From Ancylobacter sonchi (GTDB lineage Bacteria; Pseudomonadota; Alphaproteobacteria; Rhizobiales; Xanthobacteraceae), in NCBI RefSeq assembly GCF_018390695.1, contig NZ_JAHBGF010000028.1:186001-250000 (forward strand): a stretch of DNA of 64,000 nt, given 5' to 3'. Positions 1 through 64,000 of this stretch are shown in pieces (the stretch's first letter is position 1; each line of letters begins with the position of its first letter). The notes under the pieces were generated by a model that saw nothing but the letters and a program-made list of their open reading frames with translations, did no database searches and was not told where the DNA came from. The translations under genes and the position numbers were made by a program.

Positions 1-128
1 GCAGGGCGAACATCTGCCGGATGCGTGCAACGTGCCTCTGGAAGAAGCCAAGCCGCCGCACCGGCCCGCCCGCCGAAGATCATGCCTGCCATGGACAGGA
101 CCGTGCCGAGCGCGAATGCACCAACCAT
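1..128 (-). CDS. Possible 5' end of a leftward gene, cut by window edge
   Basis: A leftward reading frame opens with ATG at 128 and stays open to the window edge (about 42 codons). The first residues (MVGAFALGTVLSMAGMIFGG) are hydrophobic and could be a signal peptide or first membrane helix, and a weak purine stretch (gagagcag) precedes the ATG. There is no family match I can recognise in so short a piece. It could be chance coding in GC-rich DNA. The stretch 129-309 between it and the LysR gene shows no convincing gene. Confidence 0.2.
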   Translation of the reverse strand, partial: MVGAFALGTVLSMAGMIFGGRAGAAAWLLPEARCTHPADVRP

Positions 129-309
129 GTCTGCTCTCTGGCGAGACGCCAAGGTCCGGTACGGGAGCTCAGGAAGCAAGGCGGCCTTATCGTGCCGTCC
201 CCGTCGTCAAGAGGCGCGTCCTCTTCCTCAAAGGCGGAGCCTAGGTAGATGACGGACCGCGCCCGGCGAAGGGAGTGGACGCGCAGGTCGCGGGGCCGAG
301 CGTGCGAGG

Positions 310-1224
310 TCAGCCCCTGCGCGGCACAGGTGGCGGGTCGGCAAAGAGCGTCTTGGCCATGAAGGCGACGAAGGCCGCGATCTTGGGCGAGGTATGGCGG
401 CTCGCCGGCCAGAGGATGTGGAAGGCGCCGACATCGGCGATGTACGCGTCGAGCACGCTGACCAGCGTTCCCCGCTCCAGCTGCCGGCGCACGGCGAACA
501 GCGGTAGGCAGGCGAGGCCGAAGCCTTCCTCAGCCAGGTAGATTTGCGGTTCCAGCGTGCTGGCAACGCTGGTGACGGGCAGTTCGATCGCGAGTTCGCC
601 TCCGTCCCGCCGCAACGGCCAACGCTCCAGCTTTCCTGTCGAGGGGAAACGGTGATGGTGGCAAGCGTGCTGCGCCAGATCCTCCGGGTTGAGCGGCGTA
701 CCCCTGGCGGCGAGATAGTCCGGAGACGCGACGATACGGTGCGAGAAAGTGCCGAGCTTGCGCATCATCAGGCGGGAATCCTGCGCCTCGCCTGTGCGGA
801 TCACGGCATCGAAGCCCTCGTCGATCACGTCGACCAGCCTGTCGGTGAAGTCGAGATCGAGCTCGATCTCGGGGTATGCACGCATGAAGGCCATCACCGC
901 CGGCATCATCAGCATGCCGATCAAGGGCAGGCTCACCCGCAGCTTGCCGCGCGGCACCTCATGTGTCTGCGAAAGTTCCAGCTCGGCGGCCTCGATCTCG
1001 CAGACGATCTTGCGACAGCGGTCGCGGAACAGGCTGCCCTCGGGGGTCAGCGTGATCGAGCGGGTCGAGCGGTGAAACAGCCTGACACCGAGCCGTTCCT
1101 CCAGCCGCGCCACTGCCTTGCCGATCGCCGAAGCCGAAACACCGAGCTGGCGCCCGGCCGCCACGAAGCTGCGCGTCTCGGCAGCCTGCAGGAAGGCACT
1201 GAGCCCCGCCATCTTGTCGATCAT
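310..1224 (-). CDS. LysR-family transcriptional regulator
   Basis: DNA-binding regulator of about 304 aa, the usual LysR length. The N-terminal winged helix (residues about 5-60) carries the family pattern with SFVAAGRQLGVSASAIGKAV, followed by the RLEERLGVRLFHRSTR stretch; the rest is a periplasmic-binding-fold effector domain resembling the type that ends with a clear VGAFHILWP segment. I chose ATG at 1224 rather than 1230 because GGAGG sits 7 nt upstream of the former and only 1 nt from the latter. It is divergent from the MFS exporter gene starting at 1342, the classic arrangement for a LysR regulator controlling its neighbour. The effector is unknown. Confidence 0.9.
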   Translation of the reverse strand: MIDKMAGLSAFLQAAETRSFVAAGRQLGVSASAIGKAVARLEERLGVRLFHRSTRSITLTPEGSLFRDRCRKIVCEIEAAELELSQTHEVPRGKLRVSLPLIGMLMMPAVMAFMRAYPEIELDLDFTDRLVDVIDEGFDAVIRTGEAQDSRLMMRKLGTFSHRIVASPDYLAARGTPLNPEDLAQHACHHHRFPSTGKLERWPLRRDGGELAIELPVTSVASTLEPQIYLAEEGFGLACLPLFAVRRQLERGTLVSVLDAYIADVGAFHILWPASRHTSPKIAAFVAFMAKTLFADPPPVPRRG

Positions 1225-1248
1225 CGTCATGCCTCCGATTGCGGATCA

Positions 1249-1260
1249 TTAAGTCCTTAA
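1249..1260. promoter_or_regulatory. Candidate LysR operator in divergent promoter region
   Basis: The 117-bp gap between the divergent lysR and MFS genes contains the near-perfect dyad TTAAG-TC-CTTAA, 24 bp upstream of the chosen LysR start. LysR proteins usually bind interrupted dyads in such divergent promoters, so this is a plausible autoregulatory site. Assignment is by position and symmetry only; a second palindrome (GTTCGAAC, 1316-1323) lies just upstream of the MFS gene. Confidence 0.3.
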
Positions 1261-1341
1261 AGAACGGAACTCCAGAGTATTTCTCCGCCGCGCACGAGCG
1301 CCTAGCGTTCGTCTCGTTCGAACCGAGGGTTGGCGGGAAAC

Positions 1342-2544
1342 ATGACGACCGAGACGATTGCTTGCACTGATACGGCACCCGGCTCGCACGCCGCCGCAAC
1401 GTTGCCGATTTCGGGCCTGCTGGCGCTGGCGACGGCGGCCTTCATCACCATACTGACCGAGGCGCTCCCGGCCGGACTCCTGCCGCAGATGAGCGCTGGT
1501 CTCGATGTATCGCCCGCGCTCGTCGGCCAGCTCGTCACCGCCTATGCGGTCGGCTCGCTCCTGGCGGCGATCCCACTGACGGCCGCGACGCAAGGCTTAC
1601 GTCGGCGCCCGCTGCTGCTCTGCGCGATCGCGGGCTTCGCCGTAGCGAATACGGTGACGGCGCTGTCGACGGACTACACGCTGACGCTCGTCGCCCGCTT
1701 CATCGCTGGTGTCTCGGCTGGGCTGCTCTGGGCCCTGGTCGCGGGCTATGCCGCACGCATGGCGCCGGAGCATCTCAAGGGCCGTGCTATTGCGATCGCC
1801 ATGGTGGGCACACCGCTGGCGCTGTCCCTCGGCATTCCAGCCGGAACCTTCATCGGCGCCGTGCTGGGTTGGCGAATGACCTTCCTCGGCATGAGCTTCA
1901 TGACGCTGTTGCTGATCGGATGGGTGCTTTGGCAGGTGCCGGGTTTCGCCGGTCAACCCGCCGAACGGCGGGCCGGGTTTCGTCAGGTCTTCCGGCTGCC
2001 GGGCGTGCGACCTATCCTCCTGGTGACGCTGCTCTTCGTGCTGGCGCACAACATCCTCTACACCTACATCGCGCCGTTCCTCGCCTCCGCGGGCCTGACG
2101 CAGCGCGTCGATCTCGTCCTCTTCGCCTTCGGCGCAGCCGCGCTCGGCAGTATCGCGCTGACCGGCCTGCTGATCGACCGGCATCTGCGCAGGCTGGTTC
2201 TCGCGAGCGCGGCCCTGTTCCTTGGCGCCAGTCTCTCGCTCGGTCTCTGGAGTGCCGAGCCGGGCCCGGCTCTCATCGCCGTCGCGGTCTGGGGCCTCGC
2301 TTTCGGCGGCGCCGCGACCCTGTTCCAGACGGCGCTCGCCGAGGCCGCTGGCGACGCCGCCGATCTGGCGCAATCGATGCTGGTCACCGCCTGGAACATG
2401 GCCATTGCCGGTGGCGGGCTGATCGGGGGGGTGCTGCTCGACACACTCGGCGTCGCGGCTTTCCCGTGGGTGCTGATCGCGCTGCTGGTCCCGGTGTTCC
2501 TCATCGCCCACGCGGAGCGACGCCACGGCTTTCCGTCGGCCTGA
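1342..2544 (+). CDS. MFS exporter, DHA1 (drug:H+ antiporter) type
   Basis: Inner-membrane secondary transporter of about 400 aa with 12 predicted helices, resembling the AraJ/YdhP/Cmr group of DHA1 exporters. The helix 1-2 region with LTEALPAGLLPQMSAGL, the G-Q-L-V-T-A-Y-A-V-G stretch in helix 2 and RRRPLLL after it are typical of this group. A TTG at 1330 is an in-frame alternative start, but ATG at 1342 gives the usual N-terminus. It is divergent from a LysR gene and 40 bp upstream of a serine hydrolase gene, so the pair may form a small LysR-controlled export/hydrolysis unit. The exported compound cannot be told from sequence. Confidence 0.88.
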   Translation: MTTETIACTDTAPGSHAAATLPISGLLALATAAFITILTEALPAGLLPQMSAGLDVSPALVGQLVTAYAVGSLLAAIPLTAATQGLRRRPLLLCAIAGFAVANTVTALSTDYTLTLVARFIAGVSAGLLWALVAGYAARMAPEHLKGRAIAIAMVGTPLALSLGIPAGTFIGAVLGWRMTFLGMSFMTLLLIGWVLWQVPGFAGQPAERRAGFRQVFRLPGVRPILLVTLLFVLAHNILYTYIAPFLASAGLTQRVDLVLFAFGAAALGSIALTGLLIDRHLRRLVLASAALFLGASLSLGLWSAEPGPALIAVAVWGLAFGGAATLFQTALAEAAGDAADLAQSMLVTAWNMAIAGGGLIGGVLLDTLGVAAFPWVLIALLVPVFLIAHAERRHGFPSA

Positions 2545-2584
2545 TCGATCCGCCGTTCCATCGACCATCATGAAGGAAACACCC

Positions 2585-3769
2585 ATGCACGCGCTCACGC
2601 CGAGCCCTGTCTCCAGCCCCACCTCCGTGCACGCGATGGAAGCGCGTCTCGACGCGGCCATCGCGCAGGCGATCGCCCGCAAGCGCATCGTCGGTACCGT
2701 CGTGCTGGTCGCTCGCGATGGCGATGTCATCTATCGACGCGCCCTGGGCATGGCGGACCGCGAGATGAACCGACCGATGCGGGAGGATGCCTTGTTCCGG
2801 CTGGCCTCGGTCTCGAAGCTCTTCGTGTCGGTCGCAGCCATGGCGCTCCTGGCGCAAGGGCGGCTTTCGCTCGACGAACCGATCACGACATGGCTGCCCA
2901 CTTTCCGCCCTACGTTGCCGGGCGGCGAGCTCACGACAATCACGCCCCGGCATCTGCTGTCTCACACCGCCGGTCTGGGCTATGGCTTCCTGGAGTCGGA
3001 GGACGGCCCTTATCATCGCGCCGGCGTCTCCGACGGCATGGACAGGGTTGGTATCTCGCTCGACGAGAACCTCCGCCGCCTGGCTTCCGTCCCGCTGCTG
3101 TTCGCGCCCGGCACGGCCTGGACCTATTCGTTGTCGATCGATGTGCTCGGCGCGGTCGTGGCTTCGGCGTTCGGCGCGCCGTTGCCGGATGCTGTTCGTG
3201 CGCTGATCACCCGGCCACTCGGTCTCGGCGATACGGGCTTCAGTGTTTGTGACTCTGCAAGGCTCGCGGCGGCCTATGTCGATGATCAGCCAGAACCGCG
3301 CCGCATGCGCGAGCCCGATCGCATCCCGATGCTGGAAGGACTTGCCGATATCATCATGGACCCGGCAAGGGCCTTCGACGCGGATGCCTTCCCGTCCGGC
3401 GGCGCCGGCATGATCGGTACGGTCGAAGATACCCTGCGCCTGCTGGAGACGCTGCGCAGCGGAGGCGGCTCGCTGTTGCCGCCGGATTTGGTCGCGGAAA
3501 TGGCACACGTCCAGACCGGCAGCCTTCCCATCGTCGGCTGGCCAGGCTGGGGTTACGGCCTCGGATTTTCGATCCTGAAGGATGCAGCCGAGGCTGACAC
3601 CCCGGAAACTCCTGGCACTTGGCGATGGGGCGGTGCCTATGGCCATTCCTGGTTCGTCGATCCCACAGCGAAACTCAGCGTCGTCGCGTTCACCAATACG
3701 GCACTCGAGGGCATGTCCGGCGGCGGGCGCTTTCCGCAGGAGATCTGCCGGGCAGTCTATGGCCCATGA
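2585..3769 (+). CDS. Serine hydrolase of the beta-lactamase/EstB family
   Basis: About 394 aa with a class-C beta-lactamase fold (Pfam Beta-lactamase). The nucleophile motif S-x-x-K is visible as SVSK in LASVSKLF near residue 78, and the tyrosine motif as YSL in TYSLSIDVLG. The HLLSHTAGLGYG and FTNT stretches are typical of the EstB/penicillin-binding-like esterases. There is no signal peptide, so it is probably a cytoplasmic esterase or peptidase, not a classical lactamase. ATG at 2585 was preferred over 2570 because AAGGAAA at 2573-2579 lies 5 nt upstream. It follows the MFS gene by 40 bp and is probably cotranscribed with it. Confidence 0.87.
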   Translation: MHALTPSPVSSPTSVHAMEARLDAAIAQAIARKRIVGTVVLVARDGDVIYRRALGMADREMNRPMREDALFRLASVSKLFVSVAAMALLAQGRLSLDEPITTWLPTFRPTLPGGELTTITPRHLLSHTAGLGYGFLESEDGPYHRAGVSDGMDRVGISLDENLRRLASVPLLFAPGTAWTYSLSIDVLGAVVASAFGAPLPDAVRALITRPLGLGDTGFSVCDSARLAAAYVDDQPEPRRMREPDRIPMLEGLADIIMDPARAFDADAFPSGGAGMIGTVEDTLRLLETLRSGGGSLLPPDLVAEMAHVQTGSLPIVGWPGWGYGLGFSILKDAAEADTPETPGTWRWGGAYGHSWFVDPTAKLSVVAFTNTALEGMSGGGRFPQEICRAVYGP

Positions 3770-3858
3770 TGTTCTTAACCCGCCGGCCGCCACCTAAGGT
3801 GTGCGGACAAATCGCTGTCGCAGTCGGCCGCCCTCGGTCCAGAGTGTCGGCTTTCGGG

Positions 3859-3875
3859 CGGACGCCCAGCGTCCG
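3859..3875 (+). terminator. Hairpin downstream of serine hydrolase
   Basis: CGGACGC and GCGTCCG form a 7-bp stem with a 3-nt loop, about 90 bp after the serine hydrolase stop codon and shortly before the convergent end of the next gene. The following TTCTT is a poor U-tract, so this is a weak terminator candidate. Confidence 0.35.
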
Positions 3876-3907
3876 TTCTTGGCGCGAAGCTGAACGTCCA
3901 GCACAAG

Positions 3908-5182
3908 CTAAACAGTAGCCGTCTTGTCGCGACGTAGCCGGACGGTCAGCATCAACAGTCCTGCAATCAGAAACGAGGCGGCGAGCGCTGTGGCGGTCGT
4001 GATGAACTGGCCGCCGCTCATATCCAGCAGGATCCCGCCCAGGCGTGGGCCCAAAAAGCCGCCGAGATTGCCCACAGCGTTGATGAGACCTGCTGCGGCG
4101 CCCGCTGCCGCCACAGGCACCGCCCGCGACGCCGCCGCCCAGAATGGCCCTTCGTAGGATAGCGCACCGCCCATAGCTACGCAGATGAAGAAGACCGAAA
4201 GAATGACGAAAGACTGTCCGATCATGACTGAGGCAACGAGGCTGAAGGCGGCCAGAACGAGCGACATTAGCACATGACGCTGGTAGCGCCGATTGCGGTC
4301 AACCCACCAGCCATTCGCCCACATGAACACGATTGCCGTGCAGTAAGGCAGCGCGGCGATCAGTCCCACCGCGCCAAAACCCGCTTCCGTAAGGGTCTTC
4401 AGCAAGGACGGCAGCCACATGTTCAGGCCGTAAAATCCCACCTGAATAAAAAATGACACCGCAACCAGCAGCAACACGGAAGGCTCACTGAAGATGCGAC
4501 GGAACGACGAGGCTTCCGGCTCGCCGACAGCATCTGCGGCTAGCGATTTCTCGATGAAGTCGCGTTCGGCGGGCGAGCACCACGACGCGTCGCGAGGTCT
4601 GTCGGCGACCATCAGCCACCAGACGGGCGTGGCGATGAGGAAGGGCAGCGCGCCTTCCACGAGCAGCATCGTGCGCCAATTGCTGTGCTCCACGATGAAG
4701 CCGGACAGCGGCTGGGTGATGATCGAGGCGATCGCCAGGTTCGTCATCCAGAAGCTGTAAGCCCGCGCCCGTTCGGACATTGGAAACCAGTTGTTGATGA
4801 GAACCAGCGTGGCCGGCCAGACGCCGCCCTCAGCTACGCCCAGGACGAAGCGGGCAAGGACTAGTTCGTCGAAGCTGCTGGCAAGGCCACACCAGATCGC
4901 GGCGCATCCCCAGAGCAGGATCATGATGCCCACAGCCTTTTTGGGGCTCCAATGTGTGGCGAGCAGGCCGCCAGGAATCTGGAACAGCGTGTAGCCGATG
5001 AAGAAGATGCCAGCCGCGAAGCCTTGGTCCGCTTTGCTTACGGCGAATTCCTGGCCGATACCGGCGAATGCGTAGCTGATGTTCGTTCGGTCCATGAACG
5101 AGATGATGTAAACCACCATCGCCGCCGGGATGAGCCGCTTCCAGCGCATTCCACCGACCGTCGCTCTCGTCGCCGCGTCCAT
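3908..5182 (-). CDS. MFS permease, anion:cation symporter (ACS) family
   Basis: Inner-membrane importer of about 424 aa with 12 helices. The N-terminal region (YIISFMDRTNISYAFAGIG), the RFVLGVAEGGVWPATLVL loop and the NWFP motif are characteristic of the ACS family, which carries organic anions such as glucarate, galactonate, tartrate and phthalate. Start ATG at 5182 is preferred over 5203 because a run of G (GGGGGG) lies 5 nt upstream. It is not in an obvious operon: its left neighbour is convergent and the upstream gene ends 110 bp away. The substrate is not determinable; an organic acid is likely. Confidence 0.88.
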   Translation of the reverse strand: MDAATRATVGGMRWKRLIPAAMVVYIISFMDRTNISYAFAGIGQEFAVSKADQGFAAGIFFIGYTLFQIPGGLLATHWSPKKAVGIMILLWGCAAIWCGLASSFDELVLARFVLGVAEGGVWPATLVLINNWFPMSERARAYSFWMTNLAIASIITQPLSGFIVEHSNWRTMLLVEGALPFLIATPVWWLMVADRPRDASWCSPAERDFIEKSLAADAVGEPEASSFRRIFSEPSVLLLVAVSFFIQVGFYGLNMWLPSLLKTLTEAGFGAVGLIAALPYCTAIVFMWANGWWVDRNRRYQRHVLMSLVLAAFSLVASVMIGQSFVILSVFFICVAMGGALSYEGPFWAAASRAVPVAAAGAAAGLINAVGNLGGFLGPRLGGILLDMSGGQFITTATALAASFLIAGLLMLTVRLRRDKTATV

Positions 5183-5279
5183 GCCGTCCCCCCGGACTTT
5201 CATTCGACCATCAACAGGTGTTTTGTTGGTATCTGCAAGACGCAGCCTGCGCAGGAAATGCTACGCCAGCTTATTTACT

Positions 5280-5307
5280 CTGTGACGGGGCTCAATCTGC
5301 GTCACAG
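5280..5307 (-). terminator. Hairpin at the 3' end of the large regulator gene
   Basis: CTGTGAC and GTCACAG (7-bp arms, 14-nt loop) flank the stop codon of the regulator at 5292. No U-tract follows on the minus strand, so termination would be weak; the structure might instead affect mRNA stability. Some of the 110-bp gap to 5182 must also hold the promoter of the ACS permease. Confidence 0.3.
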
Positions 5308-8300
5308 ACGGCTCTCGATCCCAGCAGCGTGCTGGCCCGCATCAGCGCCGGCGCCGAGAACCCTTCCGTGAAACGCTTATAGATCGGTGCCAGCAGCGGG
5401 CGCACCTCCGGCTCCCGGCCCTGTCTAAGCCAACGCTCTGAAAGGCCCACCGCCGCGCATAACTCCCAGTACAGCGCCTGCTCCTGCCGCGAGAGATCGA
5501 TCGCGCGCAGGAAGACCTGCTCCGCGGCTGGGTCGTCGGGATGGCGCAGAGCGAGGAGCCGGCCATAGATGCATTGCAACTCGGGAACATACTCCAAATA
5601 GTCGGTCTGCTCCGCGCAACTCACCGCCGCTTCGACTTCTGCGAGACCTTCCTCTGTATGGCCCGCAGCGGTCAGCGCCTCGCCGAAATAGCCGCGAAAC
5701 GGCATCAGGAAGGACTGATAGCCGGTGGCCTCAAGCTGGGCCAGGCCTGAGCGCAGCGCCACGACACCGGCGGCGGGCTCGCCCCGCATGGCGAGGGCAC
5801 GCCCCTTCGCACACAGCGCCACGGCGCGGAAGGTTGAGAGCGCGTAGCGGTCCGCCTGCTCCTGAATGGTCGCGATATGACGTTCAGCCCGATCGAGCGC
5901 ACCGATCTCGGGAAATAGCAGGCAGGCCGGTCGAGCCAGCGCCAGGCACAGCGCGACCGGCTGCCCGACAAGCCGGGCCTCTTCCATCGACCGCTCGGCC
6001 GCTCGTATCGCCGCATCGATGAGGCCGCGTGCAAGCAGGCAGGACGACAGATGCCCGTGGGCGGACGCGATCTCGTTGATACCCAGCGATGGTACCTTGC
6101 TACGCCGTGGCGCCAGCGAATGATCGTGGATGGCGCGCTCGAGCAGGCGCGAGGATTCGGCATATTCCGCCAGATAAAGCAGAGACATGCCGACCATGAG
6201 GTCTGCCGTGCGCGCTGGCGCCGGGTCGGTTTCGCTGCGTGCTAGGTCAGCATAGCGTCGGCTGAGTTGCAATGCCTTATGCAGGTCCAGTGAGCGCAGA
6301 TTGATCTGCCAGAGGCTGTGCACCGCGCGTTTCTGGTACTCGACATCCCCGGTAACCTCCGCAAGAGCAAGCGCCTGCGCCAGATTGGTGTAGGTTGCGG
6401 GCGTCATGCCCTCGGTGAACATGAGGGACTGGCCGAGAGCACAGCGCAGGACCATTTCCTGTTCGGCAGTCACCGCGCTATTGAGATTGGCCACGGCCCT
6501 GGCGGTCCAGTCGCTGCACTCGCCCAGCAGCGGCGCGGCCAGCCAGAAGGCGACGGCGGCGGCGGTAAGGGCGACGCCGAGGGTCGTGTCGCCCGAGGTG
6601 GAGAACGCCCAGGACAGCGCCGCACGCAGATTGTCGATCTCGCGGGCGTAACGGGGCAGTTCCTCGGCGCTGATATCCGGATCGGAATTGAAGGTGGCGA
6701 AGAAGTCACGGAAGTACTCCGCCTGCCGGCGCGCTGTAGCGTGTCCGTCGCCGCTGCTGGCGAGCTTGTCCATCGCGTAGGCACGCACGGTCTCAAGCAG
6801 ACGCCAGCGCTCGTCCGCCGTGCTGCGATCAAAGGTGACGATCGACTTTTCGACGAGGCTCGACAGGCAGTCCGCGACCTCGGTCGGGGAATGATCGCAC
6901 ATCACCGCGCACGCCGCCTCGAACGTGAAACCGCCGGGAAAGACCGCCAGCCGATGCAGCAGCCGACGTTCGACCTCCGGCAGCAGAGCGTAGCTCCAGT
7001 CGAAAACCGCGCGCAGCGTCCGATGGCGTGGCAATGCCGTGCGGCGTCCGGTGGTGAGCAGCGCGAAGCGGTTTTCCAGCCCGTCGGCGACGCGGGAGAG
7101 CCCTAAGGAGGTGGAACGGGCTGCGGCGAACTCGATCGCCAGCGGCAGCCCGTCGAGGCGACGGCAAATGCCGGCTATGGAGCGCAAATTCTGCCCGTCG
7201 CGCAGGCCGGCCACATGCGGCGCCTCGGCCAGCCCGAGGAACATCTGCACGGCGCTATTGCTCAGTATCTCGTCCGGCAGCGCGGATTCCTGCTGGGGAA
7301 CATCGAGAGGCGGCACACGATAGACGTATTCGCCGTTGATCCTCAGGGTCTCGCGGCTGGTCGCGACGATGACGGCGTTCGGCGCCAACCGGACGACGGC
7401 TTCTGCCAGCTGCGCCGCCGAGCCGATAAGATGCTCGCAATTGTCCAGCACGAGGAGAAGGCGGTCGTGGCCGATGGCGCGTGCCACACCTTCCGCCGAC
7501 ATCGGGCGGCCATTGGCCTTAAGGCCGATGGCCTCGCCCACGGCGACCGGCACCAGGTTCGGATCGGCCAGCGAGGCCAGCTCCACGAGCCAGACGCCGG
7601 CGTCAAATCGGACGAGAAGGCTGCGCGCCAGTTCCACGGCCAGCGCGGTCTTGCCGATGCCGCCCGGCCCGGTGAGGGTGACGATCCTATAGGCGGAGCA
7701 CGCCTCCTGCAGGAATGCGAAGGAGGCCGCCCGCCCCACAAGGTCGTTCGCGGCGGCGGGCAGATTTGTCGAAGCCATGCTGCGCGGCAGGGAAGGCGGG
7801 GGCGGCGGCGCGCTGGTCGTGTGCACGCTCCATTCGCCGACCAGCCGGAAGCCGCGCCCGGAGATTGTCTTCAGCATGGCCCGGTACGAACCGAGCGCCT
7901 TGCGGATCGCTGATATGTGGACGTCGATGGCAGTTTCGCCGACGGTCGCGCCGGACCAGACGATGTCGAGCAGTTCGCCCCGCGTGACGACTTCGTTGGC
8001 GGCTTGGACCAGCACCGCGAGGATATCGAAGGCCCGGCCGCCGATCGGCACGGCCCCGCGGCGAACGCGCACCTGTCGCAGCAGCAAATCGATTTCGCAT
8101 TCCTCGGAACGGTAGATCGGCTGGCGGTCCGCCGATGTCAGATCGGAGGGCGGCTGCCGAGGGCGCGCCGGATCGGCGTTGATCGCCGCGGACAACAGAA
8201 CCCAGTCGCCGAGCAGCCGATAGCCTTTGCCCGATATGGTTCTCAACAAGGCCCGGTTCACGCCGAGCGCCTTGCGGATCGCGGAAATCTGCACCTGAAG

Positions 8301-8531
8301 GGCCGTGTCGCCGACCACGACCTTGGGCCACACGCGCGACATCAGCTCCGATTTCGCGACCGTGGCTCCCGAGGCTTCGATCAATATCTGCGAGATTTCG
8401 AACGCGCGACGGCTTATGGCGAGCACCGATCCGTTCACCCGCAACTCGCGGTGCCGGACGTCCATTTCCAGCCGATCTGGCGGGTTTTCGAACGACAGCA
8501 GGTTGGCGCCGATCTGTCGTTCGGCACCCAT
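5292..8531 (-). CDS. Sensor-regulator with two tandem winged helices, STAND-type ATPase and TPR-like C-terminus
   Basis: Protein of about 1079 aa. Residues about 15-112 and 140-237 are two consecutive OmpR/PhoB-type winged helices (Trans_reg_C). They align closely with each other: SAIRKALG appears in both, and SGKGYRLLGDW matches SGRGFRLVGEW. An NTPase module follows, with Walker A GPGGIGKT near residue 288, Walker B-like LLLVLDNCEHL, LVGRAASF at its start and a sensor-like LPLAIEFAAARS. The C-terminal half is alpha-helical and Ala/Leu-rich, TPR-like, as in MalT/AfsR-type STAND regulators. ATG at 8531 has GGAGGGAGGA upstream; an earlier ATG at 8567 lacks a site. It is divergent from the enzyme operon starting at 9011 and is the likely activator of it. 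Relatives usually carry one winged helix. Confidence 0.85.
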   Translation of the reverse strand: MGAERQIGANLLSFENPPDRLEMDVRHRELRVNGSVLAISRRAFEISQILIEASGATVAKSELMSRVWPKVVVGDTALQVQISAIRKALGVNRALLRTISGKGYRLLGDWVLLSAAINADPARPRQPPSDLTSADRQPIYRSEECEIDLLLRQVRVRRGAVPIGGRAFDILAVLVQAANEVVTRGELLDIVWSGATVGETAIDVHISAIRKALGSYRAMLKTISGRGFRLVGEWSVHTTSAPPPPPSLPRSMASTNLPAAANDLVGRAASFAFLQEACSAYRIVTLTGPGGIGKTALAVELARSLLVRFDAGVWLVELASLADPNLVPVAVGEAIGLKANGRPMSAEGVARAIGHDRLLLVLDNCEHLIGSAAQLAEAVVRLAPNAVIVATSRETLRINGEYVYRVPPLDVPQQESALPDEILSNSAVQMFLGLAEAPHVAGLRDGQNLRSIAGICRRLDGLPLAIEFAAARSTSLGLSRVADGLENRFALLTTGRRTALPRHRTLRAVFDWSYALLPEVERRLLHRLAVFPGGFTFEAACAVMCDHSPTEVADCLSSLVEKSIVTFDRSTADERWRLLETVRAYAMDKLASSGDGHATARRQAEYFRDFFATFNSDPDISAEELPRYAREIDNLRAALSWAFSTSGDTTLGVALTAAAVAFWLAAPLLGECSDWTARAVANLNSAVTAEQEMVLRCALGQSLMFTEGMTPATYTNLAQALALAEVTGDVEYQKRAVHSLWQINLRSLDLHKALQLSRRYADLARSETDPAPARTADLMVGMSLLYLAEYAESSRLLERAIHDHSLAPRRSKVPSLGINEIASAHGHLSSCLLARGLIDAAIRAAERSMEEARLVGQPVALCLALARPACLLFPEIGALDRAERHIATIQEQADRYALSTFRAVALCAKGRALAMRGEPAAGVVALRSGLAQLEATGYQSFLMPFRGYFGEALTAAGHTEEGLAEVEAAVSCAEQTDYLEYVPELQCIYGRLLALRHPDDPAAEQVFLRAIDLSRQEQALYWELCAAVGLSERWLRQGREPEVRPLLAPIYKRFTEGFSAPALMRASTLLGSRAVCDAD

Positions 8532-9010
8532 GCGCAGTTCCTCCCTCCGTGGCTCTCGCGACATCACAAAGCGCTGTCGCTACGTCGCGCGACGGCTTTG
8601 AACTTAAGCAATTTCAGGATTGTTAAGGTGGGCCCATATCGGCGTCAATTGCCGTGCCCCGCCGAAAGCCCACCTGCCAAAGGTTGCGGGCCAATCGCAC
8701 GGTCGGCCATGCCAAAAGCAATCTTAAAGATCTTTATGGTCGGGCCTAAGGACAGCTGATGCCCTGGTGACTACAGTCTGGTCAAAGGTGTTCAAGGTTG
8801 AATGGGGCGGTGATCCGGGCGCACAAAGTGTCGACTGTGAGCATATCTATCCAACGTTGAAGATAACATCTGCACGGGACACGTAAAGCAGCACGACTCT
8901 CCTTTCGTGCCCAACACGCTTTCAAAAATCCGATGGGCGCGCCTCCGCTCTAATAATCCCGAACTATTGACCGGACACGCGCGATGGCCGCGGCCCCTGG
9001 AGAGCCATTG
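8532..9010. promoter_or_regulatory. Divergent promoter region between sensor-regulator and enzyme operon
   Basis: A 479-bp gene-free stretch, AT-richer than its surroundings. It must carry both divergent promoters. It contains an imperfect dyad CTTAAGCAAT...ATTGTTAAG (8603-8627), the perfect 12-bp palindrome TAAAGATCTTTA (8725-8736) and a TTGACC element near 8967. No small gene with a credible ribosome site was seen. The dyads are candidate operators for the regulator or another factor, supported only by symmetry and position. Confidence 0.45.
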
Positions 9011-9769
9011 ATGAAACACGCGATACTGGGAGTGTTCCTCGCCATGACTGCCGCCTTCCCCGCCCCGGCTCAGAACCGCGGCGACGCCAAGCCGGTCTCC
9101 ATCGTCCTCGTGCACGGTGCCTTCGTCGACGCTTCGGGCTGGAAGTCGGTCTACGACATCCTCGCGAACGATGGTTATGAGGTTCTGGTGGTCCAGAACC
9201 CGACGGTTACGCTCGAAGGCGATGTCGAGGCCACCCGGCAGGTCATTGCACGGGCGACGAAGCCGGTGGTGCTGGTCGGCCATTCCTATGGCGGCGCCGT
9301 CATCAGCGAGGCCGGTAGCGACCCGAAGGTCCGCACGCTCGCCTATATCGCCGCCTTCGCGCCGGAGGTCGGGGAATCGGTGTTCGATCTCGCCACACGT
9401 CCAACCCCCGGCGAGGCCGGAGCGCCGTTACTGCCGCCAAGCGACGGCTTCATTCTGGTGGATCCTGCGAAGTTCCCGACCGCATTCGCGCAGGATGTCG
9501 ATATTTCGATCACTGGCTTCATGTCAGTGGCTCAGGTCCCGTGGGGACTGGGTGCGATCGAGCCCAAGCTCACCCGCGCAGCCTGGAAGGACAAGCCTGT
9601 CCACTACATGCTCACGACGCAGGATCACATGGTTCCGCCGACCATCCAGCGCTTTATGGCGACACGGGCCAAGGCAAAGCTGGTCGAGTTGCAAAGCAGC
9701 CATGCCGCGATGCTGTCGCACCCGAAGGAAGTCGCCTCCTTCATCGAAAAAGCCGCTGTCGAAAACTAG
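9011..9769 (+). CDS. Exported alpha/beta hydrolase
   Basis: About 252 aa with a Sec signal peptide (AILGVFLAMTAAFPAPAQ) and an alpha/beta-hydrolase fold. The oxyanion region VLVHGAFVDASGW and the nucleophile elbow GHSYGG (Ser) are clear; the catalytic His is probably in LQSSHAAMLSHP near the C-terminus. This pattern matches the EstC/salicylate-esterase-like or pyrethroid-hydrolase-like subgroup. ATG at 9011 follows a GGAGAG ribosome site; the upstream ATG at 8984 would block the signal peptide. First gene of an eight-gene rightward operon. It acts in the periplasm; the substrate is unknown. Confidence 0.86.
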   Translation: MKHAILGVFLAMTAAFPAPAQNRGDAKPVSIVLVHGAFVDASGWKSVYDILANDGYEVLVVQNPTVTLEGDVEATRQVIARATKPVVLVGHSYGGAVISEAGSDPKVRTLAYIAAFAPEVGESVFDLATRPTPGEAGAPLLPPSDGFILVDPAKFPTAFAQDVDISITGFMSVAQVPWGLGAIEPKLTRAAWKDKPVHYMLTTQDHMVPPTIQRFMATRAKAKLVELQSSHAAMLSHPKEVASFIEKAAVEN

Positions 9770-9790
9770 CCGGGGCTGGGGAAGGTAACG

Positions 9791-10762
9791 ATGATCAGGA
9801 TGGTCCTCGCTCTAGCGCCGCTAGTGCTCAGCCTAATGGGCGCCCCCGATGCCTTCGCGCAGCAGAGCCCGGTTTCGGTGGCCGGGTGGCCGATGCCCGT
9901 CGTGCACTATCGGTACGAAACGATCGACGGGGTGAAGGTCTTCTATCGCGAGGCCGGCCCCGCCGATGGTCCAGTGGTGCTTCTGTTGCACGGCTTTCCG
10001 ACGTCGTCGCATATGTTCCGCAATCTGATCCCGCTGCTAGCCGACAAGTATCGCGTCATCGCGCCGGACTATCCCGGATACGGCCAGAGCGACGCCCCCG
10101 AACATACGCGCTTCGATTATTCCTTCGCTCATTTCGCCGAGATGATCGATACGCTCGTGCAGCGCCTGGGTGCGCAGCGCTATGCCCTGTACCTCATGGA
10201 TTACGGCGCGCCGGTCGGCTATCGCCTCGCCCTCAGGCATCCCGAGCGCGTAAGTGCTCTGATCGTCCAGAACGGCAACGCCTATGAGGAGGGGCTTCGG
10301 GAGTTCTGGAACCCGATCAAGGCGTACTGGGCCGAGAACACGCCGGCGAAGCGCCAGGCGCTGTCAGGTCTGCTGACGCTGGAGACCACCAAGTTCCAAT
10401 ACACCGACGGCATGGGCGATGTCTCCCGCATCAGCCCGGACAACTGGGTGCACGACCAGGCGCTGCTCGACCGGCCGGGCAACAGCGAGATCCAGTTGGA
10501 CCTGTTCTACGACTACCGCACCAACGTGCCGCTCTACCCGCAATTCCAGGAATTCTTCCGGCAGCGCAAGCCGCCGACGATCATCGTCTGGGGCAAGAAC
10601 GACAAGATCTTCCCGGCCGAGGGCTCCCATCCCTATCTGCGCGACCTGCCGGACGCCGAATTCCATCTGCTCGACAGCGGCCATTTCGCGCTCGAGGACA
10701 GGCTGGCGGAAATGGCCCCGCTCATCCGCGACTTTCTAGACCGCAAGGCGGGATCGCCGTGA
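9791..10762 (+). CDS. Exported alpha/beta hydrolase with Asp nucleophile (haloalkane dehalogenase/epoxide hydrolase type)
   Basis: About 323 aa with a signal peptide ([20 protein letters not shown]). The [18 protein letters not shown] stretch with the HGFP oxyanion motif is typical of epoxide hydrolases and haloalkane dehalogenases. The elbow reads LMDYGAPVG, so the nucleophile is Asp, not Ser, consistent with that group. The acid/His part is [16 protein letters not shown] and [10 protein letters not shown]. It starts 21 bp after the previous hydrolase with AAGG upstream of ATG. The export signal is unusual for cytoplasmic dehalogenases such as DhlA. The exact reaction (dehalogenation, epoxide or lactone opening) cannot be decided. 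Confidence 0.86.
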
Positions 10763-10844
10763 CCCACGCGCCCTGCGAGTGCCGGCACCCGCAGGGCGAG
10801 GCACGCAGGAACGGCCCGCAGCGATCATTCCCGGAGCGACGTCG

Positions 10845-11579
10845 ATGAAGCCGAATTACGCGCCCCATTCCGCCGCACTCTATGCGGATACGCCGACGCC
10901 AATGCTGCCGAAGACCGAGATGACGCTCGACCTGCGGCGCGCGGCGCTGGTGGTGATCGATCCGCAGGTCGACGTCATGAGCCCCAGTGGGCGGGCCTGG
11001 GGCGCGGTCGGCGAGAGCGTCACCGAAAACAATCTGGTGCCGAACCTCGTCGCGCTTTTCACCGCCGCCAAGAAGGCGGGAATAACCGTCGCGGTCTCGC
11101 CGCACTATTATTACTGCTGGGACCATGGCTGGCGCTGGCAGGCGCCGCTCGAGAAGTTCCAGCACGACACCGGTGCGTTCGATCGCAAGGGGCCCTACAC
11201 CGTTGAGGGCTTCCGCGGCTCCGGCGCGGACTTCATGGAGGAATTCAAGCCCTTCATCGAGGACGGCAAGACCATCATCTGCTCGCCGCACAAACTCTAC
11301 GGGCCGCAGGCGAACGACCTGAAGCTGCAACTCGGCAAGCAGGGCATTGGCCAGGTCATCCTCGCCGGGATGCTCGCCAATATGTGCGTCGAATCCCACA
11401 TGCGCGACCTGCTCGAAGCGGGCTTCGAGGTTGCCGTCGTGCGTGATGCCGTGGCCGCGCCGAAGCTTCCCGATGGCGACGGCTACCTCGCCGCGCTCAT
11501 CAATTTCCGCTTCATGGCCAACGGCATCTGGACCACGGACGAGACGGTCGAAAAGCTGCTCACGGATCGGCAGGGGTAG
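10845..11579 (+). CDS. Isochorismatase-family cysteine hydrolase
   Basis: About 244 aa. The family triad is visible: Asp in ALVVIDPQVDVM, Lys in SPHKLYGP and Cys in LANMCVESHMRDL. The C-terminal part of the fold (EVAVVRDAVAA) is conserved. Members hydrolyse amides or vinyl ethers (nicotinamidase, isochorismatase, carbamoylases), and its substrate is not clear here. ATG at 10845 has GGAG upstream; the in-frame ATG at 10779 lies in poor context and would add a Pro/Arg-rich leader. It sits within the operon between the hydrolase and GlcG-like genes. Confidence 0.87.
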   Translation: MKPNYAPHSAALYADTPTPMLPKTEMTLDLRRAALVVIDPQVDVMSPSGRAWGAVGESVTENNLVPNLVALFTAAKKAGITVAVSPHYYYCWDHGWRWQAPLEKFQHDTGAFDRKGPYTVEGFRGSGADFMEEFKPFIEDGKTIICSPHKLYGPQANDLKLQLGKQGIGQVILAGMLANMCVESHMRDLLEAGFEVAVVRDAVAAPKLPDGDGYLAALINFRFMANGIWTTDETVEKLLTDRQG

Positions 11580-11586
11580 GCAGGGC

Positions 11587-12042
11587 ATGCCGCGTTCCTT
11601 CACCACTCTGGTCCTGTCGGATGCGAAGCGGATGCTTGCCGCGGGCGAGGCCCGGGCGGCGAGCTTCGGCGTCGCCTACAACATCGCCGTGGTCGACGCC
11701 GGCGGCGCGCTCGTCGCTTTCACGCGACAGGACGGCGCGCTGATCGGCAGTATCGACCTCGCCATCGGTAAAGCCATGACGGCGCGTCTGTTCGACAAGC
11801 GCACCGTGGACCTGGCGCGGATGGCGCAGCCCGGTGCCCCACTCTTCGGCATCCAGCAGAGCAATGGCGGCAAGGTCGTCATCTTCGGCGGTGGCCTGCC
11901 GGTCCTGATCGACGGCGAGATCGTCGGCGCGGTCGGTGCCAGCGCGGGAACGGTCGAGCAGGACATCGCCGTGGCCGCGGCCGCGGCGGCGGCGGCGGAA
12001 ATCACCAGACCTGACAACAGTGAGGAAGGACGAGGACCATGA
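11587..12042 (+). CDS. GlcG/HbpS-family protein
   Basis: About 151 aa. It shows the GlcG/HbpS (DUF336) pattern: AYNIAVVDAGGALVAFTRQDGA, then SIDLAIGKAMTARLF and a Gly-rich GGKVVIFGGGLPVLIDGEIVGAVGASAG. Members bind haem or act as accessory proteins in glycolate and other oxidation operons; the function is usually unassigned. It begins 7 bp after the isochorismatase gene and its stop overlaps the next start (ATGA at 12039), implying translational coupling to the alcohol dehydrogenase. Confidence 0.86.
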   Translation: MPRSFTTLVLSDAKRMLAAGEARAASFGVAYNIAVVDAGGALVAFTRQDGALIGSIDLAIGKAMTARLFDKRTVDLARMAQPGAPLFGIQQSNGGKVVIFGGGLPVLIDGEIVGAVGASAGTVEQDIAVAAAAAAAAEITRPDNSEEGRGP

Positions 12043-13094
12043 AGGCTGCGCGCATTCTCGAATACAACAAGGCGCTGGTCCTTGAGGACGTTCCCACCCC
12101 CGACATCCAGGCGGACGAGGTGCTGGTCAAGGTCGCGGCCTGCGGCATGTGCCGGTCCGACGTGCTGCTGGTCGACGGGTTCTTCCAGAGCTATGCCGAC
12201 ATCCCGCCGCCGGTCATTCCGGGCCACGAGATCACCGGGACGATCGAGAAGATCGGCAGCGTCATCCCCAAGGCCGCCGGCCTGCAGGAAGGCGACCATG
12301 TGGTGGTCGCGCCGGGATGGGGCGATGGCGTCTGTCGCCATTGCCAGGTCGGCAACACACATATCTGCCCGAATGTGCGCTGGCCGGGCTTCGGCACCTA
12401 TGGCGGCTTCGGCGAGTACATCCCGGTTCCCGCCCGCTACGTCATCAAGGTGGCGAAGCACCTGAAGTTCGAGGAACTGGCGCCGCTGACCGATGCCGGG
12501 CTGACGCCCTATCGCGCGCTCAAGAAGATTCGCGATGCCGGCGGGCTCGGGCCCGACCGCGTGGTCGGCGTGTTCGGGGTGGGCGGCCTCGGCGCCTATG
12601 CGGTGCAGTACGCCAAGCTGCTCGGTGCCGGCGCGACCGTCGTCGCCTTCGCCCGCAGCGAGGAAAAGCTCGCCATCGCCAAGAAATACGGCGCCGACCA
12701 CACCATCGCGGTCAAGGGCAAGACCGCCGCCGATGTGGGCACGGAGCTGAAGGAGGCCACCGGGCAGAACAAGCTCGACGCGATCATCGACTGCGTCGGC
12801 GCGGTGGAGATGGTGCAGATGGGCTTCGCCCTGCTCGGGATCAGCGGCCACTACGCCGATGTCGGCTTCGTCGGCGACCGCATCGATGTCCCGCTGTTCC
12901 CGCGCGTATCGGGCGAACAGACGTTCCATGGTTCGTTCTGGGGCAACAACGCCGACCTCAGCGAAGTCATGGCGCTCGCCACCGAAGGCAAGATCCAGCA
13001 CACGATCAAGACCATCGCCTTCGAGCAGATCAACGAATACCTCGACCTGCTGCGCGACAACAAGGTTGTCGGCCGGACCGTGGTGAAGTTCTGA
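12039..13094 (+). CDS. Zinc-dependent alcohol dehydrogenase (MDR family), structural zinc site with Asp in place of one Cys
   Basis: About 351 aa medium-chain dehydrogenase. Catalytic zinc ligands are visible as Cys35 in CGMCRSD and His63-Glu64 in PGHEITG. The nucleotide-binding motif is GVGGLG. The second (structural) zinc site normally has four Cys; here the first is Asp96 and Cys99, Cys102 and Cys110 remain. The residue after the second strand (FARSEEK) is Arg-rich, not acidic, so NADP may be used, but this is inference. It is translationally coupled to the GlcG-like gene. With the aldehyde dehydrogenase downstream it could take an alcohol to a carboxylate. Confidence 0.9.
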   Translation: MKAARILEYNKALVLEDVPTPDIQADEVLVKVAACGMCRSDVLLVDGFFQSYADIPPPVIPGHEITGTIEKIGSVIPKAAGLQEGDHVVVAPGWGDGVCRHCQVGNTHICPNVRWPGFGTYGGFGEYIPVPARYVIKVAKHLKFEELAPLTDAGLTPYRALKKIRDAGGLGPDRVVGVFGVGGLGAYAVQYAKLLGAGATVVAFARSEEKLAIAKKYGADHTIAVKGKTAADVGTELKEATGQNKLDAIIDCVGAVEMVQMGFALLGISGHYADVGFVGDRIDVPLFPRVSGEQTFHGSFWGNNADLSEVMALATEGKIQHTIKTIAFEQINEYLDLLRDNKVVGRTVVKF

Positions 13095-13133
13095 CGGCCT
13101 GAAAAGGCCCCGCGATATCCAAAGGAGAAAACC

Positions 13134-13802
13134 GTGACTCAGCATGTCCTGTTCATCGTCACCAACGCGTCCGTGATCGGCCCGCACAACCGCAAGACCG
13201 GCTTCTTCTTCGCCGAGGTCGCCCATCCTTTCGACGTGCTCGACAAGGCTGGCATCGCCATCGAGTTCGCCTCACCGGCCGGTGGATGGACGCCTTATGA
13301 CGCCTATGACGAGACCGACCCCGCCCAGAAAGAATTCATCGAGAGCAAGGCGTTCCGCCGGCTGAACCACAGCCGCAAGCTGTCCGAGGTGGATGCCGCC
13401 GATTACGACGCCATCCTGGTGCCCGGAGGGCTCGGCCCGATGGTCGACATCGCGCGCAATGCCGATGTGCAGAAGGCCGTCGTGCGCGCCTGGAGCACCG
13501 GCAAGATCGTGACCGCCGTCTGCCACGGCCCGTGCTCGCTGCTCGGCGTGGACCTCGGCGACTGCACGCCCTTCGTGCGCGGCAAGAAGCTCACCGCCTT
13601 CTCGATGAAGGAAGAATACGACTACGCCCGCGACGACGTGCCCTACGAGCTCGAGGAAGCGCTCCGCGCGGAGGGCGCCGACTACTCGTCCACCGACAAC
13701 TGGCAGCCCAAGGTCGTCGTCGATGGCCGCCTCATCACCGGCCAGAACCCCGCCTCGGCCGGCCCGCTGGCGAAGGAACTGCTCGCCGCGCTGAAGCGGT
13801 AA
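13134..13802 (+). CDS. DJ-1/PfpI-family protein (Hsp31/glyoxalase III-like)
   Basis: About 222 aa, GTG start with AAAGGAGA 6 nt upstream. The Cys elbow is AVCHGPC, the acidic partner is the Glu of FFAEVAHP, and a GGLGP loop precedes it; this is the glutamine-amidotransferase-like fold of Hsp31/YajL relatives. Related proteins act as glutathione-independent glyoxalases, deglycases or chaperones. In this operon a role in removing reactive carbonyl by-products of the dehydrogenases is plausible but inferred. There is a 39-bp gap from the ADH gene. Confidence 0.88.
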   Translation: MTQHVLFIVTNASVIGPHNRKTGFFFAEVAHPFDVLDKAGIAIEFASPAGGWTPYDAYDETDPAQKEFIESKAFRRLNHSRKLSEVDAADYDAILVPGGLGPMVDIARNADVQKAVVRAWSTGKIVTAVCHGPCSLLGVDLGDCTPFVRGKKLTAFSMKEEYDYARDDVPYELEEALRAEGADYSSTDNWQPKVVVDGRLITGQNPASAGPLAKELLAALKR

Positions 13803-13888
13803 GCCAGACGCGAGCGGAACCCTTTTCGCAGGCGCGGCGCCCGCTCCCTCAAGGGCGCCGCGCCTGACCATCTCCTTGGAGGCTTCGC

Positions 13889-14185
13889 ATGACGCACCCC
13901 GCCAAGATCACCGCCCTGCTGACCGCCCACCCCGGCAAGGCCGCTGAACTCCTGGCCCTGCTGGTCGGCCTCGCGCCGCAGTGCCGGGCCGAACCCGGCA
14001 ATCTTCGCTGGGACGTCTGGCGCGACGCCTCGAACGAGGACCGCTTCGTGCTCGACGAACTCTACCGCGACGCCGCCGCGCTGGAGGCCCATCGCAGTTC
14101 GCCGCATTACGCGGCCTACCTCGCCAAGGTTCCCGAACTGGCCGAGCGGATGGCGGTGGTCTCGCAGCCGGTCGAGGTCCGCTAG
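13889..14185 (+). CDS. Antibiotic biosynthesis monooxygenase (ABM, YgiN-like)
   Basis: A 98-aa ferredoxin-like dimeric alpha/beta-barrel protein. The pattern of KITALLTAHPGKAAELLALL, QCRAEPGNLRWDVW and FVLDELYRDAAALEAHRSSPHY is the ABM signature, including the Asn/Trp region of quinol monooxygenases. Cofactor-free oxygenase or quinone-handling activity is typical. It lies 86 bp after the DJ-1 gene with GGAGG upstream, and 52 bp before the aldehyde dehydrogenase gene. Confidence 0.88.
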   Translation: MTHPAKITALLTAHPGKAAELLALLVGLAPQCRAEPGNLRWDVWRDASNEDRFVLDELYRDAAALEAHRSSPHYAAYLAKVPELAERMAVVSQPVEVR

Positions 14186-14237
14186 CCCTCCGGGCGTTCC
14201 GACCCCTGCAGCTCATCTGCTTGATAAGGAGGACGGC

Positions 14238-15629
14238 ATGATCGAGGTCGTGCAAGCTTTCGACCGCGCGCCCATCGCGGAACTGCCGACCGACGATGCG
14301 TCGGCGCTTGAAGCAAAGCTTTCGACCGCGCACGCCCGGTTTCAGGACCGGGCCGGCTGGCTGCAGCCGCATCAGCGGATGTCGGTGCTGCACAGGCTCG
14401 CCGGCCTCGTCGAACAGCAGCGCGAAGCTTTCGCAATGCGGATCTCCCGCGAAGGCGGCAAGCCCTATACGGACGCGCTGGTCGAGACCGACCGCGCCAT
14501 TGACGGCATCCGCAACGCCGCCGACCTGCTGCGCGCGCGGGGCGGCGTCGAGATCCCCATGGGCCTGTCCACTGCCAGCGAGCACCGCCGCGCCTGGACC
14601 ATCAAGGAGCCGATCGGCGTGGTGGCGGCGATCTCCGCCTTCAACCATCCGCTCAACCTCATCGTGCACCAGATCGCGCCCGCCATCGCCACCGGCTGCC
14701 CGGTCATCGTCAAGCCGGCCATGGCGACGCCGCTCTCGTGCCTTGAACTCGTCAGGCTGGTCCATGAGGCCGGCATGCCCGAGGGCTGGGTGCAGACGCT
14801 ACTTCCCGAAAGCCGCGCGCTTTCCGAAGCCTTCGCGACCGATCCGCGCGTCGCCTTTCTGAGCTTCATCGGTTCGGCAAAGGTCGGCTGGCGCCTGCGG
14901 TCCATCCTGGCGCCCGGAACCCGCTGTGCGCTCGAGCATGGCGGCGTCGCGCCCGTCATCGTCGACCGCAGCGCCGATCTGGACGCGCTCATCGAGCCGA
15001 TGACCAAGGGCGGCTATTATCATGCCGGCCAGGTGTGTGTTTCCGTCCAGCGCATCTATGTGCATGCCGCGCTCAAGCAAGATTTTATCGAGCGCTTTGC
15101 TGCGCGGTTGAAACAGTTGCGGGTCGGCGATCCGACACGCGCCGACACCGACGTTGGCCCGCTGATCAAGCCCGAGGAAGCGCAACGGGTAGAGAGCTGG
15201 ATCGACGAGGCGGTCACCGCGGGTGCCCATCGGATCGGCGGCGGACGCCTCAGCGAGACGACACTCAGGCCGACGATTCTGGTCGATCCGCCACGTGACG
15301 CGAAAGTCTCGGCGCATGAGATCTTCGGGCCCGTCACCTGCGTGTATGGCTACAACGAAATCGACGAAGCCCTTGCGGCCGCTAATTACCTTCCTGTCGC
15401 CTTCCAGGCGAGCATCTTCACGCGCGAGCTTGAGATCGCTTTCGATGCCGCCGAGCGCTTGGACGCCTCTACAGTAATGGTCAACGATCACAGCGCGTTC
15501 CGCACCGATTGGATGCCGTTCGCCGGACGCCGCCAATCCGGCTACGGAGTCGGCGGCATTCCCTACACCGCCCACGAGATGACCTCGGAAAAGATGATCG
15601 TTTTCAAGCGGCACGAGCGCCTTGGATGA
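14238..15629 (+). CDS. NAD(P)-dependent aldehyde dehydrogenase
   Basis: A 463-aa ALDH superfamily enzyme. Catalytic Glu is in CALEHGG and the nucleophile Cys in AGQVCVSVQRI; the substrate-proximal SAFNHPLNL and the VIVKPA motif of the cofactor site are also present. It is slightly shorter than the usual 480-500 aa because of a short N-terminus. GGAGG lies 9 nt before ATG. Last gene of the operon; the following 540 bp to the tRNA have no gene in its direction. It probably oxidises the aldehyde made by the upstream alcohol dehydrogenase. Confidence 0.9.
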   Translation: MIEVVQAFDRAPIAELPTDDASALEAKLSTAHARFQDRAGWLQPHQRMSVLHRLAGLVEQQREAFAMRISREGGKPYTDALVETDRAIDGIRNAADLLRARGGVEIPMGLSTASEHRRAWTIKEPIGVVAAISAFNHPLNLIVHQIAPAIATGCPVIVKPAMATPLSCLELVRLVHEAGMPEGWVQTLLPESRALSEAFATDPRVAFLSFIGSAKVGWRLRSILAPGTRCALEHGGVAPVIVDRSADLDALIEPMTKGGYYHAGQVCVSVQRIYVHAALKQDFIERFAARLKQLRVGDPTRADTDVGPLIKPEEAQRVESWIDEAVTAGAHRIGGGRLSETTLRPTILVDPPRDAKVSAHEIFGPVTCVYGYNEIDEALAAANYLPVAFQASIFTRELEIAFDAAERLDASTVMVNDHSAFRTDWMPFAGRRQSGYGVGGIPYTAHEMTSEKMIVFKRHERLG

Positions 15630-16167
15630 GCCGTGTCGTCTGGAGGGACCTCGCCTGGATTCGCTATCGACCAGTTGGGAATTGATTTGAGAAAGAAGTG
15701 TCAACTTCGAGGCGCACTTGGGGGGAGGCCAATATCCGCTTTCTGCGCTTCCGCAAATGTCCGCGAATAGCGCGCTACGGCGGTAGCCATTTGGGATGCG
15801 GATACACCGCATCCCAATATCCTCAGAGGGCGACGATGATTTTGCCGATCTGGCCTGCTGCTGGCTTCGTGGGCATCGAGATCAAGGTGTCCCACGTTAA
15901 CGCCGTTTGACAGCCGAGAGCGTCTACCATTGCAGGCACTCGACATTCGGCTAGCTGAAGCATCGCCCAAGGTCGAGGAGCAGGAGAAACTGGTTTGATC
16001 TCGGGCCCATCGATGCGGAAAGAAGCCAATTTGCCTCTGGGACCAACCAACGCGCCGCGCTTCCCAACCTATCTCCGCTTATCCCACGTATAAAATGGGC
16101 CCCGAAGTGGGGCCGAGGTCTCGTTTCCGATAAAATATGATATATTTCAATCAATTATAAAAAGATT
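15630..16167. other. Gene-poor, AT-richer spacer before tRNA-Ser
   Basis: A stretch of 538 bp with no credible complete gene. Its base composition drifts AT-rich at 16060-16165, unlike the rest of the window. Short fragments read as degenerate coding remnants on the minus strand, and the segment at about 15740-15800 resembles decayed dispersed repeat sequence often seen in Rhizobiales, though I cannot confirm it. No integrase or direct repeat of the tRNA end was seen. Confidence 0.4.
15823..16050 (-). pseudogene. Possible 3' remnant of a medium-chain dehydrogenase/quinone oxidoreductase gene
   Basis: A minus-strand frame ends in AAGQIGKIIVAL, which looks like the C-terminal GKIVL signature of quinone-oxidoreductase-type MDR proteins, but no upstream coding region continues it. 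If real, it is a broken gene left in the gap next to the tRNA. The match is short and could be chance. Confidence 0.2.
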
Positions 16168-16259
16168 TGGCGGAGACGGAGGGATTCGAACCCTCGAGAC
16201 CCTTGTAGGGGTCTGCTCATTTAGCAAACGAGTGCCTTCAGCCTCTCGGCCACGTCTCC
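16168..16259 (-). tRNA. tRNA-Ser (GCT anticodon)
   Basis: On the minus strand the acceptor arm GGAGACG...CGTCTCC brackets a type II tRNA of about 90 nt. The anticodon stem CTCGT/ATGAG encloses the loop TTGCTAA, giving anticodon GCT for AGC/AGT serine codons. A long variable arm (GACCC-CTACAA-GGGTC) and a normal T arm with GGTTCGAATCC are present. The discriminator G is followed by a genome-encoded CCA at 16168-16170. Confidence 0.97.
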
Positions 16260-16384
16260 TGTCGGCCGAGCCTGCCCACCTGAACGGCGAAGCACACCTT
16301 GCGACGGCGACCTGTCTAGGTATCGCGGCCGGTCTGGTCAAGGCCCAACCGCGTTATCAAGGGCCGTGTCCCGCGCTTCGCGTG

Positions 16385-16410
16385 AAAAAGCCCGGCGGAT
16401 CGCCGCGGGC
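16385..16410 (-). terminator. Intrinsic terminator of the membrane-protein gene
   Basis: On the minus strand GCCCGcGGCG and CGCCGGGC form a short GC hairpin followed by CTTTTTC. It lies 21 bp after the stop codon of the 242-aa membrane-protein frame, the right place and orientation for a Rho-independent terminator. Confidence 0.7.
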
Positions 16411-16431
16411 GACAGCATCGCTGCCGCCCGC

Positions 16432-17139
16432 CTATTGCAGCCCGACCAGCCGCTTCATCCGCAGCGCCATGCAGATCACCAGCGCGCAGCCGATCGGGAA
16501 CACCAGTTCGTTCACCGCCGCGCCGATGAGCCGGGCGGTGGGAATCGTCGCGCCGGTCTGCGCCGCCCGCCACAGATTCAGCCCCGTCATCGCGGCGGCG
16601 GCCGCCAGCCCGACCACGGCGCCGAGCAGCAGATAGCTGCGGATGCCGGTGACCTCGCGCTGCGACAGATAGCCGAGCAGCGCGCCCAGCGCGGCATATT
16701 CGGCGCCCCTGATGGCGCAGACCAGATAGAAGAACCCGTCGATCCCCGCCGGGGTGAGACCCAGCGCCGCCTGCACGGTGCGCTGCGCGCCCTTGGCGAG
16801 GCCCCAGGCCACCGGGCCGGACAGCAGCCCCAGCACGCCCATCACCAGCGAGCGGTCGCGCCCGGCCACCGTGCCCACCGCAAGGCCGATGCAGACCAGG
16901 ATGGCCCAGCTCACCCCCTGCGCGAAATCGGCCAGCACCGCCACGCCCGGCCAGCCGGCGCCGAAGCCGAGAGCGAGCACGATGGTCATGAGCTGCACGG
17001 CAATGCCGAGCAGCACCGCCATCCAGGCGACCCGCACGGCGCGCTGCACCGCCTCGGCGGCGATGGAGCCGGCGATTCCCTCGGCATAGTCGTCTGAGAT
17101 CGCGGCTGGCCCGCCGCCGATCGGATCCATATCCGTCAT
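16432..17139 (-). CDS. Hypothetical multi-pass inner-membrane protein
   Basis: About 235 aa with roughly six hydrophobic segments (for example VAWMAVLLGIAVQLMTIVLAL, GVSWAILVCIGLAVGTVAG and LLLGAVVGLAAAAAMTGL). No conserved motif that I recognise. The start could be 17160 or 17139; the second gives MTDMDP and is preferred on composition only. It stands alone, with a terminator downstream and a GST gene upstream in the same direction. Function unknown. Confidence 0.7.
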   Translation of the reverse strand: MTDMDPIGGGPAAISDDYAEGIAGSIAAEAVQRAVRVAWMAVLLGIAVQLMTIVLALGFGAGWPGVAVLADFAQGVSWAILVCIGLAVGTVAGRDRSLVMGVLGLLSGPVAWGLAKGAQRTVQAALGLTPAGIDGFFYLVCAIRGAEYAALGALLGYLSQREVTGIRSYLLLGAVVGLAAAAAMTGLNLWRAAQTGATIPTARLIGAAVNELVFPIGCALVICMALRMKRLVGLQ

Positions 17140-17288
17140 CGCACGCCCGCCATCGCACACTCGTCAGCGCCCCGCCCCGGGTCACGCTGCGTCATGGCGC
17201 CGAATTTAGCGCATCCCGCCGGGAAACGGAACGAATCTCGCGAGGCGCGGGCGGCCCGCGCCGGCGACAGGTCGTGGCGAGAAAAGCC

Positions 17289-17999
17289 TCAGCGGGCGCG
17301 CTGGCCGAACAGCACCTTCTGCGCGTCCTTGTCCGTGGCGAGATCCACCTTGTTGCGGTCCTCGGCGTTGACCGACAGCCCGCGCTTCACCGCCGGGCGG
17401 GCCAGCATGCGCGCCAGCCAGGCCTTGAGGTTGGGGAATTCCTCGATGTTCTGCCCCTGCCGTTCCCACAGCTTCGACCAGCCGATGCAGGCCATGTCGG
17501 CGATGGAATAGTCGCCGGCGAGGAAATCGCGGTCGGCGAGACGGCGGTTCATCACCCCGTAGAGACGGTGCGTCTCGTTGGTGTAGCGGTCGATGGCGTA
17601 GGGGAGCTTTTCCGGCGCGTAGATACGGAAATGGTGCGTCTGGCCGGCCATCGGCCCCAGCCCGCCCATCTGCCAGAACAGCCACTGGTCGACCTCGACC
17701 CGCCCGCGCTCGTCGGCAGGGTAGAACAGGCCGGTCTTGCGGCCGAGATACTGCAGGATGGCCCCCGATTCGAACATCGAGATCGGCGCGCCGTCCGGTC
17801 CCTGCGGGTCGGTGATGGCCGGGATCTTGTTGTTGGGCGAGATGGCGAGGAACTCGGGCTTGAACTGCTCGCCCTTGGCGATGTTCACCGGGATGACCTC
17901 ATAGGGCAACCCGCACTCTTCCAGCATGATGCTGATCTTCCAGCCGTTCGGGGTCGGCCAGTAATAGAGCTTGATCGGGTTCGTCTGAAGTTCGGCCAT
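17289..17999 (-). CDS. yfcG: Glutathione S-transferase, YfcG/nu-class disulfide oxidoreductase
   Basis: About 236 aa. The N-terminal thioredoxin-like domain has LYYWPTPNGWKISIMLEE and ISPNNKIPAI (cis-Pro) with the FESGAILQYLG glutathione-binding turn; the C-terminal helical domain contains WLFWQMGGLGPMAGQTHHF. These match the YfcG group, which uses glutathione for disulfide-bond reduction. Start ATG at 17999 was chosen by homology; a longer frame upstream is spurious. It is monocistronic, divergent from the PsiF-like gene. Confidence 0.92.
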   Translation of the reverse strand: MAELQTNPIKLYYWPTPNGWKISIMLEECGLPYEVIPVNIAKGEQFKPEFLAISPNNKIPAITDPQGPDGAPISMFESGAILQYLGRKTGLFYPADERGRVEVDQWLFWQMGGLGPMAGQTHHFRIYAPEKLPYAIDRYTNETHRLYGVMNRRLADRDFLAGDYSIADMACIGWSKLWERQGQNIEEFPNLKAWLARMLARPAVKRGLSVNAEDRNKVDLATDKDAQKVLFGQRAR

Positions 18000-18329
18000 G
18001 GGCGCGCGGCCCTCCACAGTCCCGCCCCCTTTTGGGCGTTTCGCCAACAGAACTAGGGCCGCGCGCGACGGCTGGCAAGCGGGCGCGCGGCGGCGGGGCC
18101 GCCCGGTCGCGAAGGCCGGCGCTTTCGGCGTTTGATTGCGCAACCGCCGGTCGTCGATCGACGCATCTGCCGCTACGGCACGAATTGGGATGCCTCGACG
18201 TAAGTATTCGCTGATTACATTCATGTAATGACACGAATTCTTCCATGGGCGGTCGAAGTTGCGACATGGGCGGGGAGTTATCCTGTCTGCCGTTCGCCGC
18301 TCCCGGCGGACGCCATGGAGGATCAGCCC
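18000..18329. promoter_or_regulatory. Divergent promoter region, with palindrome ATTACAT-TC-ATGTAAT
   Basis: A 330-bp gene-free region between divergent yfcG and the PsiF-like gene. At 18214-18229 there is an inverted repeat with 7-bp perfect arms (ATTACAT and ATGTAAT) and a 2-bp spacer, in a locally AT-rich patch about 100 bp upstream of the PsiF-like start. It is a good operator candidate for an unknown dimeric repressor. Confidence 0.4.
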
Positions 18330-18605
18330 ATGATGACATCCAGACTCTTTACCGGAATCGCCACAGCCGCCTTCGTCGTCACCTCCGCCGCGGCATTCGC
18401 CGCCAGCCCGGCGCCGACGGCTCCCACGGCCAGTCCGGCCGCCGCCGCGACCGACGCCGCCCAGCCGGTGGCGAAACCCGCCAAGCTGGCGCAGCAGACC
18501 AAGCTGAAGAATTGCGAGAAGCAGTGGAGCGCCGGCGAGAAGGGCGGCAAGCTCAACGACATGACGCGCAAGGCGTTCCTGTCGAGCTGCGTCAAGGGCG
18601 CTTGA
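18330..18605 (+). CDS. Small exported PsiF-like protein
   Basis: About 91 aa with a signal peptide (LFTGIATAAFVVTSAAAFA), an Ala/Pro/Thr-rich linker and one C-terminal block KLKNCEKQWSAGEKGGKLND followed by SSCVKG with two Cys. That block resembles the repeat of phosphate-starvation-inducible PsiF and similar periplasmic proteins. Start ATG at 18330 has GGAGGA 7 nt upstream. Role in the periplasm is unknown. Codon use and GC match the neighbours. Confidence 0.75.
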   Translation: MMTSRLFTGIATAAFVVTSAAAFAASPAPTAPTASPAAAATDAAQPVAKPAKLAQQTKLKNCEKQWSAGEKGGKLNDMTRKAFLSSCVKGA

Positions 18606-18680
18606 CGCCCCTTGCACCGACACAGCGGCGGGAACGATGCGCCCCTTCCGGGCGGCGTTTCCGCCGTCGGCCGCGAAGGC

Positions 18681-19184
18681 TCACAGCTCCAGCTTGAAGC
18701 CGTCGAGCCGTTTCTCGAAGCCGGCGCGCTCGTAGAAGCGATGCGCATCGGCCCGCTTCTTGTGCGACACCAGCTGCAGCGAGACGGCGCCGCGCCGGCG
18801 CGCCTCGTCCTTGGCGAACATCATCATCGCCGAGCCGATGCCGAGTCCGCGCGCCTCGGGATGCACCTGCACCGCCTCGGCGATGGCGATGAGCGTGCCG
18901 TGGCGGGTCAGCGCCCGCATCAGCATCAGCTGGAAGGTGCCGAGCACACGCCCCTGCGCCCGCGCGACATAGAGCGTGGCGCGCGGATCGGCGGCGATGG
19001 CCTCGAAGGCCCGCTCATAGTCGGGAAAGTCCGCCGGGTCGGCGCTGTCGCGGGCGCCGAACATCGTCTCGCGCGAGAGGATGTCGACGATGGCCGGCAG
19101 GTCCTCCCGCCGCGCCTCCTCGATGATCACCGCGCCGTCGGCCTCGCCGCCGACGCCGCTGTCCGCATGCCCGCTCGTGCTCAT
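18681..19184 (-). CDS. GNAT N-acetyltransferase
   Basis: A 167-aa GNAT-fold acetyltransferase. Motif A with the acetyl-CoA pyrophosphate loop is ARGLGIGSAMM, preceded by AEAVQVHPE, and motif B ends in AHRFYERAGFE. It begins 15 bp after gatB in the same direction and is probably cotranscribed. The acceptor (amino acid, antibiotic or protein) is unknown. Confidence 0.88.
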   Translation of the reverse strand: MSTSGHADSGVGGEADGAVIIEEARREDLPAIVDILSRETMFGARDSADPADFPDYERAFEAIAADPRATLYVARAQGRVLGTFQLMLMRALTRHGTLIAIAEAVQVHPEARGLGIGSAMMMFAKDEARRRGAVSLQLVSHKKRADAHRFYERAGFEKRLDGFKLEL

Positions 19185-19199
19185 CGCCGCCCGCCGCGC

Positions 19200-20693
19200 T
19201 CAGATGCCGAGCTTGCCCTTGAGCAGGTCGTTCACCGCCTGCGGATTGGCCTTGCCGCCGGTCTGCTTCATCACCTGGCCGACGAACCAGCCGAGCATGG
19301 TCGGCTTGGCGATCACCTGCGCGACCTTGTCGGGGTTGGCGGCGATGATGGCGTCGACCGCGGCCTCGATGGCACCGGTGTCGGTCACCTGCTTCATGCC
19401 GCGCGCCTCGACGATGGCACGCGGATCGCCGTCCTTCTCCTCGCCGATGATGATCACCAGCACATCCTTGGCGATCTTGCCGGAGATGGTCTGGTCGGCG
19501 ATCAGGTCGACGAGGCCGGCGATCTGCGCCGGGGTGATGTGGGTCTCGGACACCGAAAGCCCGGCCGAGTTGGCGAAGGCCGAGACGTCGCCCATGATCC
19601 AGTTGGCCACCGCCTTGGCGTCGCGCTTGGCGCCGCCATGGGCGACGGCCGCCTCGTAATAGTCGGCGGTCGCCTTCTCGGCCACCAGCACGTCGGCGTC
19701 ATAGGCGGACAGCCCGTAATCGGCGACGAAGCGCGCCTTCTTCTCGTCCGGCAGCTCCGGCAGGTGCGCCGCGAGGTCGTCGACGAAGCCCTGGGAGAAC
19801 TCCAGCGGCAAGAGGTCCGGGTCGGGGAAGTAGCGGTAGTCGTGCGCCTCTTCCTTGGAACGCATGGAACGGGTCTCGCCCTTATTGGGGTCGAACAGCC
19901 GCGTCTCCTGGTCGATGGTACCGCCATCCTCGATGATGCCGATCTGCCGGCGCGCCTCGACCTCGACCGCCTGGCCGATGAAGCGGATCGAGTTGACGTT
20001 CTTGATCTCGCAGCGCGTGCCGAAATCCTCGCCCGGCTTGCGCACGGAGACGTTGACGTCGGCGCGCAGGTTTCCCTTCTCCATGTCGCCATCGCAGGTG
20101 CCGAGATAGCGCAGGATGGTGCGCAGCTTGGTCACATAGGCCTTGGCTTCCTCGGAAGAGCGCAGGTCCGGCTTGGAGACGATCTCCATCAGCGCCACGC
20201 CCGAGCGGTTGAGGTCGACCAGCGACTGGGTGGGCGACAGGTCGTGGATCGACTTGCCGGCGTCCTGCTCCAGATGCAGGCGCTCGATGCCGACCTCGAT
20301 CTGACCGTCCGCCGTGTCGACCAGCACCACGCCCTCGCCGACGATCGGGCTCTTGTACTGGCTGATCTGGTAGCCCTGCGGCAGGTCCGGGTAGAAATAG
20401 TTCTTGCGGTCGAACACCGACTTGCAGTGGATCTCGGCCTTCAGCCCCAGCCCGGTTCGCACCGCCTGCTTGACGCATTCCTCGTTGATCACCGGCAGCA
20501 TGCCGGGCATCGCCGCATCGACCAGCGAGACATGCGAGTTGGGCTCGCCGCCGAATTCGGTCGAGGCGCCGGAGAACAGCTTGGAATTGGAGGTCACCTG
20601 CGCATGGATCTCCATGCCGATGACGACTTCCCAGTCGCCGGTCGCGCCCTTGATCAGCTTCTTCGGGTCGGCAGGGCGGCTATGCATGTTCAT
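19200..20693 (-). CDS. gatB: Aspartyl/glutamyl-tRNA(Asn/Gln) amidotransferase subunit B
   Basis: A 497-aa subunit that activates mischarged Glu-tRNA(Gln) and Asp-tRNA(Asn) for transamidation in the cytoplasm. [24 protein letters not shown] and [12 protein letters not shown] are GatB signatures, and a YqeY/tail domain forms the last 150 residues (LLKGKLG end). gatA and gatC are not adjacent. Start [12 protein letters not shown] at 20693. It is followed 15 bp later by the GNAT gene. Confidence 0.97.
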
Positions 20694-20763
20694 GGTGGCC
20701 TCGTCGGGACGGCGGGTGTCGGGAGCCTGACTACTCCCATGAGGGTGGCGATGGCAACCGGAA

Positions 20764-20793
20764 CGGCCGGCCCGGAGAGAGCGGAGCCGGCCG
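20764..20793 (-). terminator. GC inverted repeat downstream of fbpC
   Basis: CGGCCGGC and GCCGGCCG arms (8 bp, 14-nt loop) lie just past the fbpC stop and upstream of gatB. No U-tract is visible, so this is a Rho-independent-terminator-like or 3'-stabilising hairpin of moderate quality. Confidence 0.35.
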
Positions 20794-20800
20794 GGGCGAT

Positions 20801-21859
20801 CTACGGAGCCGGCGGCCGATCCGCGCCGTCCGCGTCGAGCACATGCGCGGCGCCGTCAATGTCCAGCCGGACGCGGTCGCCGAGGGCCGGCGGGGCGAGG
20901 CTGGAGGTGCGGATGGCGACCGGCGGCAGCGAGGTGCCCTCCAGCGCCACCGTCACCGTGCAGACCGCGCCGCCGAACTCGATGTCGACCACCCGGCCGG
21001 TGCCGTCCTCATCCGCCGGGACGATGCGGATCTGCTCCGGCCGCAGCATGATCTCGACGCGCCCCTGCCGCTCGGCGCGGATCGGCACCGCTCCCAGCGC
21101 GCAGTCGGCATGGCCGTCGCGGGCGTGCGCCGGCAGCAGCACGGCGTCGCCGAGGAACAGCGCGGTCTCGCGATCGCGCGGCTGCAGATAGAGCGTGCGC
21201 GGCGCGCCCGTCTGCACGAGGCGCCCGCCGCGCAGCACCGCCACCTGGTCGGCGAAGGACAGCGCCTCGGTCTGGTCGTGGGTGACGAGGATGGCGGTGA
21301 TGCCGGCCGCCTGCAGCACCCGCGCCACCGCCTTGCGCATGTTCTCGCGCAGGCCGGTGTCGAGCGCGGAGAACGGCTCGTCGAGCAGGATCAGCCGCGG
21401 CTTGCGACCGAGAGCGCGGGCGAGCGCGACGCGCTGCTGCTGGCCGCCCGACAGCTGGTGTGGCCGGCGCTCCAGCATGGCGCGGTCGAGTTCCACCATG
21501 TCGATCAGGCCGGCGATCTGCGTCTCGCGGTCCGGCGTGCCGCGCGGTATGCCGAAGCCGATATTCTCGGCGACGCTGAGATGCGGGAACAGCGCGCCGT
21601 CCTGCGCGACGATGCCGATGCCGCGCCGGTGCGCCGGTACATGCGCCGGGCCGTCGGCCATTATCGTGCCGTCGAGCTCGATGCGGCCGGCGTCCGGCGC
21701 CTCGAAGCCGGCGACGAGACGCAGCAGCGTGGTCTTGCCGGAGCCGGACGGGCCGACCACCGCCGTGCGCCGGCCGGCCTCGACGCGCAGCGACACGTCG
21801 TCGAGCGCGGTGGTGTGGCCGTAGCTCTTGCCGAGGCCGTCTATGGTGAGCAGGGTCAT
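20801..21859 (-). CDS. fbpC: Ferric iron ABC transporter, ATP-binding protein
   Basis: About 352 aa. ABC-type ATPase with Walker [10 protein letters not shown], signature [15 protein letters not shown] and Walker [13 protein letters not shown], followed by a TOBE-like C-terminal regulatory domain. The FbpC type is supported by the downstream position in an fbpA-fbpB-fbpC operon. It overlaps fbpB by 4 nt (ATGA). It powers uptake of Fe3+ bound by the periplasmic FbpA. Confidence 0.9.
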
Positions 21860-23466
21860 TGGCCGGCCACCCGCGTCGATTGGGCATGAAGGAGCAGGGT
21901 GAGCGGCAGCGACAGCGCCACCATCATCACCGCATAGGGCGCGGCGGCGACATAGTCGATCTCGCTGGTGAGCGACCAGAAGCGGGTCGACAGCGTCTCG
22001 ACGCCGTTCGGCGCCAGCATCAGCGTGGCGGTCAGCTCATTGGTGATGCCGAGCGCCACGAGGGCGAGACTCGCGGCGACGCCGGGCGCGGCGAGCCGCA
22101 GCGTCACCTGCCGCACCGCCTGCGCCGGGGTACGGCCGAGCGCCTGGGCGGCGCGCTCCAGCTCCACCGGCGCCTGGGCGATGCTGGCGTGCAGCCCGAC
22201 CATGGCGCGCGGCAGGAACAGCAGCACATAGGCGGCGAGCAGCGTCGCATAGGTCTGGTAGAGCGGCAGGAAATACCGGACGGTGAGGCTGACCAGCGCC
22301 AGCGCCACCACCACGCCGGGCAGCGAGCCGACATAATAGTGGCAGGCTTCCAGCACCCGCTGGACCCGGCCCGGCGCGCGCACCGACAGCCAGGCCATCG
22401 GCGCGGCGGCCAGCGTGGCGAGCGCGCCGCCGGCGAGCGCCAGCGCCATGGTCTGTGCGAAGGTGACCAGCACCTCGGCCGGCCAGATCGCGATGCCGCC
22501 GAGTACGATCCAGCGGGCCAGCGTCCATAGCGGCACGCCGAGGGTGAGCAACGCTAGCGCCGCCGGCAGGATGAGCGCCGGCAGCCGCCAGCGCCCGAGC
22601 GCCCGCCGTGTTGCCGGCCGCGCCGCGCCGGCGCCGACCCGGGCGTAGCGCTCGCCGCCGCGCAGCAGCGCTTCCAGCGCGATGAGAAGCAGGCAGCAGA
22701 CGATCAGCACCCCGCCCAGCATGTTGGCGGCCGGGCTGTTATAGGCGGACTGGAACTGGTCGACGATCGCGGTGGCGAAGGTGTCGAACCGGATCATCAC
22801 ATAGAGCCCGTATTCCGACAGCAGATGCAGGCCGATCAGCAGCGAGCCGCCGCAGATGGCGATGCGCAGCTGCGGCAGGATGGCGCGGAAGAACACCCGC
22901 CACGGGCCGAGCCCAAGCGAGGCGGCGGCGTCCTCGATCGCCGGGTCGAGCCGGCGCAGCGTCGCCGCCACCGGAAGATAGAGGAACGGGAAATAGGCGA
23001 TCACCGAGACGAAGGTGGCGCTCCACAGGCCGTGCATGCCGGGGGCGAGGCTGATCCAGGCATAGGAGTGCACGAAGGCCGGCACCGCCAGCGGGGCGAC
23101 CGCCAGCCACGACCACAGCCGTGCGAAAGGCAGGTCGGTGCGCTCGATCAGCCAGGCGAGCGCCACCGCCACCACGATGGAGATCGGCACGCTGGTGGCC
23201 TCCAGCAGCGCGGTGTTGACCAGCAGCTCGCCGACGCGCGGGCGGAACACCAGCTCGCGCACCGTGTCCCAGCCGACCTCCCAGGTGGTGGCAACGACGA
23301 AGCCGAGCGGCACCAGGCTCGCCAGCGCCACCAGCGCCGCCGCCAGATGTACCAGCGGATGGCGGGCGAGGAGGGCGGGCAGGCGCGGCGCGCGCAGCAT
23401 CGCTCCCGTCGCGGCGAGGCCGTCGACCGGGGGAAGCGAGGCGAAGGAGCCGTCGTCGTGCCGCAC
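21856..23466 (-). CDS. fbpB: Ferric iron ABC transporter, permease (fused two-domain)
   Basis: About 536 aa with roughly 12 membrane segments, two permease halves as in FbpB. The coupling-helix motifs with [17 protein letters not shown] and [16 protein letters not shown] represent EAA loops of each half. GTG start at 23466 is weakly supported (poor ribosome site); ATG at 23400 is an alternative. Located between fbpA and fbpC, with 4-nt overlap with fbpC. Confidence 0.9.
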
Positions 23467-23493
23467 GCTGGTGCCTATCCCGTGAGGAGGGCC

Positions 23494-23514
23494 GCCGCCC
23501 CGGCGAGGGGCGGC
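23494..23514 (-). promoter_or_regulatory. GC hairpin between fbpA and fbpB
   Basis: GCCGCCCC and GGGGCGGC form an 8-bp stem with a 5-nt loop, right after the fbpA stop codon. It is one of four similar hairpins in this window that follow binding-protein genes. Without a U-tract it probably stabilises the fbpA message or lowers downstream expression. Confidence 0.55.
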
Positions 23515-23521
23515 CGCCGGC

Positions 23522-24544
23522 TCAGATCAATCCGGCGGCGGTCATCATCTCGGTCACCTTCCGGCTGTTGAGCCGCGAGGGATCGATCGTGGGCGCCTGC
23601 AGATCGGACAGCGGGACCAGCTTGGGATTGGAGGCGGCATCCTTGCCGACGGCATATTCGTAGGAGGTGCCGTTCTTGAGGATGTCCTGCCCGGCCTTGC
23701 CGGTGATGAAGGCGAGCAGCGCCTGCGCTTCCTTCGGGTGCTGGCTCGACTTCAGCACGCCCCCGCCGGAGAGGCTGACGAAGGCGCCGGGATCCTGGTG
23801 GCGGAAATAGTGCAGGGCGACGTTGTTGCTGTTCTCGCCGGTCTTCGCCTGATCGCCGAACCAGTAATAGTGATAGATGATGGCGCCCTCGATCTCGCCG
23901 ACATTCACCGCCTTCATGGCGATGCTGTTGCCCTTGTAGGGCAGGGCGTTCGCCTTGAGCGCCTTCAGCCAGGCGAGGGTCGCTTCCTCGCCCTTCATGT
24001 CCAGCATGGCGCTGACGATGGCCTGGAAATCCGCCCCGGCCGGCGCGGCGCCCCAGCGGCCCTTCCAGGCTGGATCGGCCAGATCCATGATCGATTTGGG
24101 CAGCTTGTCCTCGCTCAGCTTGGTCTTGTCATAGGCGAAGACGGTGGCGCGGGCGGCGATGCCGATCCAGCGCCCGTCGGAGGGACGGAACGCTGCCGGC
24201 ACCTGATCGAGCGTCGCCTTGTCGACCGGCGCGAACAGGCCGGCGCTATCCGCCAGCGTCATGGCGGGCGAGTTCTCGGTGAGGAACACGTCGGCGGGGG
24301 AGGCGGCTCCTTCGGCGATCAGCTGGTTGGCGAGCTGCATGTCGCCGCCCTGGCGCATGGTGACCGGGATGCCGGTCGCCTTGGTGAAGGCGTCGGTCCA
24401 TTCGCGCCCGAGGCTCTCATGCTGGGCATTGTAGACGACGATGCCCTCGGAGGCGCCGCCGGTCTGGGCCGCCGCCGGGGCGGAGAGTCCGAGCAGCAGG
24501 GCGAACGCGGCAAGGCCAGCCAGTCGATGAACGGACATTTTCAT
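23522..24544 (-). CDS. fbpA: Periplasmic ferric iron-binding protein
   Basis: About 340 aa with a signal peptide ([22 protein letters not shown]). The N-terminal [11 protein letters not shown] and the C-terminal tyrosine cluster IIYHYYWFG contain ligands typical of FbpA: His in NAQHE, Glu in TENSP and two adjacent Tyr. ATG at 24544 has GGAGG 4 nt upstream; ATG at 24538 is also possible. It is the first gene of an fbpABC operon. An Irr-like box lies 119 bp upstream. Confidence 0.9.
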
Positions 24545-24662
24545 GCAACCTCCAGAACACGGGCGACGATGCCGTCCGTTGAAGGGAGCTATAGAATTCC
24601 GACAGCAGCCTTTCAACGTGCCTGTGTAGTCAAGTCGCGGGGAAAACGAATATGTGACTCTT

Positions 24663-24679
24663 ATTGGAATGCTTCTAAA
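24663..24679. promoter_or_regulatory. Candidate Irr/ICE iron box upstream of fbpA
   Basis: ATTGGAATGCTTCTAAA matches the rhizobial iron-control element consensus TTTAGAA-N3-TTCTAAA at 12 of 14 defined positions. The right half-site TTCTAAA is perfect. It is about 120-135 bp upstream of the fbpA start, in an AT-rich patch (24600-24740). Irr binding would link fbpABC to haem/iron status. No experimental evidence here. Confidence 0.5.
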
Positions 24680-24819
24680 GAAATGGAAGTTCTATACCGG
24701 GATATGCTTCAATATCCGTCATCAATATTTACGTTACGTCATCTTCGGTGGGCGTAGACAGGCGCGAGGCGCCCGTTCGGTTGCCGCCCCGCGCCATGAG
24801 GAGCGGGGCGGGGAGGGGT

Positions 24820-26010
24820 TCACCAGGCGGCGGTGCGGACTGGGGTGAGGTTCTCGAAGCCGTCCGGCGTCACCACGATCATGTCCTCGATGCAGATCGC
24901 GCCGATATCGGGGGGGATGATCATCGGCTCGACATAGAAGCACATGCCGGCCTCGAGGATGGTCGGCTCGGAGGCGGCGAAGGTCGGCGTCTCCACCAGA
25001 TCGAGACCGTAGCCGTGGCAGATCGACCAGTCCCACGGCGCGAAGCCGGCGCCGGCGATCAGCTCGCGCATCGCGGCGACGATGTCGCGGTCGGCGACGC
25101 CGGGGCGGATCATCGCCTTGCCGGCGTCGAGCGCGCGCCGGCAGGTCTCGACCATGGCGGCGACCTCGGCCGCCGGCTGGCCGGCGACCACGTTGCGCGA
25201 CATGTCGGACTGGTAGCCGCCCAGCTTGCAGCCGAGGTCGATGACGACGAGCTGGTCGGGCAGGATCCTGCGGTCCGGCCGCGGCGGCATGTTCTTCAGC
25301 GCGCCGCGCTTGCCGGAGCCGACGAAGCAGCCGAACGTCATCTGTTCGGCGCCGGCGGCCATGCAGCCGCGATGCGCCGCCGCCGCCACCTCCGATTCGG
25401 TGGCGCCCGGGACCGCCGCCGCCATGGCGGCCTCCATGCCAGCGGCGGTAATGGCGCCGAGCCGGCGCAACAGCGCGATCTCCGCCGGCGACTTGATGAC
25501 CCGCTGCGCCTTCATCAGCCCGCCATCGTCGACGAGGCGATGGCCCTCCAGCGCCGCGTCGAGGCCGACGCGCAGTGCGTAGGGCAGGCGGTCGAAGCCG
25601 GCGACGCCGATGTGCCGGCCCGGCGGCCAGCCCGCCGTGAGGCCGGCGACGGCGGCGATCACCTCGGCATAGTCCAGCCCGACGGCGCGCACGTCGCGCA
25701 GCCAGGTGGTCTGGATGTTCGAATGCATCGGCTCGCCATGCGCCACCGCGCTGGTGACGAGCACCGGGTCGCCCTCGCGCCCGACCAGCACCAGCGAGCC
25801 GCCGATCCAGGTGGGCGGCATGTAGAAGCCGCTGAGATAGCGGACATTGCTGCCGTTCGCGCCCTCCTCCCAGACCAGCAGCGCGTCGAGATCCAGCGCC
25901 TCAAGGCGCGTCTGCACCGAGCGGATGCGGGAGCGGAATTCGCTCTCGTCGAAATCAAGTTCAAGGACCGCGCTGCGCTCCTCCCAGCCATATGGATTCC
26001 TTGATTTCAT
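24820..26010 (-). CDS. M24-family metallohydrolase (Xaa-Pro peptidase/creatinase/ectoine hydrolase-like)
   Basis: A 396-aa pita-bread-fold enzyme. C-terminal metal ligands are visible: Asp in VVIDLGCKLGGYQSD (two Asp), His in CHGYGLDLVE, Glu in FYVEPMII and Glu in CIEDM. The N-terminal creatinase-like domain contains RYLSGFYMPP. It belongs to a group near DoeA/EutD (ectoine hydrolase) and Xaa-Pro aminopeptidases. It is divergent from the amidase operon and near an Ehu-like importer, so a role in hydrolysing an imported N-acylated or cyclic amino compound is plausible. Confidence 0.88.
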   Translation of the reverse strand: MKSRNPYGWEERSAVLELDFDESEFRSRIRSVQTRLEALDLDALLVWEEGANGSNVRYLSGFYMPPTWIGGSLVLVGREGDPVLVTSAVAHGEPMHSNIQTTWLRDVRAVGLDYAEVIAAVAGLTAGWPPGRHIGVAGFDRLPYALRVGLDAALEGHRLVDDGGLMKAQRVIKSPAEIALLRRLGAITAAGMEAAMAAAVPGATESEVAAAAHRGCMAAGAEQMTFGCFVGSGKRGALKNMPPRPDRRILPDQLVVIDLGCKLGGYQSDMSRNVVAGQPAAEVAAMVETCRRALDAGKAMIRPGVADRDIVAAMRELIAGAGFAPWDWSICHGYGLDLVETPTFAASEPTILEAGMCFYVEPMIIPPDIGAICIEDMIVVTPDGFENLTPVRTAAW

Positions 26011-26127
26011 TTTATGTATTCCTTGTATTGTTGAATTTTATCGTATTTATACTTATAACTACTTGATATTGTCTCGATGTTCATTGTAATGAGGGTGACA
26101 TCGAGAGGCTGAATGGGAGTGCCGAGC

Positions 26128-26313
26128 ATGGATGACGACAAGGAGGTCGCCCCCGGACCGCAGGCGGGTCCGATCCCGCATGGCCGGGCGAGGGCGGTGG
26201 AAGCCGTGGTGAGCGCGACGCGGGCGCGGCTGGCCGCCGGATTGCCGCGTCCCGCCTTCGGCAGCGAGCCGGCCGATTTCCTCGCGGTGCTGCGGCAGGG
26301 AGAGCGGCGATGA
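26128..26313 (+). CDS. Small hypothetical protein translationally coupled to amidase
   Basis: A 61-aa frame beginning with MDDDKEVAPGPQAG and ending with PRPAFGSEPADFLAVLRQGE. ATG at 26128 has GGGAG upstream, and the stop overlaps the amidase start by 4 nt (ATGA at 26310). No family is recognised. Size and position resemble small partner subunits of other amidase-signature enzymes (GatC with GatA, AtzG with AtzE), but sequence similarity to them is not evident. Confidence 0.6.
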   Translation: MDDDKEVAPGPQAGPIPHGRARAVEAVVSATRARLAAGLPRPAFGSEPADFLAVLRQGERR

Positions 26314-27698
26314 CCGGGGGCGTCTCGCCGCGCTGGCTGCCGGTACGGGTGGTCGCCACACGGATCGCGGAAGGGTCGGTGCGGGCCACCGCTTTGGTCG
26401 AGGAGTTCACCGACGCCGAGCGTCGGCTGCGCCATCTCAACGCCTTCGTGCGCCATGATGGCGAGGAGGCCGGCGCGGCGGTGGAGGCTGCGCCCGAAGG
26501 CCCACTCGGCGGTGTGGCGCTGGCGCACAAGGACATGTTCCACCGCGACGGTCGCGTCACCACCTGCGGCTCGCGCCTGTTCGCCGACGTCGTGGCGGAG
26601 GGAACCGCCACCGTGCTGCAACGGCTCGACGTGGCGGGCGCGCTCGATCTCGGCACGCTGCACATGGCGGAGTTCGCCCATAACAGTACCGGCCACAACG
26701 CCTTTCTCGGCCCGGCGCGCAATCCGTGGAATCCGGCGCACATCACCGGCGGCTCGTCCTCCGGGCCGGGCGTGGCGGTCGCGGCGGGGCTGGCGCATGG
26801 CGCGCTCGGTTCGGATACCGGCGGCTCGATCCGGCTGCCGGCGCATTTCTGCGGCGTGACCGGGCTGAAGCCGACCAGCGGGCTGGTCTCCCGCGCGGGT
26901 GCCATGCCGCTGTCCTTCAGCCTCGACACCATCGGCCCGATGGCGCGCTCCGCCGAGGACGTCGCCGCGCTGCTCGCGCCGCTGGTGGGCGCCGATCGGC
27001 GCGACCCGACCGCCGAGCCGGCGCCGGGCGCCGATTATGTCACAGCCTGCGCCGCGCCCGTCGGCGGGCTGCGGGTGGGGCTGCCGACGGCCTTCTACAC
27101 CGACGGCCTGTCGCCCGATGTCGCTGGTGCGCTGGAGGCCTGCGTGCGGGTGCTGGAGCGGCTCGGCGTCGAGTTGCGGCCGGTCGAGCTGCCGGACCAG
27201 GACGGGCTGAGCGCCGCGCAACTGGTGCTGGTCGCCAGCGAGGCGGCGAGCCAGCATCGCGAGCGCCTGTTCACCGACGCGCCCTATGATCCGCAGATCC
27301 GCAACCGCCTGCTGAACGGCCTCGGCTATTCGGCGCAGGACTATCTCCAGGCGCTGCGCGGACGCGGGGCGGCGCTCGCCGCCCATCTCGCCGCCATCGA
27401 CGGTCTCGACGCGGTGCTGACGCCGGTCGCGCCCTTCGACGCGCCGACGCTGGCGGAGACCGATATCGGCGGCGGCCCCGATGCCGAGGCGCTGATCCAG
27501 TCGATCAGCCGCTTCATGCGGCCGGCCAATTATCTCGGCGTGCCGGCGCTGGCCTTCCCGGCCGGCTTTTCCCGGCGCGGCCTGCCGGTCGGGCTGCAAC
27601 TGGTGGGGCGTCCCTTCGGCGAGCCGGCGCTGCTGGCGCTGGTGGCGGCCTATCAGCGGCAGACCGAGCATCACCGCCAGATGCCGCCGGGCGTCTGA
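26310..27698 (+). CDS. Amidase-signature family hydrolase
   Basis: A 462-aa enzyme with the Ser-cisSer-Lys triad: Lys in LAHKDMF, cis-Ser in ITGGSSSGPG and Ser in DTGGSIRLPA. The surrounding GGSSSG/GGS region is the amidase signature. It is related to AtzE- and GatA-like enzymes. It is translationally coupled to the preceding small ORF and ends 32 bp from the convergent aminotransferase. It probably cleaves an amide bond in a nitrogen-scavenging pathway with the neighbouring M24 enzyme and ABC importer. Confidence 0.9.
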   Translation: MTGGVSPRWLPVRVVATRIAEGSVRATALVEEFTDAERRLRHLNAFVRHDGEEAGAAVEAAPEGPLGGVALAHKDMFHRDGRVTTCGSRLFADVVAEGTATVLQRLDVAGALDLGTLHMAEFAHNSTGHNAFLGPARNPWNPAHITGGSSSGPGVAVAAGLAHGALGSDTGGSIRLPAHFCGVTGLKPTSGLVSRAGAMPLSFSLDTIGPMARSAEDVAALLAPLVGADRRDPTAEPAPGADYVTACAAPVGGLRVGLPTAFYTDGLSPDVAGALEACVRVLERLGVELRPVELPDQDGLSAAQLVLVASEAASQHRERLFTDAPYDPQIRNRLLNGLGYSAQDYLQALRGRGAALAAHLAAIDGLDAVLTPVAPFDAPTLAETDIGGGPDAEALIQSISRFMRPANYLGVPALAFPAGFSRRGLPVGLQLVGRPFGEPALLALVAAYQRQTEHHRQMPPGV

Positions 27699-27703
27699 GG
27701 CCC

Positions 27704-27736
27704 CCGTGAGCGGCGCGGGACCGGCGTCGCTCACGG
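27704..27736. terminator. Inverted repeat between convergent amidase and aminotransferase genes
   Basis: CCGTGAGC and GCTCACGG (8-bp arms, 17-nt loop) span the intergenic space and the stop codon of the minus-strand gene. It probably acts as a shared 3'-end for both transcripts. No U-tract; low confidence. Confidence 0.35.
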
Positions 27737-28918
27737 CAACACCGTCGCCAGCGCCGCGGCGGCGCGGTCGACGTCGTCGCGCGCAGTGTGCAGGTGGAAG
27801 GACAGGCGCAGCCGCCCGTCGCTGGCGGCGACCAGCAATCCTTCCTCTGCCAGCCGGGCGGCGACCGCTCCGGCCTCGGCGCAGGGGATCGCGACGCTGG
27901 AGCCGGCATGGCCGGCCGTCCTCGGCGTCCAGAGCGGGATGCCGCGCGCGGCGAGCAGCGCCTTCAGCCGGCCGGCGAGGGCGAGCGCGTGCGTCTCGAC
28001 CGTGCGCAATGGCAGGGCGTCGACCCGGTCCAGCGCCGCCTTGAGCGCGTAGAGCGACCCGAAATTCGGGTTGCCGGCCTCGATCGCCGCCATGCCGTCG
28101 CGCGGCGCCCAGTCGAGCCCGCCATCGGCGACCCGGTAGCGCGCCGCCGAGTTCCAGCCCGGCGCGACGACGGGACAGCGGCCGAGCCGCTCCTCGTTCC
28201 AGTAGAGGAAGCCCGCCCCGTGCAGGCCGAGCAGGAATTTATGGGTGCAGGCGACGAGGATGTCGCAGCACTCGACGGGAATCTCCACCACTCCCGCCGC
28301 ATGCGAGACATCGACCAGCAGCGCGGCGCCGGCCGCCCGGCAGGCGGCGGCGAGCGGGGCGAGGTCGAGCCGCCGGCCGGTGAGGAAGCTGACATGGCTG
28401 ACGCACACCGCCCGGGTGCGCGGGCCGATGGCGGCGATCAGCCGCTGCTCGGCTCCTTCGCCGGCGGGCACGAAGCGCAGCACGCCGGCTTCGGCCGGCT
28501 GGCCGGCGAAGGCGAGCGGCAGCGAGGGAAACTCGTCGTCGAGCATGACGATTTCGCCCGGCGTCGTCATCAGGGCGCGGGCGGCGAGGTCCATGGCGTG
28601 GCTGACGCTTGCCGTGAAGGCGAGCCGTCGCTCGGCATGCGGCAGGCCGAGGCGGCGGCCGAGCGCCGCGCGGGCGGCTTCCACCCGCTCCTCCATGCGC
28701 CGCCGGCCCGGCCCGCCGCCGCTCTTGTCGGCAGCGTAGTCGGCGAGCGCTTCGAGCGCCGCGCGGAGGACCGGAGCCTCGCCGCCGGCATAGAGATGGC
28801 TGACGCCGTCGGGCAGGCCGACGAATTCGCTGCGCGGCAGCAGCGGGGCAGTGGGGGCGTCCGGCAGGGCGCCGGTGTCGGTGGTGGTGTCGGTGGTGGT
28901 GATGTCTTCGGCGGACAT
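27731..28918 (-). CDS. Class-V PLP-dependent aminotransferase-family protein
   Basis: A 395-aa fold-type I PLP enzyme. The Schiff-base Lys lies in CTHKFLLGLHGAGFLYWNE, and the phosphate-binding region VDVSHAAGVVEIPV and HVSFLTGRRLDL match class-V aminotransferase/cysteine desulfurase/kynureninase-like members. A Thr/Asp-rich N-terminal leader (ITTTDTTTDTG) is unusual. First gene of its own family in this cluster, with 5 bp to the downstream transporter ATPase (28924), so it is the last gene of the leftward ABC operon. Confidence 0.85.
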   Translation of the reverse strand: MSAEDITTTDTTTDTGALPDAPTAPLLPRSEFVGLPDGVSHLYAGGEAPVLRAALEALADYAADKSGGGPGRRRMEERVEAARAALGRRLGLPHAERRLAFTASVSHAMDLAARALMTTPGEIVMLDDEFPSLPLAFAGQPAEAGVLRFVPAGEGAEQRLIAAIGPRTRAVCVSHVSFLTGRRLDLAPLAAACRAAGAALLVDVSHAAGVVEIPVECCDILVACTHKFLLGLHGAGFLYWNEERLGRCPVVAPGWNSAARYRVADGGLDWAPRDGMAAIEAGNPNFGSLYALKAALDRVDALPLRTVETHALALAGRLKALLAARGIPLWTPRTAGHAGSSVAIPCAEAGAVAARLAEEGLLVAASDGRLRLSFHLHTARDDVDRAAAALATVLP

Positions 28919-28923
28919 GATCG

Positions 28924-29724
28924 TCAGCTCGCAAGGTTCAGGAAGGCGCGGCTGCGCGGATCCTGCGGGGCGGCGAAGAAAGCGGCGGCCGGCGTGTCCT
29001 CGACGATGACGCCGCGCTGCATGAACACCACCCGGTCGGCGACCTCGCGGGCAAAACCCATCTCGTGGGTGACGATGATCATGGTGACGCGCTCGTCGGC
29101 GGCGAGGGCGCGCATCACCGCCAGCACCTCGGCGACCTTTTCCGGGTCGAGCGAGGCGGTCACCTCGTCGAACAGCAGCACGCGCGGCTTCAGCGCCAGC
29201 GCCCGCACGATGGCGACACGCTGCTGCTGGCCGCCGGACAGCTGCCGGGGGTAGCGGTCGGCGAGATCGGCGAGCCCGACGCTGTCGAGCAGCGCCATCG
29301 CCGCTCGTCGTGCCTCCGCCGGCGACTGGCCGAGCACATGGATGGGCGCTTCGATCACGTTCTCCAGCGCGGTCAGGTGCTGGAACAGGTTGAAGTGCTG
29401 GAACACCATGCCGACGGGACGGCGCAGCTCGCGCGCCTCGGGCGGATCGTCGGGGATCAGCCGGCCGGCGAAGCGGCGATAGGGCAGCTGGCGGCCGAAC
29501 AGCTCGATCTCGCCGGCGTCCGGTCTTTCGAGGCCGGCGATGAGGCGCAGCACGGTGGTCTTGCCCGAGCCCGAGCCGCCGATCAGCGCCAGCCGCTGGC
29601 CCTCCGGCACGTCGAGCGAGAAGCCGGACAGGATGGTGGTGCCGCCGAACGTCTTGCGGATGCCGGTGAGCTTGAGGGCGTCGAGCGGCGGGGTGAAGCG
29701 CAGGGCGTCAGGAGCGGTCGGCAA
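28924..29724 (-). CDS. Polar amino-acid ABC transporter, ATP-binding protein
   Basis: A 266-aa ATPase of the GlnQ/HisP type, with Walker A GGSGSGKTT, signature [15 protein letters not shown] and Walker B VLLFDEVTASLDPE. A 14-residue N-terminal leader precedes the ABC fold. It overlaps the upstream permease gene by 17 nt and sits in an operon with two permeases and the binding protein (31993-28924). Confidence 0.9.
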   Translation of the reverse strand: MPTAPDALRFTPPLDALKLTGIRKTFGGTTILSGFSLDVPEGQRLALIGGSGSGKTTVLRLIAGLERPDAGEIELFGRQLPYRRFAGRLIPDDPPEARELRRPVGMVFQHFNLFQHLTALENVIEAPIHVLGQSPAEARRAAMALLDSVGLADLADRYPRQLSGGQQQRVAIVRALALKPRVLLFDEVTASLDPEKVAEVLAVMRALAADERVTMIIVTHEMGFAREVADRVVFMQRGVIVEDTPAAAFFAAPQDPRSRAFLNLAS

Positions 29725-30364
29725 GACGCACCTCCACGCGGCGCAGGATGAGGGCGGCGATCAGGCTGAAGGCGAGGAAGATCAGCCCGACCAGCGTCAG
29801 CGGCTCGTAATAGCGGTAGGTCTGGCTCGCCTCCTGCAACGCGGTGCCGAGCAGCTCGTGCACGCCGATGACGGCGAGCAGCGGCGTCTCCTTGAACATG
29901 GCGATCAGGTAGTTGCCGAGCGCCGGCACCACCGGCGGCAGCGCCTGCGGCAGCACGATGTGCCGCCAGATGCGGTAGGCCGGCAGGCTGAGCGCGCGCC
30001 CCGCCTCCCATTGCCCGCGCGGCACCGCCTCGATGCCGGCGCGGTACACTTCCGCCGTGTAGGTGGCGTAGTGCAGGCCGAGCGCGACGATGCCGCAGGC
30101 GACGGTGGGGATGCGCACGCCGTAGAGCGGCAGCACGTAGTAGATGAAGAAGATCTGGATCAGCAGCGGCGTTGAGCGCACGAACTCGACGAACATCGAG
30201 GCCGGCCGGCGGAGGACGGCATGCGGCGAGCGCCGCAGCAGCGCGAGGGCGAGGCCGAGTACCAGCGCCAGCGCCATGCCACCCAGCGTCGCGCCGAGCG
30301 TGACCAGCGAGGCCTCGAGCAGGATCGGCAGCAACTCGCCGGCATAGTCGAGCTGGAACATCAT
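29708..30364 (-). CDS. Polar amino-acid ABC transporter, permease
   Basis: A 218-aa HisM/GlnP-type permease with about five helices. The EAA loop is near WEAGRALSLPAYRIWRHIVLPQALP, and the conserved FVEFVRSTPLLIQIFFIYYVLP segment is present. Its start overlaps the next permease stop (ATGA). The operon resembles EhuC/EhuD of ectoine uptake. Confidence 0.9.
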   Translation of the reverse strand: MMFQLDYAGELLPILLEASLVTLGATLGGMALALVLGLALALLRRSPHAVLRRPASMFVEFVRSTPLLIQIFFIYYVLPLYGVRIPTVACGIVALGLHYATYTAEVYRAGIEAVPRGQWEAGRALSLPAYRIWRHIVLPQALPPVVPALGNYLIAMFKETPLLAVIGVHELLGTALQEASQTYRYYEPLTLVGLIFLAFSLIAALILRRVEVRLADRS

Positions 30365-31035
30365 CGCGCGCCCGCCACGGTTGCGCCCGTGCCATAGCGG
30401 CGCTCCAGCGCCCGCACCGCAAGGGTCAGCGTGTAGGCGATGGCGAAGTAGATCAGCAGCAGCAGCACATAGACCATGGTCACCCGGCCGGTGGTCTGCG
30501 CCAGCGCGTTGCCGACGAAGGCGAGGTCGGAAATGGTGATCAGCGAGAGGAGCGAGGTCGCCTTGACCAGCTCGACCAGCTGGTTGCCGAAGGGCGGCAG
30601 CATGGCCGGCAGCGCCTGCGGCAGCAGCACCCGGCGCAGCACCTGGCTCGGCGGCATGTGCAGCACCAGCGCCGCCTCGATCTGCCCGCGCGGCACGGCG
30701 AGCAGTGCGCCGCGCACGATCTCCGAGCCATAGGAGCCGAAATTCAGCGCCAGCGTGGCGACGCCGGTGGTCCAGGGCGACAGCTCGATGCCGATCAGCG
30801 GCAGCACGTAGAACATGAAGAACAGCTGCACCAGCAGCGAGGTGCCGCGGAACAGTTCGACATAGACGACCGCCGCCGCCGCCACCGCCTTGACGTGCGA
30901 CAGCCGGGCGAGGCCGGCGATCAGCGCCAGCAGCGCCGCGACCGGCGCGGTCAGCAGCGTGATGGCGACGGTGGTCACCGCCCCGTCGAGGAGGCGGGGG
31001 ACGAGGGCGATGACGGTGGTGAACAGTGTTTCCAT
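30361..31035 (-). CDS. Polar amino-acid ABC transporter, permease
   Basis: A 224-aa HisQ/GlnP-type permease with helices and an EAA loop (MPPSQVLRRVLLPQALPAMLP). ATG at 31035 is chosen; a longer frame upstream is a Pro/Arg-rich shadow. It overlaps the next permease by 4 nt. Together with the adjacent permease it forms the membrane channel for the Ehu-like binding protein. Confidence 0.9.
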   Translation of the reverse strand: METLFTTVIALVPRLLDGAVTTVAITLLTAPVAALLALIAGLARLSHVKAVAAAAVVYVELFRGTSLLVQLFFMFYVLPLIGIELSPWTTGVATLALNFGSYGSEIVRGALLAVPRGQIEAALVLHMPPSQVLRRVLLPQALPAMLPPFGNQLVELVKATSLLSLITISDLAFVGNALAQTTGRVTMVYVLLLLIYFAIAYTLTLAVRALERRYGTGATVAGAR

Positions 31036-31051
31036 GGTCCGATGTCGTTGG

Positions 31052-31083
31052 CTCCCGTCCGGCCGGGGCGGGCCGGACGGGAG
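31052..31083 (-). promoter_or_regulatory. Strong GC hairpin downstream of ehuB-like gene
   Basis: CTCCCGTCCGGCC and GGCCGGACGGGAG form a perfect 13-bp stem with a 6-nt loop in the 79-bp gap between the binding-protein stop and the permease start. No U-tract follows. It is likely an mRNA-stabilising or processing element giving more binding protein than permease. Confidence 0.65.
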
Positions 31084-31114
31084 GTCGTCGCGATCCGAGG
31101 ACGGATGCCGTGCC

Positions 31115-31993
31115 TCAGGCCTTGCAGAGCTCGGCCGAGGTGGGGGTCGAGGCGACCGGGGAGAGCGCCTCCGGCAGGCCGTACTTCTTGTTGATCGCGG
31201 CAAGCTGGCCCGAGGCGATCAGCTTGGCGAGGCCGGCGTCATAGGCCTCGCGCAGCGCATTGTCCTCCTTGCGGAAGCCCATGGCGGCGTAGTCGATCGC
31301 CGGCTTGCCGTCGACGATCGGGTCGACGAAGTCCTTGACGATCTCCAGGCCGGAATCCGTCATGGTCTGCAGCGTCGGGTAGATGATGACCAGCGAGCAG
31401 AAGGCGACGTCGGCGCGCCCACCCTGCACGGCGGCCAGCAGCGGCGCGGTGTCGGGCAGCACCACCCACTGCGATTCCGGCACGCCGGCGGCCTTGGCAT
31501 AGGCCTCCTCGACGCCGCCGCGCAGCACCGCCATCTTGATGGCCGGGTTCTTCTTGACGTCGTCGAGGCTCTTGATGCCGAGCGGGTTGCCGGCCTTCAC
31601 CACCATGGTCTCGCGGCTCATCGAATCCGGGTTGCCATAGGCCAGCACCTCGCAGCGCTTCGGGCGGATGTAGAGCCCGGTGCAGATCACGTCGAAGCGC
31701 TTGGCCAGCAGGCCGGGGATGAGGGCGCTGAACTCGGCGACCACCGGCTCGACCTTGGTGATGCCGCTGCCCTCGAGCGCCGCCTTCAGCACGTCGGGCG
31801 ACTGGCCGGTGAGCACGCCCTTGTCGTCGAGGAAGGCGTAGGGGAGCTGGTTGGACAGGCCGACCTTGATGGTGGCGGGCAGGGCGGCGGCTTCGGCGCG
31901 CGGGGCGGTGAGCAGGCTGCCGAGCCCGGTGCCGATGAGGCCGGCGCCGGCACCCAGCTTGAGAAGGCCGCGGCGGTCGATGGAAAACGTCAT
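31115..31993 (-). CDS. Ehu-like periplasmic amino-acid/ectoine-binding protein (Tat-type signal)
   Basis: A 292-aa SBP_bac_3 binding protein. The N-terminus has a twin-arginine motif (DRRGLLKL) before a hydrophobic stretch. The blocks AEFSALIPGLLAKRFDVI and YIRPKRCEVLAYGNPD match EhuB (ectoine/hydroxyectoine binding) better than ordinary polar amino-acid binders. ATG at 31993 follows GAGGAGCC. The full ligand is not fixed: eut/doe deacetylase genes are absent here. Confidence 0.85.
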   Translation of the reverse strand: MTFSIDRRGLLKLGAGAGLIGTGLGSLLTAPRAEAAALPATIKVGLSNQLPYAFLDDKGVLTGQSPDVLKAALEGSGITKVEPVVAEFSALIPGLLAKRFDVICTGLYIRPKRCEVLAYGNPDSMSRETMVVKAGNPLGIKSLDDVKKNPAIKMAVLRGGVEEAYAKAAGVPESQWVVLPDTAPLLAAVQGGRADVAFCSLVIIYPTLQTMTDSGLEIVKDFVDPIVDGKPAIDYAAMGFRKEDNALREAYDAGLAKLIASGQLAAINKKYGLPEALSPVASTPTSAELCKA

Positions 31994-32030
31994 GGAAGGC
32001 TCCTCTGTCGGAAGGTTGCTTTTTGAATTG

Positions 32031-32044
32031 GTGCCGTACGGCAC
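32031..32044. promoter_or_regulatory. Perfect 14-bp palindrome upstream of the ABC operon
   Basis: GTGCCGTACGGCAC is a perfect palindrome 38 bp upstream of the ehuB-like start and 19 bp after the GntR-gene stop. This is the expected place for a FadR-subfamily GntR operator controlling the importer operon. Confidence 0.5.
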
Positions 32045-32062
32045 TCTCTTTCTCGGCGGCGG

Positions 32063-32710
32063 TCAGCCGGCGATCTCGTCATGGCGCTGGGCCAGGGTCT
32101 GCAACGCCAGCTGGCGACCGGCGAGGATGTGGTCTTCCATCGCCTTGCGGCTGGCGGCCGGATCGCGCGCGCGCAGCGCCTCGACGATGCCGACGTGATG
32201 GCCATAGGTGAAGCCGATGGCGGTGATCCGGCGCGAGGCCCGCAGCAGGCGCTCGACATCGGCGGCCAGCAGCTGGTTGCGGCTGCCGCGGGCGATGATC
32301 AGGTGGAAGTCGAGGCTGTGCGCCATGTCCGTGCGCTGGCCGCTGTCGTCGAGCGACGAGGTGCGGCAGCAATCGTGCTCGCAGAGGTCGGCCAGCAGAT
32401 CGAGCTCGGCGACGGTGAGGTGCAGCGCCGCCCGCTCGGCGGCGGCACCCTCCAGGATGACGCGCAGGTCGAAGGTGTCGAGCACGTCCCGCAGGCTCAG
32501 CCCGCGCACCACATAGCCGCGGCGCGGGAACAGCTGAACCAGCCCTTCCTGGCACAGCAGCGCCAGCGCCTCGCGCACCGGGGTCTTGCTCACCGACAGC
32601 CGGGTCGCGACCTCCTTCTCCAGCAGGATCTCGCCGACCGGAATCTTCTGGTCGAGAATGTCGCTGCGCAGCGTTTCGAGCACCATGGTGCGCAGATCGG
32701 GGCGGGCCAT
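32063..32710 (-). CDS. GntR-family (FCD/FadR) transcriptional regulator
   Basis: A 215-aa repressor. The N-terminal winged helix contains LSVSKTPVREALALLCQEGLV and the wing region QLFPRRGYVVRG; the C-terminal FCD domain has His residues (FHLIIA and DHILAG) that bind metal and small organic acids. Upstream of its start is an AT-rich stretch with palindrome AGATATATCT (32723-32732). It is encoded just upstream of the Ehu-like importer operon and probably regulates it. Confidence 0.9.
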   Translation of the reverse strand: MARPDLRTMVLETLRSDILDQKIPVGEILLEKEVATRLSVSKTPVREALALLCQEGLVQLFPRRGYVVRGLSLRDVLDTFDLRVILEGAAAERAALHLTVAELDLLADLCEHDCCRTSSLDDSGQRTDMAHSLDFHLIIARGSRNQLLAADVERLLRASRRITAIGFTYGHHVGIVEALRARDPAASRKAMEDHILAGRQLALQTLAQRHDEIAG

Positions 32711-32908
32711 CTGAGATCCTTAAGATATATCTCCAGTATGTTTCTTGGAGGCGCGGGCCGAAGGCAAGGCCAAAAAAGCGTCAGCCGGTGGGGCAAAATT
32801 GGTCAGCGAAACGACGCGGCCACGCCCGATGCGGGCGCTCACAGGCGCCGCACCGGGCATGGCCGTGGGTCGACATCGGTGGTGCGGCGCGCCCTTGCGC
32901 GCCGGCGG

Positions 32909-34630
32909 TCAGCGGATCAGCGGCACGTAATGGTGCGGCTGGCGCATCGCCACCAGATCCTTGCGGCGTACCACATTGGTCGGGTAGGGCGTGTCGAGGT
33001 TGGAGGTATCGACGTCGGTGGCGACCACCCCTTCGCCTTCGCCGAGAATCACCTCGCGGCGCGGGAACTCGAAGGTATCCGGCCCGAACACGCCGCTCTT
33101 GCCGTGATAGCCGGCAGCGGTATCGAGCACGTTGGCGAAGGCGAGATGCACATTGTTCTCGCCGGCGCGGGCGCGCATCAGGTGCCAGTGGTGCGGGTCG
33201 GCGCCGGTGGGGATCGGGTAGTTCTGCGCCACCTTGGAGCCGGCATGCGGCGCGGTGAGGCTGCCGCGCAGCGCCGCCGGGCAGGCGACGAGGTCGCAGC
33301 CGCGCAGCGCCAGCACGCGCCCGGCCTCGGGGAAGGCGGCGTCGTGGCCGATCAGCAGGCCGACGCGTCCGAAAGCGGTGTCGAACACGCCCCACTCCTC
33401 GCCCGGCGTCGCCCAATTGTGGTCGGAGGCGTCGAGATGGGTCTTGCGGTAGCTGCCGATCACCCCCTGCGGCCCGACCAGCACGGCGCTGTTGTACAAG
33501 GCGCCGTCCGCCTCCTCGGCGAGGCCGGCGACGAGATGCAGGCCGTGGCGCGCGGCGATGGCGACCAGCCGGGCGACCGCCGGCCCGTCGAGCCGCTCGG
33601 CGGCGGGGGCGTCGAGCCCGGTGACCGCGCGCTCGGGAAACACCACCAGCTCGGCGCCCTGCTCGCGTGCCGCCTGTCCCGCGAGCTCGTCGATGCGGGC
33701 GAGATTGGCGCCGACGTCACCGGTTGGCGCGAACTGCGCGACGGCGACGCGCGAGCGCCGGCCCGGCGGCAGCGGCCGGTGGCCATACAGCTTGAAGAAG
33801 TCGAGCGGGTTCCAGCTATGGGTGTGGGTCGGCAGCTCCATGTAGAGCTCCGGCCGGCGCTGCTCGAACACCTTCTCGCCGAGCATGCGCCGCTCGCGGG
33901 CGCGTTCGAGGTCGAGCTCGGCATAGGCGACGCCGTCGCCGGAATCGATCACCGCCTCGATGGCGCCGTCCGGGCCGATGACGCAGCTGCCGCCGGAGAA
34001 CTGCACCGTGCGCTCCAGCCCCCAGCGGTTGGCCTCGATCAGGTAGCAGCTGTTCTCCACCGCGCGGGTGATCCAGTAGGGCGCCGGCGTGCGCTCGGCC
34101 AGCCAGTTGGAGATGTGGCAGATGATGTCGGCGCCGCCGAGCCCGGCGAGCCGTGCGGTCTCGACGAAATGGATGTCCATGCACACGAGCATGGCGATGC
34201 GGCCGATCGGGGTGTCGAACACCTGATGACCGAGATCGCCCGGCGCCGACCATTTCGGCTCGGAGATGTAGGGATGCGTCTTGCGGTGGGTGCCGACCAC
34301 GCCCTGCGGGCCGATCAGCACGGCGGCGTTGTAGTAGAGGTTGGTCTGTGCATCGACCTCGGGCATGCCGACGACGATGTAGCAGCCGTGCTGGCGTGCC
34401 ACCGCGGCGAAGCGCTCGGTAGTGGCGCCCGGCACCGGCTCGACGAAGGGGGCGACCTCGTCGCGGTCGAACCAGCAATAGCCGGTGGTGCCCATTTCCG
34501 GCGTCACGATCAGTTTCGCGCCGGCCTGCGCGGCTTCGCCGACCAGATCGAGAAGGCGGGCGATGTTGCGCTCCTTCTCGAACATCGTCGGCTCGAACTG
34601 GACGGTGGCGACCTTCAGCGGGGTGGTCAT
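32909..34630 (-). CDS. Tandem two-domain nitrilase; second domain lacks catalytic Cys
   Basis: A 573-aa protein made of two carbon-nitrogen hydrolase domains. Domain 1 (about 1-270) has the full Glu-Lys-Cys set: Glu45 in TPEMGTTGY, Lys117 in THRKTHPY and Cys150 in LVCMDIHFVE. Domain 2 (about 293-573) keeps Glu333 in FPERAVTGL and Lys396 in SYRKTHLD, but the aligned Cys is Gly428 in LIGHDAAFPE. So one domain should be active and the other is a pseudo-enzyme. ATG at 34630 is used; upstream in-frame codons are shadow. The gene is the last of the amide operon. Activity on nitriles or amides is inferred. Confidence 0.9.
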   Translation of the reverse strand: MTTPLKVATVQFEPTMFEKERNIARLLDLVGEAAQAGAKLIVTPEMGTTGYCWFDRDEVAPFVEPVPGATTERFAAVARQHGCYIVVGMPEVDAQTNLYYNAAVLIGPQGVVGTHRKTHPYISEPKWSAPGDLGHQVFDTPIGRIAMLVCMDIHFVETARLAGLGGADIICHISNWLAERTPAPYWITRAVENSCYLIEANRWGLERTVQFSGGSCVIGPDGAIEAVIDSGDGVAYAELDLERARERRMLGEKVFEQRRPELYMELPTHTHSWNPLDFFKLYGHRPLPPGRRSRVAVAQFAPTGDVGANLARIDELAGQAAREQGAELVVFPERAVTGLDAPAAERLDGPAVARLVAIAARHGLHLVAGLAEEADGALYNSAVLVGPQGVIGSYRKTHLDASDHNWATPGEEWGVFDTAFGRVGLLIGHDAAFPEAGRVLALRGCDLVACPAALRGSLTAPHAGSKVAQNYPIPTGADPHHWHLMRARAGENNVHLAFANVLDTAAGYHGKSGVFGPDTFEFPRREVILGEGEGVVATDVDTSNLDTPYPTNVVRRKDLVAMRQPHHYVPLIR

Positions 34631-34713
34631 CGGCTCTCTCCGGGCAAGAAAGGGGCGTCCGGCGCCCCGCTGTCGCGGAGCGCCGTTGGTCGGGCGGTGG
34701 CGGGTGGATCGGC

Positions 34714-35703
34714 TCAGCCGAGATACGACTTCAGGATGGAGGCGCCCATCGTGTATTTGGGGTCCACCATGTTGCCGAGGCGCACGCGGCCGCACTGGGT
34801 CAGCAGCATGTAGGCCTCGATCTCGTCGAAGCCGAAATCGGCGGCCATCCAGCGGATCAGGTCGCGATAGGCCATGCGGGTGGCGTCCTCCATCGGGCGG
34901 GTGGAGCCGATCGACATGATGAAGTCCTTGGTCTCCAGCCGCGGCGTGCCGATGGTCCAGCCCTTGATCAGGTCGATCTGCACCGTGGTGACGGTCGGGT
35001 GCTCCAGCGCCACGCCGCACAATTCGCCGTCGCCCTGGGTGGCGTGGCAGTCGCCGAGATAGAGCAGGCCGCCCTTGGTGTTCACCGGCAGGTAGATCAC
35101 CGCGTCGACGCCGACATCGGGCAGGTCCATGTTGCCGCCGTAATAGTCCGGCTGCAGCGAGGTGATCGCCTCGATCTCCGGCGAAGTGCCGATGGTGCCG
35201 ATGAACGGCACATAGGGCAGGGTGAGCTTGTCGCTCCACTTCGTGCCGGTCTCGGCGTCGACATGAAGCTTCTTGACCTTGATCGGCAGCGGCGCGTTCA
35301 GCATCGCCGTGTCCTTGGTCGGTACCAGCCCGCCGAAATCCGGCATGATCAGGGTGGTGCCGACCGGCTGCTCGCCGCGCGGGACGATGCTCTTGATGTA
35401 GACCGCCAGCGTGTCGCCCTTTTCCGCGCCCTCGACGAAGATCGGGCCGTTCTGCGGGTTCAGGTAGGGGAAGTTCAGGATCTCGAGCGGGTTGTCGGTC
35501 TCGTGCTTGATCTTGCCTTCGAAGGCGTCGTGCGTCTCGGCGGCGACCACCGCGCCGGGCTGGACCTTCAGCACCGGCGCGACATAGGGGCCGTACACAT
35601 AGTGGTAGGTGCCCTGCTCCGCCTCGGTGAGGGTGTGGAACGCGCCTTCCTTGCCCTTGGCAAGGCCCTTGCGCGCCATGATGGAGTTTTCGAGCCAGGA
35701 CAT
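34714..35703 (-). CDS. fmdA: Formamidase/acetamidase
   Basis: A 329-aa FmdA/AmdA-family enzyme that hydrolyses short-chain amides such as formamide to the acid and ammonia in the cytoplasm. Typical blocks: GDCHATQGDGELCGVALE, LQPDYYGGNMD and RTPMED-like STRPMEDATRMA. It follows the ABC importer genes with 29 bp spacing, placing it in the amide-uptake operon regulated by amiC/amiR. Confidence 0.93.
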   Translation of the reverse strand: MSWLENSIMARKGLAKGKEGAFHTLTEAEQGTYHYVYGPYVAPVLKVQPGAVVAAETHDAFEGKIKHETDNPLEILNFPYLNPQNGPIFVEGAEKGDTLAVYIKSIVPRGEQPVGTTLIMPDFGGLVPTKDTAMLNAPLPIKVKKLHVDAETGTKWSDKLTLPYVPFIGTIGTSPEIEAITSLQPDYYGGNMDLPDVGVDAVIYLPVNTKGGLLYLGDCHATQGDGELCGVALEHPTVTTVQIDLIKGWTIGTPRLETKDFIMSIGSTRPMEDATRMAYRDLIRWMAADFGFDEIEAYMLLTQCGRVRLGNMVDPKYTMGASILKSYLG

Positions 35704-35732
35704 GCTGTTCTCCTTGAAAGTGGCTGTCTCGG

Positions 35733-36446
35733 TTAGACGGCGAGATGGCGGCGCATGGCCTCGCCGTCGGCGAGCTCCTCGCGCCCGAGCGCGGCGACGA
35801 TGCGGCCCTTGTCCATGACGTAGCAGCGCTGGGCCATTGCCCGGATCATGTCGATGTTCTGCTCGACGAGGACGACGGTGACGCCGGTATCCTTGTTGAG
35901 CTGGACCATGATGCGGGCGATGTCCTGCACGATGTTCGGCTGGATGCCTTCCGACGGCTCGTCGAGCAGGATCAGCGACGGGTTGGCGACCAGCACGCGG
36001 CCGATGGCGAGCTGCTGCTGCTGGCCGCCGGACATGGTGCCGGCGCGCTGGCTCCAGCGCTCCTCCAGGATCGGGAAATAGCCGAGCACCCGCTTGCGGT
36101 CGGCCTCGGAGACGCCGCCGGACCGGAGGCCGCCTACCGCGATGTTCTCGCCGACGGTGAGGCGCGGGAACACGTCGCGGCCCTGCGGCACGTAGCCGAT
36201 GCCGAGCCGCGCCCGCTTGAAGGCGGTGAGCCCTTCCACCGGGCTGCCCTGATAGACGATGGAGCCGTCCATGGTCGGGACGAGGCCGATCAGGCTCTTC
36301 ATCAGCGTCGACTTGCCGACGCCGTTGCGGCCGATCACCGCGACGATTTCGCCCTCGCGCACCTCGAGGTCGAGGCCCTGCAGCACCGGCTTGCCGCCAT
36401 AGCCGGCCCTGAGGCCGAGGGTGGAGAGCATGACTTCCTTACGCAT
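35733..36446 (-). CDS. Urt/Fmd-type ABC transporter, ATP-binding protein (UrtE-like)
   Basis: A 237-aa LivF-like ATPase with Walker A GRNGVGKST, signature MSGGQQQQLAIGRVL and Walker B LILLDEPSEGIQPN. It resembles UrtE and FmdF. ATG at 36446 has GGGAGGG 5 nt upstream; an upstream frame is a shadow. It overlaps the UrtD-like gene by 8 nt. Confidence 0.9.
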   Translation of the reverse strand: MRKEVMLSTLGLRAGYGGKPVLQGLDLEVREGEIVAVIGRNGVGKSTLMKSLIGLVPTMDGSIVYQGSPVEGLTAFKRARLGIGYVPQGRDVFPRLTVGENIAVGGLRSGGVSEADRKRVLGYFPILEERWSQRAGTMSGGQQQQLAIGRVLVANPSLILLDEPSEGIQPNIVQDIARIMVQLNKDTGVTVVLVEQNIDMIRAMAQRCYVMDKGRIVAALGREELADGEAMRRHLAV

Positions 36447-37194
36447 GGAGCCCTCCCGGCTGCTGATGGGCGGTCGCATGGGCCGTCGTCTGCCCGAGAT
36501 AGATCGCGGCGACGTCCTCATTGGCGACGATGTCGTCGATCGAGCCTTGAGCAAATACCTTGCCGAGATGCAGCACCGTGACCTTGTGGGCGACCTGCCG
36601 CACGAAGGCCATGTCGTGCTCCACCGCCAGCACCGTCATGCCCTCGGCATTGAGGCGCTGGATCATCTCGCCGGTGGCATGGGTCTCTTCCGGCGACATG
36701 CCGGCGGTCGGTTCGTCGAGCAGTAGCAGGCGCGGCTTGAGGCTGATCGCCATGCCGATCTCCAGCCACTGCTTCTGGCCGTGGCTGAGATTGCCGGCCA
36801 GCCGGCCGGCATCGGCGGAGAGGTTGAGGAAGGCGAGCAGCTTGTCGATCTCCTCGGCGAGATGCGCGGGCTCGTAATGGTGCTGCATCGCGATTTCGAG
36901 GTTCTGCCGCACGCTCAGCGCCTTGAAGATGCCCGGCACCTGAAACTTCACGCTCATGCCGCGGCGGATGCGCTGGAAGGATTTGAGCGCGGTGATGTCC
37001 TCGCCGGCGAACAGGATGGCCCCCGAGCTCGGCAGGTGCTCGCCGAGGATCAGCCGGAACAGCGTCGACTTGCCTGCGCCGTTCGGCCCGATGAGGCAGT
37101 GTACCTCGCCGGTCTCCAGCGCGAGGTCGACATTGTTGGTGACGTGCAGGCCGCCGAAGCGCTTGTTGAGGGCCCGGGTCTCGATGAGCGGCAT
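36439..37194 (-). CDS. Urt/Fmd-type ABC transporter, ATP-binding protein (UrtD-like)
   Basis: A 251-aa LivG-like ATPase. Walker A is GPNGAGKST and the signature has the UrtD-typical LSHGQKQWLEIGMAI. The start overlaps the preceding permease stop in TGATG. It forms a heterodimer with the UrtE-like ATPase to energise the amide/urea importer. Confidence 0.92.
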   Translation of the reverse strand: MPLIETRALNKRFGGLHVTNNVDLALETGEVHCLIGPNGAGKSTLFRLILGEHLPSSGAILFAGEDITALKSFQRIRRGMSVKFQVPGIFKALSVRQNLEIAMQHHYEPAHLAEEIDKLLAFLNLSADAGRLAGNLSHGQKQWLEIGMAISLKPRLLLLDEPTAGMSPEETHATGEMIQRLNAEGMTVLAVEHDMAFVRQVAHKVTVLHLGKVFAQGSIDDIVANEDVAAIYLGQTTAHATAHQQPGGLHA

Positions 37195-38270
37195 CACGCG
37201 TCTCCCGGAAGGTTGTTGTTGGCCCGCTTGGTGAAGGGGCGGGCGACGAGCTTGGCGAGCGCCAGGATGAGGCCGCTCGGCGCCAGCAGCACGGTGAGCA
37301 CCAGCATCACGCCCATCACCACCAGCGCGTACTGGCTGCCATGGATGGTGAGCGCCTGGAATACCGCGAGCACGGTGACGGTGCCTATCAGCGTCGTCGT
37401 GAGGTCGGAGCGCCCGCCGACCGCGACCCAGACGATGGGCAAAGCGGCGGCGGTCATGCCCATGCTGGACGGGGTGATGTACTGGCCCCAGCTGGTGTAG
37501 AGCACGCCCGACAGGCCGGCCAGCGCCGCGCCGATGACGAAGGTGCCGAGCTGGTATTTGCGGATGTCGTAGCCGAGCATCTCGGCCCGCTCGGGATTCT
37601 CGCGGATGGCGACCAGTACGTTGCCGAACGGCGAGTTCACCAGAATGCGCAGGCCGAGATAGACGACGACCAGCATGGCGAGCACGACGTAATAGAGCTC
37701 GACGTCGGGGAACAGCACGATGTCGCCGCCGGGCCAGGGCAAAGTGAGTGGCGGCATGTTGCTCATGCCGTTGAAGCCGTTGAGCCGCGCGCTGCCGATC
37801 CGCCATTCCGGGCCGGCGGTCTGCGCCATGAAGCGCTCCAGCACCAGCGTCACCGACAGGGTGACGATGCCGAGGAACACGCCGGAGATCCGCCCGAAGA
37901 ACAGGAAGTAGCCGAGCAGCGCCGCGAACAGCGCCGCGACCGCCACCGCGAACAAAAGCGCCACGAAGGTGAAGCCGTAGGCGGCGCCGAAATTGATGGT
38001 GAGGATGCCGTAGCTGTAGCCGGCGATGCCGAAGAAGGCGGTCTGCCCGAAGCTCAGCGAGCCGCCATAGCCCCAGATCAGGCAGAGGCCGAGCGCCATG
38101 AAGATCCAGGTGAAGAAATACACCGTGTTGCCGACCGTGTAGCCGTCCGAGAACAGCGGATAGGCGCAGGCAGCGGCGAGCGTGACGAGGAAGCCGGCCC
38201 AGAAAAGCGGGCCGCGTCCCAGCGTCTGCGGCCCTTCGAGGCGGCGGAGGAAGCGGGTAAGCGCGTTCAT
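37194..38270 (-). CDS. Urt/Fmd-type ABC transporter, permease (UrtC-like)
   Basis: A 358-aa LivM-like membrane protein. The conserved GYGGSLSFGQTAFFGIAGYSYG and RENPERAEMLGYD segments are present, with about ten membrane segments. It is adjacent to the UrtB-like permease (38290) and overlaps the ATPase start by one base. Confidence 0.92.
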   Translation of the reverse strand: MNALTRFLRRLEGPQTLGRGPLFWAGFLVTLAAACAYPLFSDGYTVGNTVYFFTWIFMALGLCLIWGYGGSLSFGQTAFFGIAGYSYGILTINFGAAYGFTFVALLFAVAVAALFAALLGYFLFFGRISGVFLGIVTLSVTLVLERFMAQTAGPEWRIGSARLNGFNGMSNMPPLTLPWPGGDIVLFPDVELYYVVLAMLVVVYLGLRILVNSPFGNVLVAIRENPERAEMLGYDIRKYQLGTFVIGAALAGLSGVLYTSWGQYITPSSMGMTAAALPIVWVAVGGRSDLTTTLIGTVTVLAVFQALTIHGSQYALVVMGVMLVLTVLLAPSGLILALAKLVARPFTKRANNNLPGDA

Positions 38271-38289
38271 GTGTGTCTCGTGTTCCCGC

Positions 38290-39162
38290 TCAGGCGCGCT
38301 CGCGCAGAAGGAAGCCGGAAATGCCGCGCGGCAGCACCCGGATGACGACGATGACGGCCACCAGCAGGCCGATCTGGCCGAAGAGCTGGCCGTACCAGGA
38401 GGTCATGGTGGCCTTCACCACGGCGAGCAGCGCCGCCGCCGGCGCGGTGCCGAGGAAGACGTCGGCGCCGCCGACCACCACGGTGACGAAGGCTTCCATG
38501 ATGAAGGTGGTGCCCATGGTCGGCACCAGCGTCATGGTCGGTGCGTAGAGCCCGCCGGCGAGGCCGGCGAGGCCGGCGCCCAGCGCGAAGGTGAGGCTGT
38601 AGACGCGGCGGGTGTCGACGCCGAGCGCCGCCGCCATGTGCGGCACCTGGATGGTGGCGCGGGCCATGACGCCGAAGCGCGTCCAGTTGAACAGCGCATA
38701 CAGGCCGGCGAGCACCACGATGGCCATGACGAACAGCACGAGGCGGTAGAGCGAATAGGAATAGGCGCCGACCTGGAAGCTGCCGAACGGCGTGCCGACG
38801 CCGGCCATGGTAGAGCCGAGCAGGATCAGCGTGCCCTGGGTGCCGATCAGGCTGAGGCCCCAGGTGGCGACGATGGTGTCGAGCGGCCGGTCGTACAGAT
38901 GCCGGACCACGACGATCTCCACCAGCGCGCCGACCATGCCGGCGACCAGCGCGCCCAGCACGATGGCCAGCGGCAGCGGCAGGCCGGCATGGGCGGCGGA
39001 GACGGTGACATAGGCACCGCACATGATGAATTCGCCATGGGCGAGGTTGATCACGCCCATCATCCCGAAGATGACGGCGAGCCCGCAGGCGGACAGCACC
39101 AGGAAGGCGAAGGCGTCGCCGAACTGGTAGAGCGCGGAGAAGGCGAGGGTTCCGACATCCAT
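38290..39162 (-). CDS. Urt/Fmd-type ABC transporter, permease (UrtB-like)
   Basis: A 290-aa LivH-like permease with about eight helices. GVINLAHGEFIMCGAYVT is the family signature. ATG at 39162 fits; the longer frame begins with a basic shadow. It lies 19 bp from the UrtC-like gene. Shorter than the 500-aa UrtB of cyanobacteria, as in Fmd systems. Confidence 0.9.
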   Translation of the reverse strand: MDVGTLAFSALYQFGDAFAFLVLSACGLAVIFGMMGVINLAHGEFIMCGAYVTVSAAHAGLPLPLAIVLGALVAGMVGALVEIVVVRHLYDRPLDTIVATWGLSLIGTQGTLILLGSTMAGVGTPFGSFQVGAYSYSLYRLVLFVMAIVVLAGLYALFNWTRFGVMARATIQVPHMAAALGVDTRRVYSLTFALGAGLAGLAGGLYAPTMTLVPTMGTTFIMEAFVTVVVGGADVFLGTAPAAALLAVVKATMTSWYGQLFGQIGLLVAVIVVIRVLPRGISGFLLRERA

Positions 39163-39193
39163 CGGCGAAGCGGCCTTGTGCTGGAAGGAAAGG

Positions 39194-39244
39194 GTTGCCC
39201 CGGCCCTCTCTCTTTCGAGATCGGAGGGGGTCGGCCGGGGCAAC
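39194..39244 (-). promoter_or_regulatory. Strong hairpin between binding-protein and permease genes
   Basis: GTTGCCCCGGCC and GGCCGGGGCAAC are perfect 12-bp arms, extended by CCCTC/GAGGG inside. It fills the 176-bp gap between the binding-protein and permease genes. As there is no U-tract it probably limits read-through or protects the upstream message. Confidence 0.65.
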
Positions 39245-39338
39245 GGGCGCGACGGACAAGGGGACGCCGCCGCGCGAGGAGACGGGCCGGACCGGCGAAC
39301 CGGTCAGGCCCGAAGTGCTGTCGTCAGCGCTGCCGCTA

Positions 39339-40589
39339 TCAGGGCTTCGGCGGCGGGTTCGAGGGCGTGTACTGCGCGCTCGGGTCGCTCTTGGTCAGGT
39401 CGCAGCCGGCTTCGCCGAGCCAGTACGGCTTGATGTCCTGCCAGACCTTCGGGAAGGAGATCGAGTGATCCTCGCCCACCTTCGCCAGGTAGATGGTGTG
39501 CGACATGTGCTGGCTCTTGGGATCGAGGCAGACCTTGCCTTCCGGCGCGTCCATGCAGACGTCGCCCTTGGCGATCTCCTTGCGCAGGTCCTCGCGCTTG
39601 GTCGACTTCGCCCGCTCCACCATCTGCTTGTACAGATAGACGGCGAGGTAGGAGTTCTCGGCTTCCTGGTTCACATAGGGCTCGTCGGGGAACATCGCCT
39701 TGAACTTGGCGAAGAACGCCTTGGAGGCCGGGCTGTCGATTTCCTCGATGTAGTTGGTGGTGACGTACATGTCCTTGAGCGACGGCGGCTTGAAGCGCTT
39801 GTGCTCGTAGCCCTGGCCGACATTGACCGAGGAGGCCATCGGCAGGTTCACGCTGGCGGCGGCGGCCTGCTCGTAATAGGAGGCCTGCGCGGTGCCGACC
39901 AGCAGCGTCACCACGAAGTCGGGCTTGGCCTTCTGGATGTTCTGGATGTTCTGCGAGAACTGGGAGACGCCGAGCGGGATGAAGTCCTCGCCGACCATCT
40001 CGCCGCCGTGCTCCTTGACGATGTTGCGCACCCATTCGGCGGAGATCTGGCCGAAATTGTAGTCGGCGGCGAGCGTGTAGACCTTCTTGCCGTACTTCTC
40101 CATCATCCACGGGATGAGGGTGGAGAACTGCTGCTCGGGCACCGCGCCGGTGACGATCATGTTGGCGTCGCAGACGCCGCCTTCATACTGGTTGTTGTAG
40201 AAGGCGAGCCCGTCGAACTGGTTGACGATCGGGCGATAGGCCTCGCGCGAGGCCGAGGAGAAGCCGGCGAACACCGCGTCGACCTTGTCGCGCTGGAGCA
40301 CGCGGCGCATGAACTCCTGATAGCGGGTGTTGTCGGACTGGGTGTCGTAGATCACCAGTTCCAGCGGGCGGCCGTCGATGCCGCCGGCCTTGTTGATCTC
40401 GTCGGCGGCGAGCTGGATGGCGTGCACCTTGCCGATGGTGGCAGCGGCGAAGTCGCCGGACTGATCCTCGAGCACGCCGAGCTTGATCGGATCGGCGGCC
40501 AGCGCGGGGGTGAGGCTGTGGGCGGCGCCGAGCAAAAGCGTCCCCGAGAGGGCTGCGGCACGCAGCCCCCGCATGGTCTTCCCAGTCAT
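39339..40589 (-). CDS. Amide/urea ABC transporter, periplasmic binding protein (FmdD/UrtA-like)
   Basis: A 416-aa Peripla_BP_6 protein with signal peptide (AAALSGTLLLGAAHSLTPALA). The N-terminal GVLEDQSGDFA and the FYNNQYEGG block resemble FmdD, UrtA and the AmiC fold. A C-terminal VCMDAPEGKVCLDPKSQH segment with two Cys may form a disulfide. It is the first transport gene of the operon after amiR, with 19 bp spacing. Confidence 0.9.
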   Translation of the reverse strand: MTGKTMRGLRAAALSGTLLLGAAHSLTPALAADPIKLGVLEDQSGDFAAATIGKVHAIQLAADEINKAGGIDGRPLELVIYDTQSDNTRYQEFMRRVLQRDKVDAVFAGFSSASREAYRPIVNQFDGLAFYNNQYEGGVCDANMIVTGAVPEQQFSTLIPWMMEKYGKKVYTLAADYNFGQISAEWVRNIVKEHGGEMVGEDFIPLGVSQFSQNIQNIQKAKPDFVVTLLVGTAQASYYEQAAAASVNLPMASSVNVGQGYEHKRFKPPSLKDMYVTTNYIEEIDSPASKAFFAKFKAMFPDEPYVNQEAENSYLAVYLYKQMVERAKSTKREDLRKEIAKGDVCMDAPEGKVCLDPKSQHMSHTIYLAKVGEDHSISFPKVWQDIKPYWLGEAGCDLTKSDPSAQYTPSNPPPKP

Positions 40590-40608
40590 CTTACTCTCCT
40601 GTGAAAGG

Positions 40609-41268
40609 TTATCGTCTTTCCGCGCTATGTCCGATGAGGCGCGGTTGCGTCGTCTGGCCGGAAATGCCGGCCCGCTTCTTCATGAAGGCTTCGCAATAGT
40701 CTTCGAGGCTCTGCCGCGAGCGCATGCTTTCGCGGCGAAGACATTCATAGGCTTCGTCGTCATCGACGCCCGCATCCTGCATGTGGGCGATGATGGCCTT
40801 CACCACCGCGCGGCGTCCGCGCCGGCGGCGATCCATGTCGTCGAGCCGCGCCCGGAGGTCGCCGCGCAACAGGAACTGGTTGATGCCGAGGAACAGGGCG
40901 GTGTAGACGGCGGCGCCCTGCACCGGCTTGCGCAGGAACGCCGTCGCCCCGAGATTGACGAGGTGCTTCAATCGGCTCGGCGCCTCGACCCCGACGAGGC
41001 CGATCACCGGCACCGGCGGCTGGCGCGAGCCGGCGTCGATGTCGAGGGCGAGCGGGTTGTCGAGGTCGCCGTCGACGAACAGGATGTCGCGCTCGGCCTG
41101 AAGCGTGGCCGGGTCGAGGTCGGCGCGCCCGTCGATCAGGGCGGGGAAGCTGGCACTCACCCCGAGCTTGCCGAGCGTGACGTGCAGCGCCTCGACGGCG
41201 GTGGGGTTGGACGTGACGATATGCGCCCGGCCGCCGTTGAAGTTCTGGAGCAGTCGTGGGGCCATCAC
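40609..41268 (-). CDS. amiR: ANTAR-domain antiterminator AmiR
   Basis: A 219-aa protein with an atypical receiver domain (DILFVDGDLDNPL but not the normal phospho-acceptor set) and a C-terminal ANTAR helix bundle (RRAVVKAIIAHMQDAGVDDDEAYECLRRESM). AmiR binds RNA hairpins to prevent termination. Its start overlaps the amiC stop by 4 nt, so AmiC and AmiR are translated together, which fits the known complex. It probably acts on the terminator at 42428-42466. Confidence 0.9.
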   Translation of the reverse strand: MMAPRLLQNFNGGRAHIVTSNPTAVEALHVTLGKLGVSASFPALIDGRADLDPATLQAERDILFVDGDLDNPLALDIDAGSRQPPVPVIGLVGVEAPSRLKHLVNLGATAFLRKPVQGAAVYTALFLGINQFLLRGDLRARLDDMDRRRRGRRAVVKAIIAHMQDAGVDDDEAYECLRRESMRSRQSLEDYCEAFMKKRAGISGQTTQPRLIGHSAERR

Positions 41269-42413
41269 TTCACCACCTTCAGCGACGTGTTGCGGGGAGC
41301 GACTGCATAGCGCGGCGAGGACTGCACGAGATAGGGGTCGGGCCGCACCGGTCCGGGGGCCTCGACGAGGACGTCGAAGCGCGCGGCGGCGGTGGAAATG
41401 CCGATGCGCGGCGTGAGATAGGCGTGCAGCGTCTGCGGGTCGATGCGCACCTCGCCCTGCGGGGCGAGGAGATGCTGGCGCGTCGCCGCGTCCTTCACCG
41501 CCTCGACGTCGTCGGTACCGGCATCCGCCAGCGCGAGGATCAGCAGCTTCATCGCGATATAGGAGGCCTCGGCGTCGGCCGAGGAGGACGGGCCGCCCGG
41601 GAAGAGCTCGCGATAGGCGCGGGTGAAGGCGAGGCTGGCCGGCGATGAGAGCGAGGAGAAGTACACGCTGGAGCTCAGGTGTCCGTCCACCGCCTCGGCG
41701 CCGATCTCTTCCAGCTCCGGCTCCGACAGAGTGCAGCTCGCCACCGGGATGACGCGCGGCTGATCAATGCCGCGGGCGAGGCAGGCGGAGCGGAAGGCGC
41801 GGAAGAAGGCGTAGTTGCTGGTGCCGATGAGGTTGTTGAACACGAAGCTCGGGCGCGCCTCGAGGATCGCCTCGACCACCTGGTCGAACTCGGTGTCGCC
41901 GACCGGGACATAGCGCTCGGCCAGCACCCGCGCGCCGCGCGCCATCATCGCCTCGCGGAAGATGCGGGTGTTCTCCCACGCCCAGATGTAGTTGGAGCCG
42001 ATGCAGAAGGCGCTCGAACCGACATGCGCCAGCATGTGGTCGACCAGCGGCAGCACGTGCTGGTTCGGCGAGGCGCCGGTGTAGATGACGTTGTTGGAGC
42101 TCTCGAAGCCCTCATAGTGCGAGGGGTACCACAGCAGCGCGTCATGCTTCTCGAAATAGGGGATCACCTCCTTGCGGCTGGAGGAGGTGTAGCAGCCGAC
42201 CACGTGGCGGATGCCGGACTGCAGCAATTCGCGGCTGAGCTCGGCATAGCGCGTGAGCTCGCCGCCCGGATTGACCACCACTGGCTCGATGGTGACACCG
42301 GGCGCCGCCTGCTCGGCAACCGCCAGCAGCGCTCCGTTCAGCATGGAATGCGGAACGACGCTGTAGGGTCCCGTGGTCGAGAACATGACCCCTATGCGGT
42401 AGTGCTTCGACAC
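41265..42413 (-). CDS. amiC: Amide-sensing regulator AmiC (negative regulator of AmiR)
   Basis: About 382 aa, the same length as Pseudomonas AmiC. A Peripla_BP_6 fold without a signal peptide: RIGVMFSTTGPYSVV, LLWYPSHYEGFESS and ASPNQHVLPL match AmiC. It sequesters AmiR when no amide is bound. GTG at 42413 is used, with CGGAGCG 7 nt upstream; an earlier in-frame ATG (42524) would lie inside the leader. First coding gene of the amide operon. Confidence 0.9.
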   Translation of the reverse strand: MSKHYRIGVMFSTTGPYSVVPHSMLNGALLAVAEQAAPGVTIEPVVVNPGGELTRYAELSRELLQSGIRHVVGCYTSSSRKEVIPYFEKHDALLWYPSHYEGFESSNNVIYTGASPNQHVLPLVDHMLAHVGSSAFCIGSNYIWAWENTRIFREAMMARGARVLAERYVPVGDTEFDQVVEAILEARPSFVFNNLIGTSNYAFFRAFRSACLARGIDQPRVIPVASCTLSEPELEEIGAEAVDGHLSSSVYFSSLSSPASLAFTRAYRELFPGGPSSSADAEASYIAMKLLILALADAGTDDVEAVKDAATRQHLLAPQGEVRIDPQTLHAYLTPRIGISTAAARFDVLVEAPGPVRPDPYLVQSSPRYAVAPRNTSLKVVK

Positions 42414-42427
42414 TCTGCGCTCCGACC

Positions 42428-42466
42428 AAAACAAAAAGCGCCCGCCGGTCGATTGACCGTGGGCGC
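42428..42466 (-). terminator. Leader terminator (attenuator) of amiC-amiR-urt operon
   Basis: On the minus strand GCGCCC...CGGT-CAATCG-ACCG...GGGCGC forms a two-part stem followed by TTTTTGTTTT. It lies 15 bp before the amiC ribosome site, so default transcription would stop in the leader. The 5' arm's GGCGCC (42462-42467) can pair with an identical self-complementary GGCGCC at 42498-42503, giving a rival antiterminator fold. This is the classical target for AmiR. Confidence 0.75.
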
Positions 42467-42484
42467 CTTTGCCACCAACCCGCA

Positions 42485-42502
42485 GCACCTCAGGACAGGC
42501 GC
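42485..42502 (-). promoter_or_regulatory. Upstream leader hairpin, candidate ANTAR RNA target
   Basis: On the minus strand GCGCCT-GTCCTG-AGGTGC forms a 6-bp stem (one G-U pair) with a hexanucleotide loop, 18 nt before the terminator hairpin. ANTAR proteins typically bind a tandem pair of hexaloop hairpins, with the second overlapping the terminator, which fits the spacing. The usual A1/G4 loop bases are not seen in either loop. Confidence 0.5.
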
Positions 42503-42589
42503 CGTCGTTGGAAATGTTCACCAAATTGCCGCGACATTAGGCATCCTTGCCCGTCGCTCGTTTCTTAGGCTCGCGTGAAGTCGCCTTTT

Positions 42590-42595
42590 TGTCAA
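42590..42595 (-). promoter_or_regulatory. Candidate -35 element of the amiC leader promoter
   Basis: A minus-strand TTGACA (preceded by GC, giving the alphaproteobacterial CTTGAC) lies about 180 bp upstream of amiC. A matching -10 is weak. It would place the start near 42555, so the leader would be about 140 nt and include both hairpins. Independent transcription from the sigma-factor operon above is not excluded. Confidence 0.4.
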
Positions 42596-42643
42596 GCGGT
42601 TTTCCTCTCGGGAACATCCGTTGCACAATTTTCCCCGCCCGGC

Positions 42644-43891
42644 CTATGGGGCGTCGCGCAGCCCGTCGAGATGGCTGCGTATGTGCGCTGCCTCCGCCGC
42701 GGTGCCGGCGAGGCCGATCGCGGTCATGAAGCCGTCGCGCGCTTCCCGTGTCCGGCCGAGCTGCATCAGCAGCGCGCCGCGCAGGCCGTGATAGTGGAAA
42801 TAGCCGGCCAGCCTGTCGCCGAGCGGCTCGACCATGGCGAGCGCCGCTTCCGGCCCGCGCAGTTTGGCGACCGCCACCGCGCGGTTCAGCGTCACCACCG
42901 GCGAGGGCTGCATGATCTCCAGCGTGCCGTAGAGCAGGTCGATCTGCGCCCAGTCGGTCTCCTCCGGCGTCGGCGCCCGCGCATGCAGCGCGGCGATCGC
43001 CGCCTGCACCTGGTAGGGGCCGGGCCGGCGGTGGCGCATCGCCTTGTCGAGCAAAGCGAGCCCTTCGGCGATCATCGGCCGGTTCCAGAGACTGCGATCC
43101 TGCTGGTCGAGCAGCACTGGCGCGCCGTCGGCGTCGAATCGGGTGCCGGCGCGGGCGTGCTGCAACAGCATGAGCGCGGCGAGCCCCATGATCTCCGGCT
43201 CGGCGGGGAACAGCCGCAGCAGCAGCCGGGCGAGGCGGATCGCCTCCTCGCATAGCGGCTCGCGGGCGCCGGAGGTGTCGCCGGCGGCGGAATAGCCCTC
43301 GTTGAACACGAGGTAGATCATCGCCGCCACCGCGCCGAGCCGCGCGGCGCGCTCCACCGCGCCCGGCGACTCGAACGGCACGTCTGCGCGGCCGATGCGC
43401 GCCTTGGCGCGGGTGATGCGCTGTTCCATCGCCGCTTCGCCGACCAGGAAGGCGCGGGCGATCTGCTTCACGCTCAGGCCGGAGACGATGCGCAGCGCCA
43501 GCGCGATCTGCTGCGTCGCCGGCAGGTCCGGATGGCAGCAGATGAACAACAGCCGCAGCACGTCGTCGCGATAATCCGCGCCGTCCAGCCGCTCGGCGAT
43601 CTCCGCCTCGGCGTCGCCGGTGTCGGAGATGAGGTCGTCCGGCGGCAGCTCGGTCTGCTTTGCCCGGCGGCGCACCGAATCGAGCGCCACGTTGCGGCCG
43701 ACGAACACCAGCCAGGCGGCGGCATCGCGCGGCGGGCCGTTCTGCGGCCAGGTCCGCAGCGCCCGCAGGCACGCCTCCTGGTACGCCTCCTCGGCGAGAT
43801 CGAGGTCGCGAAAATAGCGCAGCAGCGCGGCAAGCGCCTGCGGGCGCGCGGCGGCAAGGGTGGTGCCGATCCAGCGCGCCTCGTCCATCAC
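42644..43891 (-). CDS. ECF-type sigma factor, ECF42-like with C-terminal helical extension
   Basis: A 415-aa RNA polymerase sigma factor. Region 2 is DLDLAEEAYQEACLRALRTW and region 4 has LSVKQIARAFLVGEAAMEQRITRAKARI. The last 200 residues form a helical TPR-like extension typical of the ECF42 group, which lacks an anti-sigma factor and is encoded with DGPF/YciI proteins. It overlaps the YciI gene by 4 nt. Translational coupling suggests joint control. Confidence 0.9.
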   Translation of the reverse strand: MMDEARWIGTTLAAARPQALAALLRYFRDLDLAEEAYQEACLRALRTWPQNGPPRDAAAWLVFVGRNVALDSVRRRAKQTELPPDDLISDTGDAEAEIAERLDGADYRDDVLRLLFICCHPDLPATQQIALALRIVSGLSVKQIARAFLVGEAAMEQRITRAKARIGRADVPFESPGAVERAARLGAVAAMIYLVFNEGYSAAGDTSGAREPLCEEAIRLARLLLRLFPAEPEIMGLAALMLLQHARAGTRFDADGAPVLLDQQDRSLWNRPMIAEGLALLDKAMRHRRPGPYQVQAAIAALHARAPTPEETDWAQIDLLYGTLEIMQPSPVVTLNRAVAVAKLRGPEAALAMVEPLGDRLAGYFHYHGLRGALLMQLGRTREARDGFMTAIGLAGTAAEAAHIRSHLDGLRDAP

Positions 43892-44259
43892 GGCCTCGCG
43901 CCGCCGTCGACGAACAGGCCGACCGGGCGGATCTCGTAGGAGCCGCCGGGATTGGCGGCACCGAGTTCGCGGGCGATGCCGAGCGCTTCCTCGAGGTCGG
44001 CGCAGTCGAGCAGATAGAAGCCCAGCAACTGTTCCTTGGTCTCGGCGAACGGGCCGTCGAGCACCAAGGGCGGGTCCTGGTCCTTGCGCAGCGTGGTGGC
44101 GGCGGTGGTCGGCAGCAGCCGCGCCACCGGGCCGAGCCGGCCCTCCCTGGCGAGCCGCTCCTGCACGACGGCGAGCTTGCGCATCACCGCCTCGTCCTCC
44201 TCCTTGGTCCAGGCGCAGACGACGTCTTCCTGATGGTAGCAGAGCAGGGCATAGAACAT
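43888..44259 (-). CDS. YciI-family DGPF-domain protein
   Basis: A 123-aa YCII/DGPF protein with VLDGPFAETKEQLLGFYLL. This family is the regular companion of ECF42 sigma factors. Start ATG at 44259 (MFYALLC); an upstream MADPRRT extension is unlikely. It lies between the MoaD-like gene (gap 25 bp) and the sigma factor (overlap 4 nt). Its biochemical role is unknown. Confidence 0.88.
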   Translation of the reverse strand: MFYALLCYHQEDVVCAWTKEEDEAVMRKLAVVQERLAREGRLGPVARLLPTTAATTLRKDQDPPLVLDGPFAETKEQLLGFYLLDCADLEEALGIARELGAANPGGSYEIRPVGLFVDGGARP

Positions 44260-44284
44260 GGGTTGCCTTTCGGTTCGCCGGGGG

Positions 44285-44605
44285 TCAGCCACCGCTGATC
44301 GCGGTGATCACGAAGACGTCCGCGCCGGGGGCGAGCGGCGTCGACAGGCGGGCGCGGCGCCCGTCGACGAACACGTTGATGTGCCGGCGGATCGCCGGGG
44401 TCTCGTCGCAGAGCCGCTCGCGCATGCCGGGCCAGCGGGCGTCGAGCTCGTCCATCATGTCCGCGACGCAGCCGGCGTGGAGCGACACCAGCCGCTCGGC
44501 GCCGGGAAACAGCACGATGAGATGCGCCGGCAGGCGCACCAGCACCGGCGCCGGCAGCGTCGCCGACGCTTCGTCCGGTCGCTCCCGCAGCGCGTCCTCG
44601 CCCAT
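44285..44605 (-). CDS. MoaD/ThiS-like ubiquitin-fold protein with C-terminal Gly-Gly
   Basis: About 106 aa with a beta-grasp pattern and C-terminal AISGG, the di-glycine end of sulfur carriers. The VFVDGRRARLSTPLAPGADVFVI block matches MoaD/ThiS. ATG at 44605 is preferred because GGAGGG is 4 nt upstream; ATG at 44623 is an alternative. An N-terminal acidic/Arg-rich extension of about 17 residues is extra. Found between BNR-repeat and YciI genes in an ECF operon; no E1-like activating enzyme is nearby. Confidence 0.78.
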   Translation of the reverse strand: MGEDALRERPDEASATLPAPVLVRLPAHLIVLFPGAERLVSLHAGCVADMMDELDARWPGMRERLCDETPAIRRHINVFVDGRRARLSTPLAPGADVFVITAISGG

Positions 44606-44619
44606 CCGACCCTCCGTGA

Positions 44620-44663
44620 GCATTTTCGAGCGAAGCGGGTACCGGTTCGCGTGAAGAAAATGC
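44620..44663. repeat. REP-like palindromic element (Rhizobiales type)
   Basis: An extended imperfect palindrome: GCATTTTC and GAAAATGC outer arms, with CGAA/TTCG and CGG/CCG inner pairs around GTA. Similar sequence (attttcg...cgaagc...gtgaagaaaatgcgtcaaaac) is scattered widely in Rhizobiales genomes. It sits immediately upstream of the MoaD-like start, in the 5' part of that message. Confidence 0.75.
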
Positions 44664-44677
44664 GTCAAAACGACAAT

Positions 44678-44720
44678 CTAGAGCCTGCCCGGCGAACCGT
44701 GATCACCGGGCAGGCTCTAG
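44678..44720 (-). terminator. Perfect 15-bp inverted repeat at the end of BNR gene
   Basis: CTAGAGCCTGCCCGG and CCGGGCAGGCTCTAG are perfect 15-bp arms around a 13-nt loop. The right arm contains the stop codon of the BNR-repeat gene (44717-44719). It forms a strong hairpin between the BNR and MoaD-like genes, with no U-tract; it may be a processing signal, attenuator or part of the neighbouring repeat. Confidence 0.6.
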
Positions 44721-45802
44721 CGCTCGATCACCAGCGTCTCCACCGAGGTGATGGTGGGCAGGTGTGGCGCGACGCAGTCCCAGCTTTCGCCCTCGTCGAT
44801 GCTGGCATAGAGCCCGCCGGCATTGGTGCCGAAATACACCCCGGCCGGCTCCATGGTGTCGGTCGCCATCGCCTGGCGCAACACGTTGAAATAGGCGCCG
44901 CCCTGCGGCAGGCCGGCGCGCAGGGCCTGCCAGCTTCGCCCGGCGTCACGGGTGCGCCACACGGCGGTATTGCCCTCCGGCATGAAGCGGCCCTTGATGT
45001 CGCCGTTCAGCGGGATGAGGTAGAGGCTGTCCGGGTCGCGCGGATGCGCGGCGGCCGGGAAGCCGAAGGAGGAGGGCAGGCCGGTCTCGATGCTCTCCCA
45101 GCGCCGGCCGCCATCGTCGGAACGGTACATGCCGCAATGGTTCTGCTGGTAGAGCCGTGTACCCTCGCCCGGCGCCTTGACGAGGCAGTGCACGCACTGG
45201 CCGAATTCGGGATAGTTCTGCCCCTCGGGCATGTAGTCGGCGCGGGTGCCGCGATTGCGGGTCTCCCAGCTCTCGCCGCCATTCTCGGTGGCGAACACGC
45301 CGGCGGCGGAGATGCCGACCCAGATCCTGTTGCGGTCGGCGGGATCGAGCACCAGAGAGTGAAGGATCAGCCCGGCGCCGCCGGGGTTCCATTCCGGCCG
45401 CGTCGGATGCTTCTGCAACCCGTCGACATGGGTCCAGCTTTCGCCGCCGTCGGTGCTGCGGAACAGCCCGGCCGGCTCGACACCGGCATAGAGGCTGCCA
45501 TCCTCGCCGGCGGCGAGGCTCCACACCGCCTTCACCGGCTGCTGCCCCGCCTCATAGGCGAGGCCCTGGCTCGAATGGGTCCAGCTCAGGCCGAAATCGG
45601 TGGACTTCCACACCGCCGGGCCGAACCACTCATTGCCGCCGCCGGCATAGACGGTGCCGCTCGCCGGATCGGCGACGACATGGTTGGTCGGCCATGTCTC
45701 GCAGAACGGGCCGCGCACCTCCCAGGAGCGGCGCGACGCGTCGCTCGCGAGGATGAACGCGCCCTTGCGGGTGCCGACCAGGAGGAAGACCTGCTTGCCC
45801 AT
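44717..45802 (-). CDS. BNR/Asp-box repeat protein (sialidase-like beta-propeller)
   Basis: A 361-aa beta-propeller with six Asp-box-type motifs: STDFGLSWT, STDGGESWT, TENGGESWE, SDDGGRRWE, TRDAGRSWQ and SIDEGESWD. No signal peptide and no sialidase catalytic set (Arg triad) were seen. It resembles YVTN/BNR proteins often encoded beside MoaD-like genes. ATG at 45802. Part of the ECF42 operon; function unknown. Confidence 0.85.
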   Translation of the reverse strand: MGKQVFLLVGTRKGAFILASDASRRSWEVRGPFCETWPTNHVVADPASGTVYAGGGNEWFGPAVWKSTDFGLSWTHSSQGLAYEAGQQPVKAVWSLAAGEDGSLYAGVEPAGLFRSTDGGESWTHVDGLQKHPTRPEWNPGGAGLILHSLVLDPADRNRIWVGISAAGVFATENGGESWETRNRGTRADYMPEGQNYPEFGQCVHCLVKAPGEGTRLYQQNHCGMYRSDDGGRRWESIETGLPSSFGFPAAAHPRDPDSLYLIPLNGDIKGRFMPEGNTAVWRTRDAGRSWQALRAGLPQGGAYFNVLRQAMATDTMEPAGVYFGTNAGGLYASIDEGESWDCVAPHLPTITSVETLVIER

Positions 45803-45814
45803 GGTCCCCTCCCA

Positions 45815-46228
45815 TCATTCACCGGTGACGACCATCCACGACACGCCGAAACGATCGGTCAGCGTGCCGAAGGCGGGCGAGAAGAAGGTCTTGGCGAGCG
45901 GCATGGTCACCTGGCCGCCATCGGAAAGCGCGGCGAACTTTGCCTGCGCCTCCTCCGGCGACTTGACCGAGAGCGCCAGCGAGATGCCGTTGAAGCCGGC
46001 CGCGTCGGACTGGCAGCCGTCGGAGGCCATCAGTTCGGCGTCGCCGACCTTGAAGCTGGAATGCATGATCTTGGCGCCCCAGCCATCCGGGACCATGCCG
46101 GGCGGCGGCGGCTCCGGCGCGTCGCTGAAGCGCATCAGCACGGTGACTTCGGCGCCGACGGCCTTCTTGTAGAAGTCGATGGCCTCTTCGGTGCGGCCGT
46201 TGAACATCAGATAAGCCTGCACGTTCAT
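45815..46228 (-). CDS. PhnB-like VOC-superfamily protein
   Basis: A 137-aa VOC/glyoxalase-fold protein: NVQAYLMFNGRTEEAIDFYKKAVGAEV at the N-terminus and FGVSWMVV at the C-terminus are PhnB (DUF, 3-demethylubiquinone-9-like) features. Start ATG at 46228 follows GGGAGCG; the longer frame has an unlikely leader. It is the first gene of the leftward ECF42 operon, a placement shared with other PhnB/DGPF families. Confidence 0.86.
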   Translation of the reverse strand: MNVQAYLMFNGRTEEAIDFYKKAVGAEVTVLMRFSDAPEPPPPGMVPDGWGAKIMHSSFKVGDAELMASDGCQSDAAGFNGISLALSVKSPEEAQAKFAALSDGGQVTMPLAKTFFSPAFGTLTDRFGVSWMVVTGE

Positions 46229-46375
46229 GATTTCGCTCCCTGGTCGATCCTCTTGCGCCGGCGCTTCGGCCGTTGCGGCCGGCACCGATGACGCGAGGAC
46301 GAACGGGCGCAGCGTAACCCGACATCACGGCAGGAATTTTTCGCAAGATTCGTTGTCGGGTCCGTGCGGTGGCGC

Positions 46376-46771
46376 TCAGCCGGCATCCGGCGGGGGCGGC
46401 GCGACATGCGCCTGCAGCGCGTCGAGATGGGCGCGCGCGGCGGCGGCGGCCAGTTCCTCGATCTGCCGGTAGCGCTCGACGAGCTCGGTGCCGAACGGCG
46501 TCAGCCGGGCGCCGCCGCCATGCTTGCCGCCGGTCTGCGAGAGGACGACCGGCGTGCCGAAGATGCGGCCGAGCTCGTCGACGAGGTCCCAGGCGCGCCG
46601 GTAGGACATCTCCATGGCGCGGCCCGCCGCCGAGATCGAGCCGGTGCGGGCGATGGCTTCGAGCAGTGCGATCTTGCCCGGCCCGATGCGGCCTTCGGAA
46701 TCGAGATCGATGCGGATGGAGAGCGCGGCCATGGAATCCGGGTGCGGGTCGAGAAGGTCGCCGGACAGCAT
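46376..46771 (-). CDS. ModE N-terminal-domain (LysR-like HTH) regulator without molybdate domain
   Basis: A 131-aa protein with the ModE DNA-binding half: GRIGPGKIALLEAIARTGSI, AAGRAMEMSYRRAWDLVDEL and GGGARLTPFGTELVERYR. The C-terminal TOBE/MOP molybdate-binding repeats are absent; only a short Pro/Ala tail follows. Such short forms control molybdenum or other genes without molybdate sensing. It may start at 46771 or 46732 (MAALSIRI). No mod transporter is nearby. Confidence 0.85.
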   Translation of the reverse strand: MLSGDLLDPHPDSMAALSIRIDLDSEGRIGPGKIALLEAIARTGSISAAGRAMEMSYRRAWDLVDELGRIFGTPVVLSQTGGKHGGGARLTPFGTELVERYRQIEELAAAAARAHLDALQAHVAPPPPDAG

Positions 46772-46822
46772 GCCCGCGAAAGCGGCGGCGTCAATTCCCG
46801 CCGCCGCGCTCCCGTCGGTCCG

Positions 46823-48346
46823 CTACATCACCGCGCCGAGCTGCCAGGGCACGAACTCGTTGCGGCCATAGCCGAGCAGCTCCGATTTCGAGCGGGTGCC
46901 GGAGGCGATGTCGAGCACCAGCTGGAAGATCTCCCGGCCCTTCTCCTCGATGGAGACGCCGTCGATGATGTCGCCGCAATTGATGTCCATGTCCTCTTCC
47001 ATCCGGGCGAAGAGGTCGGAATTGGTGGCGAGCTTCACCGAGGGAGTCGGCTTGCAGCCATAGGCTGAGCCTCGACCGGTGGTGAAGCACAGCATGTTGG
47101 CCCCACCAGCCACCTGACCGGTCGCGGCGACCGGGTCGTAGCCGGGGGTGTCCATGTAGACGAAACCCCGCCGGTCGATCTTCTCGGCGTAGCGGTAGAC
47201 GCCGCGCAGGGTCGAGGTGCCGCCCTTGGCCACCGCGCCGAGCGACTTCTCCAGGATGGTGGTGAGCCCGCCCGCCTTGTTGCCGGGGGAGGGGTTGTTG
47301 TTCAGCTCGCCGCCGGTGCGGGCGGCATATTCCGTCCACCAGTCGATGAGATCGACGATCTTGCGGCCGACTTCCTCGCTCTCGGCGCGGCGGGTGAGCA
47401 GGTGCTCGGCACCGAAGATTTCCGGCGTTTCGGAGAGGATGGCGGTACCGCCATGGCGCACCAGCAAGTCGACCGCCGCGCCCAGCGCCGGGTTGGCGGT
47501 GAGGCCGGAATACCCGTCCGAGCCGCCGCATTGCAGTGCCAGCACCAGCTCGGAGGCCGGCACGGTCTCGCGCACGGAGGCGTTGGCGTGTGCCAGCATG
47601 TCCTTGATTTTGCTGACGCCGGCCTCGATCGACTTGCGGGTGCCGCCGCTCTCCTGGATGGTCAGCGTCTGGAAATGTGGCCCCTCGACGATGCCGTATT
47701 CCTTCATCATCCGCGGGATCTGGAACACCTCGCAGCCGAGGCCCACCACCAGTATCGACGCGAAGTTCGGATGGCTGGCATAGCCCCACTGGGTACGGGC
47801 GAGGATGTCGAATTCCTCGCCCTTCGAGGCCATGCCGCAGCCGGTGCCGTGGGTGAAGGCGACGACACCGTCGATGTTCGGGTACTCGGCGAGCACGCCG
47901 GAACGGGTGACGGCGTCGGCGATGAAGTCCGCCACCGTCGCCGAGCAATTCACCGAGGACAGGATGCCGATATAGTTGCGCGTGCCCACCCGCCCATCGG
48001 CGCGGCGGAAGCCCTGGAAGGTGGCGGGCGCCTCGCCGGGCCGCAGGCCGGTATCGGCCTTCGCCTCGGTGGCGAAGGCGTAGTCGCGCTCGAAATCGTG
48101 CAGCACGACATTGTGCTCGTGCACCCATTCGCCCGCCGGGATGTCGTCCTTGGCGAAGCCGATGACCTGGCCGAACTTGCGGATCGCCTCGCCCTTGGGG
48201 ATCGGGCGCGAGGCGACCTTGTGGCCCTTGGGGATCATCCGGCCGGCCGCGACGCCGTCGGGCAATTCCGCGCCCGCGGCGATCTTGTCGACCGCGATGA
48301 TGACATTGTCGGCGTCGTTGAGACGCAGGATGCGCGGGGCGCTCAT
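46823..48346 (-). CDS. uxaA: Altronate dehydratase
   Basis: A 507-aa UxaA-family dehydratase. An N-terminal SAF domain (about 1-100) is followed by the catalytic part with GRVGTRNYIGILSSVNCSAT, HGTGCGMASKGEEFDIL and CGGSDGYSGLTANPALG, which hold Fe/Mn ligands. It converts D-altronate to 2-keto-3-deoxygluconate (KDG). Last gene of the leftward sugar-acid operon; 45 bp from the LgoD-like gene. Confidence 0.95.
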   Translation of the reverse strand: MSAPRILRLNDADNVIIAVDKIAAGAELPDGVAAGRMIPKGHKVASRPIPKGEAIRKFGQVIGFAKDDIPAGEWVHEHNVVLHDFERDYAFATEAKADTGLRPGEAPATFQGFRRADGRVGTRNYIGILSSVNCSATVADFIADAVTRSGVLAEYPNIDGVVAFTHGTGCGMASKGEEFDILARTQWGYASHPNFASILVVGLGCEVFQIPRMMKEYGIVEGPHFQTLTIQESGGTRKSIEAGVSKIKDMLAHANASVRETVPASELVLALQCGGSDGYSGLTANPALGAAVDLLVRHGGTAILSETPEIFGAEHLLTRRAESEEVGRKIVDLIDWWTEYAARTGGELNNNPSPGNKAGGLTTILEKSLGAVAKGGTSTLRGVYRYAEKIDRRGFVYMDTPGYDPVAATGQVAGGANMLCFTTGRGSAYGCKPTPSVKLATNSDLFARMEEDMDINCGDIIDGVSIEEKGREIFQLVLDIASGTRSKSELLGYGRNEFVPWQLGAVM

Positions 48347-48391
48347 GGCTTCAGACTTCCAAAGGCTTTAGGCGTTCAGGCTTCGAGAGGC

Positions 48392-49402
48392 TCAGACTTC
48401 GAGGATCGCCTTGATCACGCCGGCTTCCGGTTTCAGCCAGGCGTCGAACAGCTTCGGGCCCTCGCTCAGCGGACCGCGATGGGTGTTCAGCGCCTTGGTC
48501 GGCACCTTGCCAGCCTCCATCTGCCGGACCACCTCGGCGAAGTCGTCGGCCTGGGCGTTGCGGCTGGCGAACAGCGTCGCCTCGCGCTTGTGGAATTCCG
48601 GGTCGGAGAAGGTGATGTCGGTGCGCACCACGCTCACCAGCACATAGCGGCCGGCATGGGCGAGGAAGCCGAAGCCGCGCTGCATCGCCGCCGCATTGCC
48701 GGTGGCGTCGATGACGACGTCGAAGAAGTCGCCGCCGGTCAGGCGCTTGGCGGTCTCTTCGGCCTGCGAGTCGGCGATCAGCATCTGGTCGGCGCCGAGC
48801 TCGTTGATGGTGAAGGCGATGCGATCCTCGCGCAGGTCCATCACGGTGACGTGCGCTCCGCGAGCTTTCGCGAAGATGATCGCCGACATGCCGATCGGGC
48901 CGGAGCCGACCACCAGCACGCGATCGTCAGCGGTGATGCCGCCGCGCTTCACGCCATGGGCGCCGATGGCGAGGAACTCGATCATCGCCGCCTCGTCGAT
49001 GGAGGCGGAGCCCGCCGGCACGACGTTGCCGACCGGCACGCAGAGGAACTCCGCCATGCCGCCGTCGCGATGCACGCCGAGCACGTTGATGTTCATGCAG
49101 GCATTGTTCACGCCCTTGCGGCAGGCGTGGCAGGTGCCGCAGGACAAATACGGCACGATGTAGACGTTCTGACCCTTGGCGAGGCCGCTGCCCTCGGGCG
49201 CGCTCTCCACCGTGCCGGAGAGCTCGTGGCCCATCACGCGCGGATATTCGAGGAAGGGGTGCTTGCCCTGATAGATGTGGAAATCGGTGCCGCAGATGCC
49301 GACGCGGCGGATGCGGATCAGCGCCTCGCCCGGACCGGGCACCGGCTCGGGGCGGCTGATGATCGACAGGCGGCCGGGTTCATCGCAGATCAGGGCTTTC
49401 AT
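48392..49402 (-). CDS. Zinc-dependent dehydrogenase, L-galactonate dehydrogenase (LgoD)-like
   Basis: A 336-aa MDR enzyme with catalytic zinc Cys in GICGTDFHIY and GHELSG, complete structural zinc site CGTCHACRKGVNNAC and the Rossmann motif GSGPIGMSAI followed by an acidic MDLRED (NAD preference). It most resembles LgoD/RspB-type polyol and aldonate dehydrogenases. In this operon, oxidation of L-galactonate to D-tagaturonate would feed the other enzymes, which is an inference from context. Confidence 0.85.
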   Translation of the reverse strand: MKALICDEPGRLSIISRPEPVPGPGEALIRIRRVGICGTDFHIYQGKHPFLEYPRVMGHELSGTVESAPEGSGLAKGQNVYIVPYLSCGTCHACRKGVNNACMNINVLGVHRDGGMAEFLCVPVGNVVPAGSASIDEAAMIEFLAIGAHGVKRGGITADDRVLVVGSGPIGMSAIIFAKARGAHVTVMDLREDRIAFTINELGADQMLIADSQAEETAKRLTGGDFFDVVIDATGNAAAMQRGFGFLAHAGRYVLVSVVRTDITFSDPEFHKREATLFASRNAQADDFAEVVRQMEAGKVPTKALNTHRGPLSEGPKLFDAWLKPEAGVIKAILEV

Positions 49403-49442
49403 CGCAGAATGCTTTCCACAGCAGGAGGCTTCGAGAAGAAGA

Positions 49443-49486
49443 TGCGGCCCGGCTCGGGAGCTCGTCGCCCGGGTCGCCGGGCCGCA
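49443..49486 (-). promoter_or_regulatory. Strong hairpin downstream of the sugar-acid binding-protein gene
   Basis: TGCGGCCCGGC and GCCGGGCCGCA form an 11-bp perfect stem in the 97-bp gap between the binding-protein stop and the dehydrogenase start. A pyrimidine run TCTTCTTCTC follows on the minus strand, so this could also act as a partial terminator. Confidence 0.65.
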
Positions 49487-49499
49487 GTCGGGAGGTTCG

Positions 49500-50300
49500 T
49501 CACATGGTCGGCGGCAGGGTCTGCGGCAGCGGCGAGCCGTTGTACTTGAGGAACACCTCGCGGAGCTTGCCGTTGGCGAGATCCTTGGCGATCCACTCGT
49601 TGAGGCGGGCGCGCAGCGCGTCCTCGTTCTTGCGCAGGCCGATGGCGTAGGGATTGGTCTTCAGGATGATCTTGGTCTCGAGCGGATCGTTCGGGCGACG
49701 CTGGTTGACCGCCTTCATCACCTGCGGCGAGGAGCCCATGATGTCGACCTGGCCGGAGACCAGCGCGGTGATCAGCGTCGCGTCGTCGTCATAGCGGACG
49801 ATCTCGGCGTTCTTGATCTGCGCGGTGACTTCCTTGTCGTTGGTCGAGCCGCGGGTGGTGCCGATGCGCAGGCCCTTGAGGTCGTCGATGGTCTTGATCG
49901 CAGTGCCCTTCGGCGCGGCGATGGCGATCTCGATCACGCCATAGGCGTCGGAGAAGTCGATGACCTTCTTGCGCTCCTCGTTCACCGAGAAGGAGGCCAT
50001 GACGATGTCAGCCTTGCCGGTGAGCAGGAAAGGCACGCGGTTCGGGCTGGTGACCTGCACGATCTCCAGCGGCACGCCGAGATCGGCGGCGAGCAGCTTG
50101 GCGCTCTCGACGTCGGAGCCGGTCGGCTGCATCTGCGCGTCGGTGAGGCCGAAGGGCGGCGAGCCGAGGTCGATGGCGACCAGCAGCTTGCCGCGCTTCT
50201 TGATCTCGTCAAGCGTGTCGGCCTGCGCCGCGAGCGGCAGGGCCAAGGAGCCGGCGAGGCCGGCGAGCGCGGAAGCGGCAAGGAATGTACGGCGGTTCAT
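49500..50300 (-). CDS. Polar-amino-acid-type (PAAT) solute-binding protein
   Basis: A 266-aa SBP_bac_3 protein with a Tat-like or Sec signal (NRRTFLAASALAGLAGSLALP). Blocks LVAIDLGSPPFGLTDAQMQP and GKADIVMASFSVNEERKKVIDF are typical of glutamine/arginine-type binders. Position in an operon with altronate and tagaturonate enzymes suggests that the ligand may be a sugar acid. It is followed by a strong hairpin and preceded by the ATPase gene. Confidence 0.85.
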   Translation of the reverse strand: MNRRTFLAASALAGLAGSLALPLAAQADTLDEIKKRGKLLVAIDLGSPPFGLTDAQMQPTGSDVESAKLLAADLGVPLEIVQVTSPNRVPFLLTGKADIVMASFSVNEERKKVIDFSDAYGVIEIAIAAPKGTAIKTIDDLKGLRIGTTRGSTNDKEVTAQIKNAEIVRYDDDATLITALVSGQVDIMGSSPQVMKAVNQRRPNDPLETKIILKTNPYAIGLRKNEDALRARLNEWIAKDLANGKLREVFLKYNGSPLPQTLPPTM

Positions 50301-50363
50301 GGTTTCCCTCCCTGGGATATTGAGCGGCTAGGCGCGATTGAAGCTGTTCTGGCGTGGTGGTTC

Positions 50364-51092
50364 TCAGAGACCGCTGCCGACGAAGTCGGCAAGCTCGGCG
50401 GTCTTCGGGCTGTCCAGCATGGAGCCGGGCCCGGTTTCCCAGACCTTGCCCTTGTGCATGTAGACGACCTGGCTCGCGACCTTGCGGGCGAAGGCCATTT
50501 CATGGGTGACGAGGATCATCGTCATGCCGCCGCGCGCGAGGTCTTCCATGACCTTCAGCACTTCGCCGGTGAGCTGCGGATCGAGCGCCGAGGTGACCTC
50601 GTCGAACAGCATCAGCTTGGGCTGCATGGCGAGCGAGCGGGCGATGGCGACGCGCTGCTGCTGGCCGCCGGACAACTGCTCGGGAAAATGCCCAGCCTTC
50701 TCGGCGAGGCCGACCCGGCGCAGCACGTCATGGGCGAGGTCACGCGCCTCGGACTTCGACACCTTCTTCACGCAGCTCGGCGCCAGCATGATGTTCTGTT
50801 CGGCGGTGAGGTGCGGGAACAGGTTGTAGCTCTGGAACACGATGCCGACGTCGCGGCGCAGCGAGCGACGGTCCAACTTGGCGTCGTGCACCGCATGGCC
50901 GCACACGTCGATGGTACCGCCGTCGATGGTCTCCAGCGCGTTGATGCAGCGCAGCGCCGTCGACTTGCCCGAGCCGGACTGGCCGATGACGGCGGCAACC
51001 TCGCCGCGTCCGACCTCGAAGGAGACGCCGTCCAGCACCTTGTTGGTGCCGAAGCTCTTGTGAACGTTGGAGAGTTTAACGACGGCTGACAT
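50364..51092 (-). CDS. PAAT-type ABC transporter, ATP-binding protein
   Basis: A 242-aa GlnQ-type ATPase: Walker A GQSGSGKST, signature [15 protein letters not shown], Walker B LMLFDEVTSALDPQ. It overlaps the upstream permease by 17 nt. It energises import by the two permeases at 51076-52423. Confidence 0.92.
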   Translation of the reverse strand: MSAVVKLSNVHKSFGTNKVLDGVSFEVGRGEVAAVIGQSGSGKSTALRCINALETIDGGTIDVCGHAVHDAKLDRRSLRRDVGIVFQSYNLFPHLTAEQNIMLAPSCVKKVSKSEARDLAHDVLRRVGLAEKAGHFPEQLSGGQQQRVAIARSLAMQPKLMLFDEVTSALDPQLTGEVLKVMEDLARGGMTMILVTHEMAFARKVASQVVYMHKGKVWETGPGSMLDSPKTAELADFVGSGL

Positions 51093-51729
51093 TGAGCTTC
51101 CTTTCCAGCCGCCGGCTCCAGGTCGAGAGCGGGAAGCAGATCGCGAAATAGATCGCTGCCACGACCATGAAGACGGTGAAGGGCTCGAAGATCGAGTTGT
51201 TGATGAGCTTGCCGGCCTGGGCGAGCTCGACGAAGCCGACCACCGAGGCCAGCGAGGTGTTCTTGACGATCTGGACGAGGAACCCGACCGTCGGCGGCGT
51301 GGCGATGCGCATCGCCTGCGGCAGGATCACCCGCGTCATGCGCTGCCAGGGGGTGAGGGCGAGGCACTCGGCCGCCTCCCACTGGGTCTTCGGCACCGAT
51401 TGCAGGCAGCCGCGCCAGATCTCGGCGAGGAAGCCGGACGAATAGATCGTCAGGCCGATGCCGGCGGCGATCAGCGCCGGCACTTCCTGGAAGCCGACGA
51501 TGGCGATGCCGAAATAGATCAGGAACAGCAGGATCAGCAGCGGCGTGCCCTGCACCACCTGGATGTAGGCGATGGCGGCGTAGCGCACCCAGCGGATCGG
51601 CGAGATGCGCATCAGGGCGACGGCGAAGCCGACGAGCCCGCCGCCGACGAAGGCGATGGCGGACAGGCCGAGCGTCCACATGGCCGCCCAGCCGAGGAAT
51701 TCGAGGTGTACGAGGCTGAAACCCGGCAT
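51076..51729 (-). CDS. PAAT-type ABC transporter, permease
   Basis: A 217-aa HisM-type permease with five helices. The EAA loop is in WEAAECLALTPWQRMTRVILPQAMR. It lies 10 bp after the paired permease and overlaps the ATPase start. Probably forms a heterodimeric channel with that permease. Confidence 0.9.
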   Translation of the reverse strand: MPGFSLVHLEFLGWAAMWTLGLSAIAFVGGGLVGFAVALMRISPIRWVRYAAIAYIQVVQGTPLLILLFLIYFGIAIVGFQEVPALIAAGIGLTIYSSGFLAEIWRGCLQSVPKTQWEAAECLALTPWQRMTRVILPQAMRIATPPTVGFLVQIVKNTSLASVVGFVELAQAGKLINNSIFEPFTVFMVVAAIYFAICFPLSTWSRRLERKLNVSRR

Positions 51730-51739
51730 GATCAGACCC

Positions 51740-52423
51740 TCACAGCGCCGTGCCGAGCTTGCGCTTGCGCACGAAGACGACGAGGCCGAACAGCCACAGC
51801 GCGATGCGCACCACGAAAGACAGAGCGAGATAGATGATGCCGACGACGATGTAGGTCTCGAACGAGCGGAAGGTGTCGGACTGGATGCGGTTGGCGACCG
51901 CCGTCAGCTCTTCCGCCGAGATCTGTGAGGTGATCGATGAGGCCAGCATCAGCAGCACGTACTGGCTGGTGAGCGCCGGATAGACCCGCTCGATCGCCGG
52001 ACGGATGATGACGTGCCAGTAGATCTGCGGCTTGGACAGGCCGAGGCAGTCGGCGGCTTCCAACTGCGACTTGTGCACGGATTCGAGACCGGCGCGCACG
52101 ATCTCGCAGGTATAGGCGCCGACATTCACCACCAGCGCGATCACCGCCGCCGCATTGGCGGAGACCTTGATGCCCAGCGTGGCGATGCCGAAATAGACGA
52201 TGAACACCTGCACCAGCAGCGGGGTGTTGCGGATCACCTCGACATAGCTCGCCACCAGGAATTTCACCCAGGGCGGGCCGTCGGAACGGCCGATGGCGCA
52301 CAACGTGCCGAGCACGAAACCGAGCACGGTGGAGACCGCCGAGAGCTGCAGCGTAAGCCAGGCGCCCTGCAGAAATTCCGGCCAGAAGGCCCAGAGCGCG
52401 GAGAAATCGAATTGATAGGTCAT
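51740..52423 (-). CDS. PAAT-type ABC transporter, permease
   Basis: A 227-aa HisM/GlnP-type permease with EAA loop (KSQLEAADCLGLSKPQIYWHVIIRP split by helix ends). The start overlaps the stop of the uxaB-like gene (ATGA), so the importer is translationally coupled to the reductase. Consistent with substrate being processed by UxaB-like enzyme. Confidence 0.9.
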   Translation of the reverse strand: MTYQFDFSALWAFWPEFLQGAWLTLQLSAVSTVLGFVLGTLCAIGRSDGPPWVKFLVASYVEVIRNTPLLVQVFIVYFGIATLGIKVSANAAAVIALVVNVGAYTCEIVRAGLESVHKSQLEAADCLGLSKPQIYWHVIIRPAIERVYPALTSQYVLLMLASSITSQISAEELTAVANRIQSDTFRSFETYIVVGIIYLALSFVVRIALWLFGLVVFVRKRKLGTAL

Positions 52424-53565
52424 GCCGCCACTCCGTCGGCCCGCCGGGCGACCAGCGCGTCGAGCGTCGGGGTCGCGGGAGCGCCCGGACGGCCGGCGAT
52501 CCAGTCGAGGAAGGCCTTCACGCGCCGCTCGACCTTCACCGTGTGGTTCTGGGCGATGTCGGCGATGCGATGGTCGAGGAAGGGGTTGCGGAAGCGGTCG
52601 AGCGTGACGGCGACATAGGCCCGCGCCTCGCTCTCCATGCCCCGCGCGGCGAAGCCGGGCACGACCTCGTCGGCATAGAGCGCGTCGAGCCGGGCGCGGA
52701 TGGCGTCGTCGGCGAGGATGGCGCGCACCGTCTCAGTCGCTGGGCGGCCTTCGCGGGCCCAGATGTCGGCGAGGAAGGTGTGGCCGAGATTGAGGATGTG
52801 CAGCTTCAGCCGCTCGAAGGGCTCGAGATCGTCGGTGAGCACGACGTCGGGATGCGAGAAGGGCAGGGTAAGGCCCGGCTGCGCTTCGATCGCCCACAGC
52901 GCATAGGGCTCTGCGACGGCGCCGACCGGCTCGATGGGCTCGGAGACGATGCGGTCGACCAGCGTGTTGCCGAAGATCACCTTGGCGTCGAGCCAGTCGG
53001 CGAAGGCCGCGGGCGCGCCGCTCGCCGCGGCGAGTTCCTTCACCGCTGCCTTCAGTACCTCGCCATTGCGGTTGATCAGCTCGCAGGGCAGCACCTTGAT
53101 CGGCGCCCCGCCTTGGGTCCAGCGATGGTGCAGCAGGGCGGTGAGCTTGCCGGGGAAGGAGGCGGGAACGCCGCCGGCCAGCAGGGCCGGGCCGCGATCC
53201 GCGTCGGCGATCACGTAGCCGGCGTCGCCCATGTTCGAGACGACCAGCTCGGCCTCGCCGGCGAAAAGGGCGGCCAGCGCCGCCCAGTCGGCCGCCGCCG
53301 ACAGGCCGCGATCGACCGCCCGCACCGTCACTTCGCGCTCGACGGGGGCGCCGTCGACCATGCCGCGGATGATCACCGGATAGCCCTCCGGACGCCCGAA
53401 GGCGCTAACGCGCCCGGCGCGGGCCGCCGAGCCGGACGCCTGCACCACCGCGATGGGGCCGATGTCCTGCCCGACCTCGCGCGCCTCATGGACGAAGAGG
53501 TCGACATGCGCCTGGAGGAAACGGCTGGTGCCGAACTGAACGATACGCGTGCTCACGAACGGCAA
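52420..53565 (-). CDS. Mannitol-dehydrogenase-family reductase, tagaturonate reductase (UxaB)-like
   Basis: A 381-aa long-chain polyol dehydrogenase. N-terminal VQFGTSRFLQAHVDLFVHE binds NAD; the middle LPCELINRNGEVLK and FGNTLVDRIVSEPIEP are typical of UxaB/UxuB. It is shorter than the 480-aa E. coli enzyme. Converts tagaturonate to altronate, consistent with uxaA downstream. First gene of the sugar-acid operon, divergent from the GntR-KDG kinase genes. Confidence 0.85.
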   Translation of the reverse strand: MPFVSTRIVQFGTSRFLQAHVDLFVHEAREVGQDIGPIAVVQASGSAARAGRVSAFGRPEGYPVIIRGMVDGAPVEREVTVRAVDRGLSAAADWAALAALFAGEAELVVSNMGDAGYVIADADRGPALLAGGVPASFPGKLTALLHHRWTQGGAPIKVLPCELINRNGEVLKAAVKELAAASGAPAAFADWLDAKVIFGNTLVDRIVSEPIEPVGAVAEPYALWAIEAQPGLTLPFSHPDVVLTDDLEPFERLKLHILNLGHTFLADIWAREGRPATETVRAILADDAIRARLDALYADEVVPGFAARGMESEARAYVAVTLDRFRNPFLDHRIADIAQNHTVKVERRVKAFLDWIAGRPGAPATPTLDALVARRADGVAA

Positions 53566-53771
53566 GCTCCCATCATGCCGCCGACAGGCGCCGCCCTGGA
53601 GGAGCGGACGACGTTGCGCGGCTCAATGTATTGAAAACAAAGGATTCTGTTGCAGCCGCTTGCGCGCCACATCGCGTATTTCCTCACCCTAGGTTATTAT
53701 TGTTCTTGTTTCTTATGTATAAAATCCATGCTGGACGCGGCGTGTCAATCTGTTTTTAATGTAGAAAAAAC

Positions 53772-53795
53772 AGCGCCACCGTACAGAGTGGCGCT
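53772..53795 (-). terminator. Hairpin upstream of GntR gene, terminator-like on the minus strand
   Basis: AGCGCCAC and GTGGCGCT (8-bp arms, 8-nt loop), followed on the minus strand by GTTTTTTC. This is a strong intrinsic-terminator layout pointing away from GntR toward the uxaB operon, 28 bp before the GntR start. It may insulate the divergent promoters or serve as a 5'-UTR hairpin of the GntR message. The rest of 53566-53822 is AT-rich promoter DNA with a TATAAA at 53717-53722. Confidence 0.5.
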
Positions 53796-53822
53796 TGGGG
53801 GAAAACGAGCCGCGGGGGCCGC

Positions 53823-54752
53823 ATGAAGGGCAATACCGTCTTTAAACGAAGCTACAACCAGTGTTTGCGCCGGCTGGCGGCGCATGACATCGGCGCTGCG
53901 CTGCCTTCCGAAAGTGATCTCGCGCACACGCTCGACGTCAGCCGCACCACGGTGCGGGCGGTGCTGGCGTCGCTGGCGGAGACCGGCATCGTCAGCCTCG
54001 GGACGAGTGGGCGCGTGCTGGTCCGCCACCCGGTGGAGGCGGACTATTTTCCCGACATGCAGACGCTGTCGGCCGGCGCCGCGGTGGAGCGGCGCTTCAT
54101 GGAGTGGATCCTGCTGGGGGACTTCCGTGCCGGCCAGTTGCTGAACGCGGCGGAACTCGCCCGGCAGTTCGGCACCTCGACCACCACCATCCGCGAATAT
54201 CTGGCCCAGTTCCAGCACGTCGGGCTGCTGGAGCGGCGACCCAACAGTGCCTGGCTCTACAAGGGCGTGACGCCGGACTTCGCCACCGAGATCTACGACG
54301 TGCGCGAAATGTTCGAGCTGCGCGCCACCCGCAGCTTCATCGAACTGCCCGACGATTCGCCGCCCTGGCGCGAACTCGACGCCATCGAGGCGGAACATCG
54401 CGCGCTGCTCGCCAATATCGACGAGGAATACCGGCGCTTCCCGCAGCTCGACGAGCGGCTGCACCGCGTCATCCACGAGACGTCGAACAACCGCTTCATC
54501 ATCGATTTCTACGACGTGATCTCGACGCTGTTCCACTACACCTATCGCTGGAACCGCTCGGACGAGCAGCAGCGCAACACCGTCGCGCTGATGGAGCATC
54601 TCGACTATATCGAGGCGCTGCGCTCGCGCGACCAGCGCGCCATCGATGCCCGCTGCCGCAAGCATCTGCGCACCGCCCGCGCCACGCTGGCGCGCTCGAT
54701 CGAGTTCGGCCCGTTCCGTTCCCAGCCCAGCCCTGTCGGAGTTTCCACGTGA
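53823..54752 (+). CDS. GntR/FCD-family regulator with two tandem winged helices
   Basis: A 309-aa regulator. Residues about 8-68 form one GntR-type winged helix (PSESDLAHTLDVSRTTVRAV). Residues about 86-147 form a second (NAAELARQFGTSTTTIREYL, then QHVGLLERRPN). A C-terminal FCD-like helical domain follows. Usual FadR/UxuR members have only one helix and about 230 aa. It is divergent from the uxaB operon and overlaps the KDG kinase start by 4 nt (GTGA), so it is probably the pathway regulator. Confidence 0.85.
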   Translation: MKGNTVFKRSYNQCLRRLAAHDIGAALPSESDLAHTLDVSRTTVRAVLASLAETGIVSLGTSGRVLVRHPVEADYFPDMQTLSAGAAVERRFMEWILLGDFRAGQLLNAAELARQFGTSTTTIREYLAQFQHVGLLERRPNSAWLYKGVTPDFATEIYDVREMFELRATRSFIELPDDSPPWRELDAIEAEHRALLANIDEEYRRFPQLDERLHRVIHETSNNRFIIDFYDVISTLFHYTYRWNRSDEQQRNTVALMEHLDYIEALRSRDQRAIDARCRKHLRTARATLARSIEFGPFRSQPSPVGVST

Positions 54753-55678
54753 CCAAGGTCTTTGCCAGCATCGGCGAATGCATGATCGAACTGGCCGATG
54801 CCGGCGGCGGGCTGTACCGCCGCGGCTTCGCCGGCGACACGCTGAACACCGCCTGGGGCGTGCGCGGGCTGACCGATCCCGCCGAGGTATCGGTGCGCTA
54901 CGTCACCCGGGTCGGCGACGACGCGCCGTCGGACGAGATGCTGGGCTTCTTCGCCGGGGCGGGGATCGATACCAGCCATGTCGGCCGGGTGCCGGGCCGC
55001 CCGGTCGGGCTGTACATGATCGCGCTGCAGGGTTTTGAGCGCAGCTTCACCTATTGGCGCGACACCTCGGCGGCGAAGCTGCTCGCCGCCGATCGCGACG
55101 CGCTGCGGGCGGCGCTGGCGGATGCCGCGTGCATCTATCTGTCCGGCATCACCCTGGCGATCCTGCCGCCGGAGCATCGCGGCAATCTGTTCGCCGTGCT
55201 CGCCGAGGCACAGGCGCGCGGCGCCATGATCGCCTTCGACGCCAATATCAGGCTGCGTCTGTGGCCGAGCCTCGACGCGCTGCGGGCCGGACTGGAGGAG
55301 GGGTACCGCGCCGCGACCATCGCGCTGCCGACCTTCCCCGACGAAAGCGAGATTTTCGGCGATACCTCCCCGGAGGCGATGATCGAGCGCGTAGCCGGCT
55401 ATGGAGTTTCCGAGATCGTGGTGAAGGACGGCGCGGAACCCTGCACCTTGCAGACCGGGGGGCGGATCGAGGCGATCCCGGCGGTGCGGGTGGCCGAGCC
55501 GCTGGACACCACCGGCGCCGGCGACAGTTTCAATGCCGGCTATCTTGCGGCGCGCCTCGCCGGGCGGGAACCGGCGGAGGCGGTGCGCCTCGCGCACAAG
55601 GTGGCGGCGCGGGTGATCTGCAGCCGGGGCGCGCTGATCGACATGGGCGCGCTGCGCGAGGTCGCGCAGGCCGGCTGA
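54749..55678 (+). CDS. kdgK: 2-keto-3-deoxygluconate kinase
   Basis: A 309-aa PfkB-family sugar kinase. GECMIELAD at the N-terminus and the catalytic DTTGAGDSFNAGY near residue 250 match KdgK. GTG start at 54749, overlapping the GntR stop; GGAG lies 8 nt upstream. Phosphorylates KDG to KDPG, the product of altronate dehydratase. Encoded on the opposite strand to the rest of the pathway. Confidence 0.88.
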   Translation: MTKVFASIGECMIELADAGGGLYRRGFAGDTLNTAWGVRGLTDPAEVSVRYVTRVGDDAPSDEMLGFFAGAGIDTSHVGRVPGRPVGLYMIALQGFERSFTYWRDTSAAKLLAADRDALRAALADAACIYLSGITLAILPPEHRGNLFAVLAEAQARGAMIAFDANIRLRLWPSLDALRAGLEEGYRAATIALPTFPDESEIFGDTSPEAMIERVAGYGVSEIVVKDGAEPCTLQTGGRIEAIPAVRVAEPLDTTGAGDSFNAGYLAARLAGREPAEAVRLAHKVAARVICSRGALIDMGALREVAQAG

Positions 55679-55707
55679 CGCCGCGCGGCGCGGCCGCTGT
55701 GGCGGGG

Positions 55708-58700
55708 TCAGTGGAAGTCCCGCGATTTCGGCAGCAGCCGCACCTGCCGCGGGTGCCCCTGGGTGGAGCGCCGGCCTTGCAGCATATGACCGGGGCGATG
55801 GTTGGTCCGCTCGTCGATGCCGGGATCGACGTTCGGCGGGGCCAGCCGGGGCGGCCCGTCGAACAGGCGGGACAGCTCGGCGGTGCGGTCGTGTATGCGT
55901 TCGCCCATCAGATGCACCACGCCTTCCTTGCTCCTCTGCACCCGCCCTTCCACCATGACGAGGCGGGCGCCCATCACCTGCGCGCGGTAGCGCTCGAACA
56001 GCCGCGCCCAGATGAGCACGTTGACGATGCCGGTCTCGTCCTCCAGCGTCATGAAGATGGCGTTGCCCTTGCCGGGCCGCTGGCGCACCAGCACGATGCC
56101 GGCGGTGCGCAGGAAGGCACCGTCGCGGCTCGCCGCCACCTCGGCGCTGGACAGCACCCGCTCAGCGGCGAAGACCGGCCGCAGCACGCCCATGGGATGG
56201 CCCTTCAACGACAGGCGCGTGGTCTGGTAGTCGATGGCGATCGCCTCGGGCAGCGGCATGAGCGGCAGCGGCGCGTCGTGCTCCTCGCCGAGCTCGCGGG
56301 CGTCGGCGGCGGCGAAGAGCGGCAGCGGCGCGTCGTCCGGCAGCCGGCGCACCGCCCACGCGGCCTCGCGGCGGGAAAGCCCCATCGAGCCGAAGGCGTC
56401 GGCCTCGGCAAGCCTGGTCAGCAGGGCGGTCGGCAGGCGGGTCCGGCGGGCGAGCACCTCGATATCCGGATAGCCCGCACCGCGTGCATCGACCAGCTGC
56501 TCGCCGGCGGCCTCTCCGATGCCGTCGACCTGGCGGAAGCCGAGCCGCAGCGCGAGCGTGCCGTCGGCCCGCTCTTCCAGCGTGCAGTCATGCGCGCTGC
56601 GATTGACGTCGACGGGGCGGATCTCGACGCCGTGCTCGCGGGCATCGCGCACGATCTGCGCCGGGGCGTAGAAGCCCATGGGCTGCGAATTGAGCAGCGC
56701 GCAGGCGAAGACGGCCGGGTGCCGGCATTTGATGTAGGCAGAGATGTAGACCAGCTTGGCGAAGGACGCCGCATGGCTTTCCGGAAAGCCATATTCGCCG
56801 AAGCCCTGGATCTGCTGGAAGCAGCGCTCGGCGAAGGCACGCTGGTAGCCCCGCGCGACCATGCCCTCGATCAGCTTGTCCCGGAATTTCCCGATGGTGC
56901 CGAGATTGCGGAAGGTGGCCATGGCGCGGCGCAGCTGGTTGGCCTCGACATCGGTGAATCTCGCCGCGACCATGGCGAGCTGCATCGCCTGCTCCTGGAA
57001 CAGCGGGACGCCCTTGGTACGGGACAGCACCTCCTTCAGCTCGTCGGGATCGTGCGGCGGGGACGGCGAGGGGTAGCTGACCGGCTCCGTTCCCTCCCGC
57101 CGGCGCAGATAGGGGTGCACCATGTTGCCCTGGATCGGCCCCGGGCGGACGATCGCCACCTGGATGACGAGGTCGTACAGTTTGCGCGGCTTCAGGCGCG
57201 GCAGCATGTTGATCTGCGCCCGGCTCTCTACCTGGAACACGCCGATGGAATCACCGCGGCACAGCATGTCGTAGACGTCGTCCTGTTCCAGCGGCACGTC
57301 GGGGAGGCCGTAATCGAGGCCCTCATGCGCGCGTATCAGGTCGAGCGCCTTGCGGATGCAGGTGAGCATGCCGAGCGCCAGCACGTCGACCTTCATCAGC
57401 TTGAGCGTGTCGATGTCGTCCTTGTCCCATTCGATGAAGGTGCGGTTCGCCATCACCGCCGGGCCGATCGGCACGATCTCGTCAAGCCGCTTCTGGCTGA
57501 GCACGAAGCCGCCGACATGCTGGGACAGATGGCGGGGAAAACCGATGAGGCGGCGGGCGAGGCCGATCACCCGGGCAATGGTCGGGTTGTCCGGGTCGAG
57601 GCCCGCTTCGCGCGCCCGCCGCGTCTCGACCTCGCCCCAACTGCCCCACACGGTGCCGGCGAGCCGCGCGGTGACGTCCTCGGTGAGGCCGAGCGCCTTG
57701 CCGACATCACGGAAGGCGCTGCGCGGGCGATAGGAGATGACGGTGGCGACGATGCCGGCGCGGTCGCGGCCGTAGCGCCGATAGACATACTGCATCACCT
57801 CCTCCCGCCGCCCATGCTCGAAATCGACGTCGATGTCGGGCGGCTCGCGACGTTCGCGGGCGATGAAGCGGGAGAACAAGAGGTTGCTGGTCGACGGATC
57901 GACGGCGGTGATGCCCAGCACGTAGCAGACGGCGGAATTGGCTGCCGAGCCGCGCCCCTGGCAGAGGATGCCCTCCTTCTCGGCGAAGTCGACAATGTCG
58001 CGGATGGTGAGGAAATAGGGCGCGTAGCCGAGCTCGGCGATCAGCGACAGCTCGGTGTGCAGCTGCCGTTCGACCTTGTCCGGCACGCCGTTGGGGTAGC
58101 GGATGGCGGCGCGGCGCCATGTCAGCTTCTCCAGCCATTCCTGCGGGGTGTGGCCGGGCGGCACCGGCTCTTCGGGATATTCGTATCTGAGTTCGCCGAG
58201 CGAGAAGTCGATGCGGTCGAGGAAGGCCCGGGTCTCGGCCATGGCTTCCGGCGCCTCGCGGAACAGGCGGGCCATCTCGTCCGGCGCTTTCAGGTGCCGC
58301 TCGGCATTGGCCTCGACCAGCCGGCCGGCCGCGTCGATGGTGGTGCCGTGGCGGATGCAGGTGAGCACGTCCTGCAGGTCGCGCTGGTCGGGGTGGTGAT
58401 AGAGGACGTCGTTCACCGCCAGCAGCGGCACGTCGGCACGGGCGGCGCAGGCCTTCAGCCCGAGAAGGCGGCGGCGGTCGTCGCCACGGCGCGGCATGTC
58501 GGCGGCGAGCCATAGCGAGCCGGGCGCCGCCTCGTGGAGGCGGGCGAGGAGATCATCGAGCCCGTCGGGCTGGCGGGGCGGCATCAGGATGAGCGACAGG
58601 CCGCCGGCATCGGCCAGGAGGTCGTCGAGCAGCAGGTGGCATTCGCCCTTGATGCCGGCGCGCAGATTGCCGGCGGTGAGCAGCCGGCAGAGCCGGCCCC

Positions 58701-59562
58701 AGCCGGTGCGGGTCTGCGGATAGGCGAGAATGTCCGGCGTGCCGTCGGCAAAGGCGAGCCGGGCGCCGACCACCAGCTTGAAGGGAAGGGGCGGCGGCTC
58801 GGGTTCGCCGTCGTCGTCGGCAGGCGGCGCCTCGACGATGTCCGGATCGTCCGCGCCAGATGAAAGGTCCTCGGAAAAGACTTCTCTGGAAGAACCCATT
58901 TTGAAGGGCGGAGTGCCGAGATCGGGATGTCCCGCCCCTGGCCCTGCAGGTTGGGTGGGCGGCGGCGGGTCCTCTTCCTGTCGTTGCGAGGCTGCCGCTC
59001 CCTCCATCTCCCGTTGAACGGTCTCGTGCGTGCTCGTCTCACGACACGCCATTTCCTGCTGCCGCGCACCGGCTGCGTCACGGACGGGAGAGGTCATAGA
59101 CCGAACGTCCTTCCGACCGGCAGGCGGAGTGCGATCCGTTTCCCCGCCGGACGTCGCGTCGATTCCAACACGCGCGGGGTGGGGCCCGCCGGCGGGCGGT
59201 GCGACGGGGTGAGTGTCTTTGGCCGCCACTCCGCCGTCCTCTGCCTGTACCGAATTGCCAGCCTCCGTCCGCGCCGCCTTGCCGGCCTGCCCCCGCGCCT
59301 GCTTCCAAGCGTTCTGCCAAGCCTCCTCCGCCTCCTGTACCGCCGCATAGGCGCGCACCACGCCGGCCACGGTGTTGCGGTCGGCGATGCCGATGCCGGC
59401 ATGGCCGAGGGCGAGGGCGGTCTCCACCAGATCCGCCGCGGTCGAGGCGCCGCGCAGGAAGGAGAAGTTCGAGGTGACGGCCAGCTCTGCATAGAACGGG
59501 AGCTGCCGCGCCTCGCCCGCCTCCTCCTCCGGGGGCGGCGTTGCGTCGTCATATGCGCTCAT
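55708..59562 (-). CDS. dnaE2: Error-prone DNA polymerase ImuC/DnaE2, with long PHP-domain insertion
   Basis: A 1284-aa C-family DNA polymerase. The PHP domain begins with YAELAVTSNFSFLRGAST; catalytic Asp residues are in PDIDVDFEH and KVDVLALG; the tail holds HhH and OB-fold (FMTLEDETGIVNVLIW). Normal ImuC is about 1050-1100 aa. The extra ~180 residues (79-260; DNA about 58782-59325) are a low-complexity Ala/Glu/Pro/Asp-rich run inserted in the PHP domain between AYAAVQEAEE and LPFKLVVGARL. ATG at 59562 follows GAGGAGG. Third gene of the SOS mutasome cassette. Confidence 0.92.
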   Translation of the reverse strand: MSAYDDATPPPEEEAGEARQLPFYAELAVTSNFSFLRGASTAADLVETALALGHAGIGIADRNTVAGVVRAYAAVQEAEEAWQNAWKQARGQAGKAARTEAGNSVQAEDGGVAAKDTHPVAPPAGGPHPARVGIDATSGGETDRTPPAGRKDVRSMTSPVRDAAGARQQEMACRETSTHETVQREMEGAAASQRQEEDPPPPTQPAGPGAGHPDLGTPPFKMGSSREVFSEDLSSGADDPDIVEAPPADDDGEPEPPPLPFKLVVGARLAFADGTPDILAYPQTRTGWGRLCRLLTAGNLRAGIKGECHLLLDDLLADAGGLSLILMPPRQPDGLDDLLARLHEAAPGSLWLAADMPRRGDDRRRLLGLKACAARADVPLLAVNDVLYHHPDQRDLQDVLTCIRHGTTIDAAGRLVEANAERHLKAPDEMARLFREAPEAMAETRAFLDRIDFSLGELRYEYPEEPVPPGHTPQEWLEKLTWRRAAIRYPNGVPDKVERQLHTELSLIAELGYAPYFLTIRDIVDFAEKEGILCQGRGSAANSAVCYVLGITAVDPSTSNLLFSRFIARERREPPDIDVDFEHGRREEVMQYVYRRYGRDRAGIVATVISYRPRSAFRDVGKALGLTEDVTARLAGTVWGSWGEVETRRAREAGLDPDNPTIARVIGLARRLIGFPRHLSQHVGGFVLSQKRLDEIVPIGPAVMANRTFIEWDKDDIDTLKLMKVDVLALGMLTCIRKALDLIRAHEGLDYGLPDVPLEQDDVYDMLCRGDSIGVFQVESRAQINMLPRLKPRKLYDLVIQVAIVRPGPIQGNMVHPYLRRREGTEPVSYPSPSPPHDPDELKEVLSRTKGVPLFQEQAMQLAMVAARFTDVEANQLRRAMATFRNLGTIGKFRDKLIEGMVARGYQRAFAERCFQQIQGFGEYGFPESHAASFAKLVYISAYIKCRHPAVFACALLNSQPMGFYAPAQIVRDAREHGVEIRPVDVNRSAHDCTLEERADGTLALRLGFRQVDGIGEAAGEQLVDARGAGYPDIEVLARRTRLPTALLTRLAEADAFGSMGLSRREAAWAVRRLPDDAPLPLFAAADARELGEEHDAPLPLMPLPEAIAIDYQTTRLSLKGHPMGVLRPVFAAERVLSSAEVAASRDGAFLRTAGIVLVRQRPGKGNAIFMTLEDETGIVNVLIWARLFERYRAQVMGARLVMVEGRVQRSKEGVVHLMGERIHDRTAELSRLFDGPPRLAPPNVDPGIDERTNHRPGHMLQGRRSTQGHPRQVRLLPKSRDFH

Positions 59563-59572
59563 GCCGGCCTCC

Positions 59573-61204
59573 TCACGGGAACAGGCCGTGCAGGAACCAG
59601 CGCGGCGTGCCGCCGCCGCGCTCATAGAGGCCGGCGCGGAACAGCCAGAAGCGCCGGCCCTCGCGGTTCTCCACCCGGTAATAGTCGCGCGTGCGCGCGC
59701 CTTCCGGTGCCGTCGGCGCCGCGAGCAGGCGCCACCATTCCGGCGCGATGCGCTCGGGACCTTCGGCGCGGGCGACTTCATGCAGGACGCGCCGCCAGCG
59801 GAAGCGCAACGGCGGGCCGTCCGGTACCTCCGCCAGTGCCTCGATCGGCTGCGGCGGTTCGAACAGCGTGATCGGGCGGGGCAAGGTTTCCGCCTCCGCT
59901 TCCGCCGGCGAGGGCGCGGCCGGGCCGTCGATCGCCGGCACAAGGGCGCCGGCGCGCGAGGGATTGTGGGTGTCGCGCAGCATGAAGCGCAGCACGCGCT
60001 CGCGCCCCAGCCTAGTGGTCAGCCGATCGACGAGAGCGGCGATCTCCTCATCCTCGTTGATGCGGCCGTCGAGGCCGATCTGGGCGGCAGCGAGCGGCTC
60101 GGCACGCAGCACGGCGAGGCGGACGAGATCGAAGCCGAAGCCGGGATCGAGCGGATCGGCGAGGCTGTCCAGTTTCTCGCGGAACAGCCGGGCGAGCGAG
60201 GCGCCGTCGCGCGAGGGGCGGGCGGTCTCCACCGTGAGGCGGCGTACCGCGCCGTCGGTGCGGAAGAACGAAGCCTCGAAGGCGCGTCCGCCCTCGCCGC
60301 GGGCCTCCAGCATCCGCCCGACTTCGCCCACCAGCAGGGCGAGCGAGCCCTCTATGTCGCACTCGCGGGCAATCGGCTCGGCGAAGCGTCGTTCGGCGAT
60401 GCAATCGGGCAGCGGCCGGCGCGGCACGATGCGCGCATCCTCAAGGCCGAGGGTGCGCCGCAGCTTGACCAGCATCTCCTCGCCGAAACGCGCCGCGAGC
60501 GGGGTGGCGGGCCGTCCGGCGAGATCGCCAAGCGTCTTCAGCCCGGCGCGGGAGAGCCCGCTCGCCGTCGCCGGCGCCAGCCCAAGGGCCGCGACCGGCA
60601 GGCCGGAGAGCCGCCTCGCCTCCTCGCCGGGCGCGATGAGGCCGCCGAGCCCGCAGCGGACCGGGGCGCGGGCGGCGTCCGGCGTGCTCGCCACCACGGC
60701 ATAGGCGGTGAGGCCGTGCCGCTTCAGATGCGCGAGCAGGCGCGTGCGCAGCGCCACCTCGCCGCCGAACAGATGTGCGCAGCCGCTGATGTCCAGCACC
60801 AACCCGTCCGGTGCGTCGAGCGCCACCAGCGGCGTCCAGCGGTCGCAATCATCCGCCACCCGGTTGAGGAAGGCGGCGTCGGCCAGCGGATCGAAGGCGA
60901 CGACATCGAGATCCGGCAGGCGCGCCCGCGCATCGGCAAGGGTGAGCCCGGGCTCAAGCCCGGCCGCGCGCGCTGCCCGCGACAGCGCGGCGAGCCGCAG
61001 TCCGCCGGTCGTCCGCTCGGCAAAGACGAGCGGGCCGGCGGCGCCCGTCGGCCCGCCTTCAGCCGGCGCGGCGGAAGGGGAGCTGGCGCGCGGACTCGCG
61101 GAGGGCTGTCGTTCCAGTCGCTGCCTGTCCAGTCTCTCGGCGGACAGGAACGGGAACCACAAAGCGAGGTAGCGCGACGTCGTCGTGGAAGGAACGGGTC
61201 TCAT
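59573..61204 (-). CDS. imuB: ImuB, Y-family polymerase-like mutasome protein
   Basis: A 543-aa inactive Y-family-like protein. N-terminal RYLALWFPFLSAERL and DGLVLDISGCAHLFGGE mark the family, and GLKTLGDLAGRPATPLAARFG is the thumb/HhH area. C-terminal part contains WWR/RDYYRVE. ATG at 61204 follows GGAG; start overlaps the imuA frame by 146 nt. ImuB bridges ImuA, DnaE2 and the sliding clamp in SOS mutagenesis. Confidence 0.92.
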   Translation of the reverse strand: MRPVPSTTTSRYLALWFPFLSAERLDRQRLERQPSASPRASSPSAAPAEGGPTGAAGPLVFAERTTGGLRLAALSRAARAAGLEPGLTLADARARLPDLDVVAFDPLADAAFLNRVADDCDRWTPLVALDAPDGLVLDISGCAHLFGGEVALRTRLLAHLKRHGLTAYAVVASTPDAARAPVRCGLGGLIAPGEEARRLSGLPVAALGLAPATASGLSRAGLKTLGDLAGRPATPLAARFGEEMLVKLRRTLGLEDARIVPRRPLPDCIAERRFAEPIARECDIEGSLALLVGEVGRMLEARGEGGRAFEASFFRTDGAVRRLTVETARPSRDGASLARLFREKLDSLADPLDPGFGFDLVRLAVLRAEPLAAAQIGLDGRINEDEEIAALVDRLTTRLGRERVLRFMLRDTHNPSRAGALVPAIDGPAAPSPAEAEAETLPRPITLFEPPQPIEALAEVPDGPPLRFRWRRVLHEVARAEGPERIAPEWWRLLAAPTAPEGARTRDYYRVENREGRRFWLFRAGLYERGGGTPRWFLHGLFP

Positions 61205-61901
61205 GATTCCACTCCAGATGCCAGGAGCCGCCGGCATGGCCGGCACGATGACGCAAGAGCTCGACGAGAAAGCCGGGCGCGCCCGGCGCCTCGCCCGCCA
61301 GGGCGCGCGAGGGGGCCGCGCGTATCCGCCAGCGCGTGGCGCCGGCGCTGGGGCCCGGCCGGCCGCTCGGGCGCAGCATCAGCAGGGGGACGCCGGACTC
61401 GCCGGCCCGCAGCGACAGGCGGCGCGTGGCGGTGAGATCGAGCGCCTTCGGCTCGCCCCAGGGTTCCAGGATCACCGCGCCGAGCGCCGCGCAGCGTGCC
61501 GCATCGTCCGCCGCCCGCAGCGCCGCCTCGGCGCCGGGCGCCCGCACCAGCAGCAGCCGCGCCGGGTCGATCCCCAGCGTAAGTAGCCCGTCCGCCGCGA
61601 GACGCCCGGCCTCGGCATCGACGGTCTCCTGCCGCACCCACAAAAGCGGGCGCGTCTCTCCGGCGGGGCGGCCGGCGGCGGCGCGCAGCGCCAGCGCCAG
61701 CGCGAAGCCGGCCGCGGCGGCCATGTCGCCAGCCTCGGCGGCGAATATCTCATGCAGCGCACCGCAGGCGAGCGGGCCGCCGAGCGTGGCATCCGCGCGC
61801 GGGGCGCCGAGATGGAAGAACTGGGTGCCGCCGGGAAGCCGCTCCGCCTCAAGGCCGGCGAGCATTCCCCGCAGCGCGGAGATAGCCGGTGTCGTACTCA
61901 T
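61059..61901 (-). CDS. imuA: ImuA, RecA-like mutasome protein
   Basis: A 280-aa RecA/SulA-like protein with GALHEIFAAEAGDMAAAAGFALALA and the C-terminal SWHLEWNHETRSFHDDV, typical of ImuA. The Walker motif is degraded. The last 146 nt overlap imuB in another frame. It is the first gene of the cassette, under the LexA-box promoter at 61906-61920. Confidence 0.92.
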   Translation of the reverse strand: MSTTPAISALRGMLAGLEAERLPGGTQFFHLGAPRADATLGGPLACGALHEIFAAEAGDMAAAAGFALALALRAAAGRPAGETRPLLWVRQETVDAEAGRLAADGLLTLGIDPARLLLVRAPGAEAALRAADDAARCAALGAVILEPWGEPKALDLTATRRLSLRAGESGVPLLMLRPSGRPGPSAGATRWRIRAAPSRALAGEAPGAPGFLVELLRHRAGHAGGSWHLEWNHETRSFHDDVALPRFVVPVPVRRETGQAATGTTALRESARQLPFRRAG

Positions 61902-61905
61902 TTTT

Positions 61906-61920
61906 GTTCCCTTTTTGTTC
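61906..61920. promoter_or_regulatory. LexA (SOS) box of imuA-imuB-dnaE2
   Basis: GTTC-CCTTTTT-GTTC exactly matches the alphaproteobacterial LexA operator GTTC-N7-GTTC. It starts 5 bp upstream of the imuA start codon, so bound LexA would block transcription through the start site. A TATA-like element follows at about 61921. Confidence 0.9.
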
Positions 61921-62030
61921 TATACACTCACCCCGTTCCGGCGGTGGAGTCAAGAGCGGGGAGGGAGACAAGGGAGCTGCGGTGCCCGGCAACCAATGCC
62001 GGCGCACAGGGAGCGATGGCCGCGCGTCGT

Positions 62031-62585
62031 TCAGCCGGCGAAGCCGCCGGCGGCGAGGAAGGCGGCTTCTTCCGGCGTCGTCTCGCGGCCAAGCATGGGG
62101 TTGCGGTGGGGGAAGCGGCCGAAGCGGCGGATGATGGCGCGGTGGTCCTCGGCATGGGCGATCCACGGGTCGCCGAGCGGCCGGGTGAGCGTCACGGAGA
62201 GGTCCTGGTCGGCGAGATCCTCCGAATGCGCGAAGGGCAGCAGGAAGAACAGCCGGATGTCCGGCTCCACGCTTTGCATGTAGCCGGCGGCCTGCGCCTG
62301 CCGCGCATAATGCCGCGCCAGCGGATCGGTGGCGTACATGTGGCCGGTGCCGCGAAAGGCGTTGCGCGGGAACTGGTCGGTCAGGATCAGCAGTGCCAGC
62401 GCGCCCTCGGCGCTCGCCATCCAGTCATCATGGCGGCGGGCGGCGGCCTGCATGTGCAGCTCGAGGAAGCCGTCGCGGAACGCGGCGTCGAAGGCGACGT
62501 CCTTCTCGAACCACAGATCGCGTGAGCCGGCCTGCCGCCAGAAGCCGCAGACGGACGCGATCTGTGCCGCGATGGCAGGCGTCAT
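62031..62585 (-). CDS. DUF924-family protein
   Basis: A 184-aa protein of the DUF924 family. LWFEKDVAFDAAFRDGF, LILTDQFPRNAFRGTG, FFLLPFAHSEDLADQ and FGRFPHRNPMLGRETTPEE are family signatures. The fold is TPR-like alpha-helical; function unknown. Its start overlaps the Kef antiporter stop by 4 nt, indicating cotranscription. Confidence 0.9.
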   Translation of the reverse strand: MTPAIAAQIASVCGFWRQAGSRDLWFEKDVAFDAAFRDGFLELHMQAAARRHDDWMASAEGALALLILTDQFPRNAFRGTGHMYATDPLARHYARQAQAAGYMQSVEPDIRLFFLLPFAHSEDLADQDLSVTLTRPLGDPWIAHAEDHRAIIRRFGRFPHRNPMLGRETTPEEAAFLAAGGFAG

Positions 62586-64000
62586 CCCGCGGCCTCGCCC
62601 GCGGCGGCCGTCGGCAGGTGGGGCGTCGCGTCGGCGATGGCCGGCTTCAAGGGCAGGTTGCCGAGGATGAGGCTGCGCGCGGAGGTGTCGTAGAGGCCGC
62701 CGGTGAGCTCGATATCGAGCCGCTCGGCATCGCGGCGACGCACATCGGCGATGATCCGGCTGCGTTCGGTTTCCTCCACATCCATCATGGCGAGCGCCTG
62801 CCCACCCATGACAAGGGCGGATTCGAAGGTTTCGCGGATCTGGAAGTCGGCGCCGACATGGATGAGCTCGGCCGCGTTCTCGCGGTCGATGGCGCGCGCG
62901 AGCACCGGCACCAGGGGAAACTCGGCCTTGATGAGCTCGGTGATCTTCACCGCGGTCGGGCCATCGTTCACCGCCACGATGATCAGGCGGGCGTCGTGAG
63001 CGCCGGCCGCGTGCAGGATGTCGAGGCGCGTGCCGTCGCCGTAATAGACCTTGAAGCCGAAGTCCCGCGAGACGCGGATGAGCTCCGGGTCGGCCTCGAT
63101 GAGCGAGACCGAGCGGCCGGCCGCCAGCAATGGCTGGCTGACGATCTGGCCGAAGCGACCGAAGCCGATCATCAGCACCGTGGCGGAAAGATTCTCCGCG
63201 ATCTCGACGCCGTCCATGGAAGGCTGCGGCTTGGGCAGCAGTCGGTCATGGGCGATGATCATGAGCGGCGTCAGCGCCATGGAGACGATGATGGTGGCGG
63301 TGAGGATCGCGTTCTCCTCGGTGGTGAGGATGCCGACCGTGGTGGCCGCCGCATAGAGAACGAAGGCGAACTCGCCGCCCTGCGCCATCAGCACCGCGCG
63401 TTCGAACGCCTCCCGGTTGTCGGCGCCGAACAGGCGTGCCACCGCGTAGATGGCCAGCGTCTTCAGGATCATGTAGCCGACGACGCAGATCGCGATCAGC
63501 TGCCAGTTGGCGCCGATCACCGCGAGATCGAGCGCCATGCCCACCCCGAGGAAGAACAGGCCGAGCAGCACGCCGCGGAACGGCTCGATATCGGCCTCCA
63601 GCTGATGGCGGAACGAGCTCTCGGACAGCAGCACGCCGGCGAGGAAGGCGCCCATCGCCATGGACAGCCCGCCGAGCTGCATGGCGAGCGCGGCGCCGAG
63701 CACCACGAACAGCGCCGCCGCCGTCATCACCTCGCGCGCCTTGGCCTTGCCGAGGATGCGGAACATCGGGTCGAGCAGGTAGCGCCCGGCCAGCACGAGG
63801 GCGAGGATGGAGCCGAGGCCGATGGCGATGCCGGTGAACCGCTCGGCGAGCGTCACCTCGTTGCCGCCCGGAGCGAGGAAGGCCACCAGCGCCAGCAACG
63901 GCACGATGGCGAGGTCTTCCAGCAGCAGGATGGCGACGATGCGCCGCCCCTTGGGCAAGGCGAGCGACCGGCGTTCCTCCAGCACCTGCATGACGATGGC
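62582..64000 (-). CDS. Kef-type K+/H+ antiporter, N-terminus beyond window
   Basis: At least 472 residues of a CPA2 exchanger, open past the right edge (AIV precedes MQVLEER). The membrane part contains AILLLEDLAIVPLLALVAFL and LGGLSMAMGAFLAGVLLSES; the cytoplasmic TrkA-N (RCK) domain starts with VLMIGFGRFGQIVSQPLL. The internal ATG at 63991 is not the true start, as the conserved N-terminal helices lie outside the window. Likely KefB/KefC-like glutathione-gated efflux or a monovalent cation antiporter. Confidence 0.9.
   Translation of the reverse strand, partial: AIVMQVLEERRSLALPKGRRIVAILLLEDLAIVPLLALVAFLAPGGNEVTLAERFTGIAIGLGSILALVLAGRYLLDPMFRILGKAKAREVMTAAALFVVLGAALAMQLGGLSMAMGAFLAGVLLSESSFRHQLEADIEPFRGVLLGLFFLGVGMALDLAVIGANWQLIAICVVGYMILKTLAIYAVARLFGADNREAFERAVLMAQGGEFAFVLYAAATTVGILTTEENAILTATIIVSMALTPLMIIAHDRLLPKPQPSMDGVEIAENLSATVLMIGFGRFGQIVSQPLLAAGRSVSLIEADPELIRVSRDFGFKVYYGDGTRLDILHAAGAHDARLIIVAVNDGPTAVKITELIKAEFPLVPVLARAIDRENAAELIHVGADFQIRETFESALVMGGQALAMMDVEETERSRIIADVRRRDAERLDIELTGGLYDTSARSLILGNLPLKPAIADATPHLPTAAAGEAAG

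Follow-up and report, generated by a model that had tools for sequence, protein, structure and literature searches.

How transcription passes the terminator-bearing leader of an amide operon is the question raised by the DNA analysed here (the window, a stretch of 64,000 nucleotides), whose source is an Ancylobacter close to strain Lp-2, with an AmiC that is 99% identical. The first-pass annotation had placed a promoter element, a hairpin and an intrinsic terminator 5' of amiC, and had proposed that AmiR brings about antitermination there through pairing between two copies of GGCGCC. As judged from its sequence and relatives, the leader is very probably a canonical ANTAR dual-hexaloop antitermination switch, in which two hairpins, P1 and P2, are separated by a linker spaced by a hairpin of its own. 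This type of switch is already known, and what is new here is the hairpin-spaced linker.

The amide operon and its leader

The amiC and amiR genes lie directly downstream of the leader, as had been annotated, and homology marks them as a sensor/ANTAR pair: the gene of an ANTAR protein comes after that of an AmiC-like binding protein, and the operon includes an amidase (FmdA_AmdA domain). The closest solved structures to AmiC are those of P. aeruginosa AmiC (1qnl/1pea, E 3.6e-66), and the amiR product matches P. aeruginosa AmiR (1qo0_D, E 1.1e-4) and a response regulator (6wsh, E 0.0057) that was assigned to EutV from residues. AmiR_N scored 26.1 in amiR, slightly below its cut-off of 27, an NCBIfam search found no model above cut-off for AmiC or AmiR, and the NCBIfam FmdA model gave the fmdA-like gene 66.8, far under the cut-off of 500. 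The nine-gene order noted earlier, amiC-amiR-urtABCDE-fmdA-CN hydrolase, holds and is collinear in 12 of the 15 genome stretches having amiC; the exceptions are L129, with no CN hydrolase detected, and L128 and L130, which carry amiC-amiR-fmdA and no adjoining Urt operon. A terminator-like hairpin, GGGGCGCCGGACGCCCC followed by TTTCTT (34668-34652, minus strand), stands between fmdA and the CN hydrolase gene and, weak as it is, may reduce CN hydrolase expression. Directly 5' of the leader, on the same strand, is a sigma-factor-like gene with DUF6596 (42644-43891, minus strand).

Table 1. Positions of the leader elements and operon genes in the window, and of the nitrile hydratase leaders at other loci
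Feature	Sequence	Position	Strand	Remarks
TTGACA, -35 element	Window	42595-42590	-	Read in the sequence
GAGCCTAA, likely -10 region	Window	42572-42565	-	From the sequence
P1 hairpin	Window	42557-42531	-	GCGAC/GTCGC + GGGC/GCCT stem, 3-nt bulge; folding, covariation
P1 hexaloop AAGGAT	Window	42548-42543	-	A1 and G4 present
Unpaired linker part	Window	42530-42512	-	19 nt (20 including 42474)
Spacer hairpin CCAAC...GTTGG	Window	42511-42475	-	Stops 1 nt short of P2; folding, covariation
P2 hairpin GGC[AAAGGC]GCC, likely antiterminator	Window	42473-42462	-	Loop 42470-42465, A1 and G4
Intrinsic terminator	Window	42470-42428	-	Stems 42466-42461/42443-42438 and 42459-42455/42450-42446; T tract 42437-42428
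amiC, amide sensor	Window	41265..42413	-	GTG start; PF13433/PF13458
amiR, ANTAR antiterminator	Window	40609..41268	-	PF03861, 37.2 bits against cut-off 27.3
UrtA-like binding protein	Window	39339..40589	-	TIGR03669, 620 bits, above cut-off
Two importer permeases	Window	38290-39243, 37194-38270	-	Urt-type
Two importer ATPases	Window	36439-37806, 35733-36554	-	ORF limits, starts approximate
fmdA-like acetamidase/formamidase	Window	34714..35703	-	PF03069
Tandem CN-hydrolase gene (nitrilase/amidase superfamily)	Window	32909..34620	-	PF00795, two stretches; approximate start
Nitrile hydratase leader	L158	629-721	+	R2; part of the R2 model; alpha subunit by Pfam, in L158 only
Nitrile hydratase leader	L104	5497-5589	-	R2
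Nitrile hydratase leader	L109	5631-5723	-	R2
Nitrile hydratase leader	L112	5624-5716	-	R2
Nitrile hydratase leader	L076	5605-5696	-	R2
Nitrile hydratase leader	L103	677-789	-	R2
Nitrile hydratase leader	L093	5601-5709	-	R2, weak: 17.1 bits, E 0.11

The TTGACA-like promoter element seen earlier is present, and a TTGAC stands 47 nt 5' of the P1 loop in 68 of 78 related leaders; because a TTGAC within 25-75 nt upstream was a condition for choosing these leaders, it is only its constant spacing that carries information. The two hairpins that the first-pass annotation overlooked, P1 and P2, each have a stem of at least 3 bp (P1 backed by covariation, P2 by conservation only) and a hexaloop with A at position 1 and G at position 4 (A1 and G4), although ViennaRNA pairs A1 with U6 in the P1 loop, which is then drawn as a tetraloop. 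P2 overlaps the 5' arm of the intrinsic terminator: its 3' arm and loop end are that arm (42466-42462 are common to both), and P2 and the terminator are mutually exclusive for this reason. The ANTAR reading is supported by PMC3369931, where the ANTAR target is described as two A1/G4 hexaloops, the second of which (P2) lies in the arm of the terminator.

The terminator, annotated at 42428-42466, is borne out by a strong fold of the stretch 42472-42428 (z -4.96, none of 200 shuffles being equally stable); simple pattern scans missed it, and folding and covariation over 39 sequences recover it. The stretch 42558-42467, which holds P1 and the linker hairpin, is not unusual against shuffles (z -1.16, 24 of 200 equally stable), and an Rfam scan of the window found no leader family, the only match at gathering threshold being a tRNA. 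The 6-bp hexaloop hairpin annotated at 42485-42502 exists, but as the inner part of a longer hairpin with CCAAC/GTTGG outside, 8 bp inside and a loop, GTCCTG, that lacks A1 and G4. Between P1 and P2 the raw linker is 57 nt, or 20 nt minus the hairpin (counted in strain Lp-2, with identical geometry in the window). Such a linker fits the first definition of ANTAR targets, in which its length is variable (PMC3369931), and fits the later curation rule of 2-25 nt for actinobacteria (PMC8164766) only once the hairpin is folded; searches that require 2-25 nt would overlook hairpin-spaced leaders.

P1, P2, the terminator, their overlap and conservation, the spacer geometry and the gene order are all observed, and a sequence of events can be proposed on this ground. 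The sigma-70-type promoter would yield an RNA starting at about P1. With no amide, AmiC would retain AmiR, the terminator would form and transcription would end near 42428. Amide would free AmiR, which would then bind P1 and afterwards P2, and P2, by capturing the 5' arm of the terminator, would allow readthrough into the nine genes. The spacer hairpin, by folding most of the 57-nt linker, would leave P1 and P2 about 20 single-stranded nucleotides apart. That the leader switches the operon as a whole is likewise inferred. Homology, leader anatomy and conservation all give good support to antitermination by AmiC and AmiR, as first proposed, but the pairing mechanism offered for it is unsupported.

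Conservation of the two loops and rival readings

A genome scan gave 209 AmiC relatives, of which the best 80 were kept, and at all 80 loci an AmiR match lies downstream of amiC. A parser blind to the loop letters, after corrections by hand (L080 and L101 were reset, and P1 of L060 and L101, having 7-nt loops, was omitted), placed P1 in 78 of 80 and P2 in 78 of 80, with no P2 at L110 and L113. At the 39 loci outside the Bradyrhizobium/Rhodopseudomonas/Tardiphaga clade, A1 and G4 of P1 are both found in 39/39, and P2 has A1 in 33/37 and G4 in 36/37. Within the clade (41 loci, among L054-L101) the two loops of the ANTAR motif diverge separately: P1 keeps its stem and A1 (38/39), with G4 in 15/39 and lost from 24/39, and P2 keeps G4 (36/41), with G at position 1 in 39/41 and A1 in 2/41. 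Position 4 of the P1 loop has undergone at least 10 letter changes on a quick AmiC tree. This clade, in which P1 loses G4 and P2 loses A1, bears on the requirement for each loop. A change of AmiR K157R together with P2 A1-to-G in the clade amounts to about one event on the tree and was set aside as no proof. Loops of 7 nt occur in P1 of L060, L101 and L155 (AACGGTT, AACGGCT and AAAGATC). Twelve more distant AmiC loci were read by eye, and eight have no recognisable complete P1-P2 pair; L149 is doubtful, L155 and L156 are imperfect, and L030 has P1 and P2 and no terminator. L152 and L153 have a lone P2-like hexaloop, GGC[AATTGC]GCC and GGC[ATCGGA]GCC respectively, 5' of a terminator-like hairpin, and no P1 upstream of these two distant AmiC genes could be made out by eye.

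The folding and covariation suggested as a check of the leader were carried out on 39 leaders (the window plus 38 of 73 distinct ones, with near-duplicates and leaders lacking the CCAAC hairpin excluded), and they uphold the terminator, P1 and the outer spacer stem. The P1, outer spacer and terminator helices are paired in 97.9% of 975 cells, a level reached by none of 500 shuffles, and 12 pairs show two-sided changes; the outer 5 bp of the spacer hairpin are paired in 100% of cells. P1 and the terminator also covary in ten leaders without the CCAAC hairpin. The 3-bp stem of P2 is invariant (39/39), so covariation can say nothing for it and its support is confined to conservation and overlap.

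At the positions aligned with the RNA contacts of EutV, the 80 AmiR proteins have R142 in 80/80, R or K at K143 in 80/80, K or R at K147 in 79/80, D or E at E160 in 80/80, Y at Y164 in 76 (F in 4) and M172 in 80/80, and K149, which contacts G4 in EutV, is replaced by I, V or T in 80/80. According to PMC8934654, Y164 of EutV is the residue on which G4 stacks, and the protein makes no contact with A1. On this analysis, these contacts fit the freedom at position 1 of P2 but not the loss of G4 from P1 in the Bradyrhizobium clade.

Other accounts of the terminator have to be set against this record. GGCGCC does occur twice, at 42503-42498 and 42467-42462, and it had been supposed that the copy in the 42485-42502 hairpin pairs with the one in the terminator arm and so opens the terminator. 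Both copies are shared by the window and strain Lp-2, but this nearest strain is the only one of 78 related leaders to have both (37 have the arm copy and five the linker copy), and 12 of 13 Ancylobacter rows have GACGCC in the arm instead. As GGCGCC is self-complementary, the hairpin's own pairing would compete, and six Methylobacterium leaders keep P1, P2 and the terminator with no stable linker hairpin; pairing of this kind is most improbable. The structure might also be read as the usual terminator of the sigma-factor gene upstream, or as a fixed terminator under no regulation, which would suit the fact that this gene shares the strand of the leader. This reading is nonetheless highly unlikely, given that the TTGAC element keeps a near-constant distance 5' of P1, that the upstream gene is divergent in Skermanella and that several leaders stand back to back with another. 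Ribosome-mediated attenuation can also be imagined, as the window reads ATG CCT AAT GTC GCG GCA ATT TGG TGA from the ATG in P1 (42544-42542), which would be a leader peptide. Only 24 of 78 leaders, however, have an ATG within or next to the P1 loop, and the probable start of transcription lies about 14 nt 5' of the ATG, which would leave scant room for a ribosome site; attenuation is very improbable.

A folded linker between P1 and P2

Linkers were counted wherever P1 and P2 had both been placed (76 loci), and they range from 19 to 74 nt, a hairpin being called stable at -2 kcal/mol or better; the position given to the outer P1 stem is that of best pairing, a choice that shifts the count by 1-2 nt. 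Eight leaders without a stable hairpin (six Methylobacterium, Chthonobacter and one MAG) have linkers of 19-27 nt, and the 68 with one have linkers of 32-74 nt. Removal of the largest hairpin leaves 17-24 nt in 61 of the 68, and this hairpin ends no more than 1 nt from P2 in 66; length and position agree in 60 of 68, against a mean of 2.45 and a maximum of 7 in 100 shuffled sets. Among the exceptions are six leaders whose predicted fold is out of register, so that 10-12 nt remain, and Azospirillum, with 50 nt. With the main hairpin folded out, natural linkers of 19-74 nt mostly come to nearly the same length. Because most hairpin linkers belong to one CCAAC lineage with a common ancestral hairpin, these 61 of 68 are by no means independent cases. 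More independent support, when only the largest hairpin is removed, comes from the unrelated hairpins, which leave 20 nt in Mesorhizobium, 22 in Hansschlegelia and Chelatococcus (whose hairpins are alike), 18 in Xanthobacter, 21 in a Beijerinckiaceae MAG and 24 in Kaistia dalseonensis.

In 17 of the 68 linkers, folding predicts additional hairpins (a second or a third), most of them weak, and 16 of these 17 five-prime linker parts fold alone at -0.1 to -2.7 kcal/mol, Azospirillum being the exception. After removal of every hairpin, 17-24 nt are left in 45 of the 68 linkers (median 18, range 2-22), against a shuffled mean of 8.2 and maximum of 16; a second weak hairpin would leave 8 nt in Mesorhizobium, 4 in Chelatococcus, 6 in the MAG and 12 in K. 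dalseonensis. This recount weakened the linker-length figures and left our estimates of likelihood unchanged; they had already been set on a lineage-bound sample.

From its sequence and geometry, the linker hairpin looks like a spacer that holds P1 and P2 at a set distance. That it is instead a functional element, such as a pausing signal or a third site of protein contact, is unlikely, though by a smaller measure than the readings above: CCAAC/GTTGG and the preceding ATTTCC are almost invariant in the 39 aligned leaders, and the spacer hairpin of Xanthobacter has an A1/G4 hexaloop, ACAGAC. The eight leaders without a stable hairpin, and others with unrelated hairpins, nevertheless retain a similar length, and among the second leaders of these genomes, seven of which have a linker of 23-25 nt, five of those seven lack a stable hairpin. 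In full, the Xanthobacter hairpin (L104/L105) reads CGGG[ACAGAC]CCCG. Among the best-ranked titles and abstract openings in the open-licence PMC literature, no hairpin-spaced ANTAR leader was found, and the same titles and openings showed neither an ANTAR leader 5' of nitrile hydratase nor this leader in Rhizobiales.

Related systems and second leaders

The amiE leader of P. aeruginosa likewise has an AmiC sensor, an ANTAR AmiR, dual A1/G4 hexaloops and P2 at the base of the terminator, as described in PMC3369931. In contrast to it, the Ancylobacter leader lies 5' of amiC rather than amiE, and the operon behind it codes for a Urt-type importer, an FmdA-like amidase and a CN hydrolase; the long linker in Ancylobacter is folded as a hairpin, the amiE linker lying outside the comparison. 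The eut leaders of Enterococcus faecalis, with EutV and EutW, share the dual hexaloop, antitermination and most of the RNA-contact residues, but EutV/EutW is controlled by phosphorylation and the eut linkers are 5-12 nt, with 14 nt cutting induction strongly (PMC3369931) and an additional 20 nt abolishing antitermination in vitro (PMC8934654). The NasS/NasT and NasR leaders (nas, nos) are also ANTAR antitermination systems of nitrogen metabolism (PMC6759348, PMC5424462), but their signal is nitrate, and the linker of a candidate NasT site in the Ancylobacter genome is only 1 nt long.

Ten leaders lacking the CCAAC hairpin (L158 included) served to build model R2, which was run on 33 loci and found divergent leaders 5' of nitrile hydratase beta genes at seven distinct sites adjoining amiC-amiR (Table 1), L128 and L130 repeating the Xanthobacter and G165 sites. 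An eighth divergent leader is a weak candidate (18.2 bits, E 0.06) before other genes in Mesorhizobium (L097), and at L093 and L097 no clear terminator with a T tract was seen. Among these eight, P1 has A1 in 7/8 and G4 in 8/8, and P2 has both in 8/8, letters that R2 itself favours. Their linkers are 23-25 nt in seven of eight, the Azospirillum linker being 45 nt with 24 outside a hairpin. At the threshold of -2 kcal/mol, five of the eight linkers lack a stable hairpin, and the weak ones of L076 (-2.8 kcal/mol) and L104 (-2.1 kcal/mol), should they be real, would leave 10 and 6 nt. Nitrile hydratase produces amides, and these leaders suggest that its induction by amides can run via antitermination.

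Six genomes (Chelatococcus, Hansschlegelia, K. dalseonensis, Xanthobacter, the Beijerinckiaceae MAG and Mesorhizobium) pair a hairpin-spaced amiC leader, with 18-24 nt left, with a divergent leader that has a linker of 23-25 nt in all. The presence of long folded linkers and short plain ones within one genome makes a distance rule, and the model of P1 followed by P2, testable. In the window's own genome, distances are about 20 nt for the amiC leader, 1 nt for the NasT candidate and 4-5 nt for a second AmiC/AmiR system, the latter two by eye. It is a tentative idea, and more doubtful than probable, that ANTAR leaders measure the P1-P2 distance with hairpins of any sequence as rulers, that this distance (about 20 single-stranded nt for the AmiR family studied here) is a specificity code insulating co-resident ANTAR regulators with similar loops, and that one AmiR switches both amidase and nitrile hydratase operons by way of leaders with equal effective spacing.

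Leader model R1, which was itself built from many of the species searched or close ones, matched 38 of 198 family genomes at E <=0.001 and 28 at E<1e-5, the leader being found at E<1e-5 in 27 of the 28 family genomes that have an AmiC match of at least 62% identity. The remaining genome, G188, has AmiC and no R1 match, its locus being L030, where P1 and P2 were read by eye with a 23-nt linker and no terminator. Ten family genomes gave weak R1 matches only (E 4e-5 to 8e-4). Across the class, 10 of 289 genomes matched, namely the window's own genome and nine weak ones (E 2.9e-4 to 0.0099). An apparent relic in G167 (L148) consists of a leader at C1:2252995-2253114 (minus strand) followed by a cut-off amiC start of the first codons, and the rest of the operon is absent from the 18 kb examined around it. 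Within the window's own genome, R1 has one strong site, the amiC leader (1.1e-27), with ten weaker ones from 0.043 to 8.2, and R2 at E up to 1 finds the amiC leader alone.

Two further ANTAR loci in this genome were noticed. At L115, about 7770-7800 on the plus strand, a candidate NasT target, GCCC[AGCGAT]GGGT, 1 nt, GCAGC[AAAGCC]GCTGC, comes after NasT/NasS-like ORFs that were named by reading, and no T-tract terminator was seen there. L114 (C13:548000-567000, minus strand) holds the second AmiC-like/ANTAR system, with Urt-type genes and amidase-like and urease-like ORFs, the gene names coming in part from reading the ORFs. It has two candidate leaders, one 5' of amiC2 and one in the amiR2-urtA2 gap, with linkers of 4-5 nt, terminators, and GCCGAA and TAGGTA as P2 loops.
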